Assembly (NCBI GenBank): GCA_008802785.1
Contig: VUYT01000010.1
Span: 124,001 to 188,000, forward strand
Direction of reading: 5' to 3'
DNA: 64,000 nt
From: Symmetrospora coprosmae
Lineage: Eukaryota; Basidiomycota; Cystobasidiomycetes; Symmetrosporaceae
Shown: piece after piece, positions 1 to 64,000 of the stretch
Numbering within the stretch: the first letter of the stretch is position 1
Layout: every line of letters begins with the position of its first letter
Program-made: the position numbers and the translations under genes
Notes under the pieces: model-generated
Database searches by the model: none
What the model was told of the DNA's origin: nothing
What the model saw: only the letters and a program-made list of their open reading frames with translations

Positions 1-42
1 ACCTCCAGCTCTTTTCCTAGACGCGCTGCAGCTCCTCCAAGC

Positions 43-1504
43 ATGGTCGAACCCTTGGACGCGTCGCCATCCAAGCGCAACCCTACATCCTGGATGAAGT
101 GGTACGGCTGCGGCTTGCTCGCCCTGCTCTTCCTGCTGCTCAGCGAGGGCATCGAGCTGTTCAGCGTGAAAAGGCCGACGAAGGCACCCTCGAAGCGCAT
201 TGCGTTCGTCGTCCTGACGGATCCGAGGGAAACCCACGAGGAGAATGTCATTCCCATGCTCGCTCACGTCGAGTCCAAGTACGGTGGGGTGCAGTCCGCG
301 TGTCTGAGAAGGAACGAAACACGGACAAAGCTCATCCAGTTACTGCCCATGCACGCTTCCCAGGATGGACAGGGCACCCATACTACATCTTCATCGACAA
401 GGAGCTGCCCACCGAAGCTGTCATGAATGCGACGCGAGACGCGACGAATGGCAAAGCGCAGTGGCATCTCATCGATGAGTCTGTAGGCTGGGGCAAGCCA
501 GACTGGTGAGTGCCGCGCTGTCAGTGTGGCCCGCCACACCCCCGCTGACACCAGGCTGCGCACACAGGATCAACTCGGACGTTCTCAAGTATGTGTGCCC
601 TGGCGCACGGCGCACATACATCAGCTCCCGCTGAAACATCGCTAACACTCCATTGCCTGCAGCCTCGCAGTCCCGGAGCAGTATCACCACTTCTTCCCCG
701 TGGGCTACCACAACATGTGCCGCTTCTTTGGCGGCTTTGCATACTCGCATCCGGCTCTCGCTTCGTACGACTACTTCTGGCGGCTGGACTCGAATGTCCG
801 CTATCTATGCGCGCCGCCTTACGACCCCGCTCAGTATGTTGCGGACAACGACCTGGATTACGGTGAGCAGCGACGCGTCCGCAGACGCAAAGGGCTATAC
901 CAAACATGTTTGCTTCACAGGATTCATTCATGCCGAGCCGGATGCTGTTGTAACGCTCGACGGCTTTGGAGACATGCTCAAGCGTTTCCTCGCGCAAGAC
1001 TCGACAGCTCGGTTGATACACCCGCAGAGCAACTACAAGCGCTGGCTGTTCAGCGCACAAGACGAATACACGTTTGCAAGCGTCTACAATAACTTTGAGA
1101 TTGTCTCGCGCCGGTTCTTCGAGAGCGAGGCGTACCAGACGTGGTTCCGTTTTGTCGACCGTAACTCGACGGGCATCTACTCGCGGCGGTACGGCGACGC
1201 TCCAATTCGCACAGCGGGGCTGTCGATGTTTGTCGACCCAAAGAAAGTGGCTTGGTTCGGTCGCCAGATTGGCTGTGAGTGCGGGGACGGCTCTCCACCG
1301 CGCTGCAGTCGAGCTGACATTGTGCCGCGACCAGACGAACACGAGTGGATGCTGGCTGTTCCAGAGGAGCCCTGGAAGTCCATGTACTGCGACGAGCTGC
1401 CATCCATGCAGTTTAAACTGCCAGCCAACTCGCACTTGGAGTGGTTTGGCGATGAGACGAAGAACGAGCCAGAATTCGACGCACGATGGCTCTTCAACCG
1501 GTGA
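43..1504 (+). CDS. GT15 alpha-1,2-mannosyltransferase (KTR/MNT family)
   Basis: Probable Golgi type II membrane alpha-1,2-mannosyltransferase that extends O- and N-linked mannans from GDP-mannose. Reading: join(43..283, 364..505, 568..588, 663..862, 921..1274, 1335..1504), 375 aa. A short cytosolic tail is followed by a signal anchor (about residues 22-38, LLALLFLLLSEG). The catalytic domain carries family hallmarks: HPYYIFIDKELP, NMCRFFGGFAYSH, YFWRLDSNVRYLC, YNNFEIVSRRFF and YSRRYGDAPIRT. Removing the last intron, which has a length divisible by three, restores GYEHEWML, matching the GYEH segment of the family. Length is near the usual 380-440 aa. The ATG at 43 is the first in frame and only 42 bases from the window edge, so an upstream exon cannot be wholly excluded. 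Confidence 0.93.
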
Positions 1505-2027
1505 CAGCAGGGAGGTTCAGAGTGCTCGTACCGGGAGATAATGCATGTCGTCCTGTTGTTGTACATATTGATCGTACCGTAGAATGCGCTGGACCTGAAT
1601 TATGGAAACGACAGACGCGAGTGTTCCGCGCCACCTGGAAGGCACGCGTCTCGCTCCGAATCTGTGGAGCTGACGCCCTCGCTTACGCAAGAGAGACGCG
1701 TGCGCGGTATTTTTGGATACGCTGACGGATTTTTGCGGATCAAGTCCCCGCGCCTCTCCCGCTGACCCGCACCGGGGAAGTGAGGTCGCCGGCGCCCCGG
1801 ATTCTCACGAGAAGGAAGCAAAATGCGTCGATTTCACCCCGAAAAGGTCAGGGAGATACGAGGGAGTGAGCCTGCAAGGGCAATCTGTCGGGTATACGGG
1901 AGAGAGACGGGCGACCCAGCAGCTGCTGGGGGCCGGCCAGCACTCGACGTGCATACGAGCGGTTCTCCTCTTCGCCCATACTAACTCTCAGCGGACGCCC
2001 GTCAAGCTCCACCAGCCCGACAAGAGA
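1505..2027. other. Intergenic: 3' flank of GT15 gene and promoter of the secreted-protein gene
   Basis: No coding potential recognised in these 523 bases. The stretch holds the terminator side of the upstream gene and the upstream region of the gene starting at 2028. Its last 150 bases contain pyrimidine-rich tracts (ctcctcttc, ctcttcgcc), common just before fungal start codons. Confidence 0.6.
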
Positions 2028-3062
2028 ATGCGCTCCTTCGCTTTGACTGTCGGAGGGCTCCTCCTTGCCCCACTTGTCGCTGGCCTCATCGTGCCCTTTG
2101 AGTGAGTTCGGCGGGAGGAACCGCTGAATATGAAAACCTCGCTGAGAACCTATATCTGGCAATTTTCCTTCTGGCACCACCGTCAAGCAATGCGGACTTT
2201 GGCCTCGAGCGCAGGAACCACCAGATGTGCCCCAGGGTGAAGGGCAAGTACGAGTTCTGCGACGCCGTCACCAAGTGCTGCCAGCCGGGTTATGGATGTG
2301 GGTTCCGGGCAGATCTACCACAGCGTTAGGCGTTTCGCAGCTGACCTTGTGAGCGTCCTTCAGGCAACACCTGCGGCGAGGGTAATGTCGGTCAGTCCTG
2401 TGTGAAGCGTGAGAAAGGTAAGTTTTCGATCTTTCGTTTGCTAATTGCGGACTCCAAGTGCTGAATGCGTCCGTGATCCCGCCGTCTACACTAGATGGGT
2501 GCAAGAAGGACAGGTCAGTCTAGAATGTCTCGTCTCCATCGCATCGCCCTCGGCTTACTGACATCCCGCCTGCACTTCGCCCATCCGCAGCGACTGCTAC
2601 TGGAGCCAAAAGTGCATCGACAACGGCAAGGAGCCTTCCTTCTGTGCCCAGCTCTGGGTGGACGACCTGCCCAAGCCTGGAGAGAAGAAGCAGAAAAAGA
2701 AGAAGAAGCCGACGCCCACGCACCACCTCAACGCGAGCAGCCTCGCACCTAGCGGCCTGCACCAGTCCAGCTTGGCCCCATCCAGCATGATCATGGCAAA
2801 GCCGACGCCCAAGGCGCCCGTCAAGAAGCCAAAGCAGCCAGAGGCCATGCCTACGCCCAAACCGAAGGCGGGTAAGAAGGAGGAGCCCAAGAAGGAGGCT
2901 CCTAAGGAGGAGCCGAAGAAGGAGGAGCCAAAGAAGCAGGAACCCAAGAAGGTGGAGCCAAAGAAGCAGGAACCCAAGAAGGAGGAGCCCAAGAAGGCAG
3001 AAGAGCCCAAGAAGGAGGAGGACCCAAAGAAGGACTCTCAGTCAGGACCGCCAAAGAACTAA
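2028..3062 (+). CDS. Secreted cysteine-rich protein with Lys/Glu/Pro repeat tail
   Basis: Unrecognised secreted protein. Reading: join(2028..2101, 2188..2297, 2364..2417, 2495..2513, 2591..3062), 242 aa. It opens with a clear signal peptide (MRSFALTVGGLLLAPLVAG). A small domain of about 95 residues follows with about ten cysteines (QMCPRVKG, EFCDAVTKCCQPGYGC, TCGEGNVGQSC, DGCKKD, DCYWSQKCID, FCAQLW), suggesting a disulfide-knotted module. The C-terminal 140 residues are low complexity: a poly-Lys run, a Lys/Pro/His-rich linker, then about ten imperfect EEPKK/QEPKK units ending at the stop. The four small introns are inferred from splice motifs and frame continuity. No enzyme motif is seen. 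The architecture would fit a wall-associated or effector-like secreted protein, but that is inference. Confidence 0.75.
2871..3035 (+). repeat. In-frame EEPKK-type minisatellite inside the secreted protein
   Basis: About ten imperfect 12-15 base units encode (E/Q/V)EPKK. Codons are almost only AAG, GAG, GAA, CCC, CCA and CCT, so the stretch is strongly purine-biased on this strand. It begins after PKPKAGKK and runs nearly to the stop. Unit number is a likely site of length variation between strains. Confidence 0.85.
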
Positions 3063-3866
3063 GTGACGGACAGGGTGGGATGGCGAGCAGGTGCGCTCAT
3101 GCCGCTTCGCAGACCGGTACAGAGATCGTTTCAATGGCTGACCGCTCTCTTGCAGTGTTCTGCATCGTTGGTGCTTCGACTTTTCCATCCGTTCCTTCCG
3201 CTTTGACAGGAATGCCTCGCTTTCAACGCGATGGACACTATAAGCCGCTTCTTCCGGGGCCGCCCACAGGGGCCGCCCACAGAGACACAAAGATTTGGTT
3301 TTGCTTCATAGTCTCCGCTTCTTCACTATAGGTCTCCGCTTTGCTGTCTTGATAGAATACTCTGCGAGCATATCGAGCCTTAGGTGTCTCGGGTACCGGC
3401 ATGGAGCTGCCCTGTCTTGCCGCCTCTGCACGCGAGGAAGCGTTCATTTGCGATTCGACGATTTCAGGTAGCTGTCTAGCCGTCAAAGTCATCACTGTGC
3501 CCGCTCGCTCGAGGCAAGTCTCGTCCGAAGAGGTTGTCCGGCTGGGTCTCGCCATGCCAGTGCCCGGCACAGCAGACAGCGTCGCGGCAGGAGCGGCGAG
3601 CGTAGTATGGAACATTCAAGCAGTTGCGACTCTCGATGTACTCTCCTCCCTTCGCTGTACAGTGCGCGCCGTTCAGCAGGTCGCTCGATGCGAATGCCGG
3701 AGCCAAATTGAGCTGGCCCTGGCCAGGCGAGGCCAGATCCCGGTTGAGCGTGATTATTGCCGGAGGGCGAGGAGGACGGGACGGCAGGAGGAGGAGGAGG
3801 AGGAGGAGGAGGAGCCAACTGCAGCTGAATCCTCTTGTTCTTGCACACGTCGATATTGCCGACGAC
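3063..3866. other. Intergenic between secreted-protein gene and GT8 gene
   Basis: No supported gene in 804 bases. It contains a tandem 13-base duplication (ggggccgcccaca twice, about 3256-3281) and a (GGA)n run just upstream of the GT8 start. A plus-strand reading frame continuous with the GT8 gene reaches an upstream ATG at 3624, but it passes through the GGA run as poly-Arg and looks untranslated. Confidence 0.5.
3786..3814 (+). repeat. (GGA)n microsatellite in the GT8 5' flank
   Basis: About nine uninterrupted GGA trinucleotides, 50-80 bases before the preferred start codon at 3867. They probably lie in the 5' UTR or proximal promoter. Confidence 0.9.
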
Positions 3867-5111
3867 ATGGACGCCCTCTACGCTCCCGTCAGAGGCAGCA
3901 GCGGCTCCTCCCGCTTTCACGCTACCGGGCGACTCTCTCAGCTCGTCGCCGCGAAGCAGAGGCGTCTGGCTCTCCTCGCTCTCGCAGGAACGGCCTGCTT
4001 CCTCCTCTTTACCTTTAGCTCCACATCGCCTTCCTCGTCGTATGTGCCTCCAGTCAGTAAGAGCAAGAGCCCGCCTCAAGCTCAAGCTCATGCTGGCATC
4101 GCTCCCACCTTCGGCGAGTCGGCCGCTCAGGCTGCGGCCATCCAGCCGGTCCACGACTTCGCCGAACCGCTCTTTGCGCTCGGGCAGGAGAAGATAGATC
4201 TGCTCAAGCGCTACGAGCCAAAGAACTACCCCAACAAGCAAGGCTATACTTTTGCCACGCTGCTGTGCACCCGGAACGATGCGGCCGACGACATCTATCT
4301 GCTCGCCACCCGCGCCCTCGTCTACCGCTTGCTGTGGGACCCAGTGACGGGCTCGCCCGACAAGCCAGTCACAGTGTTCGTCGCGCCCTTTGTACCTCAA
4401 TGGAAGCGCGACATCCTCTCTGCCGAGGGCGCCAAAGTGATAGAGATACCGCTCATCGAGATCCACCCAAAGACGACAAATCTCAACTCGGAGCGCTGGC
4501 GGGACCAGTACACCAAGCTCAACATGTGGAACCAGACGCGCTTCACCAAAGTTGCCTACTTTGACGCCGACGCGTTTCCCATGCGGGCCGTGGACGAGCT
4601 CTTTGCGCTCGCACAGACATGGCATTGCAAGGAGGAGCTGCTGGACGGCGTCGACCGCGGCGACCTGTCCAGCGGCATCTGCGACTACACGTTCGCAGGA
4701 GTGCCCATCATGCCCTTCCCTGCCATCGGGCCAAATGGAGGCCTTCTCATCTTCAGCCCAAACCACGGCATGCACCGGCGCCTGCTCCGCCTCGCCCCGG
4801 AAACCAACTCCTACAACAGCGAGTTGATGGAGCAAGGCATGTTCGAATGGGTCTACGGCTGGCAGGGTGCGTTCCCGGCACAGCAGCTGGAGCGCAAGTG
4901 GAACGGCCTCTTCCCGAAGCCGGAGGAAGAGCACACGCTCAACGTAGTCCACGAGAAGCTGTGGAACAAGGAGTATGACAAGGAAGGTCTCGGGTGGATG
5001 ACAAAGCTGTGGGACGATGCGTGGACAAATATGAATCGCTTCTATAACTCGGAGGAGTTTGTCAAGGCGAGAAAGGCGGAGGGATTGCGGACCATGGACG
5101 ATTACCTCTAG
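3867..5111 (+). CDS. GT8-like type II membrane glycosyltransferase
   Basis: Intronless 414-aa protein, probably a retaining nucleotide-sugar transferase of the GT8 (glycogenin/galactinol-synthase-like) superfamily acting in the secretory pathway. The start at 3867 is followed by an N-terminal signal anchor (about residues 33-52, LALLALAGTACFLLFT) and a Ser/Pro/Gln-rich stem. The catalytic domain opens with YTFATLLCTRND, and the metal-binding DXD lies in VAYFDADAFPMRAVDELF near residue 232. Later family-like segments include FAGVPIMPFP, GPNGGLLIFSPN and EQGMFEWVYGW. The acceptor and sugar donor cannot be read from sequence. A longer in-frame start at 3624 is possible but would add a poly-Arg stretch. 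Confidence 0.88.
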   Translation: MDALYAPVRGSSGSSRFHATGRLSQLVAAKQRRLALLALAGTACFLLFTFSSTSPSSSYVPPVSKSKSPPQAQAHAGIAPTFGESAAQAAAIQPVHDFAEPLFALGQEKIDLLKRYEPKNYPNKQGYTFATLLCTRNDAADDIYLLATRALVYRLLWDPVTGSPDKPVTVFVAPFVPQWKRDILSAEGAKVIEIPLIEIHPKTTNLNSERWRDQYTKLNMWNQTRFTKVAYFDADAFPMRAVDELFALAQTWHCKEELLDGVDRGDLSSGICDYTFAGVPIMPFPAIGPNGGLLIFSPNHGMHRRLLRLAPETNSYNSELMEQGMFEWVYGWQGAFPAQQLERKWNGLFPKPEEEHTLNVVHEKLWNKEYDKEGLGWMTKLWDDAWTNMNRFYNSEEFVKARKAEGLRTMDDYL

Positions 5112-5617
5112 GCGGACGAGGAAGTCTACTCCCGCTTAACGAGCTCACTATGCACCGGTCGCAAAGACTCAATCATGGGTAGGTGTCCGAGGCCGGACGA
5201 GATCTAACTGGACAAAGCTGACCATTCTTGCGATTCTTTCAGGCAGACGTCGGGCTACCGCGACGCCACATGCGAAAGCGGTTTTCCCGGGAAGACAGAC
5301 CCGATCAGCCAGACGTAGCGTCCGCTTCTTCTTCCTTCCCGAGAACGCATGCGGGTTACAGGCGGGCAGCTGCAGTAGCGCCAGATGGACCGGTCGAAGA
5401 CGGCCTTTACGGAGCCAGGGTTTCCGGATGACCGGAGAGGTCCACGGCGCACACTATCTGCCAAGTACCGCGATATGCGTAGCCATGTATATACACGATC
5501 TGTTGATGTGCCTGGGAAGAATGGGAATAAACAAGAGCTACAGTATTCCGCCTATCACAAGCCGAGGCCACGGCTCTGCTCCGCCCTGCGTCTTGATCCG
5601 TTTGCCATCACGCCCCG
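5112..5617. other. Intergenic, no feature recognised
   Basis: These 506 bases lie between the GT8 stop and the next gene on the same strand. No gene, repeat or RNA was recognised. Short reading frames here lack domain or splice support. Confidence 0.5.
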
Positions 5618-6688
5618 ATGGACGACGATATCGACCATGTCGATCCTGCTAGAGCACCTCGCCAGGCCGTCGAAGCCTCTCCAGCGCGTTCGTCCGACTC
5701 GCGCCTGAGCAGCACCTCGACCGCACGCACTGGCGCCTCCGGAACGACCGCCGACTCGCGCATCACTTCGCTGTCGCAGCTGGGCCGTGTTGACGAGTAT
5801 CTACACGCGCGGTTAGGGCGCCCCGACCAAGCGGAAGATGGCCGACCGCGCCTGCGAGGCGTTGAAGCACTGCTTGCCTTTCTTGATGGCGAGGAGCAGC
5901 AGGAGCCGCGTGAGGATGCAACAGGGCGGGAATATGGAGGTACAGGTGGCACGCATGGTTCACCACAATCAGAGCTGCAGCCGCCGTGGCAGCCCGCAGA
6001 AGAGCGCCGAATGCGGCCAGAGGAGAGACAAGCAGTCCTCGAGCAAGCTCAAAAATCGGAGGACTCGGATGGCGCGCGGACGCCTCCTGCGCGCGGGTCG
6101 CAGACAACTTCGCGTTCGTTCTTGACGCAGCATCCATCCCGCTCTCCGCCCTCCCCGTCGGCTTCCTCTACGCCTGACCGGCACCACCTAGGCCTGGCCT
6201 CGAAACAACGGCAATCTTCTCCTCCTGTCAGAAGTTCCGGCACCGCCCAATCGCACGCTTCAATACCACACGAGAGCCTTCACGTCCACTTGCAAGCCGC
6301 ACAGGATGATGTGGCTCGACTACGCCGGGAGCTCAACTCCGTCCAGTCGCTCATGCACGAGCTGCGGGCCGAGCAGGGCGCGACCGTCGACACCGCACTT
6401 CCCAGACCCGCCCCCCGCTCCTCAGACCATTCTGTGCGTGTTCCTGTCAACGGCGGATCGCAGGCACGGGAAGACGGCAGCAGCGATACCGGTGCCCCGC
6501 TCGGCCCCGTCCTGGCGACGCAGGCAGAAGTGCTCGACTTTGTGCGACGTGTGGATGGGCTGGTCTGGATGACGCAGGAGGGCAAGAGCAGGGCAAGGCC
6601 CGACACTGTAGTATTTGAGAACGGCAACCTTGACCACGTTCTGCGGCGCGTCGCGGCCTGGGAGGGCGCGATCCGGCGAAGGCGGTGA
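5618..6688 (+). CDS. Unrecognised Ser/Gln-rich protein with coiled coil
   Basis: Single open frame of 356 aa from an ATG at 5618, not recognised. The N-terminus is acidic then Ser/Thr-rich. Residues about 50-85 are more ordered (ITSLSQLGRVDEYLHARL, GVEALLAFLDGEEQQ). A Pro/Ser/Gln-rich middle is followed near residues 208-245 by a short coiled coil (LQAAQDDVARLRREL). The C-terminal 65 residues look like a conserved folded segment (TQAEVLDFVRRVDGLVWM, VVFENGNLDHVLRRVAAWE) ending in IRRRR. The conserved-looking ends and disordered middle suggest a scaffold or complex subunit, but no function is assigned. An intron inside the frame cannot be excluded. Confidence 0.55.
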   Translation: MDDDIDHVDPARAPRQAVEASPARSSDSRLSSTSTARTGASGTTADSRITSLSQLGRVDEYLHARLGRPDQAEDGRPRLRGVEALLAFLDGEEQQEPREDATGREYGGTGGTHGSPQSELQPPWQPAEERRMRPEERQAVLEQAQKSEDSDGARTPPARGSQTTSRSFLTQHPSRSPPSPSASSTPDRHHLGLASKQRQSSPPVRSSGTAQSHASIPHESLHVHLQAAQDDVARLRRELNSVQSLMHELRAEQGATVDTALPRPAPRSSDHSVRVPVNGGSQAREDGSSDTGAPLGPVLATQAEVLDFVRRVDGLVWMTQEGKSRARPDTVVFENGNLDHVLRRVAAWEGAIRRRR

Positions 6689-7050
6689 CGCTCTAACGCA
6701 CTGTGCCGACTCCCTTCGCGCATCTCATATCCTGCTGACCTGTCCATTCCATGGTGTTGTACGAGTGCATGTTCTACCGAAATGACCGGGAAGCGTCGGC
6801 GCACTGCACGCGCTTCGGAGAGACCCGCTGACGCCTTTGACTTCCCGTCGGCTTCGACTTTGACACTGCTCCATATAATACTTCTCGCGCACTCGCAACC
6901 TCTTCGACTGGAACTGTATCGCCCTCTGTAGCATTTCCACTCTCCCTGTGCTTGTCCACGCTTGTCCACGCCTGTCCGCCAGCTCGCCATCACCCAGAGC
7001 TCTATATTCGCCAGCACTTTGCGCGCGCCGCCTCGGACATCCAGCGGACA
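6689..7050. other. Promoter region of small tandem gene 1
   Basis: No gene seen in 362 bases. It contains a TATA-like ccatataata at about 6870 and a direct repeat of cttgtccacg at about 6951-6970, both upstream of the ATG at 7051. Confidence 0.5.
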
Positions 7051-7625
7051 ATGACGAGCACCACCATCACCAGGCGACACGTCGAGGAGGTCGTCGTCGA
7101 TGGAGCAGCGGCCAGTGAGGGACTGCCCACGTACAAGCAGTCGCAGAGGGAGGAGCAGGAGCGCTACTACAAGGAGTTCAGCGTTGAGTCTCGCTCGTCA
7201 TGAAGATCTCGCCCGCTACCCGAGATGGCGATAAGCCTCGCTGACATCGATGAACCGGGCACCCTCGTCCAGGCCGGTATCCGAGCTGCAGAGTGCGCAT
7301 ACGAGGGGAGCTCCGGTCGACTGCGCCTTCCTCCTGGCAAGTGAGTGCCCTCGTTGGCGTTGCAGATCTCGTTGAGCGCTTGTCGCTATCGCCTCATCAG
7401 GTGCACGTGCAACTATGTCCGGGCCCGCTGACACCCGTCGAGAACACCGCCCGCAGCGTCATCTCATATGTCCTGCGACGAGCCTACAAGGCCAAGCACC
7501 GCTTGACGCGATTCAACAGCGCCTCGAGCGCCGAGTCGAGCGATTCCGAGGATGCTTCCCCGGCTTCAACAACCGTGCTCGTCCCTGGATACCGCCACAA
7601 TGACCTGCCCGCGAGCGATGCCTGA
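7051..7625 (+). CDS. Small orphan protein, tandem paralog 1
   Basis: Unrecognised small protein: join(7051..7182, 7273..7340, 7457..7625), 122 aa. The splice sites were fixed by comparison with the neighbour at 7985-8643: the middle exon is 68 nt in both, intron phases match (0 then 2), and residues align (LPTYKQSQREEQERYYKEF with LPDYAASQRAALKAEREAMY; SGRLRLPPGK with NGTFRIPPNK; VLVPGYRH with TLVPGYEH). No signal peptide or membrane segment is evident. The middle is Lys/Arg-rich (VLRRAYKAKHRL) and the C-terminus is acidic and Ser-rich. The first donor (gttgag) is weak but sits exactly where the paralog has its intron. Confidence 0.75.
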
Positions 7626-7984
7626 GGCCGTCTGAGGCAGCATTGGGCCTACAGCCTTGGCCACGACATTCTAGATGGGCCTGATGCGCTTGAAGGTGAG
7701 CCTGGCCTCCGTCAGCGGATTCTGCGCGTGCGAACGGCAAGAAGCTGATCTCCCTGTCGATAACAGCTTTTCAGTCGAAGAACGGATGCAGCATAGACAG
7801 CTTTAGACGCTCTGTACAGTATCAGGGCATGTATCATGGGCCGCCCTGAAATTCAGCGAATGAACACTGCTGTTCCTTACGCAGCCATCCGGTGGCGTCG
7901 CTCCGGTGATCTCCGCGAGCACTTACTTTCCCGAGCTCGCATCTCTTTCCCACTGAGCACTGACTGAGCGCACGTCGAAGCAGG
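7626..7984. other. Intergenic between tandem paralogs
   Basis: These 359 bases hold the 3' flank of paralog 1 and the promoter of paralog 2. No further gene was recognised. Confidence 0.5.
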
Positions 7985-8643
7985 ATGAGCACGGCTCAGC
8001 AGTCTGACACGGTCCATGCTGTGAGTGCTTCTCTGCCTTCCCCTCACTTCCTGTCCCGTACCCGCACTGGCTGATGCCCTCGCCTCATCGCGGTCACGGC
8101 AGCCGGCAGCCGGCAGCGGGGTTGAGCTACCCGACTATGCCGCATCGCAGCGAGCTGCGCTCAAAGCAGAGAGGGAGGCCATGTACAGGGAGTACGAGGT
8201 GAGAGTGCATGCTCGAGCTTGGCCGTGCGGACCCATGCGCGCATAGCTGAGTACCATCTGCCTCCCCACGCTCTATTCTTGGCCCCGATGACAGGCTGCA
8301 ACGCTGGCTGCAGAGACGGGCTACGTAGGCTCGAATGGCACTTTTCGCATTCCACCAAACAAGTGAGCCTGGTGTGCTCCGTCTTTATCGGGCTGTTTGG
8401 GATGCTGACCCTGCGGGGCTGCTCGCTCGGTGGCGGAACAGCATGGTGTCCGGCGTCCTCAAGATGGGCTTCTACGTCAAGCATAAGGTCGTCACCAAGG
8501 CCAAGCGCAAGAAGAGCATTGTCACTACTGACGTCACCACCGAGGAATCGACGCTCGTCCCCGGTTACGAGCATGTCGGTGAAGAGAACGGGTCTCCTGT
8601 GTCGAACGACACCACCGGTGCGGGACAGGCCACGAATGGCTAG
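7985..8643 (+). CDS. Small orphan protein, tandem paralog 2
   Basis: Unrecognised small protein: join(7985..8020, 8103..8198, 8295..8362, 8442..8643), 133 aa. It is the tandem duplicate of the gene at 7051-7625, with an extra 5' exon (MSTAQQSDTVHA). The 68-nt internal exon (AATLAAETGYVGSNG...) has the same length and phases as in the paralog. The last exon is basic (KHKVVTKAKRKKS) and ends with a conserved STLVPGYEHV motif and an Asn/Thr/Gly-rich tail. No domain recognised. The first acceptor is ambiguous because cag is repeated three times (ggcagccggcagccggcag), so a few residues may differ. Confidence 0.75.
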
Positions 8644-9160
8644 CCAGGTGCTAGCGACTCCTGCTCGTGTCTCTGGAGGAGCACCTTTTTCCGGCAGAGC
8701 GCTTGCCAAGCGAGATGTAGGCTGCCATTTTTTCGACAACAGCAGCGATGCAGGTGTCGAGCTGACGCCGTTCCTGTGCTAACAGGTCGGCAAGGAGATT
8801 GTGCTTAGCGTGCCGACCGTCGCCGGCGGCGTTGAGCATGACTTCTACTACATCCAAGATGACAACGGATGCATGCACAAGACCGACATCCACGTCAATA
8901 CGCTCATCATAAACGAAGTGGACGCCCCTCTGAACTTTGATGCGCCTTACTCGTGCAGCATTGACATCACCAAGGACGGACTTCAGACCATGCCTGCCGG
9001 TATGTGGTTCTCCTCGACCACGGACGGCCAGGATATCGGCACAATCACTTGCGGAAGTGACGCTCCCGGCACCTGCAAGATTCTGGGAGGCGGAAGCGGC
9101 GATGGTGTCTCCCAGACGTGCAACGTCAACCAGGGGGATGAGGCATGCGGAATTGCCTGA
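8636..9160 (+). CDS. Unrecognised Cys-containing protein; start overlaps the upstream stop
   Basis: The frame from 8786 to 9160 is open and protein-like (VEHDFYYIQDDNGCMHK, DAPYSCSIDI, PAGMWFSS, PGTCKILGGG, QTCNVNQGDEACGIA) but has no early in-frame ATG. A good solution is join(8636..8716, 8786..9160), 151 aa. A 67-nt intron with a ctaacag acceptor links an ATG at 8636 to this frame. That ATG overlaps the last codons of the upstream gene in a different frame (ATGGCTAG contains both the start and the neighbour's stop). An alternative is a two-codon exon at 8748-8753 with a 32-nt intron. The first exon ends in LAKRD, a possible Kex2-type site, but no signal peptide is clear. Function unknown. 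Confidence 0.5.
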
Positions 9161-9397
9161 TATGCCAACCTGCTCGGTCAAATCAGCTGCGAATGGTGAT
9201 GACGCTCAATTGCAGCCGTAAGAACGCGCGACGATGCTGTCTTGTATTACGCTTCGGGGATACAGCTGCGCACGATCCGCCATGATGTTACCTACCGCGA
9301 TCGAGCTGGCTTGCATTGTCCTACTAGCACTGACCTGATCGCAAGAAACAGTCCTTTCATTGCCCAAACCTCTGCTAGCAGCCTATAGCGACGAGCC
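9161..9397. other. Convergent intergenic spacer
   Basis: This short spacer lies between the 3' ends of the plus-strand orphan gene and the minus-strand hydrolase gene. Nothing recognised. Confidence 0.5.
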
Positions 9398-11669
9398 TCA
9401 GTTGAATACACCAGACATGATCTCCAGGTGCTGCATAAGCTTGCTGTCCTCGCTATCGAGGCCCTCGTAGTCAGTAGGCACGAACGGCCAGGACTGCTGG
9501 ACTGCGCAAACACTCTCTGCGGCGGAGACGGTTCCCTCAACAAAGTACGATCGTATGGTCCTGGCCGTGCACAGAGACGGTTGAGCAAGCGAAGTGTGAC
9601 CGAACCCGTCGTGAACGAGAAGCGTTGCAGAATCTCCGAAGTTCTGGACCGTTTTCCGGGCAGACGCGAGCGGAGTGACGTTGTCGGCGGTGTTGCCAAT
9701 GAAGAGCAGAGGGTGACTATGGACGGACGTGGCGTGGTTCTTTGTGCTCGCCTCAGGACGACGGTGCCGGTGAAGACTTACGCCGTCTTGTTCAGACCAT
9801 TCTCTCGCGACCCGGGACCGCGATAGGCCTCGTAGCCTTCGAGCGAGCAGGCGTCTGTTGGGACGGCCAGTCAGCACAGTCCGATGCCACCCGGCGTGCG
9901 GGGGGCCACTTCCGACGTACCTCGGAACATGATCCAGCTGAGCGGAGACGAAGGTCAGTGTAGGCGCCATACCAGCATGCGCAGCGCAGGGCACTCACTT
10001 TGCCCAAATCTCCCCTCCAGGGCTGTCTCGAGCCAGCTGTCGCGCCAGCGAGATCTTCTCTTCCAGTGAGGCGAAGTGCGGATGTACAGAGTCCATGCAC
10101 TGAATAAGGGCCGTTGTCAAATACGGCCAAGGTGCACCTCCGGACTGTTCGGCAGACACTGCCGGCCGCGCAGACATAAAGTACTCGTAGAGTTCGCGGC
10201 CATCGCCCTGCAGGGCTGATGCGACCATCCCGGCCAGCGCAGGCCATTTGCGCGGCCAGTAGGCTGCAACAACGAACTGCACGTAGAGCATCTTTGCATC
10301 CAGAGTACCGGATCCGTAGGCTGAGGTTGGGACGGGGAGGACGTTCGCCGCCAGGCGAGTGCTGAGCTGAGCAATCTGGTCGAGTACATCGGTGGCATCG
10401 CTCTTCGCACCGGCAAGCGGGCACGTCTCAGGGTGTTCGGCGCAATTTTTCGCGAAAGCCAAGCGGACGTCCTGTAGGAGAACGATGTGTTTGGCTTGGC
10501 TTGGACTGTCATGGTTACACATCCAACTCACATTGCCGTCTACCATCGACCCTTCCGCCCATTGCCGGAAGTCGCTTGTCCATGCCTCGCTGTCAACGAC
10601 TCCTGCAGACCGCAAGAAAGGACGCGTAAGCGGGTGCACGTCTCGATGCGCGTCTCTGCACTAAACGCTCATGCCTACCATCGAGGACAAGCCTGCCGAC
10701 CTTCTCGGGGAACATGGCAGCAAAGTGCGCGCCGAGGACAGTGCCGTAGCTAATACCCCAATAGTTGAGCTTGTCCTCGTCGAGTGCGCCAAGGATCGAG
10801 TTCATGTCGCGCGCTGCGAAAGCTGTGCTGGCGCTCCGGATCATCTCGACATCTCCGGTCGTTTGGCAGCCGACGACCATGGCCTGCGCGGCACGGGACA
10901 TCCGACCCCAGATGCGGCGCTCTTCTTCTTGAACCTCTTCCAGCGGATAGATTGAGCCATTTCTGCCTTCGATCGGCAGAGGCAGGTTGCGGAAGTCCCA
11001 GTTCGTCCACGTCTCCTGCTTGGGTGAGGTGGAGCAGCCGAATGATGGCGTGGTCGCACCTACACCGCGGGGGTCGTGGCCGATGATGTCGTACCGCCCT
11101 TCGCTAAGAGCGCGCAAGCGGAAGTCAGCCACATACTAGAGGACTGCTGATCCTAACGAGCTAGCGTAACCCACACGATCGTAGAGATGGATCGAGCTGC
11201 CTTGAGAGCGAATGTCATGCCTGAGCCTCCAGGCCCGCCGGGGCTAAGGAGCATACTACCCAGTCGCTCACTCCGCTTGACGGTAGCCGGGTATTTGCGA
11301 AGCGCGGGCTGGACGGTCCGTACATTGTTGCTGTCCAGATACTGCAGAGTCGAGTACGAGCGCGTCGTTCATAAGCTGCAGAACGCGGAGATGGGTAATG
11401 CTCTGACTCACATTTAGCGGCACGGAGAGCATTCCGCACTGGAAGCTGGGATCGTCCTTGCAAGTCCGCCAATGGATACCGTTGTTCCGCGCGAAACCCG
11501 GCAGATTGCTGGCGATGTCCATCCAGGTGGAAGCGGGCCAGCTCGAGAGGATCACACTGGCCAGAGCCGCAAGACCGAGAACAGCCATCAAACCCGTACG
11601 TATCGAGGACGGAGATGGTTTTGGCATGGCAGCCGAGCCGGTATCGCTAATCACGCGCTTAGGTGCCAT
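9398..11669 (-). CDS. Alpha/beta hydrolase with TAP-like C-terminal domain, copy 1
   Basis: Serine hydrolase of the tripeptidyl-aminopeptidase-like alpha/beta family, multi-exon, beginning with the ATG at 11669. A membrane anchor or signal segment (TGLMAVLGLAALASVILS) precedes IHWRTCKDDPSFQCG. The oxyanion-loop motif PGGPGGSG follows, then YDIIGHDPRGVG and the nucleophile elbow WGISYGTVLG (GXSXG). The C-terminal TAP domain holds the likely acid (GNTADNVTP) and the catalytic histidine (HDGFGHTS), then the family's Cys-containing end (SLCTARTIRSYF, VCAVQQSWPF). All three catalytic positions are present, so it looks functional. The family cleaves N-terminal peptides or hydrophobic esters; the substrate here is unknown. 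It lies head-to-tail with a paralog (11936-14267). Confidence 0.88.
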
Positions 11670-11935
11670 CGTGAAATTGTGCCTGCTGCAGGAAACTCGG
11701 CAGCGTCGAAATATCTATACCTGCGACTGGTCAAAAGCAGAGAGGGTCATGTTGTCTGTGCTGCAAAAGTCGGTCTGCAGCGTCAGGCTCCGCTTTTGCG
11801 GCCGGGTACCGACCCGCTGCATACGGGCGGAGGTCGAGACGTCACGAGTCCGTCAAGCGTGGGAAGCCAAAATGCAGGGCGACTGTGACGTACAGGGGGA
11901 CTATCGTAGTCGTATAACGAGTACGGTATAGCCCG

Positions 11936-14267
11936 TCAGGCAATCGCATTGGACAAGGCCTCTATCTGCCGCAGGACTCGTCTGTCGGCTTCGCCTTCAA
12001 TCGCATCGTAGTCGATAGACTCGAAAGGCCAGGACTGCTCGACCGCGCATTTGGTCCCTGAACTCGGCAGTGCGCCTCCGAGAAGATAGGCCCTGAAGGC
12101 TTTGGCAGTGCACAGAGATGGCTAGTGGCGCGATATCAGCGCCACTCTGGCCGGATGTCAGCTCGAGCAGCGCAGATAGGTAGCGTCACTCCCGCCGCAC
12201 CTGAGCAAGGGAAGTGTGTCCTAGCCCATCGTGTACAAGCAGTACTGCCGAGTCGCTAAACGCCTTGACCATCTTTCTGGCTGCCATTAGTGGTGTAACG
12301 TTATCGGCCGTGTTGCCAATGAAAAGGATGGTGGAGCTGCCGAGGATGAGCAAGAGCGTTCGTGGTTTAGCCTCGCTTGGAAACTATCGTCTGCTCCGCC
12401 GATATGCCCTACTGCACGCACGCTGTCTTCCGCAGCCCCTCTTCCCGTGACCATGGCCCGCGGTAAGCCTCGTAGGGTTCCACGGTGCACGCGTCTGCAG
12501 GAACGCATGGACCACGTTAGCTCGATCCGGACAGGCGGGTCTTTCAATTATTTCACGCTGCGAACCTCGGAAGACTGGCCACTTCCACCAAAGCTCCCCG
12601 GCTGGACTCGCTGCAGCCAGCTCTCTCGCCAGCGCGATCTTCTCATCGAGTGACTTAAAGCGGGGATGCGCCGCATCCTGACACTGTATGAATGCCGTCG
12701 TGAGGTAGTCTGACGGGTCTTTAGCGTCTCCTTCGCGCAAGCCGGGCTGAGCGAGCATGAACTTTTCGAAGAGCGGACGTCCGTCACCCTTGATGGCTTT
12801 TGCCATGTTGCTCGCTAATTCAGGCCATTGTTTCGGCCAGTAGCTCGCCGCCCAAAGCTGCACAACCACCTTCGTTGCGTCGAGGAGACCAGACCCTTTC
12901 GACGACCCTGCGACCTGAAGAGGCTGCTTTGCCAGTCGCTGGATGAGCTGCAAGACTTTGGCCTTCACTGCATTTCCATCGTCGCCGTGCTTGCCGAGCG
13001 CACACAATTCGGGATGCAGGCTGCATTGTTGAGCAAATGCGTCGAAAACAGCCTGGAAGATGGCATGTGCCGCGCTCAGGGCGTCAGTCGGAGCACCTTG
13101 CTCTCGCGCTCAATCAGATAGACAGCTTTGAGACCCACATTGCCGGAAGACATCGCCCCTCGTGCCCACTCGCTGACGTCGTTACCCCAAGCGATGCTAT
13201 CCAGGACACCTATGCAGGGGTCTGAGTCAGCCTAGGTGCACCATCCTGATGCGCCCAATGAAGAACAGTCTACACACCGTCGAGAACCATTCTGCCGACT
13301 TTGTCCGGGAACATGGCGGCGAACTGTGCGCCAATGACTGTGCCGTAGCTCAAGCCCCAATAGTGCAGCTTGTCCTCCCCGAGGGCAGCGAGGACCGAAT
13401 TCATGTCACGCGCCGCGAAAGCCGTGCTCGCGCTTCTGATCGTGTCGACATTGCCCGTCTTCTCGCATCCGCTGACCATCGCTTGCGCCAAGCCCGACAG
13501 CCGCTCGTAGCTGTAGCGCTCTGCCGCAGTGACCTCGTCCAGCGGGTAGAGTGATCCGGCCCTGCCCTGAACAGGCAGGGTCAATTTGCGGTATTCGAAG
13601 TTGGGCCAGGCTTCCTGTTCCGGCGACGTCGAGCAGTTGAAGCGAGGTGTGGTCTGCCCCGTCCCGCGCGGGTCGAACCCGATGATGTCGTAGCGGCCGT
13701 CTCTGCGTATAGTACGCCTCGTCGGCTCAGAGTCGAGACTGGCTTGCACAATTCGGTACTTACAGAAGATCAGAGATCAGCTCGCCAACTAGGAGAGTCC
13801 AGGAGGTCGCGCTAGCGCCAGGCCCTCCAGGATTGGTGAATAGACTGCCCAGTCTGTCACTGCGCTTGCTCCGATGCGGGTACTTGCGAAGGGCGAGCTT
13901 GACTACGCGCTCGTCTGTGCTGTCCATGTACTGCAGATTTTGTCTTCGCTCAGTCGCTGGGCACAGCCGGCAAGACGCGCAGACACCTCACGTTGAGCGG
14001 TACTTCGAGGGTGCCGCACTTGAAGCTCGAGTCGTCGTCGCAGGTGCGCCAGCGGATCCCGGCGGTATCGCCGGACGCAGCAACCACCGACATGATCTCG
14101 CCGGCTGTGTCCAGGTGCGCTCGGAGGCCGCGAAATGTTCCGAAAGAGGTTGCAGAGCCACAGCTCGTCCAGACCCAGGTGACGAGAGCCGCCAGACCGA
14201 TAGCGCGCATGAGGCTCGACCTATTCCGTCGTCCAAACAGAGACAGTCTTGCTGTGATCGAGGTCAT
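11936..14267 (-). CDS. Alpha/beta hydrolase with TAP-like C-terminal domain, copy 2
   Basis: Tandem paralog of the gene at 9398-11669, same strand and order of parts. Start ATG at 14267 (MTSITARLSLFGRR). A hydrophobic segment (AIGLAALVTWVWTS) follows, then GIRWRTCDDDSSFKCG, YDIIGFDPRGTG, the nucleophile elbow YWGLSYGTVIG, and a helical lid with WPKQWPELASNM. The terminal exons, read from splice motifs, give ILFIGNTADNVTP, LLVHDGLGHTSLAQ and CAVEQSWPFESIDYD before the stop at 11936-11938. The catalytic set is complete. Identity with copy 1 is clear along the length but well short of complete, suggesting an old duplication or diverged specificity. Exact exon ends were not all resolved. Confidence 0.86.
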
Positions 14268-14633
14268 GGAGCCGTTATGCGATCCGCGACTCGTGGCGGG
14301 GCCAGGTATTGCAGCGAATTGGGTGATGCCAATGGGGCCGCGAAAAGCTCGAAGCGGAGACCGCGCTGGAAGTGGGTGTCAGCAGGAGGCTGAGAGAAGC
14401 TGTCAGGATTCGTCTGCGTCGACAGCGTCAGACTCCGCCGCTCGGGACGGACCCGGAGCTTCCGGGCCTTTCGGAGGAGGAAGCAGCGCGTCAGCTGAGA
14501 AAGGTCAAGCAAATAGACATGGGTGCACGAGTAGCATTGCGAATCTACGATAACATGCAAGTAGACTTTTGTTGTCGGCGTGCAGCGCCGGAAGGCCTTC
14601 AGCATGGGAAGCACGAAGATTGTGCTCGCATCA
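14268..14633. other. Intergenic between Bfr1 3' end and hydrolase copy 2 promoter
   Basis: These 366 bases are upstream of the minus-strand hydrolase and downstream of the minus-strand BFR1 gene. No gene recognised. Confidence 0.5.
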
Positions 14634-16660
14634 TCATTCGGCATTGCCGCCGGATCCGACATCGAGCTTACCGACGCCCTCCATAGCGTCCTCGACGGCA
14701 TCAGCAGTAGCCTCATCATCCTTCTGCCCTGAGCCGCTCGCCGCGCTCTTCTCCTCTGCCTTGCGGATCCTCTCCTCGGCAGCCGCAATGCGCTCCTTCG
14801 TGACTCGGTCCTGTAGCCGTAGCAACGAGATCAGCTGCAGGCTTCGGCTTGTACAGCAAGCGGTAAACGCACATTGTTGGACTCAAAGTAGCTCTTCTTC
14901 TCCTTGAGAGCATCAATGGTCTTTGGCACGTCGTCCCGCGACAGCGGCGCGGGAATGTTGAATTGGAGAAGCGCGGCGACAGTCTGGAAGTTGACGTTGA
15001 GGGCGCTGCTGCCCGACGCAGCCGACGCCTCCTTTGCAACACCGTTCGCGCCGCCCTTCTTGCCACCTTTTTTGCCCTTGCCGCCGACAAAGAAGTTGTC
15101 GTCATCCTGCCCTTTCTTCTTCATGAGCACAGCGCCGGTCGGGACCTCGTCCTCGACCTTGCGCAGCTCGAGCTTGGCGACGCCCGCAGGCGCGCTCGCC
15201 GCGTCCGAGGGGGCAGTCTTGAGCGTCGGCTCCGGGACGGCCGAGGCGCCCGAGGCGAATCGCGAAAAGTAGTTGATGAGCGTCGTGCAGTCCTCAATCT
15301 CGCGGCCGTACGCGGGGAGGCGTGCCTCCTCGAGCGCCTGCTCGTTGATCTCCTTGCGTTTCGAGTCCTCGTACGCGCGGCGCTCGGCCTGCTGGCGCTC
15401 GATGCGCTTGGCTCGCTCGTCGTTCACGCGTGTGTCTGGTAAGGACAGCGAGCACAGTCAGCAGGGCGCCCAGGCGGCGAGGAGGCGACGTCGCTACTCA
15501 CAGTACTTGTCGTTCGCGTCCTTGAAGGAAGCAGCCGATTCCTTCTTCTTTGACCAGAGCTGGTTGACCTCGTCCTGCAGCTTGTTGCGCTCTTCAAAGA
15601 GCTTGTCGCGGCTCTGGGACGTCTTGTCGAGGTCGGCGTTGATGGCGTCGAGCTCTGCCTGAATCGCCTCGTATCTGCTCTGCAATTCTTTGAATTCCGG
15701 GTTGTCGAGCTTTGTTCGCAGCTCCTCTATCTTGGCCTTGTCCTCGTCGATGCTGCCCTGCGTGTTGCTGAACGCGTCGAACGTCCGGCGCGAGCGGCGC
15801 AGCTCCGAGATCTCGCTCAGGGCGCGCTTCTCGTCGACGAGGCGCATCTGTCCGCTCTCGACCTGCTTTTCGATCTCCTGTATGCGCTGGTCTGTAAGTT
15901 CGGATAGTGCGAGAGGTGTCAGTGGCGTCGAGCAGATGGTCGAGAGAGTGGCAGCTCACCAATCTCGGCGACAGACTTGTAAGACGTCTTTGACTTTGCA
16001 ATGTTGACATCCTTGATCTGCGGGTATGGAGAAAGGCTAGTCTGGTCAGAAGCGCGCCTGGACAGGTGAGTGCCCAGGGAGCACAGCCGCGCGCCGCCCT
16101 ACCTTCTTGCCGACACTCTCGTTCAGGGCCTTGAGCTGGTTCAGGACCTCGTTCCGCTCGAGTTTGTGCCCAGATGTCTTCTGACGGAGCTCCTGCTGCT
16201 CGCTCCTGAGAGCCTTGCGCTGTTCGGCGAGGGGACCTGATCCGGCGCCCGTCGAGTCGGAGATGCGAGCCCGTACCTTCTCCTGCGAGGCGGCGACAGC
16301 GGAAGGAGATGAGCAGGGTGCGCGTCAGCACCACGCTCACATGGCCCGCCCGTGCCGCAACGCATTTGGCCTTGTCTTCGCCGCGCTCGCTCGGTGCTCG
16401 CCTCAATTCAGCAGGCGGCGCGCGACCTCGAGGTCACCCACCAGCTGCGCCTGCTTTCCCGCAATTTGGGCCTTGATTGCCTCCTGCTCCTGATTGTACA
16501 CGTCCCTGTCTGGCTTTGACGAGGTCGAGTAGGTTGCGAGCTCGACGTCCTTCTCTGCTGCTGTCGGAGCTGGTGCCTGCTGCTGCTGCTGCTGCGGCGT
16601 CGAGGACGAGGCCTTGGCTGCTCCGCCCTTTCCTCCCTTGGTCGATGGCTTCCCGCTCAT
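14634..16660 (-). CDS. BFR1: Bfr1-like coiled-coil mRNP / nuclear segregation protein
   Basis: Homolog of the polysome-associated, ER-linked RNP protein Bfr1, which acts in mRNP handling and ploidy maintenance. Starts at 16660 (MSGKPSTKGGKGG) with a poly-Gln stretch. Multiple exons encode long charged coiled coils: DVYNQEQEAIKAQIAGK, LKALNESVGKK, IKDVNIAKSKTSYKSV, and a long block with EIEKQVESGQMRLVDEK, LRRSRRTFDAFS and FKELQSRYEAIQAEL. After that come YEDSKRKEINEQALEEAR, EIEDCTTLINYF, a Lys/Gly-rich linker and a C-terminal coiled coil ending in DVGSGGNAE. The order (coiled coil, DC..LI.YF segment, basic linker, C-terminal coil) fits the family. Five or so introns separate the exons. Confidence 0.88.
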
Positions 16661-17206
16661 TGTGGATATGGGTGACGCGATGCGATGAGATTGCGCCTGA
16701 TGCCGTGCTCGATGTGTACTATCCAAGCGCAGTGGACAGGATGTGGGAGAGAGGTCAAGCTGATGGTGTGCGATGGACTAGGCGGTGGTGTCGCCCTCGA
16801 CCACCTCCGGGCGCTTCTCTCCCTCAGGATGATTGCAAGAAGGGATGGCCATGTGCGAATGACGACGGCCAACATTGATCGCAATGAACAACGATGTGCC
16901 TCTCTGCCCTTGGAACCTCCCCCGGCAACAGGCGGGGTCGTCGCCCTGACGAGAAGCTCCCAACTCCGAACTGACATCCGGCAAAGTTGAAGCGCTGGTA
17001 CACTGACGCGCATGCACGCTCGCAGAGCTCCCCAGACGGGGCAAACATGCCGCGCTTGGCCCATTGACCGTGCTCAGTATCCCGCTGAAAGGGGGCCGTC
17101 CTGCCCCTCCCCTTGAGACGGCACACACAGCGAGGCGAGCCAAGTCCCAGTCCCGCAGGCAGTCTGCTGTTGAACCTGCACGCACGCATGCACGCCGCTC
17201 TCATGG
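16661..17206. promoter_or_regulatory. Divergent promoter region of BFR1 and BTB-like gene
   Basis: These 546 bases separate two divergently transcribed genes, so both promoters must lie here. No coding sequence recognised. Confidence 0.6.
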
Positions 17207-20200
17207 ATGGCTCGACGATCTGAAAAACGGCGCTCTCGCTCATCTGGACGCCGCCAACATCGCTCGACCTCGCGCGGCCGTCGCAGCAAAGACGACGGCT
17301 CGTCGAGCGACTGCAGCTGCTCTGACTGCGGCTCATCATCGACATCAGATACGAGCGACGCTGACGACGCTGGTCGTCGCAGCAAGTCTGGGAGCCGCAC
17401 AAAGAGCCGCACGCGTAGTAGCAGGGACCGGAGAGCGCACTCGCGCAGAGGCAGCAGGGACATCGTTGCACCGGGCTACCAGCCATCACACTATCAGCAG
17501 GATCAGGCACTAGGTGTCCGGGCAGTGACACCCGAGCTCCACCCAGCTCACTTGGCACAACCGGCCGTCGCGACAGGCGCAATGGTGAAACCACCCAAGA
17601 TCGCAATGGTCCTGCTTTTGGGCAGGGAGGAGAGGGAGTTCCGCTTGACCGAGGCGCAGGTGGGTGTCCTTGATCGCCCTGGTTGTGACAGAGCGCCCTG
17701 CTGAACCGCGACTCCGCCAGATCCTCTTTGACTCGCCCAACGATCTCACCTCGACGTATTACGCCTCCGACCCAGGCGAAGAAGGCAGCCCGCCAAAATC
17801 CTATCGCATGCCCGACAGGGACGCACAGATATTCGAGATCATCTATCGCTTCATGAACCGGGAGAACATCCTGCCACTGCGGAAAAGCCTCTGCCCAAAC
17901 TACCTCAGCTACGAGCAGACGCTGCAAAAGCTGGCTGAAGAAGCCAAGTTTTACAGACTGACGAGACTCAGCAAGGCCCTGCCGCCGCCAGGCATGCCAT
18001 CCGCCCAGATACAACCGCCAACTCCGCAGCCTGCGTACGCGCAGCCTCCGCCGTCCGAAGCGTACGGCGCGCCGGCTCAGGCGTACCAGTATGGCAGCCA
18101 GGCATCGACAGCTGGGTATTCGCAGCAGCCTGTCACGCTACAAGCGCCGTCGATCCAGTCGCAGGTGCAACATTCAGCACCTGCACCTTCGTACGGAACG
18201 GGGCCGTCGCTTCAAGCGTCGCATGCCAGCCACCCTCCCTCGCACCTCCCCGCATCACCTCTGCCGAACGGCCCCATGGCATCGCTCGCTCCTGCTACCG
18301 CCCCAGCTCAATCAACAGGCTCTGCGTCCATCGGCTCGGGCGTGACAAGCCGCTCGCGCTCGTCTACCGCCTCGCAGTCCCAACTCTCGCGGAAGTCGTC
18401 GAACGCGACAAGTGCAGCCGCATCCGCTCCGGAACTCGTCACGCCCCGATCTGTACCACCAGAAGCGACACCGTGTCGCCCCCCGTCACCACCGCTACGC
18501 CCACCTTCACCGCCGCCGCCGGGCCTGGTCGCCTACCTGCACCGGGGTGAGGCGCCCACACGGCGAGACCAGCCCTTCCCTATCGTTGACTACCCAGAGG
18601 ACAGTCCCTTGCCACGCTTGTTCATCAAAGCAACTAACGCGGAGATCAAGTGCGTCAAAGTAGATGTTCGTGACCTGCGCAGACAAGCCATGCTGACGCA
18701 CACGACAACAGGTTCTCCGCGTTCCGCAACGCAACAAACACGAATACCTTCGAGCTGAGGTACAGCATCCGGATCCTTGACGAGCCTTCGACGCGTAAGT
18801 ATTGATGAGCCTTGCAGCCAGGCTCAAGCTGACATTTCTGGTGTTCGTCAGGCCCACTCGCCTTCCGAGCCAACGACACGACCATCAAGATCGTCGATTC
18901 GCATCTCCGCCTCAATGGCGTCATTTGCGACCTCGAAGCGCGCGACATCCCCATCCGCATACAGCACACACTGCCCACTGGCAGCAAGCACGACGACGGC
19001 TCGCTCACTTCGGACCTCGACGAGCTGCTCGAGCTCATGAGCAGCAAAGGCTACGTCAAGTGGTCTCGGGTATGGCAGGACGCGTTTGACAATCTCACGC
19101 CTGCGGACTCGCTGCACCAGCGCGTGTCACTCAGCTCGTGCGAGCTCCTCTTCGACCTGGAATTCCCAGAAGAGGCCGCGCTCATCTCGGCCGAGGTTGG
19201 CGGGCGCGGCTTGACGCTCAACACACAGGAAGAGGAGGACATGGCTGTGCGCAACTATCGCGCGAACTTGCATGCCGTCAAGTGCTCGACGCGCAAGATG
19301 CGGAGGCTTCGCGAGCTGGATGAGGTCGGGCTGGTCGTCGACGAAGGGCGCCAGATGTTCCGCACGCGAAAGACTGAGCCTACTCTGCCTCGGTCGCCCG
19401 CACACCCTTCTGGTCACGCTTCCGGACGCTCGATGTCTCGTACGATCAGCGATACAGGCAGTCCGAGAACGCCGCAACCAGCGAGCAGGCACGAGGACAG
19501 GCACGAGCGCCAGAGAACGCTCTCGAGTCCGCAAAGGGAGAACGGCCATTCCAGCCGTGGTTCGAGCAGGCACTATGGTGATCAGCTGCATACGCCCCGC
19601 CCACACTATTCGCAACACAGCACGTCGGAAAGCCTTCTCTCGGTGCCGTCCACGCCGGGCATGCCGTCTGCCTCTGCCCTGCGCGCCAAGCACAGTCAGC
19701 AGCAGTCGTATGTGTCATCTACGAGCGGGTCGAGCGACATCTTCGGGATGCTCGTCCCTCCTCCATCGGCTCGCAGTGCGCGTAGTGCGGGTACGCAGGG
19801 CGACTACCATGCCAAGAGCCCCTCGATGGCCTCGAATGGCACCTACGGGTATCCGAAGTCGCCTAGCCTGACACCGTCTGCATCAATCTCGTCCCGCTAC
19901 CCGCCTGGCGTGCAGGAATCGCGGCCCCCTCGTGGGCACTATCATACAGGCGTCATGCCGCCGGAAACGCCGCAGACTTGGTCAAACCCACAGCATGCCC
20001 GGCCGCGGCAGCAGCATCCACCTCCACCTACCCCGTCTTCGAGACATCGTCATCGACCTCAGCCGTCACAGCAATCGTCTCAGCGGGACTTTCGCTTCCC
20101 GACGCCCGAGTCCAGCATGCTGCCGAGTCAACGCAGGTCGGATGGCAATCTTAGCGTTCCGTCCATGTATGGGGCGAGACGGGCATCTGGCGCGAGTCAG

Positions 20201-20266
20201 GTGTCCATGAGAACGACGGCCAGTGAGGAGATCAAGCGGCGGGCTATGGAGGGCTGGGATTTCTGA
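17207..20266 (+). CDS. BTB/POZ-like domain protein with RS-rich N-terminus and disordered tail
   Basis: Large multi-exon protein of roughly 930-950 aa. Residues 1-90 are Arg/Ser-rich (RRSRSSGRRQHRSTSRGRR), resembling splicing-factor RS regions. A BTB/T1-like fold spans the first intron (17660..17720): KIAMVLLLGREEREFRLTEAQ joins ILFDSPNDLTSTYY, then MPDRDAQIFEIIYRFM, LCPNYLSYEQTLQKLAEE and AKFYRLTRL. A long Pro/Gln/Ser linker follows. Two further introns (phase 2 at 18648, phase 1 at about 18792) join KFSAFRNATNTNTFELRYSI to PLAFRANDTTIKIVDSHL, and a second ordered region continues to about EVGLVVDEGRQMF. The C-terminal 300 residues are Ser/Pro-rich and disordered. It may be a Cul3 adaptor or nuclear regulator, but the partner is unknown. 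Confidence 0.78.
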
Positions 20267-20322
20267 CGGTATACAGCGAGTGACTCTGTGCAGCATCTCT
20301 CGATGAAATAACGAATGTATGT

Positions 20323-21955
20323 CTATCCACGCAATTGCCTCCCTGCTACCCACACGGCCCGTCTATCTCCCTTTCCGCCGACCGCCCACCACTTTTCCAG
20401 CACGAGCTGGAAGTCCATCTCCTCCTGCACACCATCGTGCCACACGTCATCAAAGAGATCGACGTCGCTGCCTGACTCGCCCGGCACGATGAGCTGTACG
20501 TCAAAGCTTTTGCCTGCCGCAAAGTTTCCGAAGTACTCCGAGCGATTGATAGCCCTGGCGCCGCCCAGAGTAGCAAGATACAAGCTCTCCCTCCAGCTGA
20601 TGTCTAACTTTCCGTCCATTGGCTGCTGATTTGCCTGTGCGAAAGCATCGAGAATGCCATCACCGTGCTTGCGTCCTTCACGTCCGCGAGACATGCCGAC
20701 CGCCCAGCGCATGCTCTCCTGGATGCCTAGAGCATACCCGCCTGCAATGTCGGATCCGAGGCCGACTTTCGCTTGCGATGCCATTGCTTCGCGCGTCGGG
20801 AAGGCTCGAGCGGAGAAGTAGGTATTGGATAGGGGACAGTGTGAGATGGATGAGCCGTGTGCGTTGATGAGGGCGAGGATGTCTGGCGTGAGATGAGTGC
20901 AGTGTGCGAAGAGGGCTTTCGATGTGAGGAGCCCCATCTGCAGAGCGCATCAGCATCAATTCTAATCTCTCCGACGGTGTACACACCTCTTGAAAGATCT
21001 CGGCGTCTTCTCTGTTGCCCCACAGGCTTTTCGTGAATGCCACTTCATCGCTGGACTCGCTCAGATGTGACTGGATGTCGACATTCTCCTCCTTCGCCAT
21101 CGCACCCAAGCCGCTCAATAGCTCCTTGGAGCAGGTCGGGATGAAACGTGGGGTGATGCACGGTGCTACGAGCTTGAGGTGGGCCGGGGTATCGAGTGGA
21201 TACATCGACCGCATCTTCTGGATGAAGTCCCGGGTTGACTCGAGTGATTCGGAGGTGCTCTCAATGTAGGTACTGAAGACGAGTGTCAGGTTCAATCGCT
21301 AGAGAGCTCGTGTAAGGCGGGGCTCACTCTGGAGAGTGCCGGTCGGCATTGACCTTTCCGACAAGGGCGCGTACGCCGGCTTCGTCGAACACACGAGCCA
21401 AGACGAGGCTGCAGCACGGATCAGCTGGGCTTTCTCAGCACTGTGCAGGGCACTCACTTGGCTTCCACGCCTATTGTGCCGTACAGGGCAGCGGCCGTTG
21501 TTCCGTTCTCTATCAGGCGTTTGACGAGAGTTGTGTAGACTCGCTTGCCCAGGCCTTCCGGGTCGCGCATGATCCGTGACTCGCTCGGAAAGGTGTATCT
21601 GGGGGCACATTAGTTGCAGTTCCGCTACGAGCGGGTGGACTCACTTGTTTAGCCATTCCATGAGCGGGACGTCCAGCGCTGTGCCTGCGTAGAGGTACTG
21701 TGGCGCGTGGAGATGGGTGTCGACGAAGCCCGGGAGGAGGAATGCATGCTTGTTCTCAGGGTGGATGTATTGGATGCCATGAGCAATGGCCTGTTCGATG
21801 ATGTCGGCTTCGGCAGGACATGAGAGAACGATGAGGCCCTGTTCGTCGACGCCTATCATGTGGTTTTCGAGGACATCCAGGGTCGTGTCTTCGAGGCAAT
21901 GGACCACCCGACCATGGTAGAGCAGCTTGAGTTTGGAGGTGTCCATAGCAAGCAT
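20323..21955 (-). CDS. GUD1: Guanine deaminase
   Basis: Zinc amidohydrolase converting guanine to xanthine and ammonia in purine salvage. Starts at 21955 (an alternative ATG lies at 21946). Motifs in order: LLPGFVDTHLHAPQY with the HxH metal ligands and family signature, YAGTALDVPLMEWL, HSPE, APCITPRFIPTCS, IQSHLSES with the next metal histidine, LFAHCTHLT, SHCPLSNTYF, and VGLGSDIAGGY with the metal-binding aspartate. The C-terminal closing barrel strand ends in VWVAGRQLRG. Four short introns are present. Length and motif set are those of an active fungal or animal-type enzyme. It converges on the BTB-like gene with only 56 bases between stops. Confidence 0.95.
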
Positions 21956-22757
21956 CAGTGCAGAGGAGAGACGGCTTATCGTGCGGGATTGCTTCGGCCG
22001 TCGCGTGCGAGCGATAGGGGTGCACGTGACGAAGGAGGGGCGATGCGGGCATCAATGATAGCCATATAGAGCGTATCTAGATGGTGTTCAAAGCGTAGTA
22101 GGCTTAGAACCAAGCGCACAAGACGCACAAGACGTCCCGGGGCTTGGACTGGGGCAAAATTGCAAGTTGGCGGGAGCTTCTTCCGGTGGCTCCCTGCCGG
22201 GAAACGCAGGAGCAGGACTGTCAACAAGCCTCTAAGTGAGCCTCTCGAGTAGTGATACTGTCCAACAAGAGCAGAGAACACATCCTGCGTGTTTTGTGTG
22301 CCGAAAAGTTCCCTGGCATGCGAAGCTTCCCTGGTCTTGTGCCTGGCTTCGGGCGGAGCTCAGGACGGCCACAGAACGCACAGTATGCCCTTGATTGAGC
22401 TATAAAGGGTACGAGTTGTGCAAATCAGTGTGCAAAGCATGTGCAGCAAAGAAGCACGAAAGAAGTCGCGTTCTGGCCGAAGCTTCCTCGGATTCGTGCG
22501 GAGGCGCTCGGGAGCTTGGAAGGGTCCAGGACAGGCAAATAAGCTCCGATTTCGCTGGAAACTTGATATGTTAATGTCATAGAGTGGTTTCGTACACACA
22601 GACGTTCTTTAGTGTGAAAAGTTACGTCCTGGTCCGGCTACGCCGAATCCCTGCCGGAGGGCTCGGGGGCGTCGTGGGGTCCCGCCGGCCGCCCAGACGT
22701 AAGACGACTCTCCCAAGACGTTCTGGCATCGTAGATCAGGGCCCAGAGCAGCAAAAA
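21956..22757. other. Upstream region of guanine deaminase and tRNA 3' flank
   Basis: About 800 bases with no gene recognised; promoter of the minus-strand GUD1 gene. Around 22300-22600 the base composition is more AT-rich than the surrounding genes. Confidence 0.5.
22753..22757 (-). terminator. Pol III T5 terminator of tRNA-Leu
   Basis: Directly after the discriminator base the transcript strand reads TTTTT, the standard RNA polymerase III stop. Confidence 0.9.
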
Positions 22758-22855
22758 TGCGATGAACAGGACTCGAACCTGCGCGGATTGCTCCAACACG
22801 AGACGTCTGGATGTTTCACCTGAACGTGCCGCCATAACCACTCGGCCATCATCGC
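22758..22855 (-). tRNA. tRNA-Leu (anticodon CAG) with a 17-nt intron
   Basis: The minus strand folds as a class II tRNA. Acceptor stem GCGATGA pairs with TCATCGC and the discriminator is A. The D-arm is GCCGAGTGGTTATGGC. The anticodon stem GCACG pairs with CGTGT across an intron, with loop TTCAGG + intron + T giving anticodon CAG at 34-36. A short variable arm GGA/TCC and T-arm GCAGG-TTCGAGT-CCTGT complete it. The intron starts directly after position 37, the canonical site. T-loop TTCGAGT is the B box. CAG with the leucine class II architecture indicates decoding of CUG as leucine. Confidence 0.93.
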
Positions 22856-23600
22856 GAAACGTTGTTGTACAGACGTTCTGCTCATTGTGCTCAATGTGCG
22901 TATCATATCCATTTGTTCGATAGTCCAGAGGATCCAGACGCCCCGACCCTACGGACCGCAACCATGCGGAACAGGTACTGCGGAGGGAAGCTCGCAAAAG
23001 CAATCTAACGCTTTTTACGAATCGAATGCGGCTAGTCTCGTAGCTATACGATGTCTGGCCGACGTGCCAAAGCCCTTTCCATTGCCAGTCATCTACGCTT
23101 GTGTGGAGACATGTCGGGGCTACTGCCACCCGACAGGAACGAGCCGAAAGTCATCGCAAAGTGGACGAACCGCAGGTAAAAGGCCAGAACAAGACATGGT
23201 CTGCCTGTCGAGTCCATCTAGGCTCTGTAGCGCCCAGTGAGGATCCCTGCAGAATCTCCGCAAATGGTCGCAGCGGCGTCTCGGATGACCTCCGAAAATC
23301 ACACGTGACCTTGTACCGCCGCAGGTCCGCATCCGGGTCGAAGCACATTTAAGCAGATTGTTGGCAAGCGCTACTCTCGCGCAGGGCAGTCCGTAGTAAC
23401 CAGTCACCTCCTGGTCGCCGCTTGCTTTTCTCCAGGCCGCTTATCCTGTGCTTGCCACAGTATCATCAGGACAGATCCTGTTGCCCCCGACACCTACTTC
23501 TGCGCCCAGCCATTATTTTTTACATGACAAGGCTCGTCCTTGTTTCATATCAGAGGCTTGTTCGGGAGAATCTCTACATTACGCTGTGACCGCTCCAGCC
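22856..23600. other. Intergenic, tRNA upstream flank and promoter of WD40 gene
   Basis: No gene recognised in 745 bases. The last 200 bases before 23601 are pyrimidine-rich (cttgcttttctcc), typical of a fungal 5' flank. An in-frame ATG at 23448 would extend the WD40 protein by 51 residues. Confidence 0.5.
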
Positions 23601-25944
23601 ATGCCCCTCCACCACCGCCAGCAGGATGGCCGGCCAACGTCATCATCAGCCTGGAGCACGCAGCTCAGCCAGCTCGACAGCCTGAGCTCGCGCACGCCGT
23701 CCGCTTCATCGAGTCACACCAGCTATCCCTCCACGTCGACGCTCCGCTCCTTACTGCGGTCCTGCTCTGGCGAGTCGCGCGACTCGGACTGGATCTCGCG
23801 CTTTGACGTGGTCGACGTCCTTGGCGGCGAGGGAGAGGAAGGGTACGGAGCTGGTGGGGCAGTCGGTGTATACGGCCATACTGGGTGCATCAACGCGCTC
23901 AGCTGGTCCAGCGATGGCTCGTTGCTGGCCAGTGGGAGCGACGACACACGGATCTGCCTGTGGAAGGTCGGGCAGGAACCGGCAAGCAGCCATCCGATGC
24001 AGGAGCATGCAGAGGAGATAGTGCAGAGCTACTCGTCACTGGGCATGGGCCTATCTGCAATGTAGGCCAAGCTCCTCGTCCTCATGGCCGACTCCCAGCT
24101 AACTGCCCGTCCTGCGTCACAGCATCCACACGAACCACCGAGCCAACATCTTCAGCGTCAAGTTCTCGCCTACTTCCTCCAACACCCTCTTCTCCTGCGC
24201 CGGGGACCACGAAGTCCGCGTGTTTGACCTGACGACTTCGGCAGCCATCGCAAGCTCCGTCACGTCCACCTCGCCCACTTCAGGCGCCACCGGTCGGCGC
24301 CACAAACACAAGACTCCCTACGCGCGCGAGTGGACCGAGTATCCTGGCAACGGAAGCGATACAAGCGCCGGCGCCCTCAAGCGCGTCTTTCGATGCCACC
24401 GCGGGCGCGTCAAGCGTATCGCCACGGAAGAGTACAGCGATTCCGTCTTTCTCACCTGCAGCGAGGACGGCTCGGTGCGGCAGCATGACCTGCGTGTTGG
24501 GCACTCATGTCAGCGGCGCGAGTGCCCGCCGCCCTTGTGCGACTATCGGCCGCTCGGCATGGGTCTGTACAGTCTCACGACCTCCCCACTCCGCCCTGAC
24601 CTCTTTGTCGTCGCGGGCACCAGCCCCTATGCGTACCTCCACGACAGACGGATGGTTCCGAGAAACATGGCCGAGGAGTGGGGCGTGCCACTCAACCCGA
24701 CTCAGCTTACACAATGTGTGCGGCGCTTCGGGCCGCCGATTCCGAGTTCTGCAGATGAGCCAGAAGAGGAGCATGAAGAAGTGGATGAAGGTGTAGGACC
24801 TCCGATTCCACCGGGAATAGCAGCGGCGAGAGACCGAGCAAGAAGAGCGCGCAACGTACGAAAGCGCATTGACAGGGATAGGGAAGCTGAAGGGCGGCAT
24901 GTCACGGCTGCCAAGCTCAGCGTACACAACGGTAGAGAGCTTCTCCTGACGTACAGCGGCGGGAATGTCTGCCTGTACGACATCTTCGACGAGCCTGAGG
25001 CAGTCAAACCTGCGGTGATGCAAGCCTCATCTGAAAGCAGAAGGATTAGCACTGCAAAGGTGCCGAATCCGGAGGAGAGGAGCGAGTTTGTGGCCAGCTC
25101 CACACTGGCGGACGACCGGACTTTGGCGCCAGATCAAGCGGATGGCAGCAGCGCCTCATACACCCCAGCCGGGAACGCCTCCTCTACAGCTCCTCCTCCA
25201 ACAGCGCAAGAGCAGGGCAGAATCGCTAGCCCGGAACAGCAGGAGGATGATGACGAGGAAGAGTCAGGAGGAGACGAAGAAGACGAGGCGTCCTCCGGGA
25301 TGGGCGAGTTCGAGGACGACTCCAGCGACGCTGAGGAGCTCGAGGACGACATTTCCGACTCGGATGGGCCATCAGAGGAGACGACCGTCCCTTCTGTGGC
25401 CGCCGCATCCTCGCGCATCCCACTTGTGCGACCCCGCCTGCAATACTCTGGACATCGCAACGTCGACACCGTAAAGGACGTCAATTTTGGCGGCGGGCCG
25501 AACGACTCGCTCGTCCTCAGCGGATCCGACGATGGCAATGTGTTTGTGTACCGCAAGCGGACCACCGAGCTCGTTGGCATCCTGCACGCGGACGAGAGCG
25601 TCGTCAATGTCATGACGTTTCACCCGCGCCTGCCCGTGCTCGCCTGCTCCGGGATCGACAACTCGGTCAAGCTGCTGGCCCCTACAAACAAGCCGGAGAA
25701 GCGCTTTAGTAGGATGGACAAGCGCGAGGAGATCATGGAGAAGAACAGGGACGCCAGCTGGACGAGCGATGCGCTGTCCATGCCGTCCAGCGCCATCATG
25801 AGAATGCTCAACCGAGCGTTGGAGGGATCCGGAGAGGAGGGGGAACCAGGGCAGACCAGACGCATCCCCATCTCGATGCTGATGCAGATGGCGCAGGAGC
25901 AGAGAGGGGAGGGAGGGGATGAAGGTGAGTGCGTAGTGAGCTGA
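23601..25944 (+). CDS. WD40 protein, Iqw1/DCAF6-like CRL4 substrate receptor
   Basis: Reading: join(23601..24061, 24123..25944), 760 aa. Related to the DDB1-CUL4-associated WD40 factors DCAF6/DCAF8 and fission-yeast Iqw1. After a Ser-rich leader come WD repeats: GHTGCINALSWSSDGSLL, LASGSDDTRICLW, HRANIFSVKFSP, CAGDHEVRVFDL, CHRGRVKRIATEE and FLTCSEDGSVRQHDLR. The family segment FVVAGTSPYAYLHDRRM follows. A charged insert includes a long acidic tract (DDDEEESGGDEEDE) before the last repeats (GHRNVDTVKDVNFGG, VLSGSDDGNVFVY, ACSGIDNSVKLL). HDLR and VRVFDL are DWD-box-like. The alternative start at 23448 is in frame. A small extra 3' exon after gaaggtgagt near 25925 is also possible. Confidence 0.88.
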
Positions 25945-26212
25945 GCCTGTAGCCATATGCATATCGTGTAGTCTGCATTTAATGTAGCGCCTGCTGTTGC
26001 CTTGCTGCAACCTGCCCCTCTGTTTATGTATTCTGCCACCACCAGGCCCGCCCTGCCCGCCGTGCTCATCAGGCGGGGTCGACGCGTCTCTCTGCCTCCT
26101 CCGTCACCGGACAGCCAGACGAGCACGGGGAGAAGCAGCATCAGCAGGCAGCATAGCAGCGGCGGACTGCAGTCAGGGCTCAGCCATCAGCCCGCGTCAG
26201 AGAGGCCGCACC

Positions 26213-29200
26213 ATGCCCTCCCGAGCCGCCTCGTTCTCGCTCGACAGCCTCCCAGCCCTGCTCGCAACCATCTTTGACCAGTCGCAGAAGAGCGCATCGA
26301 CGCACCGCAAGAACATTGCCCTGCTCTTCAAGTTGTTTACGACATGCAGCGCAATCACCGAGCCTCTCCCAGGCGACCGCGGCTTGCTTCTGACGGGCGA
26401 GAAGGCGTTCGTCACGGCCTTGAAGGAAGGCGGCATCAACAGGATCCTCCCCGTCAAGAAAGGCCAGACCAACGCCGATAGGATCGTCAAGCTCGTCTGC
26501 GCGTTCATCAGCCATGCTGGGGAGCAGGAAGGTGGGTGCAGGCGCGTGGGCGGACGAGGTTGGGCAAGCTGTGGCGAACCGGGCGGCGTCGCGTCCTTCT
26601 GCGGGCGAGGATGCGACAGCAGCAGCAGCGTGCGATACAGCAGACTGAACTTCTCGGCCTTGTCGAATACAGCGGCCAGGCAGACTGCCGATGGCGAGGC
26701 AGAAGACGCGACGCCCATATCGCGGCTCACCTCTAGCCTGCTCAAGCACCTCCTGAAAGGCTTCACTGCAAAGGACAAGAACGTCCGCTTCAGGAGCACA
26801 CAATTCGTTGCTACTCTGATGTCAGGTCTAGGCGAGCTCGAGTGAGTGCGCGCGATACTCTTTCATTCTCGACCCGCCTAATCGACAGCGATGTCCCCGT
26901 CTCGCAGCAACACGGACTATCAGGCCTTGCTGTCCGCCCTCCTCCTCCGGATACGAGACAAGGAAGGCGCCATCCGCGTGCAGGCCGTCCTTGCCCTCTC
27001 CAAACTGCAGAACCCAGACGAGCTCGTTCACTTGCCCGAGATCGGCGAAGACGGCGTCCCGACAGCTGAGGGCGACCTAAGCTTTGACGACCTTATTCTC
27101 GTGGGCGCGGACAGCGACATGGAAAATCCTACAAAGGTCCTCATCGATGTCATGCGGCACGACCCTTCTGCGTATGTTCTCACCGTTCTTTTGCCTATCC
27201 TAACAGCAGCTGACAGCTGGTCCATCGCACGTGATAGCGAGGTCCGCCGGGCCGCTCTGTTCCAGCTGCAGCTCGTCCCGCAGACATTGCCGTACGTCCT
27301 CTCCCGCGCACGCGATGCCGATCCCATCAACCGCCGGCTCCTCTACGCGTCTTGCCTCGCCGAGCTGCCCAACATGGGCGTCCTTACACCGTCTCAGCGC
27401 GTCCTCATCGTCAAGTACGGGTGCGCGGACCGTGAGGAGAGCGTAAAGAAGGCCGCGACAGCGCTGCTGGGCAAGTGGGCTGCGCTGGGCAGCGGCAGGG
27501 AGGGCGGCGAGCAGATTGATGGTCAGGAGGCTGTTCACGAAGTGAGTCTGCACGCACGTCTAGGCCTTTCACCATTGAGTGATCGTTGACATGCGTCCTC
27601 GGCTTTTGCAGTTTGTGTCCCTGTTTGACGTGGTGGGCGAGGTAAAGACGGCAGAGCTGGCCATTCAGGCCATTTTTGAGTCGCGCCAGGACCTCGCGCT
27701 TCAGCTACAATTTCCAGATGCATACTGGCACGAGCTCACGCCCGAGTCTGCGCTCATTGCGCGGCTGTACATCGCACATTGCAAGGCTACCAATGTGAGT
27801 GGATGTGACGCGCCGCTCGGCTCCATGCCCTGTATCGGCAGCCAGGCACTGACAGGTCTTCGCTGTAATACATAAAGGATGAGATTCGCCTTGAAGTTTC
27901 ACTCCCGGTCATCACCGCCTTCGCATTCAAGATCCAGGCCGTGCACAACACGCTACTCGAACTTCACGGACAGATCCTCGCATCGACCGAAGACGACGGA
28001 CTCCTCCAAGCTGAAGATAGAGACGCGCTTCTGCGCAATTCTGAAAATGTCACTTTTGTGATTGACCAGCTGCTCCAGGTTGCTCTCCTCGCCGATTACG
28101 GCGACGAGATCGGTCGGAGAAAGATGTTTACCCTCGTCCGTGCGTACATCTGCTTTCTCACATGCTGGTGCTGCATGCCAGTCTTGCTGAGCCGCACTCC
28201 TACCTCAGGCGACATGATCTCGGACCCAAATCTCCCATCCAGCCTCATTTCTGGCTGCATGGACGTCCTGCACAAGCTCTCGTCGCACGAGCGCGACTTC
28301 CAGCGCGTCATTGTCGAGATTGTGCAGAATGTGCGCGAGGACGCCAATGCCGCAAACGAGACGCCGGACCCGGAGGCCATGACCGAGGACGATGAAGAGG
28401 ATGACGAGGCCGAGCTGCTCGATCTCGAGAACGCGACAGCCGAGGAGATCGCTGCGGACCAAAGGCGGCGTCTCGAAAAGGCCGCAAAAAAGATGCAGAA
28501 CCAGACGCTCGACTTGGAGAAGAAAGAGACGTACATTCGCTGTTTGGAGCTTGTGCGCGCGCTGCTTGAGCGTGTCGATGGGGTGAGGCGCTGCTTTTCC
28601 GCTGCTCGAAAAGGTGATAGACCGCTGACCATCGTCACGCACCAGGTCCTCTCGGACAACGCCACCCTCATGGGCCTCGTGCACGACCTGATTGTGCCGA
28701 GCGTCAAGTCGAAGGAGCCCGAGATCCGCGAGAACGGCCTGCTCTGTTTGGGCCTGTGCTGCCTCCTCGACAAGTCGTACGCGCTCGATTCGTTCGGCCT
28801 GTTCGTGCACCAGTCGCAAGAGACGAATGGCGAGCTGCAGATCAAGATCTTCAAGATCATCTTCGACATCCTCATGCTATACGGCGTGTCCTTCCTGACG
28901 GAGAAATTTGAAGATCACGATGTGCGTCCGCGTCTTTGGCTTGTAAGGCAGAGCGAGCTGATGTCGAGGTGGTTCCCACGTGAGATCAGGCCAAGCGCGT
29001 GCTCGAATTCCTCCTTCACGCACTCAACCAAGACTCGATGGAGATTCAGGCAGTTGCAGCTATCGGCATCGCCAAGCTCATGCTGTCGGGCATGGTCGCA
29101 GACAATGAGGTGCGTCTGTTTCGCTAGCCTGGCTTACCGCTACCAAGTAAATGCGCTAATGACGTCCGTGCCGTATTCGCTCGCCAAACAGGTCCTCAAG

Positions 29201-30585
29201 CGCCTTGTCCTCGTCTACTTTGCGCCAGAGACCATCGACAACCTCGAGCTCCGACAGTGCCTGAGCTACTTCTTCCCCGTCTACTGCTATTCCCAGAGCG
29301 CGAACCAGAAGCGCATGCAGGAGGTGAGTGGGCTAGGCTCCAGTCATACTGGCAGAGAACTGCAGCTGATCTTTAACGAACTATGCGGCCTAGATATTCC
29401 TCTCGTGCCTGGAGATTCTCTCTGTGGTGCACGAAGACTTGGACGACCCTTCCATGATGGTCTCGCCTGTTCAGCTGGCGAATCAGCTGCTCGACTGGAC
29501 GGATCCACAGAAGGCAGTGTACGTATCTATTGTTCATATCCAGGCTATACACCCGCTGACACGCGATGCTCCCTCCATAGCGCGCCCGAAGGCGTCAAGG
29601 TCGATGAGACGATTCAGGTGGATCTGACCATCGATATCCTCAAGCAGATTTACAAGGAGCCCAAGAAGGAGACGCGGAAGCAGCTCTGCCAGCTACTCGG
29701 CAAGCTGCACATCCCGGACAGCCTGGACGAGTGGCAGTGCAAGAATGTTCTGCTCCTCATCAGCCAGCTAGACAGCGTGAGTGCTTTTGCGCTCAGCAAA
29801 CGTCAGGGTTTGTAGCTCGGCTCATTCTGCTCTGCTCCCATCTGCAGCACCGGCCGCTCAAGGACACGGTCTCACGTAACGCCCTGACGCGCTTCGAAAA
29901 CGGCCTGAAGAAGCGCTTCCCTGCGCCAGTGCCCCTCAACGAGGACGAGTTCCGCGAGCTGGACCAGCTGCTGGGCGTCGTGACGTTCCTAGATGCAATC
30001 CGGGCGGAGAACGATGAGCGCGAGAGTGGCGACGAGTTCGAGCAGCCCGATGCGGGCGCAAAGAAGAAGCCTGCTGCTGCGACCAGAAAGAGGAAGATCA
30101 GCAGGAGCCCGAGCGTCGCGAGCACCGCTGGGTCAGTCGCTGCGGCTCCGCGGGGAAGATCTGTCTCGGCTACTGTTGAGCCCGACACTTCTATTATCCG
30201 AAGATCTGCGTGAGTGGTACAGATGATCCGGATGCTGCCGGGATGAGACTGATGAGTCTGTCCGCCCGAACGCAGGCGCGCTCCAAAGCCGGCGGCCAAG
30301 AAGCAGCCCGTCATTGTCGAGGAGGACGAGTCCGAGTCTGAGTCTAGCTCAGAATCAGAGTCAGCAAGCGATGCCGAGAGCGAATCGGCTGAGGACGACG
30401 AGGCGGAGACGAGTAAGGAGTCTCTGCCGAAGAAGGTTGCTCCACCTGCAAAGGCCAAGCCGAAGGCAAAAGCAGCGTCCAAGGCGGCGTCAAGACCTGT
30501 CTCCAAGACTGCGTCGACGTCCAGTACCGGCTCCAAGGCAAGCGCGACTCAGGACGCGTCTGATGATACGGACGACACGATGTAA
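26213..30585 (+). CDS. YCG1: Condensin complex non-SMC subunit (Cnd3/Ycg1/CAP-G)
   Basis: HEAT-repeat kleisin-binding subunit of condensin, loading the complex on DNA for chromosome compaction. The start at 26213 gives MPSRAASFSLDSLPALLATIF, then LFKLFTTCSAITEPLP, RIVKLVCAFISHAGEQE, FTAKDKNVRFRSTQFVATLM and LLLRIRDKEGAIRVQAVLAL. Family-like repeats include NPTKVLIDVMRHDPSAYV, DSEVRRAALFQL, LSRARDADPINRRLLYA and SVKKAATALLGKWA. The middle has an acidic tract (EDDEEDDEAELLD), then VKSKEPEIRENGLLCLGLCCL, LRQCLSYFFPVYCYS and LNEDEFRELDQLLGVVTFLD. The C-terminus is a Ser/Lys/Asp-rich disordered tail ending DDTDDTM. About ten short introns interrupt the gene. It overlaps no neighbour. Confidence 0.93.
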
Positions 30586-30749
30586 AGTAGAGCAAGAGAC
30601 TGGCTTGACACGGAGTTGTGATGCAGATATATGAACAGGCTGGTCGTACAACGAACAAGGCAGACGAAGGAGACTCTGTACTGAGATAGTCCACGGTCAG
30701 AAGTTCGAAGGAATGCAACAAGCAGGCTGGCTCGGACTGCAGTGGACGA

Positions 30750-33204
30750 TTAAGACGCGGAGCTACCGCTGCTCGAGCGGAGCTGCGCCTTTCGTTCGAC
30801 TTCGTTCCACCATCCCGAGTTGCTGCTCTGCCTTCTGCGCTGCGCAGCTGCTCGGAGGACTTCTGCGTCCCTGTGTGGCACGCCGATGCCCAAGCCCTGC
30901 CTATCCTTCGATGCTGCGCTGGCGTCGCCGAGGCTGGGGCTACCAAGCGGCGACGATGCGGGAGCATGGGCGGACCGCCACTCTTTTGCCTGCTTCTGGG
31001 CTGCTGACACGCGCTGGATGGCATTGAGCAGCGATGGCGTTGCTTGCACTGCGATCTGGTCGTACGGGTTCTCGGCTGTTGTAGGGAGGACGGGCGAGTA
31101 CGAGTAGGTGGAAGCGGGGGAAGGCCGGGGCGCGACGGGTCCCGAGAGCGACAGGGCTGGAGAGGGCCGCTGTAGAATGCCAGAGACGACCGAGCTCGAG
31201 GAGGACGAGGAGGATGCCGAGGTGGAGCGAGGGACGATCTTCGGCCGCGTCGGAGAAGTGGGTGCTTTTGCCAGGTTGGAAGAGCGTGTCTGCTCATCTT
31301 CCGCAAGCTTGGACAACGCCGGTACAGCCTTCCTGGTTCCGCTGCGATGCGGCTTGATCGCACTGTCGGGCTGATGATCTTCGAACGAGACGCCAAAGAC
31401 GATCTTGAGCGGACCGCTCGTCCTGCGCTTGTCCGAGTCGTCCGCGACGGTCTTGTGTGAGGCTAGACTGCCAGACGATCGTTCCTGCTTGCCAGGAGCG
31501 GCATCATAGCCCTCTGACTGGCCATGGCCGATGTGCGGTGTGTCACCGCCAAGCACAGTTGAGCCGGAAAGCGAAGGCGTGCGACCAAGGTCCGGCGAGT
31601 CCGGAAAGGCGGGCGGTAGAGACGCGTCGTACGCCGGCACGGAGCGGAAGCTTGGCTCGCTACCGTTGCGCTGGAGGTAGTGCTGCGGATGGTAGACTGG
31701 CCGGTGGCCTGCATCGTACAGGTAGCCCGGGTCTTTCTCGTTCCCGTACGCACGGTCGTCATCGTGCACCTCGCCGTATGCGGGGTCGTCGTACAGGCCC
31801 AGCCCGACGCCCGCATACGCGTCATCGTACCGCGCTGGCGCTTTGCGTGTGCTTGTCGAGGGGCCAAGCGCGGCAGAGTGGGGTGAAGTACCGCCGTACG
31901 GGTCGTCCATCTCGAGGGTGGGGACGGCTTCCATGTCGCCTCTGCCTCTGCTGCCCCTGCTGGCGTAGCTCGCTGGAGTCCGCGCGGTGCTAGAGCTGAA
32001 CAGGCGCGAGAAGCGCCCGCGCGGCTTGCTGAAGACACCCAGTCGGCCGTGGGCGAGCAGTGGGGTGTGGCCCACCCCGAGAGCCGAGCGGTGCGTCTTT
32101 TCGTCGGACAGGATGGTGCCGAGGTAGCTGTTCCACTCGTGCTCAGGGTCGTCGCCCAGAACAGAGTAGCGCCAGATCTGGAACGCGGTGCCGACGAGGG
32201 AGCTACGGGATGGCCATAGATAGTCAGCTGAAGCAGAGACACCAGCCTCTTGCGCCTAGCGAGAATCAAGACTTACAGCAGCCACGCTCCGGCAAGCAGG
32301 CCCTGGCACCGGCGATCCTGCCACAGCACTACTGTCGGTACTGTCTCTGAGGCAGGTGCTACCGCCTCGGTTGCCACTCTGATGCCCGCATCGCGCGCGA
32401 ACAGCGTGACCGCATCGAGGAGCCCGAGCCTTGTAAAGACGTCGATGCCGAGAACGAATAGCCAAGCTCCGGTGAATGAGCACAGGGCGAGTCCTACGCG
32501 ATGCGCGAGTCTGCGACAGTGTAGCCGCGGGATGGATAGCAGGCTCGTCAGGAGGAGGGATGCTGGTAGGAAGATGGCGAGGACGATGAGGCGGGCGGTC
32601 CGGCTCTTTACGTGGGCTGAGACGGCCAGGAGCGAGGTGAGAGACAGTCTGCGGGGAGATGGGAGTACTGTATCAGTAGTGACGGCGTGTAGAAGCGGAG
32701 GCGAGCCGTCCTGCCTCACCCGCCCGTCCATCCAACGCAGAGATCCGCGATCCATCGCCAGCGCCCGCCGAGGCCTGCGCCGATGCACGCCGGGAGGACT
32801 AGTATAACCAGGAGAGGCGCGCCAGAGAGCGATGGCTCGTCCTGCACAGACAGGATGGCAGCCGTCATGAGGAGGGCGAGGCCGGCTGCGGGAAGATGCA
32901 ATTGAGCGGTCAGTGGCGTTCGAAGCGCGGGCGGGAGTCCACGATGCAACCGCCGGCACCCACCGAATGCTGTTGCCCCGACGAAGATGCCGGTCAGGCC
33001 GCCCTGTACGAGTGGCCTGCTTTCTTCGTTCCCGCGCTCCTTGCCGAGCTTGGACAGCCATCGCCAGCCGTAGACTGCACCAAAGAGGAGGTACAGCCCG
33101 AGGACGACGCAGAGGGTTGTGATGATGGCTCGGACGACGAGGGGCAGTGTCGAGATGATCGCGGTGAGGTGGCCGTCGGTCGCGGATGGCGGCGTTGCGG
33201 ACAT
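30750..33204 (-). CDS. TMEM198/TM7S3-like (DUF4203) membrane protein with long cytosolic tail
   Basis: Multi-pass membrane protein from the ATG at 33204. The N-terminal 300 residues hold about seven hydrophobic helices: AIITTLCVVLGLYLLFGAV, GGLTGIFVGATAFGG, LPAAGLALLMTAAIL, APLLVILVLPACIGAGLGG, LIVLAIFLPASLLLTSLL, LALCSFTGAWLFVLGIDV and a last Trp-containing segment. Spacing and Gly-rich helices recall the fungal TMEM198-like domain. Two introns (about 32655 and 32200) separate the membrane part from a tail of about 450 residues beginning WRYSVLGDDPEHEWNSYLG. The tail is Ser/Pro/Arg-rich with Tyr/Asp-rich patches (YDDAYAGVGLGLYDDP) and presumably cytosolic. Function in fungi is not established. 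The 3' end converges on the condensin gene 164 bases away. Confidence 0.78.
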
Positions 33205-33658
33205 GGTGCCTATGCCGAGTGCGCTCCTCCCTCTGAGCGAGGTGGGTTGCTGCGAGGATGCGCCCGTCTCTCGGTACGTATGCCCGCACTCGGATCAGCT
33301 CACAGCGGTCAGCATCAAACAGAGTCGGTCAGTCAGAGAGATTCGTCAGTCAGTCAGTCAGTCGCAGTCCAAGATTGTCCGTCCATTGTTTCTCATTCTT
33401 TTCCCAGAACCAAAGCTTGCCTCGCTCATACCGTCATCCGTCCGTCTCCTATCCCTGTTGGACCGTTCCAGAGCCAGCTGCAGGCCAGGCCAGGCAGGGC
33501 TGAGGCACTCATGCACAGACGCCAACGACGAAGACGAATGCGGTGACATAGCAGGATGCACTCGATGCATGCATAGACGGCCTCGCAATGGCCATGAGCA
33601 GCAGGAAACACCACCCAGCTTGGACCCCGCGCCGTTGAGCCCCCGAGTCCCGACAGCG
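33205..33658. promoter_or_regulatory. Divergent promoter of the membrane-protein gene and MDM34
   Basis: 454 bases between divergent starts. It includes an uninterrupted (GTCA)n-type run near 33337-33361 (cagtcagtcagtcagtcgc) and shorter gtcag repeats before it. A plus-strand frame in line with MDM34 extends upstream without stop, but the family N-terminus fixes the start at 33659. Confidence 0.65.
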
Positions 33659-35706
33659 ATGTCGTTCGCCTTCGCATGGCCCAGGGCATTCCCGTCCGCG
33701 TTCTACGAGACGGCGCGCAGCAACCTCGAGCAGGCAATGAACTCAGGGAGCAAGCTGCCGTTGGCTGCAGACCGCATCCTCGTCCAGGAGCTTCACCTGG
33801 GCACAATCCCGCCAGAGCTCGACCTGCTCGAGATACACGAGCTCAGCATTGACGGAAGCTTCAGCGGCTCCTTCTTCCTCAGCTACAATGGGAACGCCTA
33901 CATCTCGCTCGTCACTCATCTGCATGTGCGTGTGCCATCTCGTTGCTGCTGTTGCCATGGCGTTACTGCCGCCCGTAGCTGCCACGCTTCGCCGAAGGGA
34001 GGGCTAACGCTGCAATGCCCATCGTCCCCGATACCGAACAGGTCAATCCACTCTCGTCCATCCTCCTCTCAGCAGCGAAAATGATGGTTCAGCTCACGCT
34101 ATCCCAGCTCCGACTGCGCTGCGTCATCTCCGTCTCGTTCAGCAAAGCCTCCGGCCTCACACTCGTCTTCAAGGACGACCCGCTCGAGAGCCTGAACGTG
34201 AGCAGCAGCTTTGACGACATTGGCGTCATCAGCGTCTTCCTGCAGCGCGAGATTGAGAACCAGCTCCGCGAGCGGTTTCGCCGCGACCTGCCCACGCTCA
34301 TCCACAAGCTGTCGCAGCGCTGGGTGGCCGACATCAACAATCAGCCTACCGGTGGCCCATCTGCGCCTATCACGGTCGAGCGGGAGCGTGGCCATTCGTC
34401 AGGGTCAGGCTCGGGCACAGACACGGACACAGACGATGGCGGGAGGGAGCCGGACTCGGACTGGGAGCCAGACGACTCGTTCCTCGAGCCGCCGATGCGC
34501 TCGCAGTACTATGGGGACGGCGAGGAGGAGCGCTCGATGCGAGCACCGTCGCCAGCAGTGTCGAGCGACTCGGACCTCACGCTGTCCGAGGATGAGGATA
34601 CTGCGGACGCAGGGACAGCGCGCAGCTTCAGCTTGGACGGCTTCGGTGCAACGCCACCTCGGAAGCAGCAAATGCATTCAGCAGTGCCGTCGAGCAGCCC
34701 GGCTGGCGATGCGCGCCATCGCATGCCCTCCGCCGGCTCCCCTCAGCGATCCCCGCTTCTTCGCCCACGGCAGCCAAGCGGGACGTCCATCACTGGCTTG
34801 CACAGCACCTCCCCGCATCTGCGGCCTAGGTCTATCATACACTCGCCGACAGCCTCGGTTTCGGGCACTGCAGCGGTGTTCGCATCGTCGCCTCCTGCAG
34901 TGACCGACGCTGCCAGACCAAGCAGTAGCAGCGGGGCAGTCCGACCGCCATACGCCAAGACGCGCTCCCCCTCAGTTTCGGCAACTTCCGCGCCCCGAGT
35001 TCAGAAAGTCGAGCGCATCCGCGCGGCCTCTGCGTCCGGAACAACCTCGAGTGCCACAGCACGGGCAGAATCAGACTCACCCATCCTCCGGTCCCTCCAA
35101 TCGCATCACCAGCATTTCGCCACGACATTCAGCAACCCGATCGAGCGGGGCGCGTCAGCTGATGGTGCCGCCGGTGGCCGGGAGCAGGCGGACGCTCTGC
35201 CTGACCTGACGAGCCTGCTCGGCACCAGTCCAGGCGCCGGCGCCGGTGCAGATGCGAGCGGGTCACTGCGGGCGCGCAGGCGCAGGATCCACAGGCTCGA
35301 CACGCCCAGCCCCAACACCTCGCCGCAGAAACAGGGCGGGAAGGATACAGGCAAGGGGAAAGGGCGCGTGTCATCTGGGAAGGGGGATGAGAACGCCCGT
35401 CCGCGCGTGGCGAGCTTCCGACAAGCCGACTTCGACGAATACTTCCCGGTCTCCGCGCGGGAGCGGCACCTAGAGCATGCGCCTCTGCCCGCCTCGGTCT
35501 CCGCCTCTGCAATGTCGCGCGCGATGCCGGCTCACAAGCAGAAGCAGCCGGATGTGTATGGGTCTGACCGTGCAGCCGGGGCGGCAGGGTGGGCCGAGGG
35601 AAGCCGTCAGCGTTCGGGCAGCACAATGAAGCCCGGCCTGAGGAGAAACATGATGTCAAGCCGGTTGCGCGATCCAAACTTCTTTGCGCCAAACTATCCG
35701 GGGTAG
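33659..35706 (+). CDS. MDM34: ERMES subunit Mdm34 (SMP-domain lipid transfer)
   Basis: Mitochondrial outer-membrane component of the ER-mitochondria encounter structure, which carries phospholipids between the organelles. Reading: join(33659..33925, 34042..35706), 643 aa. The N-terminus MSFAFAWPRAFPSAFYE is the family start, and the SMP domain follows: PLAADRILVQELHLGTIPP, ELDLLEIHELSIDG and FLSYNGNAYISLVTHLH. Across the intron it continues with VNPLSSILLSAAKMM, LTLSQLRLRCVISVSFSK, GLTLVFKDDPLESLNVSSSF and FLQREIENQLRERFRRDLP. The C-terminal 430 residues are Ser/Pro/Asp-rich and disordered, longer than in yeasts, ending in RDPNFFAPNYPG. A decayed copy of this 3' end lies at 37497-37650. Confidence 0.95.
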
Positions 35707-35774
35707 ACCTGGCGGTTTCAGCAAGGCTGCTCGGAATTGCTCATCATCATCTATGTAGCTAGCAGGACACGTAG

Positions 35775-37238
35775 CTATGGGCGATCTTTGGTTCTACGGG
35801 TCGTTGATGCCGACGGACTGGCCTCCCACGGTCTTTTGGGACGAATTGCCCGAGGCACGTTGGATCTGCCACGATTCTCATCTGGCGCAGGCGAACCGCA
35901 CCCCCCGTCGGGCGAAAGCTGGCGCAGCGGTTCCGAGGCGGAAGAAGATGCCGAGAACGAGCGGCGTGTCCTCTCTGCGTCTTCGGGCTTAGCGGCCTCG
36001 ATGATGTCCTTCAGCTTGGTGGTGAAGAAAGGTGTGAGCGACCGATCACGCAGGGCGCGTCCTGTTGATGGTTGGCGAAAGCCCGAAGATTGCGCTGGTG
36101 CGGGCGACTGTCGTAGAGGCGTCGTCGACATGGGCGTCGATGGCCTGGAAGGCAGATACATGGGACTACTTCCTCGAGAAGTGCCGTGTGGCGCACCTGG
36201 CACCTGCATAGCGGACGTGCGATGGTGAGGGGAGGCGCTCATCGAACTGCCGTTCCAAGGGACGCTGAGCGATCTGGGAGCGGGTCGCGTACTGGGTCGA
36301 GTGGGAGGCGGGGCGGAGTGCGATCTGCCGTGGGATGTCCCGGCACTCTTATTCAAAGGCGGGTGCTGCAGTCTGTCTCGGTCCGCCTTCGCTAAATCGA
36401 AGAATTCCAGGCCGGCCGAGAGGTCGGCATCACTCGGTCGGCGGGAGCTACTGCGAGGTCTCGATAACACGAGGGTCTGACCGCCGCTGGTAGCGTCGCT
36501 AGCGTTGAGGTTGAGAAGACTTTTGGCAAGCGGGCTAGGATAGAGGAAGGGATTGCCTAAGAGTGGGACGCTCTTCGGTCTGCCTTGGGGCGAGGGCGAC
36601 TTCCCTGGTGTATTGCCGTAATCGTAGTTCGGGGACATGCTTCGCTGCGGCGCGGGAGACAGGGGTGGAGATGTCGAAGCAGATGCTCCGTCCCTGGCGG
36701 AGTTGTCCTGTGAGCTTTGCTGTCCTGGTCGTCCCCTGAGGGTCTCTGTGCCTCGTCCTACTGAGGGCATCGCCCCTTGTTGAAATGCTTTCTCCTCTTT
36801 GGGTGATCTGCCAGAGTGGTGGCTGTCATAATGCCTGTTGCGCGTGTCAAGTCTCGCAAACCCGAGATCTCCTCCGGCCTTGCTGCGTGCAGCGAGTGCA
36901 TTTGTTAATCGCTTCAGGTACGCTCCCTCTGGCACGCAAATGCGCTGCCTGGGGGATCCGCCCATCCTAAAGGCTCACCAGTCTTTGTGCCTGCACGGAA
37001 AATAAACATCGCCATCTTGCACGTTTGCTTCTGCTCTGTTGCAGTTTCTCTTGTGCAGGGTAAGCCCACCGGTTCGGGTGGAAAAGGGCTTTTTGCTTAT
37101 AGCAGAGAACAAGCCGTGGTCAAATGTCAGGAGGACTGCGACCTCGAGTGCTTGACCATCTGCAGAGAAAGCTCACCAATTGCTACAAGTTTTGATGTAC
37201 TTGCCAGTGACATCCTTTGACTTGCTCGAAGAGGCCAT
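35775..37238 (-). CDS. Zinc-finger array gene 1 (two fingers, Ser/Pro tail)
   Basis: Unrecognised protein, complement(join(35775..36882, 36979..37095, 37177..37238)), 428 aa. Splicing builds finger 1, CSNCKKPFSTRTGG...H-KRN-C (C-X2-C-X13-H-X3-C), and finger 2, CRHKDC then X16 and HYDSHH (C-X4-C-X16-H-X4-H), followed by GRSPKEE. Both introns fall after TG of the second cysteine codon of each finger; C from the next exon completes TGC. The long last exon encodes a Ser/Pro/Arg-rich tail with the motif SLTPFFTTKLKDIIEAAK shared in outline with the other two copies, then basic RPKRPW. Likely nuclear and possibly nucleic-acid binding (inference). Its stop lies 68 bases from the convergent MDM34 stop. 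The first acceptor (ataag) is not a YAG and is the weakest call. Confidence 0.8.
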
Positions 37239-37365
37239 GATTGCGGCGGGGACGCCGGGCAGAGATGCTAGCTGTGGATTGACCAGATTGGTGGTGAACG
37301 AGAGAAGAAGAGGTCACCATCGAGCCAGCTCCGGTCTTGAGTCGACCCGACAGACCCAAGGAAAC

Positions 37366-37480
37366 GGGGGATATGGCTTGTTGGGGCGGTGCCAGAACCT
37401 GGCAGACGGTGGAGGCGCTGCACATCCGCTCTGCGTGTCCCAGAGCGCCGTTCAGCTTGACGTTACCGACAGCAAGGAGC
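37366..37480 (-). repeat. Upstream repeat of zinc-finger gene 1 (copy A)
   Basis: Begins 128 bases before the start of gene 1. Starts gggggatatggcttgttgg on the plus strand and continues ggcggtgccagaacctggc to a ttcagcttgacgttaccga end. Closely matches copy B at 38790 and is more distant from copy C at 40709. On the gene strand it carries a TATA-like CCATATCCCC. It is a probable core-promoter module duplicated with the gene. Confidence 0.75.
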
Positions 37481-37496
37481 GGCACACATAGTACAT

Positions 37497-37650
37497 CCGC
37501 TCGCAAGCAGGCTCTCGAGCGAGAGCAGCTGGTTGCGATACGGCACCGACCGTGAGCTGGCGGTGGCAAGGGAAGGGAAAGCCGTCAGCGTTTGGGGAAG
37601 TCGAGTCGTTTGCGCCGTTGGAACTTCTTTGCGCCGAACTGTCCGGGGTA
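37497..37650 (+). pseudogene. Decayed copy of the MDM34 3' end
   Basis: About 150 bases resemble the last part of MDM34 (about 35536-35706), on the same strand. Matching blocks are gctcgcaagcag with gctcacaagcag, aaagccgtcagcgtttgg with gaagccgtcagcgttcgg, and aacttctttgcgccgaact with aacttctttgcgccaaact, followed by tccggggta in both. About 35-40 bases present in MDM34 are missing from the middle, and no usable frame remains. It lies tail-to-tail with zinc-finger gene 2, just as intact MDM34 lies tail-to-tail with gene 1. It therefore marks the edge of a duplicated segment. Confidence 0.82.
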
Positions 37651-37798
37651 CCAGTAGGGTGACACTGATTCTGCAGGTCACTCTGATTTGCTTGTGAGAC
37701 TCATGCAGCTATATAGGCTCAAGTCATCTATGATTGTCCGCCAGGACGAGTCACTGCGCGTGTCATTCGCTGGTCTGGCGCAGACGACACAGACATCT

Positions 37799-38649
37799 TT
37801 ACGCTCTTCTCGCAGAATTATCCCGCTTCCTCTTGAGCTGCGTGGGACCAATCTGCGCACGTTCCTTATGCAGGCGCGCAGCTGTACGGACGTTGACCAG
37901 GCGTTGAATAGGGTTATCCTTTTCGTCGAAAAGGGCCGTCAGTGCGCGCAATGGTCCAGTATTGTGTGGGTCCGATGCGCTCTGCGGCGTCCTAGCGGAT
38001 CCGGAAGATGACGACGGTCGAGAGGCAGGAGGAGATCTCGTAGTGCTTCGGGGTGGTGTGGCAGACAGAGGTTCCTTTGATTTGGCGCGTCCTCGTTGTT
38101 GCATCTGGCTGCCGGCAACGTACTCTACCGGGCCAGCACGATTATCGTGTAGAGGCCGTTTGGTCTGAGGCGGACATGTCGAGACAGGTTCTTTGGAGGC
38201 TGACCGCAGCTCGCTGGGCGACTGGCCGTCATGTGCCGTGTCGTAATGCTGGTTGCGCCCTCTAGGAAGCCCATAGCCGTACCCGTTTCGGCCGCCGCTG
38301 CATGCAGTGGACAGGCACATGCACACTAGCTCAGCTCCGGCTTGTAAGCGAAGACATCGGGTGCCAGTCTCTCTGCTACGAGCGCCTTGAGCTCACCAAG
38401 CGACGTGCCCGCATGGCCAGGATAACTTGCCGTTGCCGGCTACACGTGCGGGTTCTCTGCCGCAGTAAGTAACGTGACTAGTGTATTCGCCGCCACGGTA
38501 GAGAAGCCACACTCCGCTGTCACAAGGAATCGCAAGCCATTGAGTTAGCCATCAGAGCTGAAACCCGACTCGGCTTAGCGCAAGTGCGCGGACTGTACGC
38601 ACCAGTATGCGCACTGTCCTTGACCGTCATTCTGCCCGTTGCGTGCCAT
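37799..38649 (-). CDS. Zinc-finger array gene 2 (two fingers, short tail)
   Basis: Unrecognised protein, complement(join(37799..38297, 38397..38516, 38603..38649)), 221 aa, the shortest copy. Finger 1 is CAYC then X13 then H-VTY-C; finger 2 is CGHVAC then X16 then HYDTAH, followed by DGQSPSE. Spacings equal those of gene 1 residue for residue although few other residues match, and both introns again split the second cysteine codon as TG^C. The tail has the shared motif RALTALFDEKDNPIQ and ends in a basic LKRKRDNSARRA, a plausible nuclear localisation signal. Exon 2 is 120 nt, as in gene 3. Function unknown. Confidence 0.82.
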
Positions 38650-38789
38650 AGTGAAAGGGCTTGAGGTGTAGGGAGCGTCGGCTGCCCGTGAAGAGATTGG
38701 ATGTAATGGAATGGGATGGAGGAGGTTAAGAGCGGTCAGAGGAAAGCCGGCTAGGTCTGCGTTGACCTGTTTGGAGGCCTCAAAATGAC

Positions 38790-38905
38790 GGGGGATATGG
38801 CTTGTCGGGGCGTTGCCAGAAGCTGGCAGACGGTGGAGGCGCTGCAATCCGCTTTGCTTTTCTCAGGGCATCTGGTCAGCTTGACGTCACCGACAGCAGC
38901 ATGGG
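38790..38905 (-). repeat. Upstream repeat of zinc-finger gene 2 (copy B)
   Basis: Begins 141 bases before the start of gene 2: gggggatatggcttgtcgg then ggcgttgccagaagctggc, ending ggtcagcttgacgtcaccga. Nearly collinear with copy A with a few small insertions and deletions. Confidence 0.75.
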
Positions 38906-39073
38906 CGCCGGGACAGCAGTGACCGGAGAGCGCAGATCATCCAATCACTGTACTCAGCTTGCCGCGACCGTACGGCTTGCTCAGGTGTCTAACGAAGGAG
39001 ACGAGATCTGCTGGCTCAGGATGTCGTATATCGAGTCTGTGGGGACAGCCAGAATGCATAACAGACTATCTGG

Positions 39074-40597
39074 CTACCGCTCTTGATTTCGTTTCTTTGC
39101 ATCTCGTCCGCGCGCTCTCTCGCTTCTTGCAGTGAGGGATGCCGCAGCCTCTGCCACTTCCGGTGGCGTGCCGAGACGCCGCGCCCTCTTTGCTGGGATT
39201 CCAGCAGTGAATGGCGATTCGCCACGTCGCGCCGCGGCTGCAGCCTCGAGCGCTTGCCGGAGAGGATCAGTCTGGAACAAGGGTGTCAGCTCACGGGCAG
39301 GGCGATTTAGGTTGCTCGAGCTGGACGCGCTCCTTGGGATGGGCCGGCCAGAGATCGTTTCTGCTCGACGCGCCCTCCGGCGGGGACGGGATGGGCCCGG
39401 ACTAGGGCTCGGCGACTCGAAAGACCAATCGCTGTGTGTGGAAACGCTCCTTGACGGAAGCGACGGTGCACTAGGCGGGGAAGTGGCCGATCGGGAGCGC
39501 GGAGGCGGCGCGGAGGACGAGACCCTGCTCAGGGCTGCAGTGCTCTGCGGAGTAGTCTGAGGATTATGAAGGCGTCCCCGGCTAGCTGATCGTTCCTGCC
39601 CGGCGTTTCTGACAGGCTGCTTGTTCCGCGCACGGCTGGACTGCGGTGCAGACGCGTTCGGACTGTGGGTGCCGACACGCCTCCGAGCTTGTCGGGGATC
39701 GGGCATGTGCAGCATACTCCCGGACGGCTGATATGATTGACCAGCATGAGTCTTCGCCATGTGACGATTTCGTCCCGCCAGTGTCTCGATATTCTTGTTG
39801 TTGCTATGAGGGCGAGGAATTATGAACGAGTCAGTGCGCATTACGCAGCCTCGTGTCAGCTTGGGCAGTCAGACATGCTGCCCTGCACGCTAGCGGTACG
39901 CACCAGAATGGGCAGGGCCAGTTCTTAATGAACAGGCCTTCTGCTACCGTGATTAGCTTACGCTTGAGATTGGGTCGAATCTCCGTGACCCACGTGGGGC
40001 GCGGGCCTTTCCGACATTCTTCATTCGTGTGCGCCGGCAGCTTGTAAGCGTCCTTCATCGGGAAGCTTTGGTAGCACCATGTACAGGCGGTCGAAGCCTC
40101 TTGAACCTGCGAGTACTGCGACGGGACTTCGCTGGGTGATTTACCATCATGAGCGGTTGCCCAATGCTTGTTGCGCTCGTTGACGGAGGAGAAACCGTGT
40201 TCGCCCCCGTACGTGCTGCACGGGCGAGGCGGAGCATGCACTGGACTCAGCTTGACATCGCAAGTTCTCCAGCCGACGGGAGCAACTCCAGAGCGATACG
40301 CACGCCGGCGAGCAACTCACCAATTATGATGCCTGCAGGGGAAATGCGGCACGCCAGCAGTATCGACGTATGCCTCTGCTCTGCTGCACTGAGTGGAGTG
40401 CTGCGCAAAGGCAGCGTGCTGTACCCTGAAGTACTGCTTGCTGGAGTTTGGTGATCGGGTCAGCCGCTGATGTCGATGTGTAGCTCCAAGCGCCGATTGC
40501 CTCGTCTGTCCACAACCCACCAGTTGTCGCACTGCTCATATGACTCTGCGCGGATCGGCTCGAGAGGGGCTCTGGTCGACGAGGGTGATGACGGCAT
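39074..40597 (-). CDS. Zinc-finger array gene 3 (four fingers by internal duplication)
   Basis: Unrecognised protein, complement(join(39074..39803, 39904..40215, 40321..40440, 40521..40597)), 412 aa. Finger 1: CDNC, X13, H-STQ-C. Finger 2: CRHHNC, X16, HWATAH, then DGKSPSE. Finger 3: CTWC, X14, H-TNEE-C, inside an exon. Finger 4: CPFC, X13, HMAKTH, then AGQSYQP. Fingers 3-4 look like a second copy of the 1-2 unit. All three introns split the second cysteine codon of fingers 1, 2 and 4 as TG^C. The tail is Ser/Pro/Arg-rich with the shared RELTPLFQTDPLRQAL motif and basic AKRARR and AKKRNQER. It could be mistaken for two separate genes without splicing; phases and lengths support one. Confidence 0.8.
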
Positions 40598-40708
40598 CGG
40601 ATAGGGTCAGCTGCAGAGCGATGGTATGGCTGCATCAAGTGTGTGGAAAGAGAAGAGCAGTCAGAACAGAGCAGGACCTTGGCAGGCCCTGACGAGCCTC
40701 AAGGACGC

Positions 40709-40825
40709 GGGGGATATATATGTCTTGTCGGGGCGATGCAAAAGCTGCCGGACACTTCAGGCGCTGCGCATCCGCTCTAGGTTTCCCAGGACATCCAAGG
40801 GCACTCTGAGCGAGCAGCGACACCA
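40709..40825 (-). repeat. Upstream repeat of zinc-finger gene 3 (copy C)
   Basis: Begins 112 bases before the start of gene 3: gggggatatatatgtcttg then tcggggcgatgcaaaagctg and caggcgctgcgcatccgctc. More diverged than copies A and B but in the same order and orientation. On the gene strand it carries a fuller TATA-like CATATATATCCCC. Confidence 0.68.
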
Positions 40826-41404
40826 GCTTAAGCATATCGCAGGGCGTCTCCAAGGTGCGTTACTTGGAGGATGAGGGGCTTCATGGTCTCATCATCGTGC
40901 GCAATCCCGAGCGCGCAAAGCTGGTGCAAGGATCAGGACATTGACGCGGTCGCGCATTGTGCGAGGACAACGAGAAGATGAACGGCAGCTGTCCGTGCAG
41001 TTTGATGTCATTGTGTGCATGTACGTGTGCGTGTTTGGGTTCGCGCGTCTTCTACGGTGGACCGGCGAGAGCGAGCGAGCACCCCCTTTTCCGCCTCCGC
41101 CTCCGCGTGCATGTCGAGAAGGAGGACTGTGCTGGTGTGCTGCTGCGGGTCGGGTCGAGGATAATCCTCCTCTTCCACTCAGCGATCACCCACCCACCAC
41201 CCACCACCACCACCACGTTCCTTTTCATTGTTTTGGCATATCGAATCGCATTGCATCGACTCTGCGTGCATATTGCCATCTGCAGGCCATTCGCAGTTGC
41301 TGGGCTCGCAGCAGGTGCAGGAAGGGGGGGCCACAGCGGAGTGCAGGAGAGAGGGAGGAGGAGCAACCACACGTCGAACAGGATTCGGCAGGATTGCTCA
41401 TAGC

Positions 41405-41432
41405 GCACACATACACACATACACACACACAC
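41405..41432 (+). repeat. CA-rich microsatellite at the MSB2 start
   Basis: acacatacacacatacacacacacacac runs up to the ATG at 41434 and so must lie in the 5' UTR or core promoter of MSB2. Confidence 0.9.
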
Positions 41433-41433
41433 G

Positions 41434-44400
41434 ATGCCATCGCGGCGCACTCGCCCTCGCCCTCGCCCTGGTCAGGCTCGCTGGCCATGGCGCTCGTCGC
41501 TGGCCCTCGCCGCTGCGGTGCTCGTCGCATTGACCTCGGCAACAGCGACGACATACGCACTCGAGCCGCCATCCAACAACAACAAGAGCCTGTTCAGCGC
41601 AAACGGTGCTGAATCTGCACACAACCACGGGTTCCGTGTCGGGCTGCGAAAGGCAAAGACGTTTGGCAGCCATGTCGCTGTAGGGGCCGCGAACGGCGGC
41701 GGCGTCGTCCATGCGCGTGCCGCCGCCGCCGCGAGGAAGGGCGCAAACAGGCGGCAGGCCCTCGACATCGAGGTCATTGGCGACCTGCTCGGCGTGCAGC
41801 TCGACGCGGATGGACAGCCTGCAGTCGTCACTGTCGGCTTGGAGGAGATCTTTGCCGTCGACCCCAACAGTGACGGGTTGGTCACCTCGGGCAGCGTGCA
41901 CAGGACAGAGACGGCCGTCGTCACGTACACGACCAGGATCAACGAGAATGAGACGAGTGAGTGGAAGGGATACGAGACGCGAGGAGATCTCATGAGCGAC
42001 GCAAAAGGGTGTCCGCGCCGTTCATGGTCATTGCGGGACATTCTGTCGCTGGCTGCGGCCTCGGCTCCCCAGAGCTCTCTGTTTGGGTCTGGCGCGTGCA
42101 TGCGAGAGCGTGCGGGCTGCAGCGGGGACGGGCGGACAAGCTGGCAACTGGAAAGAGCTCCTGGCTGATATAATCATGCACTGTGTTTGCTCGCTTTCAG
42201 GAACCGTCACCTCGACCCAGGTCATCACAGTCGTGCCGACACCCTCGGCCGAGCCATCCTCGTCGTCTTCGCGCTCGAGCAGCTCGCCCGCCTTTTCGCC
42301 GTCCCCGGAGCCGTCTTCGAGCAGCAGCAGCAGCAGAGCGGCGGTCACATTCACCCCCTCGTCGTCGTCCGCTAGCCCATCTTCCACCCGAGAAGCAGCC
42401 TCGTCGGCCGACAACGATGCATCAAGGGAACCTCTGTCCAGCTCGAGCTCGAGCTCCAGTAGCTCCAGCAGCAGCAGCAGCTCGGCTAGCACCAAGGCAT
42501 CATCCTCGGCAGACGACTCTGAGTCGGAGACCGTGACGCCGTCGTTATCGTTGTCGGCCTCGACGCCCTCGTCAAGCTCCTCCAGCTCGAGCAGCTCCGA
42601 GCGCGAGCCCGAGCCAGAGACCACCGCCGAGGCGTTCCGCACCTCGCCCATCACCGTCGTCACCAGCCCTTCGAGCTCAGCCTTGAGCTCAAGCTCGGCC
42701 AGCGAGGCGGACCCAATCATCTCGCTCAGCGTGGACGTGCCCATTCTCAGCCCATCGTCGACGCCCATCCTCTCCACCCAGACGCAGGAGCCCGAGCCGT
42801 CCAGCACCAGCGCTAGTGCGAGTATTGAGAGCGCCTCTTCTGCGCAGCCCGCGTCGTCAGCCACCACGTCGGCGAGCGAGGCGGCCGCCAGCAGCAGCAG
42901 CAGCAGCAGCGTCGCATCTGTGCCCGAAAGCTCGAGCGCATCTAGCAGGGTTAACGAGCCCTCCTCCACTGCCGGCGAGGCTATTCCTTCGCCTTCTTCA
43001 TCGTCAAATGGCACCGGGAGCTCCGCATCCTCTGTTGCATCTGCGCCTTCCGTCCTCGCTTCGTCCGCTGAAGCCCCTCCTTCGGCCGTCACGTCGAATG
43101 TCCTCGACGTCACATTGACTGCCTCCTCAGCGGCACCGACGGCCGTCACGTCCAACATTGTCGACTTCCCCTCGTCCTCGTCTCTGCGGGCGAGCGAGAG
43201 CGGCAGTGGTAGCGCCACGACCACGCGACTGCCACTCGAAGGGATCAGCTCGTCGGCAGCGTCAGGCAGCTCGTCAGAGCCGGCATCGATCTCGAGCTCG
43301 AGCTCGAGCTCGGGCTTACTTGACCCCATCTCATCCATCGTCTCGTCCATCGACTCGGAGGTCTCTTCTGCCGTCTCGTCGGTCCTCACGGGCGGATCGT
43401 CAAGCTTGGCCTTGGACTCGACTCCGTACAGCCAGCAGCAGCCGTCCTCGGCCTCCAGTGGGTCAAGCTCCTCTGCTGCTACAGTCACCGCGGGAAGCGG
43501 GTCTTCCTCTGCCTTCGGGTCGAGCACGCTCAGCACCCGCCCGGCCCTCGAGCCGACCTCGACCGGGATCGTCGAGCCTACTCAGCCTACCGGGAACAAT
43601 GGCACATCGTCTTCCATCTACACTGAGCCTGAAGTGACGGGTCGGCCAAGCACCACCGGCACAAATGAGGGCTCGTCCGGCACTTCGACCGTCGTGGACA
43701 CGCCTTCCTCGAGGCCGCCAGTGACAAACGAGACTACAACGTCCTACCCGCGCCCGCAGGAGACGACATCCGTCATTGACAGCCAGACTGGAGGCAACAA
43801 CGCCACTGTCACTACTGGCACGCGCGTGTCGGACAGCCAGAATGCCACAACGTCAGCGGTCGGTTCGAGCGAAGCCACGTCCACTGCGCAGTCGGCGACC
43901 ACTCGCGTCAACGGCACGGCTGTCGTGTCGGAGACTGAGTCGACGAGTGCCAACGCCACCGCGATCGAGAGTTCATCGACGGGCACAGCCACGAGCGAGT
44001 GAGTCTGCCGTTGCGTTTCCTGCACAAGCCCGAGCAATGAGCGTGGCTGACTATCCCTGCGTGCTAGCCCATACTCGTGGGTGCCCACCTCGACGCTGCT
44101 TTGGAACACGCGCACCCTCTCGCGCGAGACAAGCGAGACGGTCACGTCTGAAGATCCATCCGCGACTGACGCGACGCGCACGGGATCGGCCGCGTCCACC
44201 TCGTCCGCCGTGGCCTTCCCGTCCGAGTGGCCGTCCGTCATTGTCCCCGTCACGCCGCTCACGACCGTGCCAAAAGGGTACACGCTCATCAGCATCCTCT
44301 TCACCGACGCAATGTCGTGGCCGTGGCTCATGACGAACGGCGATGCCTCTGGACAGATCTTTGCGTACATGCCGGAACTCATTGCCACGCCGCTCAATAT

Positions 44401-45499
44401 CTCGGCTAGCGATGTCCACACGGACAGCCTCGAGGCGTACCAGCCGGAGAAGTATGACGGAAGCAACGGCGAGATGTGAGCCCGCTCTCTCTGCCATCTT
44501 TGCCTTTCGGTTGCCCCGAACATCCATGGCTGACACCCACGTCGTTCCATCTGCAGCCTCTCGGTGTATCTCGCGTACATTCAGTCGAGCTATGTCGATG
44601 CCCTCTCTGCCGCCATCAAGGCGCCCAACTCGCCCTTTTACACCGAGTCAACGGGCCTCGCGCACGAGCTGGCCAAGGTCATCAACCCTACGCTGCCCAT
44701 CACTTCGTTCGCTGCGCAGGGCGTGAGCAATGCCGCATCCGCAGATGGAACCGGCTTCAACCAGCCGACGCTCAAGCAGGGCGCTAGTGACGGCGGCGAG
44801 GAGAGCGAGAGCGACAAGCGCCGAAAGACAATCATCATCGCCTCCGTCACGTCGGTGGGCATTGGAGCGCTCGCCATCTTTGCGTTCATGGCGTTCAGCC
44901 GCGCGCGGAAGAGCAGCAAGAACGGGGCGGGCAGGAGCGCCAACAGCGGTGGCAACGGCAACCTACGCGGGTTCCAGCTCGGTCAGAGCGCGCAGGACCC
45001 CATGCGCTCTATCTACGCACCAGGTCACTCGCCCTCGTACGCCTTCCCCGGTGGCCGCGCCAACCCGAACAACAACTACGCCGCTGCCGGTCGGCCGCTG
45101 TCGGACTCGTCCTTCTCGTCCGGCTCGGACGGCAGCGACAGCCACGGCTCGCACGACAGCCACGGCAACACCCACGCCGGGTGGGGCACCAACCGCGACC
45201 GACACGCGTCGGGCCGGTCGTCCTCGATCGACTTTGCGAGCGTCAACATGGACGACGTCCGCAACTCGTGGTGGCGCTTCTCGGACGGTTTTGGCCGCGC
45301 ATTCTCGTCGCCTATCGCGAGCGGAGGATCCAACTCGCCTGCAACGGCAATGGCCACCAGCCCCGTCAGCCCCACAGCGACGGGACGCGCGACTGTCCGA
45401 CACAACTCGGGCAGGAGAATCAACATCCAGCGCGGCCCTGATGGTCACTTTGGAGGAATCAGCCGGCCGCAGATGCAGGAGAACAGCCTGATGCTGTAG
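41434..45499 (+). CDS. MSB2: Msb2-type signalling mucin
   Basis: Single-pass plasma-membrane mucin sensor upstream of Cdc42-linked MAPK (filamentation/invasion) and HOG pathways. Reading: join(41434..41956, 42201..43998, 44068..44475, 44557..45499), 1223 aa. A signal sequence (SSLALAAAVLVALTSATAT) leads a small N-terminal region, then about 600 residues very rich in Ser/Thr (mucin domain). The conserved Msb2-Hkr1 extracellular domain follows: GYTLISILFTDAMSWPWL, SGQIFAYMPELIATPLNI, SVYLAYIQSSYVDAL and VINPTLPI. The transmembrane helix is TIIIASVTSVGIGALAIFAF, and a cytosolic tail of about 220 residues ends NSLML. The first intron is unusually long here (244 nt). In plant pathogens this protein senses surface cues. 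Confidence 0.95.
42438..42482 (+). repeat. Ser-coding GAGCTC/AGC repeat in the MSB2 mucin domain
   Basis: Tandem gctcgagctcgagctcc followed by agc triplets encodes poly-Ser. The unit is self-complementary (GAGCTC). A second block of the same kind lies at about 43290-43312. Both are candidate sites of length polymorphism. Confidence 0.8.
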
Positions 45500-46371
45500 G
45501 CCGGTCCGCGCGCAGCCCTGCAGGATCCACGTTTTGTCCTCAATCAGAAGAACAAGCATGACTCTCACCGTTTGATATACAAGCGATGGATACCTCCCCG
45601 AATACTTTCCCCTTTCGACATACCCACTTCCTTCCGCTCTCGGTTCTCGAAAGCTGACCGGGCTTGATGCCCGCCAGCCCACACACATTCGTTTGTTCCG
45701 TCTCGTCCGCGGGTTTCCGGTTCCAGCCAAAAGGGTCAATCACTCTCTCTCGCACTCGTCACCGTCTTTTCTTCTCGTTTCTCTCTCGTCATTCGTCTTC
45801 CCTCCACCTTTTACACCCACCGCTCGCCATCGCCATCCCTCAGCAGTCTCCTCCTCGACTTCCAGCCGTTAGCAGTAATACAAGCCTTATACATTACTCG
45901 GTCCGCTGCCCGCTTCGTTCAGGGCGCTAGACCAGTTTGACCAAAGAGGCGACCGACACTTTCCTGCTTGTTGTGCCGGTACTTAGACAGTCTCGATTGC
46001 GTGCAATACCGCGTGCCATACACCTGCCTGTTTCGCTTGTGCTTGGTCTCTACCCAGACATAGCGATCGCCGTTCATGAGAGTGGAGCGGAGAAGCCGCT
46101 CCAGACCGTTCTATTCCATTGGAGCCCCACAGGGTGGAAACGCAGAGGACGGAAAGTACAGCAGTGAGAGAGCATGCGAACATGAAATGATGCGAATGAG
46201 ACGAACTATGAACGGAAAGGTAGTGGGGCCGATGCGAGCTGAAAGGCGGAACGAAAGCGTGGCAGGCGGATAGAGGATCGGTCTGTCTGGACGAGAGCTC
46301 GGTGTGGCGCAAGCGTCCAGTAGTCTTGCGAAAGACGGCGTTCACTTCGACTTCGATGAGCGGCGCAGCTC
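45500..46371. other. Convergent intergenic region downstream of MSB2
   Basis: 872 bases between the 3' ends of MSB2 and the minus-strand gene ending at 46372. No gene recognised. Pyrimidine-rich around 45760-45850. Confidence 0.5.
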
Positions 46372-48319
46372 TCAGTGTAGTTGTTTGCGGTGTGCAGGTT
46401 GAGGCCCTCGCAGCGAAGGCTCCGGGGCCGCCGAGGGCACGGCTACAGGCTGATATGCGGCAGCATCGCTCGGCACGATAGTATGAATCGAAGATGATGA
46501 TGCCGAAGCAGGACACCCGTGGCTTGTGCCGACCGGAATAAGCGTGGTACTTGAGAAGGCGGATTGCAGATCGGCTGTCGATACGGTTGACCTTACGGTC
46601 GGCAACATGGGTGCCTGGCTGATGGCGGGCGGACCCGCGATAGGGATGCGTGGCGGTCGCGAAGGTTGGAGGGAAAGCCGAGGACCGCTTATGAGGACGG
46701 AGCTGGCTGGCTTGACAGCACTATGAGGGGGCTCGGACCTGACGTAGCAGTGATGACCATTCAGATATCGCTACGGAGATAGCTTGTTATTCCGCAGCCT
46801 CGATATCTCACTCACAGCTAGGCAGGAAGCGCTGTGAGGGCGTACGCCGTCAAGGAGACGGTACCGTGTCCTGCTACCAATGCTCTCGAGTTGAGCTGTG
46901 ACGTACCAGGAGCAGCGTTGTGCCAGGTGTGCGTTCGTGCATTTCAGGTGCACCAGCGAACGCCTGCGAGTGCACTGTGTTCATTGTTGCCCGAGCAAAG
47001 ACCCTGGTTGCGCAATGTACTCACCCCTCCCATTGCCTCTTCTCCGGGCGGCCACTTCCTGACTCCTGAAGGAACAGCGAATGCGCATACTCGAAGAACT
47101 CCTCGGCCGAACCGAAGTACCGTACGCCAGATGAGGAAATGTCCTCGTCTGCCGCGGAGTTCTCCTCGAGCGACCAGAACTCCTCGGACGACGTCGAGCA
47201 TGCTATGGAGGCCTGACGTTGGCGCTGCCGACGCTGTCCGAGGATTTCTCTATCAAATGTAGGGCATAGCTGAGGCGTGTCATGATGAGAAGTAGACGGC
47301 TTTCGTGCTGAGAGGGTGACAATCAGCGATGTCAGTTTGGACTCCCGAGGCGGCAGTGCGAGCGGTACTTTGGCGCGTCGGTCTCGGAGAGGCATCGAAC
47401 ACGTACGAAAAGGCGCTCAGAGGATCTTCACCAGGTCGCGTAAAGTAGTGTGGGTCCAGCCACGGGTGCACCTGGTCCGTTGATTGCTTGCCGGCGCAGT
47501 CGTCCCCTGCGGCTGCAGAATTCGTTTCGATAGGTGTTCCCGGTTCCACAGACGAGGTAGTCCAGAAGATTTCATCTTCCTGGAGATGCGTCAAGTCTGG
47601 CGTGGACTCGACAAGGCTTGCATCATGAGGGGCTCTCTTCTCGCCCGAGACAGTCGGATAGGTATCGGGTGACAGGTGGAGCGGCGGGATGCTGTTTGTG
47701 CCGCCTTGCCTGAGGCGCAGAGAGTGAGTAGATTAGACTCGTTCAGTCACATCGCTCATACAGGATCGAAGTGCGGGACGTGCTCACGTTGCTAGCTCGT
47801 GCCACGCCTTGATGACCTCCAGTGGCAGATCCGTCTCCTCGTTCAGCACCTCCAGCTCTTCTCTTTCATGTAGAAGGAATACTTCAGCATGCTCCAAGCA
47901 AAAGATTACAATGCTCGTCGCAGCACTAACTGGAAAAGCTCCATTTCCGGTGGTCTTGCATCGAGCCAGACCCGCAGGACGTCCTTCTCTGGACGGTCAG
48001 AAAACGAGCATACACTCATCAGCTGTGACCTGATGGCCTCAGAAGCCACAAAGCACTCACGTCGACTGTCAATGCTGCTGAGCACGGCTGTTGTACAGAG
48101 TTCCGCGGGCTTGTCCCCCGCCGACGCTGCCGGAAATCCGTCTTCAAGCTGAGCCGAGCCTGACGAGCCAGCATGGGCATCCCCCACTGACAGTGGTAGT
48201 GTACTGCGTGACGCTCTCGCAGATGACCGCCGGCGGCCGTTCTCTGCGGTTTTGGTCCAGTAGTTTCCGGGGTCCGCGAAGCCGAGTGTTCCCCGTTCTC
48301 TCGAGGCGATCTTGACCAT
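46372..48319 (-). CDS. Unrecognised Ser/Pro-rich protein with faint homeodomain-like stretch
   Basis: Multi-exon minus-strand gene from the ATG at 48319 (MVKIASRERGTLGFADPG). Supported joins: exon 48061..48319; exon 47927..47988 (KDVLRVWLDARPPEMELF); a 35-nt intron; exon 47788..47891 (EREELEVLNEETDLPLEV, IKAWHELA); then a frame opening TQGGTNSIPPLHLSPDTY. Further downstream are SSEEFWSLEENSAADEDI and a last exon from about 46737 ending SLRGPQPAHRKQLH. The order LRVWL ... L..ET.LPLEVIKAW recalls the helices of a homeodomain, but the WFxNxR core is absent. It lies next to a TALE homeodomain gene on the same strand. One internal junction (about 47300-47400) is unresolved. No function assigned. 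Confidence 0.5.
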
Positions 48320-49037
48320 GCTGACGACGCAGACTATAGCCTTGTGAGATCCGTCCACGCTTGAGATCTTCGCGCTTGCTTCAGTTCAATTCTATTGGCT
48401 GCTTCATCCGGGGGTCCTCCAGAATGATGCAGCCCTGGCTGCGCAGCTCCGCTGCTCGAGGAGAGTCTGAGCGGCGGGCTGATGCAGACGCACGATTGTA
48501 GTATCGCAACGCGCTTCGAGTGCAGCTGTTCTCAATGCGAAAGCGTCTTCAGATTCCGAAATTCGTCAGTCCGATAGAGAGCGGAGGGAGGCCATCGGGG
48601 GTCAGGACCTCCGTCAGGCCTCAGGGGCCGAGCCCGACGGGGGCAGCACACTTCGCGGAGAATGCGGCTTGCATTTCTGATGCCTGCCAGGTACATGCAT
48701 GGTGTGCACGACTTGATGCTGCATTGCCATCAGCGAATGCGAACAAGAGCGAAAGCAACGCGCGAACGGCTGCGAGGCCGAACGCCGCCCAATCCTGTTC
48801 AGGCCCACGGCCGTCGGCGAGCACCGACATTTTGCTAAATAACGACAGGAACTGATACTCAGGCGAGCCATATGCTACACTATACTACACTGCCCTACAT
48901 CGTCGGCACTGCTTGGACTGGCCCTACGTCCCAAGACCTACTGCTGACATCGGCAAGAGATGCTGTCCGATCAAACGCGCGCGGAGGCGGGAGGAACGGG
49001 TTCTAACAGGACAAGACTGCTGGCAAGAACTGACCGC
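48320..49037. other. Intergenic between homeodomain gene and its downstream neighbour
   Basis: 718 bases with no gene recognised; promoter of the minus-strand gene starting at 48319. Confidence 0.5.
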
Positions 49038-51286
49038 TCAGGCTGAGAGACGCCTCGTGTTGCTTGAAATAAGCGATTGCGATCGCCCTTCGGCTGGTGG
49101 GTCCTGGGGCAATGTCCCTAAAGACGAGTGGAGGTATGGCGTGTGCACCTCCCGAGAATCCGGGTGGAAAGCTTGCGGGTAGCGCGCGTACGAGGGCGAT
49201 GGTGGTGGTAGGAATGGAGCCGGCGGAGGCGAGGATGGCAGATCGGACGCATACGGTTGGCCATGAAGCCGTGCTGCAGTGGCTGAGGCGCGCGTAGGTG
49301 GCAAACGTGCTCCGATAGCATTCAGTCGCGGAGGAGCCGACTCGCCGACCACCTGAACCTGCTTCCTGTTGCCAGAAACTGTGACTCTGCCGAGGGAGGG
49401 CAGAATGCGGCGTCGGCTGGAGTATATTGGAAGGATAGGACAGAAACAGTCAGCCCGGCAGGCAGGTCATGAGCGAGTCAGTCTAATACGCTTACGCATT
49501 GATAAACCAGTTCGACACTTGGCTCATGTTGAGGTTGGTACGCAGGCACATGCCCCGCTTCTCATCCCTGTCGATTCCAGCATCTGCGTCAGCCAGCTGC
49601 ACCAGGTAACCCGAGGTACCAATTTCGACAAGAACGGACTCAGTTGGGTAGGGATGGTGCACGTGTTCCATGAGCCACCCTTTCAAGTGGGCAGTAGTGG
49701 CAGCAGGCAGCTTGCCGGTCCGCTTCGCTGGTGCATCACGCTGCTCGCCTGCGCTATCATCGGACGGAAATCCTCCCGAAGGTGATCGCCTAGGCGTCTT
49801 GCTGCCGCGAGAGCGCTTGTCGTTGGTTTCTATGAGACCCGCGCCGTCTTCGTCGTCCTCTGTGTACATGGGCAGGCCGCAGCCGTCCAATCTGTCTGTT
49901 TGGGGTGTTCTCACGAGATTGGATGGAAGATCGCTATTCACCAGAGACGGGCCGTAGCTCGGAGCCCTGGAGCGACGAGCGAAAGCGGGACTTTCGGGTG
50001 GATCCGGTGGATATGTACGGCGGCTGGACAACACTGCGAGGATCACATTTGATGGCAGGAAAGGTGTCAGACCTTCTCTGTCGCTCGTCGAAACTGGGAA
50101 GTGACCCACGAGGAGAGCCGAAACTGGATGGAGCGAAAGTTTCTTCTCGCGGATGAAGCTGACGGTAGGCAATGAGGCAGGTCCGCGACAAGGGGCGCCA
50201 GAGCAGACGGATCAGCATTGTTGGCATCGCGTATTCGTGACTCGAGGAGGCTCGACTGCTCACCTCGAGCATTGGAGCTGCAGCTGCGGATGCGAGGCGT
50301 GACGGTACGTCCCAATCGTCCGCGGGCAAGTCATCCATCTTTGCCGTTGCCACGGATGCGCGCCGCGATTGGTTCGAGGCTTGTCGCATTCGGAGTTGGT
50401 TCTGCAGCTGATCCATAGTAAGAATCGGGGGCAGGCTGTCCATGTGACGTATTCCCTGACGATCAAGCTCCTCCTGGGAGGCGGTACTCCCCGACCCATC
50501 AACGAAAAGACGAGGGTGCGCGATGCGCGGCGACATCATTCGAGAATCCTGATACGACTTTGTCAAATAAGGGGACATCCCTCGCCGCGCCTGAATGCCT
50601 CGCCCTTCCGTAAAGGCGTCTCCGCCCCAGTGGGAATATCGAGGGAAGTCGGCAAGGCTTCCTGGCCGCAAGGATGGGGTCGGCGCGTGCGCGTCCGCTG
50701 AAGATTCGCGCTGATCCTCCCAGATCCGGTGCGGTCTGTACGAGGTCGAAGCATGTGGCTGTTCATCGCGGTCCTGAGCTACATCCCAGTATGCATCGTG
50801 TGTCTGAGGGGTGACAGCGGGTGTAGATGCACTCCGCTGAGCGATTATCCGTCCGCTGCTGGACAGGATTGACGTTGCGACCGGAAGTTGAGATGACGAG
50901 GTGTCCCAGGTCATGTCGCTTCCGAAGTGGGTACTCGTGCTGGTGCCTGGTTCGGTGTGCGCGTAACTGGTGTAGGCTTGAGCCGCGTCACGCTGGAAGT
51001 GCTCTCTCTTCAGCTGTTGTGCATACGAGTGGGAGAAGAGAGACGGATCGGAGGAGGTTGAGCAGAGATTGCGGAGGATGCCAGGGCTGTCGGTATCGGC
51101 GAAAGCGGGGGACGTAAGGGCCATGCTGAGATCAGGCCGTCCTGCAGCTATGACGATGCCAGCAGGGTACTTCCTCCGCCGCTGTGGCGAGTCGAAGAAG
51201 CTACCAGATGCTGGGGAAAGGATGGGCGGCGCGCCATTCACAGCGGGGCGAGAGCCATCGTGCTCATGCACGAAGCCGGATGTCAT
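49038..51286 (-). CDS. TALE (KN-type) homeodomain transcription factor
   Basis: Nuclear DNA-binding regulator of the TALE class (TGIF/Meis/Tos8-like). Starts at 51286 (MTSGFVHEHDGSRP). A long Ser/Thr/Gln/Pro-rich N-terminal region is followed by introns near 50258-50150, at 49848-49950 and inside the homeodomain. Joined across them, the domain reads KLPAATTAHLKGWL, MEHVHHPYPTEDEKRG, MCLRTNLNMSQVSNWF, then INA|RRRILP across an intron. It has the three-residue loop extension (PYP) and the WFINARRR recognition helix. The C-terminus is Pro/Ser-rich (APFLPPPSPSYARYP) and ends NTRRLSA at 49038. Target genes are unknown. It is not arranged as a divergent mating-type HD pair. Confidence 0.88.
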
Positions 51287-52223
51287 TGAACCCGCTCGCA
51301 CCGGCAAGCGACCAAGCTGACGGGCCGCGCGAAGATGGCCAAGGGTCGAGGGGTTGATTGGACGCGGCTTGCACCGGGCGCATGGGTCTATGTGGGATGC
51401 GTGTGGGATGCGGGTCGGAGCGGTCGGGGCGGCTCTCCCAATGGCCTTGTTATTGAAGATATGCTTCTCCGTGGGAGGGATCTGAGTCCTAGGAGACTGT
51501 CCCTCTCCTGCAGAAAGGAATGAGCTTGAGCAGAGGGGAGGAGAGGCGCAGGGGACAAGACAGAAGAAAGTCAGACGGAAGCTCGCATAGACGGCCATGT
51601 CAGCGCGGTCGCCGAGGCGGATGCTGGTTGCCAGAGGCAGATTTCGCATCGCGTCGATGTGGCACACAGGCCCGTTCGAGAGGGATGGAATACCATCTCC
51701 GAGCGATAGCACTAGGACGTGCTTGAAAGGGGGGAGGGACTTTCGCACTCACAGGCCGCGCCGACTCGGACAACTTCTGCGCGCTGAACTCACGGGGCCA
51801 GGGCCTGACGTCGGAAAAGGGGTCGCGTTGCGCGATGCAGCGGAGCTGGAGCGGTTCCGAGCGTCCGCTCGGAAATCAAGATCACCCTTCCGCGTCCAAA
51901 CGCGGAGTTTTCCTTGACGACGGTGCCACTGCCGTTCCAAGCGCGGCTTCGTAATGGCGCGGAAGCGACGGGAGTAGCCGATGGCCACCGGCGGACGTGA
52001 CAACGACGCGCTCGGTGCTATCGGTAGCTTTGTTACTTGCTTCTGCACGTCGCAGTGCTGGCACGACCTCGTCAGCAGGCTGAGCGTCCGAAGTTCGTAT
52101 GGATGCGATCCAGTTACCGGTGGATCCAGGCTGGACGACGATGACGTATCGGTGCCGCACTTGCGAGACTTTGTCGTGTGCTGTGCTGGACCGCCGAATG
52201 CTGCAAGACGCCGGTAGAGGTCT
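51287..52223. other. Homeodomain gene upstream region; no supported gene
   Basis: The proximal part is the promoter or 5' UTR of the homeodomain gene. Around 51900-52200 both strands have open frames (for example MATGGRDNDALGAIG on plus from 51981) but none shows a domain or a convincing full splice chain. Confidence 0.4.
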
Positions 52224-53350
52224 CTACCCCACTGTGTCACCGCGCTCTATGCCTCCCGGCCGTCTGTGGTCCTTGGAGGAGGCCGGCGCAGAGGCTATCG
52301 ATGCGGGTGCAGTGCTGCTTCTCCCGCCTTTCAGGACCAGGCGCGAACTTGCCTGCCAGGATGTGATGATCTCAGGCTGCTGTGCAAGGACGCGTCGGGA
52401 CCCTTGTGGCAGCTGGTGGGGCAGGCTGGTCGAGGGTGGTGGATAGGCGAGGGAGACGGGGACACGACAGGCGGAGAGCAACCCTGCTAGAGTGGAGCGC
52501 GACCTCAATCCGAGCGAAGGAAGGGCAGCGCAGCTGTAGGAGATCTGGACGGACGGCGCTGGCGGGTCGCTTGGGGGTAGGTCTGTACAGACAGGATCTC
52601 TGTTGCTTTTGCAAGGCGTGCCTTGTGGTCTTCGAATGGCAATGAGCAGGCTGTTCGCTTGCAGTAGAGCACGCTGCTGTGCATCAGTCGCAGGCTTCTG
52701 GACCCGGCAGAGCACACCGGAAGCGGCGGGCACGGCAGGCTACTCACCTCTTCACCGTCTGAGCGCCTCACTTGCGACTGTCTATCTCGTCCTCGCAGTT
52801 GCTCTGGCAGATCTCCCGCGAGAAGACAGAGCTCGGCGGTGGGGCCGGGGAGATCCCCAGGGGCACTCAGGAGGATCAGAGGGCGCAGGATGACGGACGG
52901 ATCTTCCCGGACAAGCTGTCGAATCCTTTCTGTGCGACAGGTAAATATACGTTTATGGCCTGCGTAGAAGCTGGAGCTGACTGGTCCTGCTGAGGTGACT
53001 AGAGACCCTGTGCTGCCGTCCTCGCCTTGCTGATGGTCTTGCCGATTCGCGTGCGAATGATGTAATATCGTCAAGCAAGAGCGCTTGCCTCAGCTGTGCC
53101 TCTTTGCTTCAGTTTTGTACTCTCGTCGGGCTTTGCGGGTTTGGCCGCAAGCCGCGTCTGTCACTGCTTCGCTTCAGGCCGAGCGTCGCTGTATCGTGCA
53201 GCGCGCCAACACTGGCGAGCGACCAGGATAACACGTTCAGAACGACGAGGAGATGTTGCTCGAAGGAGTGGCCGCATTGCTGGTCATCTAGCTGGGCGGG
53301 GCCAGGGTGTTGCCAGGGCTGTTAGCGGGAGATCGGGTAGGAGGGAGCTC
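52224..53350. other. Unresolved stretch with one plausible plus-strand exon
   Basis: About 52800-52930 on the plus strand has a pyrimidine-rich acceptor (ctatctcgtcctcgcag), a protein-like frame (LLWQISREKTELGGG, GRIFPDKLSNPFCATG) and a good donor (gtaaat). I could not attach it to flanking exons with a start and stop. The minus strand over the same bases is also open. This may be a real multi-exon gene or a decayed one. Confidence 0.3.
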
Positions 53351-56016
53351 GCCAACCTCTGAGTCGACAACCACTCACCCATGCATGGACAACGCGACCT
53401 GACACATTCGCGCTCTACACATTTGCTATCCTTCCAACGACCCGGCTAAGCAACCGGACTCTTACTCACGCTTCTCTGGCGAAAAAGGCAGACGTATGCA
53501 GGCGAGCTGGAGGAGGAGGCACAGCTCGCCCAACAGAGGCTAAGGAATATACCCATCGGCGACACGGCTAGCTGCTTCGGCGCTGCTGGGAGCTCTTGTT
53601 GGCCCTACCCGCACCAGCCTCGTCGCTGTTGTTCTGCGGCAGGACCCTCCGGCTGCAGACGGCCTCCGTCAAAGATGCTCCACCTTGTCAGAATGCCCGC
53701 GAGGCAGTCGTGCAATGTAGCGACCCAGTGATCAAGGTACCGCGGAGTCTGCCGCTTCCTCCTCCTCGCTGGCTGCCTCTCACTGTCCTCAAGATGTAAG
53801 TGCTCGCTGCGCATGGCCATTTCCTTGCAGGTCGCACGTCTACGACGGCGGCATCCTCGTGCGTCGTGGCATCAACGACTCAATGATTTTGGGCTTTGAG
53901 CCGTGCAGTTGCTGCCAGGCACAGAGGCGGAGATCCTCTGGCAGAAACCAAGCGGAGTCCGGCGTGAGTCGACCATTGAGTTTCTACCATTCTCGCCATC
54001 AACTTGTTCCGGAAGCGCTGGGTCCAGCAAGAGGTAGACGACACTCACCTGTCCATCGCCCAGAGCTCCCCTCTGTGTCATGCTCATGGTAGGCTCAGCT
54101 TGAGTCTCGTAGCGGGCGCCCTGCTGTAGACAGGCGCAAGCGAATAAGTACGACGCTCTTTCGGCGAGCTCGGTTTCGAGCAAGCTTAAGGCATTCTGCC
54201 AACGCGCAGTGACCGCCGGTCATGTCAATCACCGCTTGCATCGGTTAACCGTCTGCGCGCCCGCAGGCGGCGCTTGACGTGCAGAACATCGCAAGTGATG
54301 TCATAGACACGGTACACGCAGGGCAACCTTGCGCTGTAGATCCCTTAGGTCCCACGGCGTCGAGCTGAAGTGACGAGGTTGTCGATCCGGGAAAATCGTC
54401 TGCGGCGGTATGGCAGTTCCGAGATCTTGACTTTCGCCCCTTCGGCAGCGCCACTTTGCACGCACGGCCGGAGCCTGCACGGCGAAGGAATGCACGACGA
54501 GTGGGCAGTACGAGCTGGAGCGCTTTCATACACTCCCATACACATGGTCCTGAGCTCCGGGCTTGATTTCGTTGATGTGCAGCGCTCATGACGTTTGATG
54601 CCTCCCAGAGACACGGTGCCGGCGCGGCGGGGAGGTGAAGGCGAACTGCCAGCTTGAAGACAAATGACGACGGCTGCTTGAGCTGTCAGATCATCCAATC
54701 CAACAAGCTCCGCAGGCAAAGCGTCGGCAGTTCCAGTACTCGGACCCATTACCATGCTGAAGAGGCGGACGTTGCGCACCGCTGTCACCGTGGAGGTTGC
54801 GTTGATGCTCGAGACCCCGCGAAAGCATGCGAGGGAGATCGCCAGCGGGCTCATGTATTCCAACCGACCGAAGACATGACGCAGAAAGGCTCTCTCCGTC
54901 TTTGACCAAGCGAACACCCAGCCTAGGGCCCAGGCCCTGCTTGCTGGATGGCCGGTCTTGCGGGCCGGACATACGGTGCCATGGAGGATCCTCGAGCTCG
55001 AGGAGGGCGTCCGAGTATCTACAGAAGACAAGGCATTATTCACAACCTTCCCAAGCTCACAACCCGCTTGAAGCTCTCCCACTTTCATTAGCCATTTCTC
55101 GCGACTCTCCAGCTGGCCCTCTCCAAGTTCCCCCCCCCCTTCCCCCCCGCCCTCTGAGCGCCACCAAGGGCAATATTCACGTCCGTCAGCCCACTTCCTG
55201 AGCGCGTGTCACCTCTGCCCCAAGGACGGCAAGAGCAGCAGCAGCTTGTGCAGAGAGCACGGCGCCGTGATGCTAATCCTGTGAATGCATAGCCAAGGTC
55301 GCTCCTTCGCTGAGATCCCGTATCGACAAGCCAGGTCTGAGCGAAGGCAACCCTCTGTTGGTGGAGCGAGTCGGACGATACGTGGGCGAGTTCCGGCCTG
55401 AAACGGGCCAGATGCGTCGCCACACGATAGCCTTTCCTCCCCTCTGCCTCCGTGTTTCCAGCTGATTGCCTGGCGCCTGTCTCTGGGCCGGGAAGGTAGG
55501 CCTGGGTCGCTGCCGGAAAGCTGCCTGCACCTCGCTGATCGCCTTCTACGCCTCTCCGAGTGTACGGCGCAAAGCAAAGGTCCCAACCGCCCGGCGTTTG
55601 ATGGCGGCCGGCGTCTGCCAGGCTATAGCGACAGAGGCCCAATATCTTGAGGCCATGCGACGCTGCAGCTGGCATGCGATGCACCTCGGCGGTGACAGCC
55701 ACCGCCGTTATCGCTGGGCGGTACGTAGAGCTGCCCTGTGGTGGAGGCGCCGTGAAGACCCAGCGAGTGCGAGCCTGCAACGTTGTCAGGAGGAAAGCAG
55801 GGAGTCGGCAGGTCCAGACCATCCAGCATAAGGACGCAAGGGATTTGCAAGCGGAGACATGTGTAGATCCCCCGGACACGTAGGTCTCATCCTTTGTTGT
55901 CTCAGGGCAAATGAAGCTGGATGACGCTGGTCAACCGGCCTCAGCTCTGTCTAGATAACAACACTGCTCGTGAAATGACATAGACACGAATCATGCAGGT
56001 CTGGCCGCTTAGCATA
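53351..56016. other. Gene-poor stretch, no supported gene
   Basis: Isolated protein-like pieces occur on the plus strand: WRKRQTYAGELEEEAQLAQQ near 53480, and a spliced pair around 53761-53900 with a clear gtaagt donor and cttgcag acceptor. No complete gene model emerges. A minus-strand 247-codon frame at 54345-55088 lacks domain support. A poly-C tract (ccccccccccttccccccccg) lies at 55128-55150. Confidence 0.3.
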
Positions 56017-57402
56017 TCACCCTCTCTTGCCTCGCCTTGCCTTCTTTGCGGGAGCGACTTCCTCCTCCTTGCCGTTCTTGGCAAACAGCTTCTCCTGCAG
56101 CGCCGCGAACTCCTCCTCTGTCGGCTCACTCTCTGGTGCGTTCTTAGAAGGGCCGCTCCCACGCTGCTTCTTCTTTGAGTGCGCGCTAGATGCGGCAGTG
56201 TCGTTCTCCTCTTCATCGTCTGCCTTCCTGCCCTTCTTCTTGCCCTTCTTTGACGACGAAGCAGCCTCCTCCGCAGCGTATTTTACCTCCATCCGCTCAA
56301 TGAGGTTGCCCATCGTGTTCTTTTGAGCGTTATTCGACTGAATGAGTGCCTTGAGAGCGTCCTCGTCCACGCCATCCTCGTTGACATTCTTGCCCTTGCC
56401 CTTGGCTGCACCCCGCTTGCCCCGCTTGCCGGACTCGTCGCCGTCCTTGCTGCTGCCGGTGCCGTACAGCTTGTCGTGCACACCGAGCTCCTTGGCCAGC
56501 TCCTCCGCCTCTGCGGCCTCGCCCTTTGCATCTGCTTTCCGCTTGTTGCGCGCCTTTGTATCCTTGACATCCTTCTTCCACTGCGGGTACGACGAGACCT
56601 CCTTTGCCTTGATGGCGGCGTTGACAATCTCGATGAAGCGCTCCTCGTCTTCGAGGACGCTGCTGCACATAACGTGCTCGAACAGCTCGCCCAACGAGCC
56701 TTCGTGTTCCGTATATGTCGAGAGGATGGCTTCGCGCTCTTCGTCCGAGCCTGTGCGTGGGTATGGATGCGAATGATGAGCAACAATCACAGAGCGCTTG
56801 TGCCACTGCTTACCCTTGTAGGACTTTACAAAGTCGTCCAGTGTCTTCTCGTTCACCTCGCCTTTCCAGAGCTCCTTGAAGTACGCGTTCCAGTCCGCCT
56901 CGCCTGTGTGTTTTGCCACGCGCAAGGGTCGCCATGTCAGCCGATGGCCGTCAGGAGGGGCAAGATGGCGACGCGCGCGCACCCTCGAAGAAGCTCTCGT
57001 CCGTCCTGCCAGTATCATCGAATCGCTTTCTGCGCTTCTCGTCCGATAGGACAGCGTACGCATAGCCGACCTGCTGGAACTGCTTCTCGTCGCCGCCCTT
57101 GTCCGGATGGCACTTGAGCGCCAGCTTGCGGTATGCTTTGCGTATCTGTCGGACCGTACGAGGCGCATCAGCGGTCTCGCTTCTTGCCTTTCTGCTCGCT
57201 CGTGGCTGCTGCTGCTGCTGCTGCTGCCTCGTCGAGCCGTCATCCTCCTCGACGCGTTTCGCAGCTCGCCCAGCTGGGCGCGTTCCATGCGAATGCACCT
57301 CACCTCATCCTGGGTCGCCGTCTCCTCGACCCCGAGGCAGCCATAGAGATCCGGCTCATCCTGGTCTGGAAAGAACGTCTTGCTTGGATCCTGCTCTAAC
57401 AT
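56017..57402 (-). CDS. DNAJC9-like J-domain protein
   Basis: Nuclear J-protein related to DNAJC9, which pairs with Hsp70 and handles histone H3-H4 in animals. Starts at 57402 ([20 protein letters not shown]). The J-domain is split by introns: [16 protein letters not shown], then [19 protein letters not shown] with the HPD triad, then [19 protein letters not shown]. The family-specific region follows: [58 protein letters not shown] and [18 protein letters not shown]. The C-terminus is Lys/Glu-rich ([22 protein letters not shown]), ending KKARRGKRG. The intact HPD implies a working co-chaperone. Confidence 0.9.
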
Positions 57403-57787
57403 GGCGCTGAAGCTGCTGTCGGGTCAAGCCGAAAGAGCTGCAGCAGAGCGGAGCCGCTGTCGCTGCGAGGGTCCGACTGACGCCGGGCCGCAACCTCAGC
57501 ACTGACACTGACAGAAGCTACGGAGAGATGCCAGTCAACGAAAGCTCGACATGGTCGTCAAGGGCAGTCCCTGCTCCGCCCCTTCCGCATCCGCTCTTCG
57601 GGCTGGCGGGCGTCATAAAAGCCATGTGCTGGGCGATGCTGTCCGTCCGCTTCTCCGGCAGTGACACCCTCAACGGGCATGACAGCAGCAGGACTGCGGG
57701 AGCTTTTGGAGGCGTCCGACATCTCTCAGCTTGACTAACGTCGTGAACTGCCCTCCTCCACCCACTAATCCTCATCCTGAAGAAACC
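57403..57787. promoter_or_regulatory. Divergent promoter of DNAJC9-like and histidine-phosphatase genes
   Basis: 385 bases between divergent starts. The last 60 bases before 57788 are C/T-rich (cctcctccacccac). No gene recognised. Confidence 0.6.
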
Positions 57788-58863
57788 ATGGCAGGCTCGA
57801 CATCTCCCAAGCTCCGCCTCTTTGTCGTCCGCCATGGCGAGACGGACGACAACCTCAACCAAATCATCCAGGTGCCTTCTGCCGAGCATTCCCGCCGTGT
57901 CCATTGCACATCCCTGACCCACCCCTTCTGCGCGTGCCGCACCCAGGGTCACATCGACACACCGCTCAACGGACGGGGCGAACTACAAACGCGTGCCGCT
58001 CAGGATGGTCTGGCTGATGTCGCGTTTGATGCATGCTGGTCGAGCGATCTGAGCCGCGCTAGCAAGACTGCCGAGATCATTCTCGCTGGCCAGCCCAGTG
58101 CGATCACCGCAAAGCTAGACGCCCGAGGACGGGAGAAGGTGACGCTTTGGTAGCAGAGACACTCGACCTGCGCGTGTGCTGATGAAAGTCGACCACGTCG
58201 CAGTACCTGGGAGCCCTCCAGGGTACCACCTACTGGACGAAGCACTCCGATGCAGACATCGCGACCTGCGAGCCGCGCGATGTTTTCATGGCGCGCCTGC
58301 TCGACTTCCTGGACAATGAAGTTCTCGCTTCTGCGGCGAGGATGATGAAAGAAACGTGCAAGGACGTAACTGTACTGCTGGTGAGCCACAGCACCCCCGT
58401 CAAGATCTACATGCAGCTCTTCGTGGGTGTCTGCCCTACTCTGATCTATGTAGCGACTTCTTCGGTCCGTGGCTTTCTCGCCTGACTGGCCGTCCTCCTC
58501 TTCATACAGGCCAACAACGGTGGCATCCAGTGGACAGATGCAGAGCTGGACAGAGCGAAAGCGGGCAAATTTGAGGTCAGGAACTGCGCCGTCACGGAGC
58601 TCCATCTCCGCCCGAACGCCGGCGCTGACACCATCACATCCAAGACAGCCGCTGGCTCGGTTATCAGGTGGATGCTTGCGATAAACTGTCTGGAATCCCC
58701 TCTTGACACGCGGAGCTGACCACTTCCGTCGACCAGATACGACGATGCGGCGCATCTGGCCTCTGTGCCCGCCCGACCCGCTAACAATCCTGCGGCTGAC
58801 TCGATCGCTGCAGACCTCAAAGCCGAGGCTATGCGAAGGTATGCAGCCGACACCACGGTCTGA
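57788..58863 (+). CDS. Histidine phosphatase (phosphoglycerate-mutase-like)
   Basis: Reading: join(57788..57871, 57947..58138, 58204..58422, 58510..58667, 58737..58863), 259 aa. A branch 1 histidine phosphatase: phospho-histidine motif FVVRHGETDDN near the N-terminus, then GHIDTPLNGRGELQT, WSSDLSRASKTAEIIL, GREKYLGALQG and the second catalytic histidine in VTVLLVSHSTPVKIY. All catalytic residues (RHG, Arg in SSDLSRA, Glu, His) are present. The acidic and flexible C-terminus ends AMRRYAADTTV. It resembles fructose-bisphosphatase-like or broad sugar-phosphate phosphatases more than glycolytic mutases, but the substrate is not readable. A last intron near 58839 was considered; it breaks the frame. 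Confidence 0.9.
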
Positions 58864-59220
58864 TGGACTTGACGCATGTCTCTGCGCAGTGCGTAGCAAG
58901 AGCAAGGAGAAAGGGCATACGGTCGGCAGCTGCTGGTCCGGACAGCGTTACTGCTAGCAGAAATGGGGCGCGGAGAAGCGGTGGATACGTAGTCTGTGTC
59001 AGCGAACATGAGCGCCCTTGTCAGTCAGAATAGCGGCGTTGCGTGCCGCAGACTGCCGACCTCTGCGTTTTGCCACCAGCTCAAATCCAGAGGGTCGTTC
59101 CGTCCCGACTGCCCTTCTTCCTTCCGCCAACCTCTACCATCAAGATTGCCTTCCTCTTATCACTATGCAACAGACGCTGTCCGGACTCTGCTCTGGCTAG
59201 AGCGTATCTCGCAGTGCGCA
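58864..59220. other. Intergenic, no feature recognised
   Basis: 357 bases between two plus-strand genes. No RNA gene or repeat seen. Confidence 0.5.
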
Positions 59221-61109
59221 ATGACACCAGCATCATTCGACGCGTCTCCGCCCTCAAAATCGGGTCCCGCTCCGAAGGTCGCGGAGCGAACGAGCAAGAG
59301 CGGACAGGGAGGCACAGCTCGCTCAAGAGGTACCAAAGCTTCGTCAAGCACTACGGTACCCAACAAGGCGGCGGTGCGTGTATGTCCATCTCGCCCGACT
59401 TCGTCCAACGTTCCGCACGCGGAGCGGTGACGCGTACATCCTGACCTCTCCGCCTAATCTCTTACTGCCGCGCAGATGGCCCAGAACGTGGAAAACCCTT
59501 TCGACTGGCATGCGCCTGGAAGAGAATCTGCAGTTGCAAAGCTAGTCGCCGAACTCGAGGCAAAGACGCGTTTAGCACGGTCGGCATCCGCAAGTGGCAC
59601 CCAGACGACGAAAGCATATACTGGTTCTCCTCTCTATGCAATGCCTCCCCTAGGAGCGAATACCGCTACGAATGCACAGCTCGTCAACGAAGCATTTGCC
59701 GACGATCTGAAGACTGCCCATACCGTTACTTCTGGGCTTTTGCAAATCGAAATCATCGAAGCCGCCTCGGCCTCCTTTCCCGCAGCCGAGCAGCATCGCT
59801 CTCCATCCCTGGAGCCACGTCCGCTTACCGAGGTGTCACCCTCGAGAAAGCTGCAGACGAGCTCGCCCACAACGACTAAGCTGCCTGCCACGAAGAGCCT
59901 CATCGGCAAAGCAGGCATGGACAAGGCTGACCCTTGCGAGACGTCACAAGACGCAGAGATGCGGGCGGAAGGCACAGTAGAGGGTGACCACATGGCTATC
60001 GAGCAGCACCCCCACGATTCACCGCCTGTCTCGAGAACCTCACCTTACGTAAGTCTAGGGACGGATTGGCGTCTCTTTCGTCCCTCTTAAGCTGACTATG
60101 CACTCAGCAGTCCTCCGGGCAGAGGAAGGCTTCGAGTACTGCGGAAAGTGTCACGCACGGCGTTGAGCAGTCTGAAAGCAACGGATCGTCTGGTGAGGAC
60201 ACCGTGTCCGCAGATAGAGGAAGTCGAACGACTGGACACCCTAAGAAGCCCGTCAAGAAACATGTCGACCGGGACTCTCTGCGCAAAGCGGCTTTGGCTG
60301 CGCTATCGACCATGCCGCTTCGATCAGCAATTAGCCGGACATATGCTCGCAAGCCGACTGCTCCTTCCTCCGTCCTGCCCGAGCCGACCTCACCATCTAA
60401 GCCCGAGCAGGACTCAGAGGCAAAGATCGCACAACTTTGCAACAGCACTTCCGCCGCCTCGTCCGAAAGCACGAAGCGAGCCAGCAGATTGTCGAACATG
60501 TACGGCTTCTCGATGCAGCTGGACGGCGCAACCCTGCCTGTCGACAGATCCGCTCTACACCGATCTCCTGCTATCACTGACGACGTGGATCAGCTGGCAG
60601 ACAAGCGAGGAGACATCTGGGCGAACGGCTGTTCCTCCAACGATCTAGCAGAAATGGAGTTCGAGGCAAAGGAAGAAGAGGAGGAGGTTGGGCTCGGCCA
60701 GTTCGACAAGGATGCTCCTGTGAATAGCAACGAAGGCGACCAAAGCAGCGGCAAATTGACGAAGTCGGCGACGACCAAGACAGAGAAGAGGAAGAGGAAG
60801 AGGAAAAGCGATAGGTCAGACACTGCACTTGAAGCGTCAGATGGTGCTGACCCCGCCTTAGGGGCGACCTCCTCGACCAAGACGAAGCGCAAGAAGAAAG
60901 GCAAGAAGGAGAAGTTTCCTGCGGACAGCGAGACGGGGACGCCACAGCAGAAGCCCGACACTCCCTCCTCGGTCGCTGAGCAAATAGAGCAGCAGCCTGA
61001 TGCGGCACTATTGCAGGAAAGTCGATCTGCCGTTGTCGAGATCGTTGCCAGCGATCCCGGTTACCAGGCAGATAGCGAGTCCATCTCACGAGCAACGGAC
61101 GCAGCCTGA
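59221..61109 (+). CDS. Unrecognised basic, disordered protein
   Basis: Reading: join(59221..59373, 59476..60048, 60108..61109), 575 aa, all introns phase 0. No known domain recognised. After a Ser/Lys-rich leader the most ordered part is NVENPFDWHAPGRESAV, AKLVAELEAKTRLARS. A second conserved-looking part is KKPVKKHVDRDSLRKAAL, AALSTMPLRSAISRTYAR with RLSNMYGFSMQLDG. An acidic patch (EFEAKEEEEEVGLGQ) precedes two basic clusters (EKRKRKRKSDR, KTKRKKKGKKEK) that look like nuclear localisation or nucleolar signals. Ends SISRATDAA. Composition suggests a nuclear or nucleolar factor; this is inference only. Confidence 0.7.
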
Positions 61110-61348
61110 AGAGTACGGCAAGCAAATTGACATATCCAGCATGTAGCAACTGTGGTGCCATACACGAGTACGAACAGGGCCGCTCGCTGGTGCTCAGAGC
61201 AAGAAGGAATGCGATAATGAGAGGCTGCTCGTGATATTCGTGCAAACCTCTCTTTTCCGTGTACACAGAGACAGATAATTTGGATATACAGAGGTAACGA
61301 AGCAGACACGGAGACTCAGGAAACAGGACCCGGGTGTCAGATAGCACG

Positions 61349-64000
61349 CTACTCGAGGCCGGCAAAGGCGTCATTGAGGAACTGCGAAGCGGCAAGGTTC
61401 ACGAGTCAGTCTGGCTCCCGCCTTGGTGATGGTCTTTCCCGAACGCACCTTCTTGACCTCGGCCTGGTGCGCCTTCTTTGATCCAGTGGCAACACTCGAG
61501 GTTGGTGCGCGTCCGGCAAAGTGCAGGCGCTCTCCCTTGTGGTGCTCGGTGTTGTTCATGGCCGTCTCCAGTCTGCGTACAAGATTCGTCTCGAGTCAGT
61601 ACTGCCCGTCGCTGCAAGCTTGAGCAGCCTGGGCGGAAACAGCTCACCTTGGCTGGAGGTAGCCCCATGGTCCACCGTTCAGCGGCTCCTCCTGGACCCA
61701 ATACGTCTCGGCATTCGGGTACTGGTCGAGTCCCGGCACGATCATGTTGTACGGAACGGGCGAGAGCTGCTCGACCCTAGAGATGGCGACATTCTTCAAG
61801 CCGCGTGCCTCGCGCTCCTGCGTAAGGGCAAAGTAGACCTGGCCGGAGCAGAACTGATGGCACGAGCAGATGCGGGGGTGGAAATCAGCGGACTGCTCCG
61901 CTGAGTGCTGCATATACCTGGCATTTACACTCACGATGTGACGCTTGATCTCTTCGGGCGCGACGAGGTCTGTGCTTGCATCCGGGATAAAAGGCTGGAA
62001 GTGCGTGCCGGGCTCCATGTCTTTCAAGTCGGACTTTGCCTGTGGATGTCGCAGAAGAGATTTCGAGAAGAAGATGATGAGGCTGCGGGGATTAGGCGAG
62101 AGATAGGACGATCAGCCCGTCTTTTTCCCGTGGTTTGATTGAGCAGGAGAAGCGTGTGCTGGACACTCACGGCTTCCGGAAGTCGCGGTGGATCTGCCTG
62201 CGCAAGACGTGGAAGTAGTTGCTCGGCGTCGTCATGTAGACGACCTGCATGTTGCAGTCCTGGATCTGGCGCGTCTGCTTGTCGCCTTCTGGGAAGATGT
62301 ACGGATGGTCATCGCACAGCTGCAGGAAGCGCTCGATGCGCGCAGAAGAGTGCTCTGGGCCCTGGCCGTCGTACCCATGCGGGAGCGAGAGCGTCAATCC
62401 GGAGCGCTGCAGCCACTTGCGCTCGCCAGAGCAGATGAACTGGTCAATCATGATCTGGGCAGAGTTGGCAAAGTCGCCGACTGAGGCAAAAGATACGAGC
62501 GGGCGTATGCAACGTCAGCAATGCGCAAACTCCAACTCGAGAGTGGCGCGCACTCACACTGCGCCTCCCAGATGGTGAGCAAATTTGGGTCGACGAGCGA
62601 GTAGCCGAGCTCGAAGCCCAGCGCGCCAAACTCCGACAGAGACGAGTTGCAGATGATGACGGGTGCCTGGGCCTTGTCGAGGTGAGCGAGAGGCATGTGC
62701 CTCGCTGCGGTCTCCTGGTCGTGGAGGACGGCGTGCCTCTGCGAGAAGGTGCCTCGCTCGACGTCCTGTCCCGCAAGGCGGATGTGGTTGCCCTCGACGG
62801 CGAGCGTGCCAAACGCGAGCGACTCGGCCGTGGCCCAGTCGATGCCCGTTCCTTCCTCGGTGGACTTCCCACGCTGGCTGATGATGCGGCCCAGGTTCTT
62901 GTGCACCTTGAAGTCTTGAGGAAGCGTCGTCAGCGCTTTCCCGATCTTCTTGAGGTGATCGAGCTCCATCCCCGTCGGCCGCGCCTCGAGGACGTTCTCG
63001 CGCAGCTCCTTGGGCGACGGGAAGCCGTCCCACGAGCTCGAGAGCCACTCGCGGCTCGTGGCCTGGTAGTCCTTGCTCTCCTCGAACGCCTTCTCGAGCA
63101 TGCCCCACACCCACTTCTTGTGCTTGTCGATCTCGGCGGGCTTGAATGTGCCCTCGTCAATCAGGCGCTTCGTGTAGATGTCGAGCGTCGAGCTCTGCTT
63201 GCTGATGGCCGTGTACATCTTTGGCTGCGTGAACATGGGCTGGTCCGTCTCGTTGTGCCCGTGCTTGCGGTAGCACACGACGTCAATGACGACGTCCTTG
63301 CCAAACTCGGCGCGCCAATCGGCCGCAAGCTGCGAGACAAAGTTGACGGCTTCCGGGTCGTCGCCGTTGACGTGGAAGATGGGCGCATCAATGGCTTTTG
63401 CAATGTCGGACGGGTACGGGGTCGATCGGCCCTGGCGGGGATCTGTGGTGAAGCCAATCTGGTTGTTGACAATGAGGTGGATCGTGCCTCCGGTGCTGTA
63501 GTTGGGCAGGTCGGCAAAGCCCATCGTCTCGTACACAACGCCCTGCCCGGCGAACGCAGCGTCTCCGTGCAGGAGGACGGCCATGGCCGACTTTACGTCG
63601 TTCTCGCCGTCAAAGAACTGCAGTGCGCGCGTCTTGCCGAGCACAACTGGGTCCTCAGCCTCGAGGTGGGACGGGTTGGCGACGAGCGACAGGGCGACGC
63701 GCTTGCCCGCAGGAGTGGGGCGGACGTAGTTGGCGCCCAGGTGGTACTTCACGTCGCCGCCTCCCTCCTCGTTCGGGTCGGCCGAGCCCGCAAACTCGGA
63801 CAGGATGGCCTCGATGGGCTTGCGGATGACGTTGGCGAGCACGTTGAGGCGCCCTCGGTGCGGCATGCCGATGACGACGGATTTGACACCCGCATCGACC
63901 GAGCGGTCGATGAGGGCCTTCATGCCGGGAATGAGCGACTCGCCTCCCTCGAGGCCGAATCGCTTCTCGTTGGGATACTTTGAGGCAATGAAGCGCTCAA
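61349..64000 (-). CDS. KGD1: 2-oxoglutarate dehydrogenase E1 (3' part, runs off the window)
   Basis: Thiamine-diphosphate-dependent E1 of the mitochondrial 2-oxoglutarate dehydrogenase complex in the TCA cycle. The 5' end lies beyond 64000; the visible part opens [20 protein letters not shown]. Hallmarks: [56 protein letters not shown], the diphosphate-binding [11 protein letters not shown] region, [29 protein letters not shown] and [21 protein letters not shown]-terminal parts include [56 protein letters not shown] last 66-nt or so intron (donor gtgcgt, branch ctgac) joins AEVKK to [10 protein letters not shown] and the stop at 61349-61351. About five introns in view. Confidence 0.97.

Follow-up and report, generated by a model that had tools for sequence, protein, structure and literature searches.

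Paired zinc fingers, split by predicted introns, in three tandem genes of Symmetrospora coprosmae, members of a larger gene family

What are three adjacent minus-strand genes of Symmetrospora coprosmae that share a zinc-finger pair of exact and unusual spacing? An earlier note on the window, by which we mean the whole 64-kb stretch of DNA analysed, had taken them to be a young, unrecognised and rapidly evolving family of two-finger proteins. As spliced models, the genes are:

40597-39074, minus strand: gene A, 412 aa, 4 exons (40597-40521, 40440-40321, 40215-39904, 39803-39074; predicted GT-AG joins)
38649-37799, minus strand: gene B, 221 aa, 3 exons (38649-38603, 38516-38397, 38297-37799; predicted GT-AG joins)
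37238-35775, minus strand: gene C, 428 aa, 3 exons (37238-37177, 37095-36979, 36882-35775; predicted GT-AG joins)

Each model is a single open frame across its GT-AG introns, and the span singled out in the earlier note runs from the stop codon of C (35775) to the start codon of A (40597). A literal pattern search, permitting 5-40 residues between the two fingers, finds CX2CX13HX3C ... CX4CX16HX4H in all three proteins, once in each, so the spliced models and the pattern together bear out three adjacent genes with the described finger pair. The basic tails rich in Ser, Pro and Arg are likewise present, with C-terminal clusters such as KRKR, KRAR, KKAR and KRPRR, and all three proteins have a related C-terminal stretch (RELTPLF in A, RALTALF in B, RSLTPFF in C) followed by basic residues. 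The notion of a two-finger protein, by contrast, has to be given up: the unit is a finger pair, hereafter a module, which is repeated up to seven times in the genes described below, and while B and C consist of module M1 alone, A carries M1 and M2 and thus four fingers. Exact spacing is identical in module 1 of A-C but fails as a family mark, since it varies in the related genes E-H; the second finger pair of A, not listed in the earlier note, already reads CX2CX14HX4C + CX2CX13HX4H, and the literal pattern is absent from E-H and from the tested part of D, its first 146 residues.

The three-gene array is real but is not the whole family, as the genome contains at least eight such genes (A-H) at four places, namely C1:159.7-164.6, 237-250 and 266.5-269.6 kb and C2:416.8-421.4 kb. 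The seven fully modelled genes (A, B, C, E, F, G and H) have one to seven finger pairs, with M1-M4 in G, M1-M7 in F and M3-M4 types in H; the model of H was corrected by hand, and module 5 of F was read by eye. Gene G, at C1:240071, was at first a weak genome match and proved to be a real gene. Weak matches at C44, C11 and C7 contain no module at 7 bits, and further weak matches lie at C40 and C33. In the 64-kb window, module scores are confined to A, B and C, the next segment reaching 13 bits; eight other window sites resembling split Cys pairs show no finger halves when read by eye from the first acceptors listed, and no RNA family is detected at E 0.1 in positions 35000-41500.

That these genes are related is evident from profiles built from relatives outside the window, which place the four C2HC half-modules of A (two), C and B first to fourth among 1870 six-frame window segments, a ranking that rules out a chance pattern. 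Their scores are 28.5, 15.9, 13.7 and 11.8 bits, against a best of 12.2 bits in 20 shuffled windows, so that B alone falls under the shuffle maximum. With the second half-profile, signals are lower (21.4 bits for A, 10.7 for B; shuffle maximum 13.0), and C (8.0 bits) and the last finger of A (6.4 bits) lie in its noise. BLASTP within a set of seven sequences links A with C at 3e-18, A with B at 4e-12 and B with C at 9e-10, and reaches beyond the window to G (from A at 4e-21 over both modules, from B at 1e-8) and from C to F (2e-9), with E and G linked at 1e-9. The proposal of a genuine family whose metal ligands are fixed therefore stands: eight ligands, together with Arg59, are invariant in all 20 modules, at a mean column identity of 33%. 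Modules M1, M2, M3 and M4 each keep their position across genes in a module tree with moderate to weak support (down to 0.24), which suggests that modules have been gained and lost.

In searches with A-C, only two related proteins were found in a collection of 5.8 billion, one of the searches scoring the 8000 candidates that share most words with the query; gene C matches P0001 at 97% and P0002 at 50%, the latter in the tail. As a control, the same collection contains annotated fungi and yields 50 relatives of the MDM34-like gene neighbouring the array. A description of such a family was not found in the literature, searched mostly outside subscription journals, and the family is probably restricted to a Cystobasidiomycete-like lineage.

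On balance we think it fairly probable that A, B and C are short members of an old nuclear zinc-finger family with paired fingers, intron-split exons, tandem arrays, a common upstream element and DNA binding. Its building unit would be a pair of classical-type fingers, C2HC then C2H2, with a linker between them whose last residues are mostly an aromatic one plus Pro-Cys. The proteins A-H are most likely nuclear regulators, as predicted from sequence; their C2H2 fingers would most likely provide the helices that bind DNA, and the tails, basic and rich in Ser and Pro, may serve nuclear import and contacts with partners.

What can be said of the type of finger? The family is unrecognised in the sense that A, B, C and the scanned stretches of E, F and G all stay below the Pfam cut-offs, but not in comparison with solved chains, where the module profile matches GLI (2e-7), TFIIIA (3e-4) and ZIC3 (1e-3); each value combines several weak fingers, and no single GLI finger does better than 9e-4. 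Among single modules, eight of 20 match zf-C2H2_4 (best 6e-4) and five of 20 match zf-C2H2 (best 1e-3); bits are listed for one of the 20 modules, and judging by the Pfam scan of the three-finger C2H2 gene described below, the best zf-C2H2_4 match would score about 20 bits where the cut-off is 27, so that the other 19 would fall short of it as well. The second finger resembles the classical GLI/TFIIIA-type C2H2 finger in sequence. Its ligands C, C, H and H are kept in all 20 modules, and many second fingers have the C-x2/4-C-x12-H-x4-H spacing of TFIIIA, GLI and ZIC, with Phe and an R-x-x-H helix end; a script finds X12 between the two ligand pairs in 11 of 20 modules, or 12 when F2 is read again by eye, and 13-29 residues in the rest. 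Unlike classical fingers, those of the family come in C2HC + C2H2 pairs, lack TGEKP linkers and, in A-C, have a 16-residue loop. At helix position 4 of finger 2, where classical fingers usually have Leu, all 20 modules have Arg; as alignments place Arg here also in GLI finger 4 and ZIC3, the helix Leu is not a strict feature. Structure prediction for one exon of A (103 aa, four-row alignment) gave a model of very low confidence, with a mean pLDDT of 40.4 and a pTM of 0.25.

Alternatively, the paired fingers may be protein- or RNA-contact domains packed as one unit, in the manner of Gli, Zic or Zap1, and the proteins nuclear scaffolds or RNA-processing factors. The missing TGEKP linkers and the replaced helix Leu would fit such a role, as would the long linkers within pairs and a W...NA.W stretch that follows modules in F-H. 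We nevertheless regard it as unlikely, if the most serious competitor, in that the best solved-structure matches, GLI, TFIIIA and ZIC3, are mostly DNA-binding fingers, though GLI finger 4 and ZIC3 have the same Arg and TFIIIA is also an RNA binder. In addition, the Trp pair of the packed Gli/Zic unit is absent from seven of the proteins and from the tested part of D. PMC2837044 defines tCWCH2 pairs (Zic/Gli, PacC, Zap1, Aebp2) by a Trp in both Cys pairs, and the loose pattern given there matches none of the eight proteins (for D, the first 146 residues), even though the family resembles tCWCH2 proteins in having two neighbouring fingers as a unit and some second fingers of D and E read C-x-W-x2-C. 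Module 3 of F resembles the MYST-type C2HC finger in its spacing and following residues, but its 22.3 bits fall below the zf-MYST cut-off of 28.8, and no acetyltransferase domain was found in the scanned part of F (548 of 1419 aa).

A feature on which the favoured reading of an old DNA-binding family draws is the position of the introns. Of the 40 Cys pairs encoded by the seven modelled genes, 38 are interrupted in the codon of the last Cys by a phase-2 intron (TG/C or TG/T, the slash marking the intron), and 38 of 41 introns are of this kind; all splice joins are predictions from a program that favoured such introns by design. By gene, as counted by hand with D left out, 3/4 pairs are split in A, 2/2 in B, 2/2 in C, 3/4 in E, 14/14 in F, 8/8 in G and 6/6 in H. 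Independently of any gene model, sites with a Cys pair followed by TG/GTRNG number 34 in the sense direction at the four places, against 0.6 expected, and none antisense. In the models, the family is defined by the C2HC + C2H2 pair, an Arg three residues before the first His, and a phase-2 intron in nearly every last Cys codon. Since nearly every Cys pair is cut there, an internal exon joins the rear half of one finger to the leading half of the following one, and, on these models, the intron phase lets whole exons come and go with the reading frame kept.

A comparable intron position is found in one gene outside the family:

C2, about 423.5-421.8 kb, minus strand: three-finger C2H2 gene, adjoining array 2

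This gene passes Pfam zf-C2H2 at 56 bits, its last finger is C2HC, and phase-2 introns (C2:421967 and 421826) interrupt two of the three fingers, each in the Cys codon at the very base where the family's introns lie. Its finger style is reminiscent of fungal Swi5/Ace2. As a sequence relative it was rejected, with BLASTP at E 0.05 or worse and the family profile at 11.0 bits in total and 4.5 for its best stretch, and the intron position is all that it and the family have in common.

Upstream of the window genes, a second shared feature is apparent:

40726..40740, minus strand: upstream element core before A, TGCATCGCCCCGACA
38803..38817, minus strand: upstream element core before B, GGCAACGCCCCGACA
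37379..37393, minus strand: upstream element core before C, GGCACCGCCCCAACA
38788..38846, minus strand: 59-base promoter block before B, 95% identical to that before C
37364..37422, minus strand: 59-base promoter block before C, 95% identical to that before B

The element, of about 42 bp, is clear before A, B, C and H and partly kept before G and F; its core, KGCAHCGCCCCRACA, lies about 143-183 bp upstream of the start codon. The core is present before five of the eight family genes, the same five that defined it, is degenerate before G and is absent before D and E. Six core sites occur in the 20 Mb genome, five of them before the defining genes, and none in a reversed-pattern control; the sixth (C55) was discarded as a family promoter, lying inside an unrelated reading frame with no modules. 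Between B and C, upstream sequences are 83% alike against 71% when shuffled, and introns 68-70% against 73%. For F and G, likeness over the nearest 220 bp upstream does not exceed that of shuffled sequence, while in their first introns it does (78% against 71%), so upstream conservation with loss of intron similarity does not hold for that pair. Judging from the likeness of the element itself before A-C, H, G and F, it may keep these genes under common control.

Intron position and upstream element can also be combined differently. The genes could be assemblies of half-finger exon cassettes, derived from an intron-split C2H2 regulator like the one beside array 2, with a private promoter element bound by one member. 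Phase 2 at both ends of internal exons would then let exon gain, loss or exchange make chimeric fingers while every ligand is kept, and a member binding the element, with GCANCGCCCCGACA as its putative target, would make the family self-regulated. We consider this a doubtful scenario.

How old is the family, and what has driven its divergence? The supposition of youth was mistaken: with dS at 1.1-2.5 in nine pairs and eight of 17 pairs not correctable, silent sites are near saturation, and the family is old rather than young. Fast change through selection fared no better, as dN/dS is 0.18-0.67 in the nine of 17 pairs that can be computed, values that are rough at such dS. These figures also speak against a family in genomic conflict, diversifying in KRAB-like fashion to keep mobile DNA or a selfish driver silent, which we hold to be improbable. 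Such a family might be expected from the tandem arrays, the few relatives in searches with A-C and the strong divergence outside the ligands, but positions of the finger-2 helix that usually contact DNA are no more variable than other variable ones (mean entropy 2.63 versus 2.61 bits). Vertebrate KRAB zinc-finger genes are similarly clustered, and gain and lose fingers; their fingers normally lie within one exon, whereas nearly every finger here is split by an intron, and no KRAB match was found in the scanned parts of A, B, C, E, F and G.

The old family of DNA-binding proteins that we favour would have grown its arrays through tandem duplication of a unit that includes the 3' end of a neighbouring gene, as the following features suggest:

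33979..35706, plus strand: last exon of the MDM34-like neighbour, convergent, with named MDM34 relatives
37598..37657, plus strand: relic of the MDM34-like tail between C and B, KSSRLRRWNFFAPNCPGYQ followed by a stop

The relic is 80% identical over 54 bases to the true tail of the neighbour, whose reading frame gave no Pfam match at E 0.001, and a second, Pin1-like relic is also the tail of a neighbour gene; copying of such a tail along with family genes is thus seen at two of the four places. These relics mean that the loci collect broken copies, and the frame of D stops at C2:417470, where the next intron donor is expected, with a further module downstream, yet it is very improbable that several members are decaying copies no longer made as full proteins, since the models of A, B, C and E-H, the longest of 1419 aa, have open frames, every ligand and splice signals although silent sites are near saturation.

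Little was found in the literature on regulators in this Cystobasidiomycetes-like fungal class. Pfam-based surveys of C2H2 proteins would probably miss the family, which seemingly lies under the Pfam cut-offs. The promoter block kept in A-C, where silent sites and most introns are at background, offers a direct handle on co-regulation. Zinc-finger repertoires are usually accounted for by copying of whole fingers inside one long exon; the recombining unit here appears to be half a finger, set by intron phase, which, if true, would make this a testable case of exon shuffling within a metal-binding domain.

The window carries three adjacent minus-strand genes, A, B and C, modelled by joining exons across GT-AG introns:

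40597-39074, minus strand, gene A, 412 aa
38649-37799, minus strand, gene B, 221 aa
37238-35775, minus strand, gene C, 428 aa

As the earlier note had claimed, each encodes one CX2CX13HX3C finger followed by a CX4CX16HX4H finger and then G-x-S-P, and the basic tails it described are present as basic clusters near the end of all three proteins. They also have a C-terminal stretch in common (LTPLF, LTALF and LTPFF in A, B and C), and gene A has a second finger pair, spaced differently from its first. The convergent neighbour on the opposite strand is MDM34-like, judged by the names of its relatives, the best named of which is from Cystobasidium minutum (63%); its reading frame has no match in Pfam. 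From this one gene, the host would probably be a Cystobasidiomycete or something closely akin.

Searching the 20.05 Mb assembly that holds the window revealed further members. Genes D and E were reached through a weak match of A on contig C2 (E 0.002), F and G, at a third place on contig C1, through E (E 1e-4), and gene H, at a fourth, through G (E 2e-21). The family therefore comprises at least eight genes at four places, a lower limit because the search took exons singly, one query each, and scored none but the best candidates:

C1:159.8-164.6 kb, genes A, B and C
C1:237-249.8 kb, genes F (seven finger-pair modules, 1419 aa) and G (four modules, 923 aa)
C1:266.5-269.6 kb, gene H (three modules, 849 aa)
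C2:416.8-421.4 kb, gene D and gene E (two modules, 462 aa)

BLASTP of whole proteins in a seven-sequence set gave 4e-21 for A-G, 1e-8 for B-G, 2e-9 for C-F and 1e-9 for E-G. Gene D (C2:416804-417470 and downstream) has a modelled frame that stops where an intron donor is expected, with a further module downstream, and is possibly decayed. In F, modules 5 and 6 are separated by an exon of 1.2 kb that contains a long Ser/Pro-rich run (C1:247089-245857), an arrangement resembling a fusion of two family genes. By eye, F, G and H have a conserved stretch after several modules, DPRKR-[FL]-G ... W ... NA-[GR]-W.

All eight ligands, plus one Arg three residues before the first His, are invariant across 20 aligned modules (A1, A2, B1, C1, D2, E1, F1-F7, G1-G4 and H1-H3; E2, D1 and D3 left out), at a mean column identity of 33%. 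As modules were chosen partly by their ligands, a separate test was needed, for which profiles built from D-H only were run over 1870 window frames, with 20 shuffled windows as control. With the C2HC half-profile, the top four places (28.5, 15.9, 13.7 and 11.8 bits; shuffled best 12.2) went to the four half-modules of A, C and B. The second half-profile placed A first (21.4) and B second (10.7), against a shuffle maximum of 13.0; the scores of C (8.0) and of the last finger of A (6.4) are within noise.

Neither A, B and C nor the scanned parts of E, F and G pass any Pfam cut-off, and the best E-values of single modules (6e-4) point to scores below those cut-offs. NCBIfam, a prokaryote library, gave two weak matches. 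Against solved chains, the module profile matched GLI (2e-7), TFIIIA (3e-4) and ZIC3 (1e-3), chiefly through the second finger and as totals over individually weak fingers; the module is best placed within the classical C2H2 superfamily. It differs from classical C2H2 fingers in its fixed C2HC partner and in having Arg for the usual core Leu in every second finger (20/20), although GLI finger 4 and ZIC3 likewise have Arg there. The family falls outside the Trp-pair class (Gli, Zic, PacC and Zap1; PMC2837044), D having been compared in part.

A further common feature is the position of introns. Among the 40 Cys pairs in the models of A, B, C, E, F, G and H, 38 are split in phase 2 between the second and third bases of the final Cys codon (TG|C or TG|T), accounting for 38 of 41 introns; D stands outside this count, its modelled frame running into a stop in place of the expected donor. 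Two pairs deviate: the third finger of A has no intron, and in the fourth finger of E it falls one codon later. The other two introns interrupt the linkers of module 2 in F and G. This extra phase-2 intron in the long linker is common to F and G and absent from A2. The first intron of H (C1:266577) would, if the model is right, be GC-AG. Since the gene-model program favours TG|C and TG|T introns, a model-free count was made: 'Cys pair followed by TG|GTRNG' occurs at 34 sense-strand sites at the four places versus 0.6 expected, with none on their antisense strand, and at eight sites on both strands of the remaining 59 kb of the window, none of which, judged by eye, leads to a finger half. An internal exon with phase 2 at each end can be copied or dropped and the frame is kept. 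The family is not alone in having this split: a three-finger conventional C2H2 gene beside array 2 (genes D and E), which passes Pfam zf-C2H2 and has no convincing sequence likeness to the family, is interrupted at exactly the same base of the Cys codon in two of its fingers (C2:421967 and 421826). It could represent the kind of gene from which the family arose, or the site could be a frequent intron landing site.

Traces of array growth are visible between the genes. In the interval separating C from B (window 37598-37657, plus strand), a remnant of the MDM34-like 3' end survives as a footprint of duplication (KSSRLRRWNFFAPNCPGYQ* versus MSSRLRDPNFFAPNYPG* in the true tail). Between D and E, the tail of the array 2 neighbour, a Pin1-like gene, occurs a second time (...EPDSGVHLIPRTA* versus ...ETDSGVHLILRTA*). 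The copied unit thus began inside a neighbour gene at two of the four places. In the 220 bp upstream of the genes, identity is 83% for B-C (shuffled 71%), 83% for G-H (73%), 80% for A-B (72%) and 77% for A-C (73%), while F-G is no better than shuffled (71% versus 72%). F and G reach 78% at 400-620 bp upstream (71% shuffled) and 73% over a total of 450 bp, D and E 81% over about 400 bp, and a 59-base block before B and before C is 95% identical. Across places, matching stretches are short: A and H agree at 81% over 42 bp (E 1e-5), and B-H, C-H and A-G more weakly. The core of this candidate shared control DNA, KGCAHCGCCCCRACA, stands roughly 143-183 bp ahead of the start codons of A, B, C, F and H, is degenerate upstream of G and was not seen upstream of D or E. 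Five of its six occurrences in the whole genome are those before these five genes, the sixth lies within the end of an unrelated reading frame, and the reversed pattern has none; as the pattern was drawn from those five promoters, the finding is its scarcity elsewhere, not its occurrence there. The array region matched no Rfam family.

The module tree (supports 0.24 to 0.94), like the dN/dS set, includes E2 instead of D2. It gives four clusters: M1 (A1, B1, C1, F1, G1, E1, E2), M2 (A2, F2, G2), M3 (F3, G3, H1, H2) and M4 (F5, G4, H3). The best reading of this grouping is that A, which carries M1+M2, and B and C, which carry M1, are short forms. The earlier note had supposed a young family, which is not borne out: synonymous sites of 17 module pairs are close to saturation or past it, with dS at 1.1-2.5 in nine of the pairs and not correctable in the other eight. 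Between A, B and C, introns are about as alike as shuffled sequence, save a slight excess in intron 2 of pairs with A (75-76% versus 71-72% shuffled); F-G intron 1 reaches 78% (71% shuffled). The family looks old and under constraint, with dN/dS of 0.18-0.67 in the nine computable pairs, ratios that are rough at such dS. The great change noted outside the ligands is real as low identity of the remaining protein, but carries no sign of positive selection; in the finger-2 helix, the usual DNA-contact positions are no more variable than other variable positions (2.63 versus 2.61 bits).

What do these proteins do? We favour, with some confidence, nuclear regulators whose C2H2 helices would bind nucleic acid and whose tails would serve import and partner contacts. 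Ranked next, though doubtful, is a packed finger pair for protein or RNA contact. A genome-conflict family, or a set of decaying gene copies, is less likely than either. Structure prediction for one exon of A gave a mean pLDDT of 40, too low to be informative.

A protein search with A-C as queries found only two relatives. P0001 matches C at 97-98%, and P0002, whose best counterpart in this genome is also C (56%), agrees with the tail of C at about half of the residues, which makes it probable that C is present in one or more further species. As that search scored 8000 candidates in one run with A-C as queries and required shared exact words, lineage restriction of the family is no more than likely. 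A 2025 paper surveying C2H2 genes across basidiomycetes (PMC12295980) mentions PF00096 once, describes a tendency towards singletons in two species of Pucciniomycotina and contains no word beginning Cystobasidi. Genes like A-H would probably be overlooked by PF00096.
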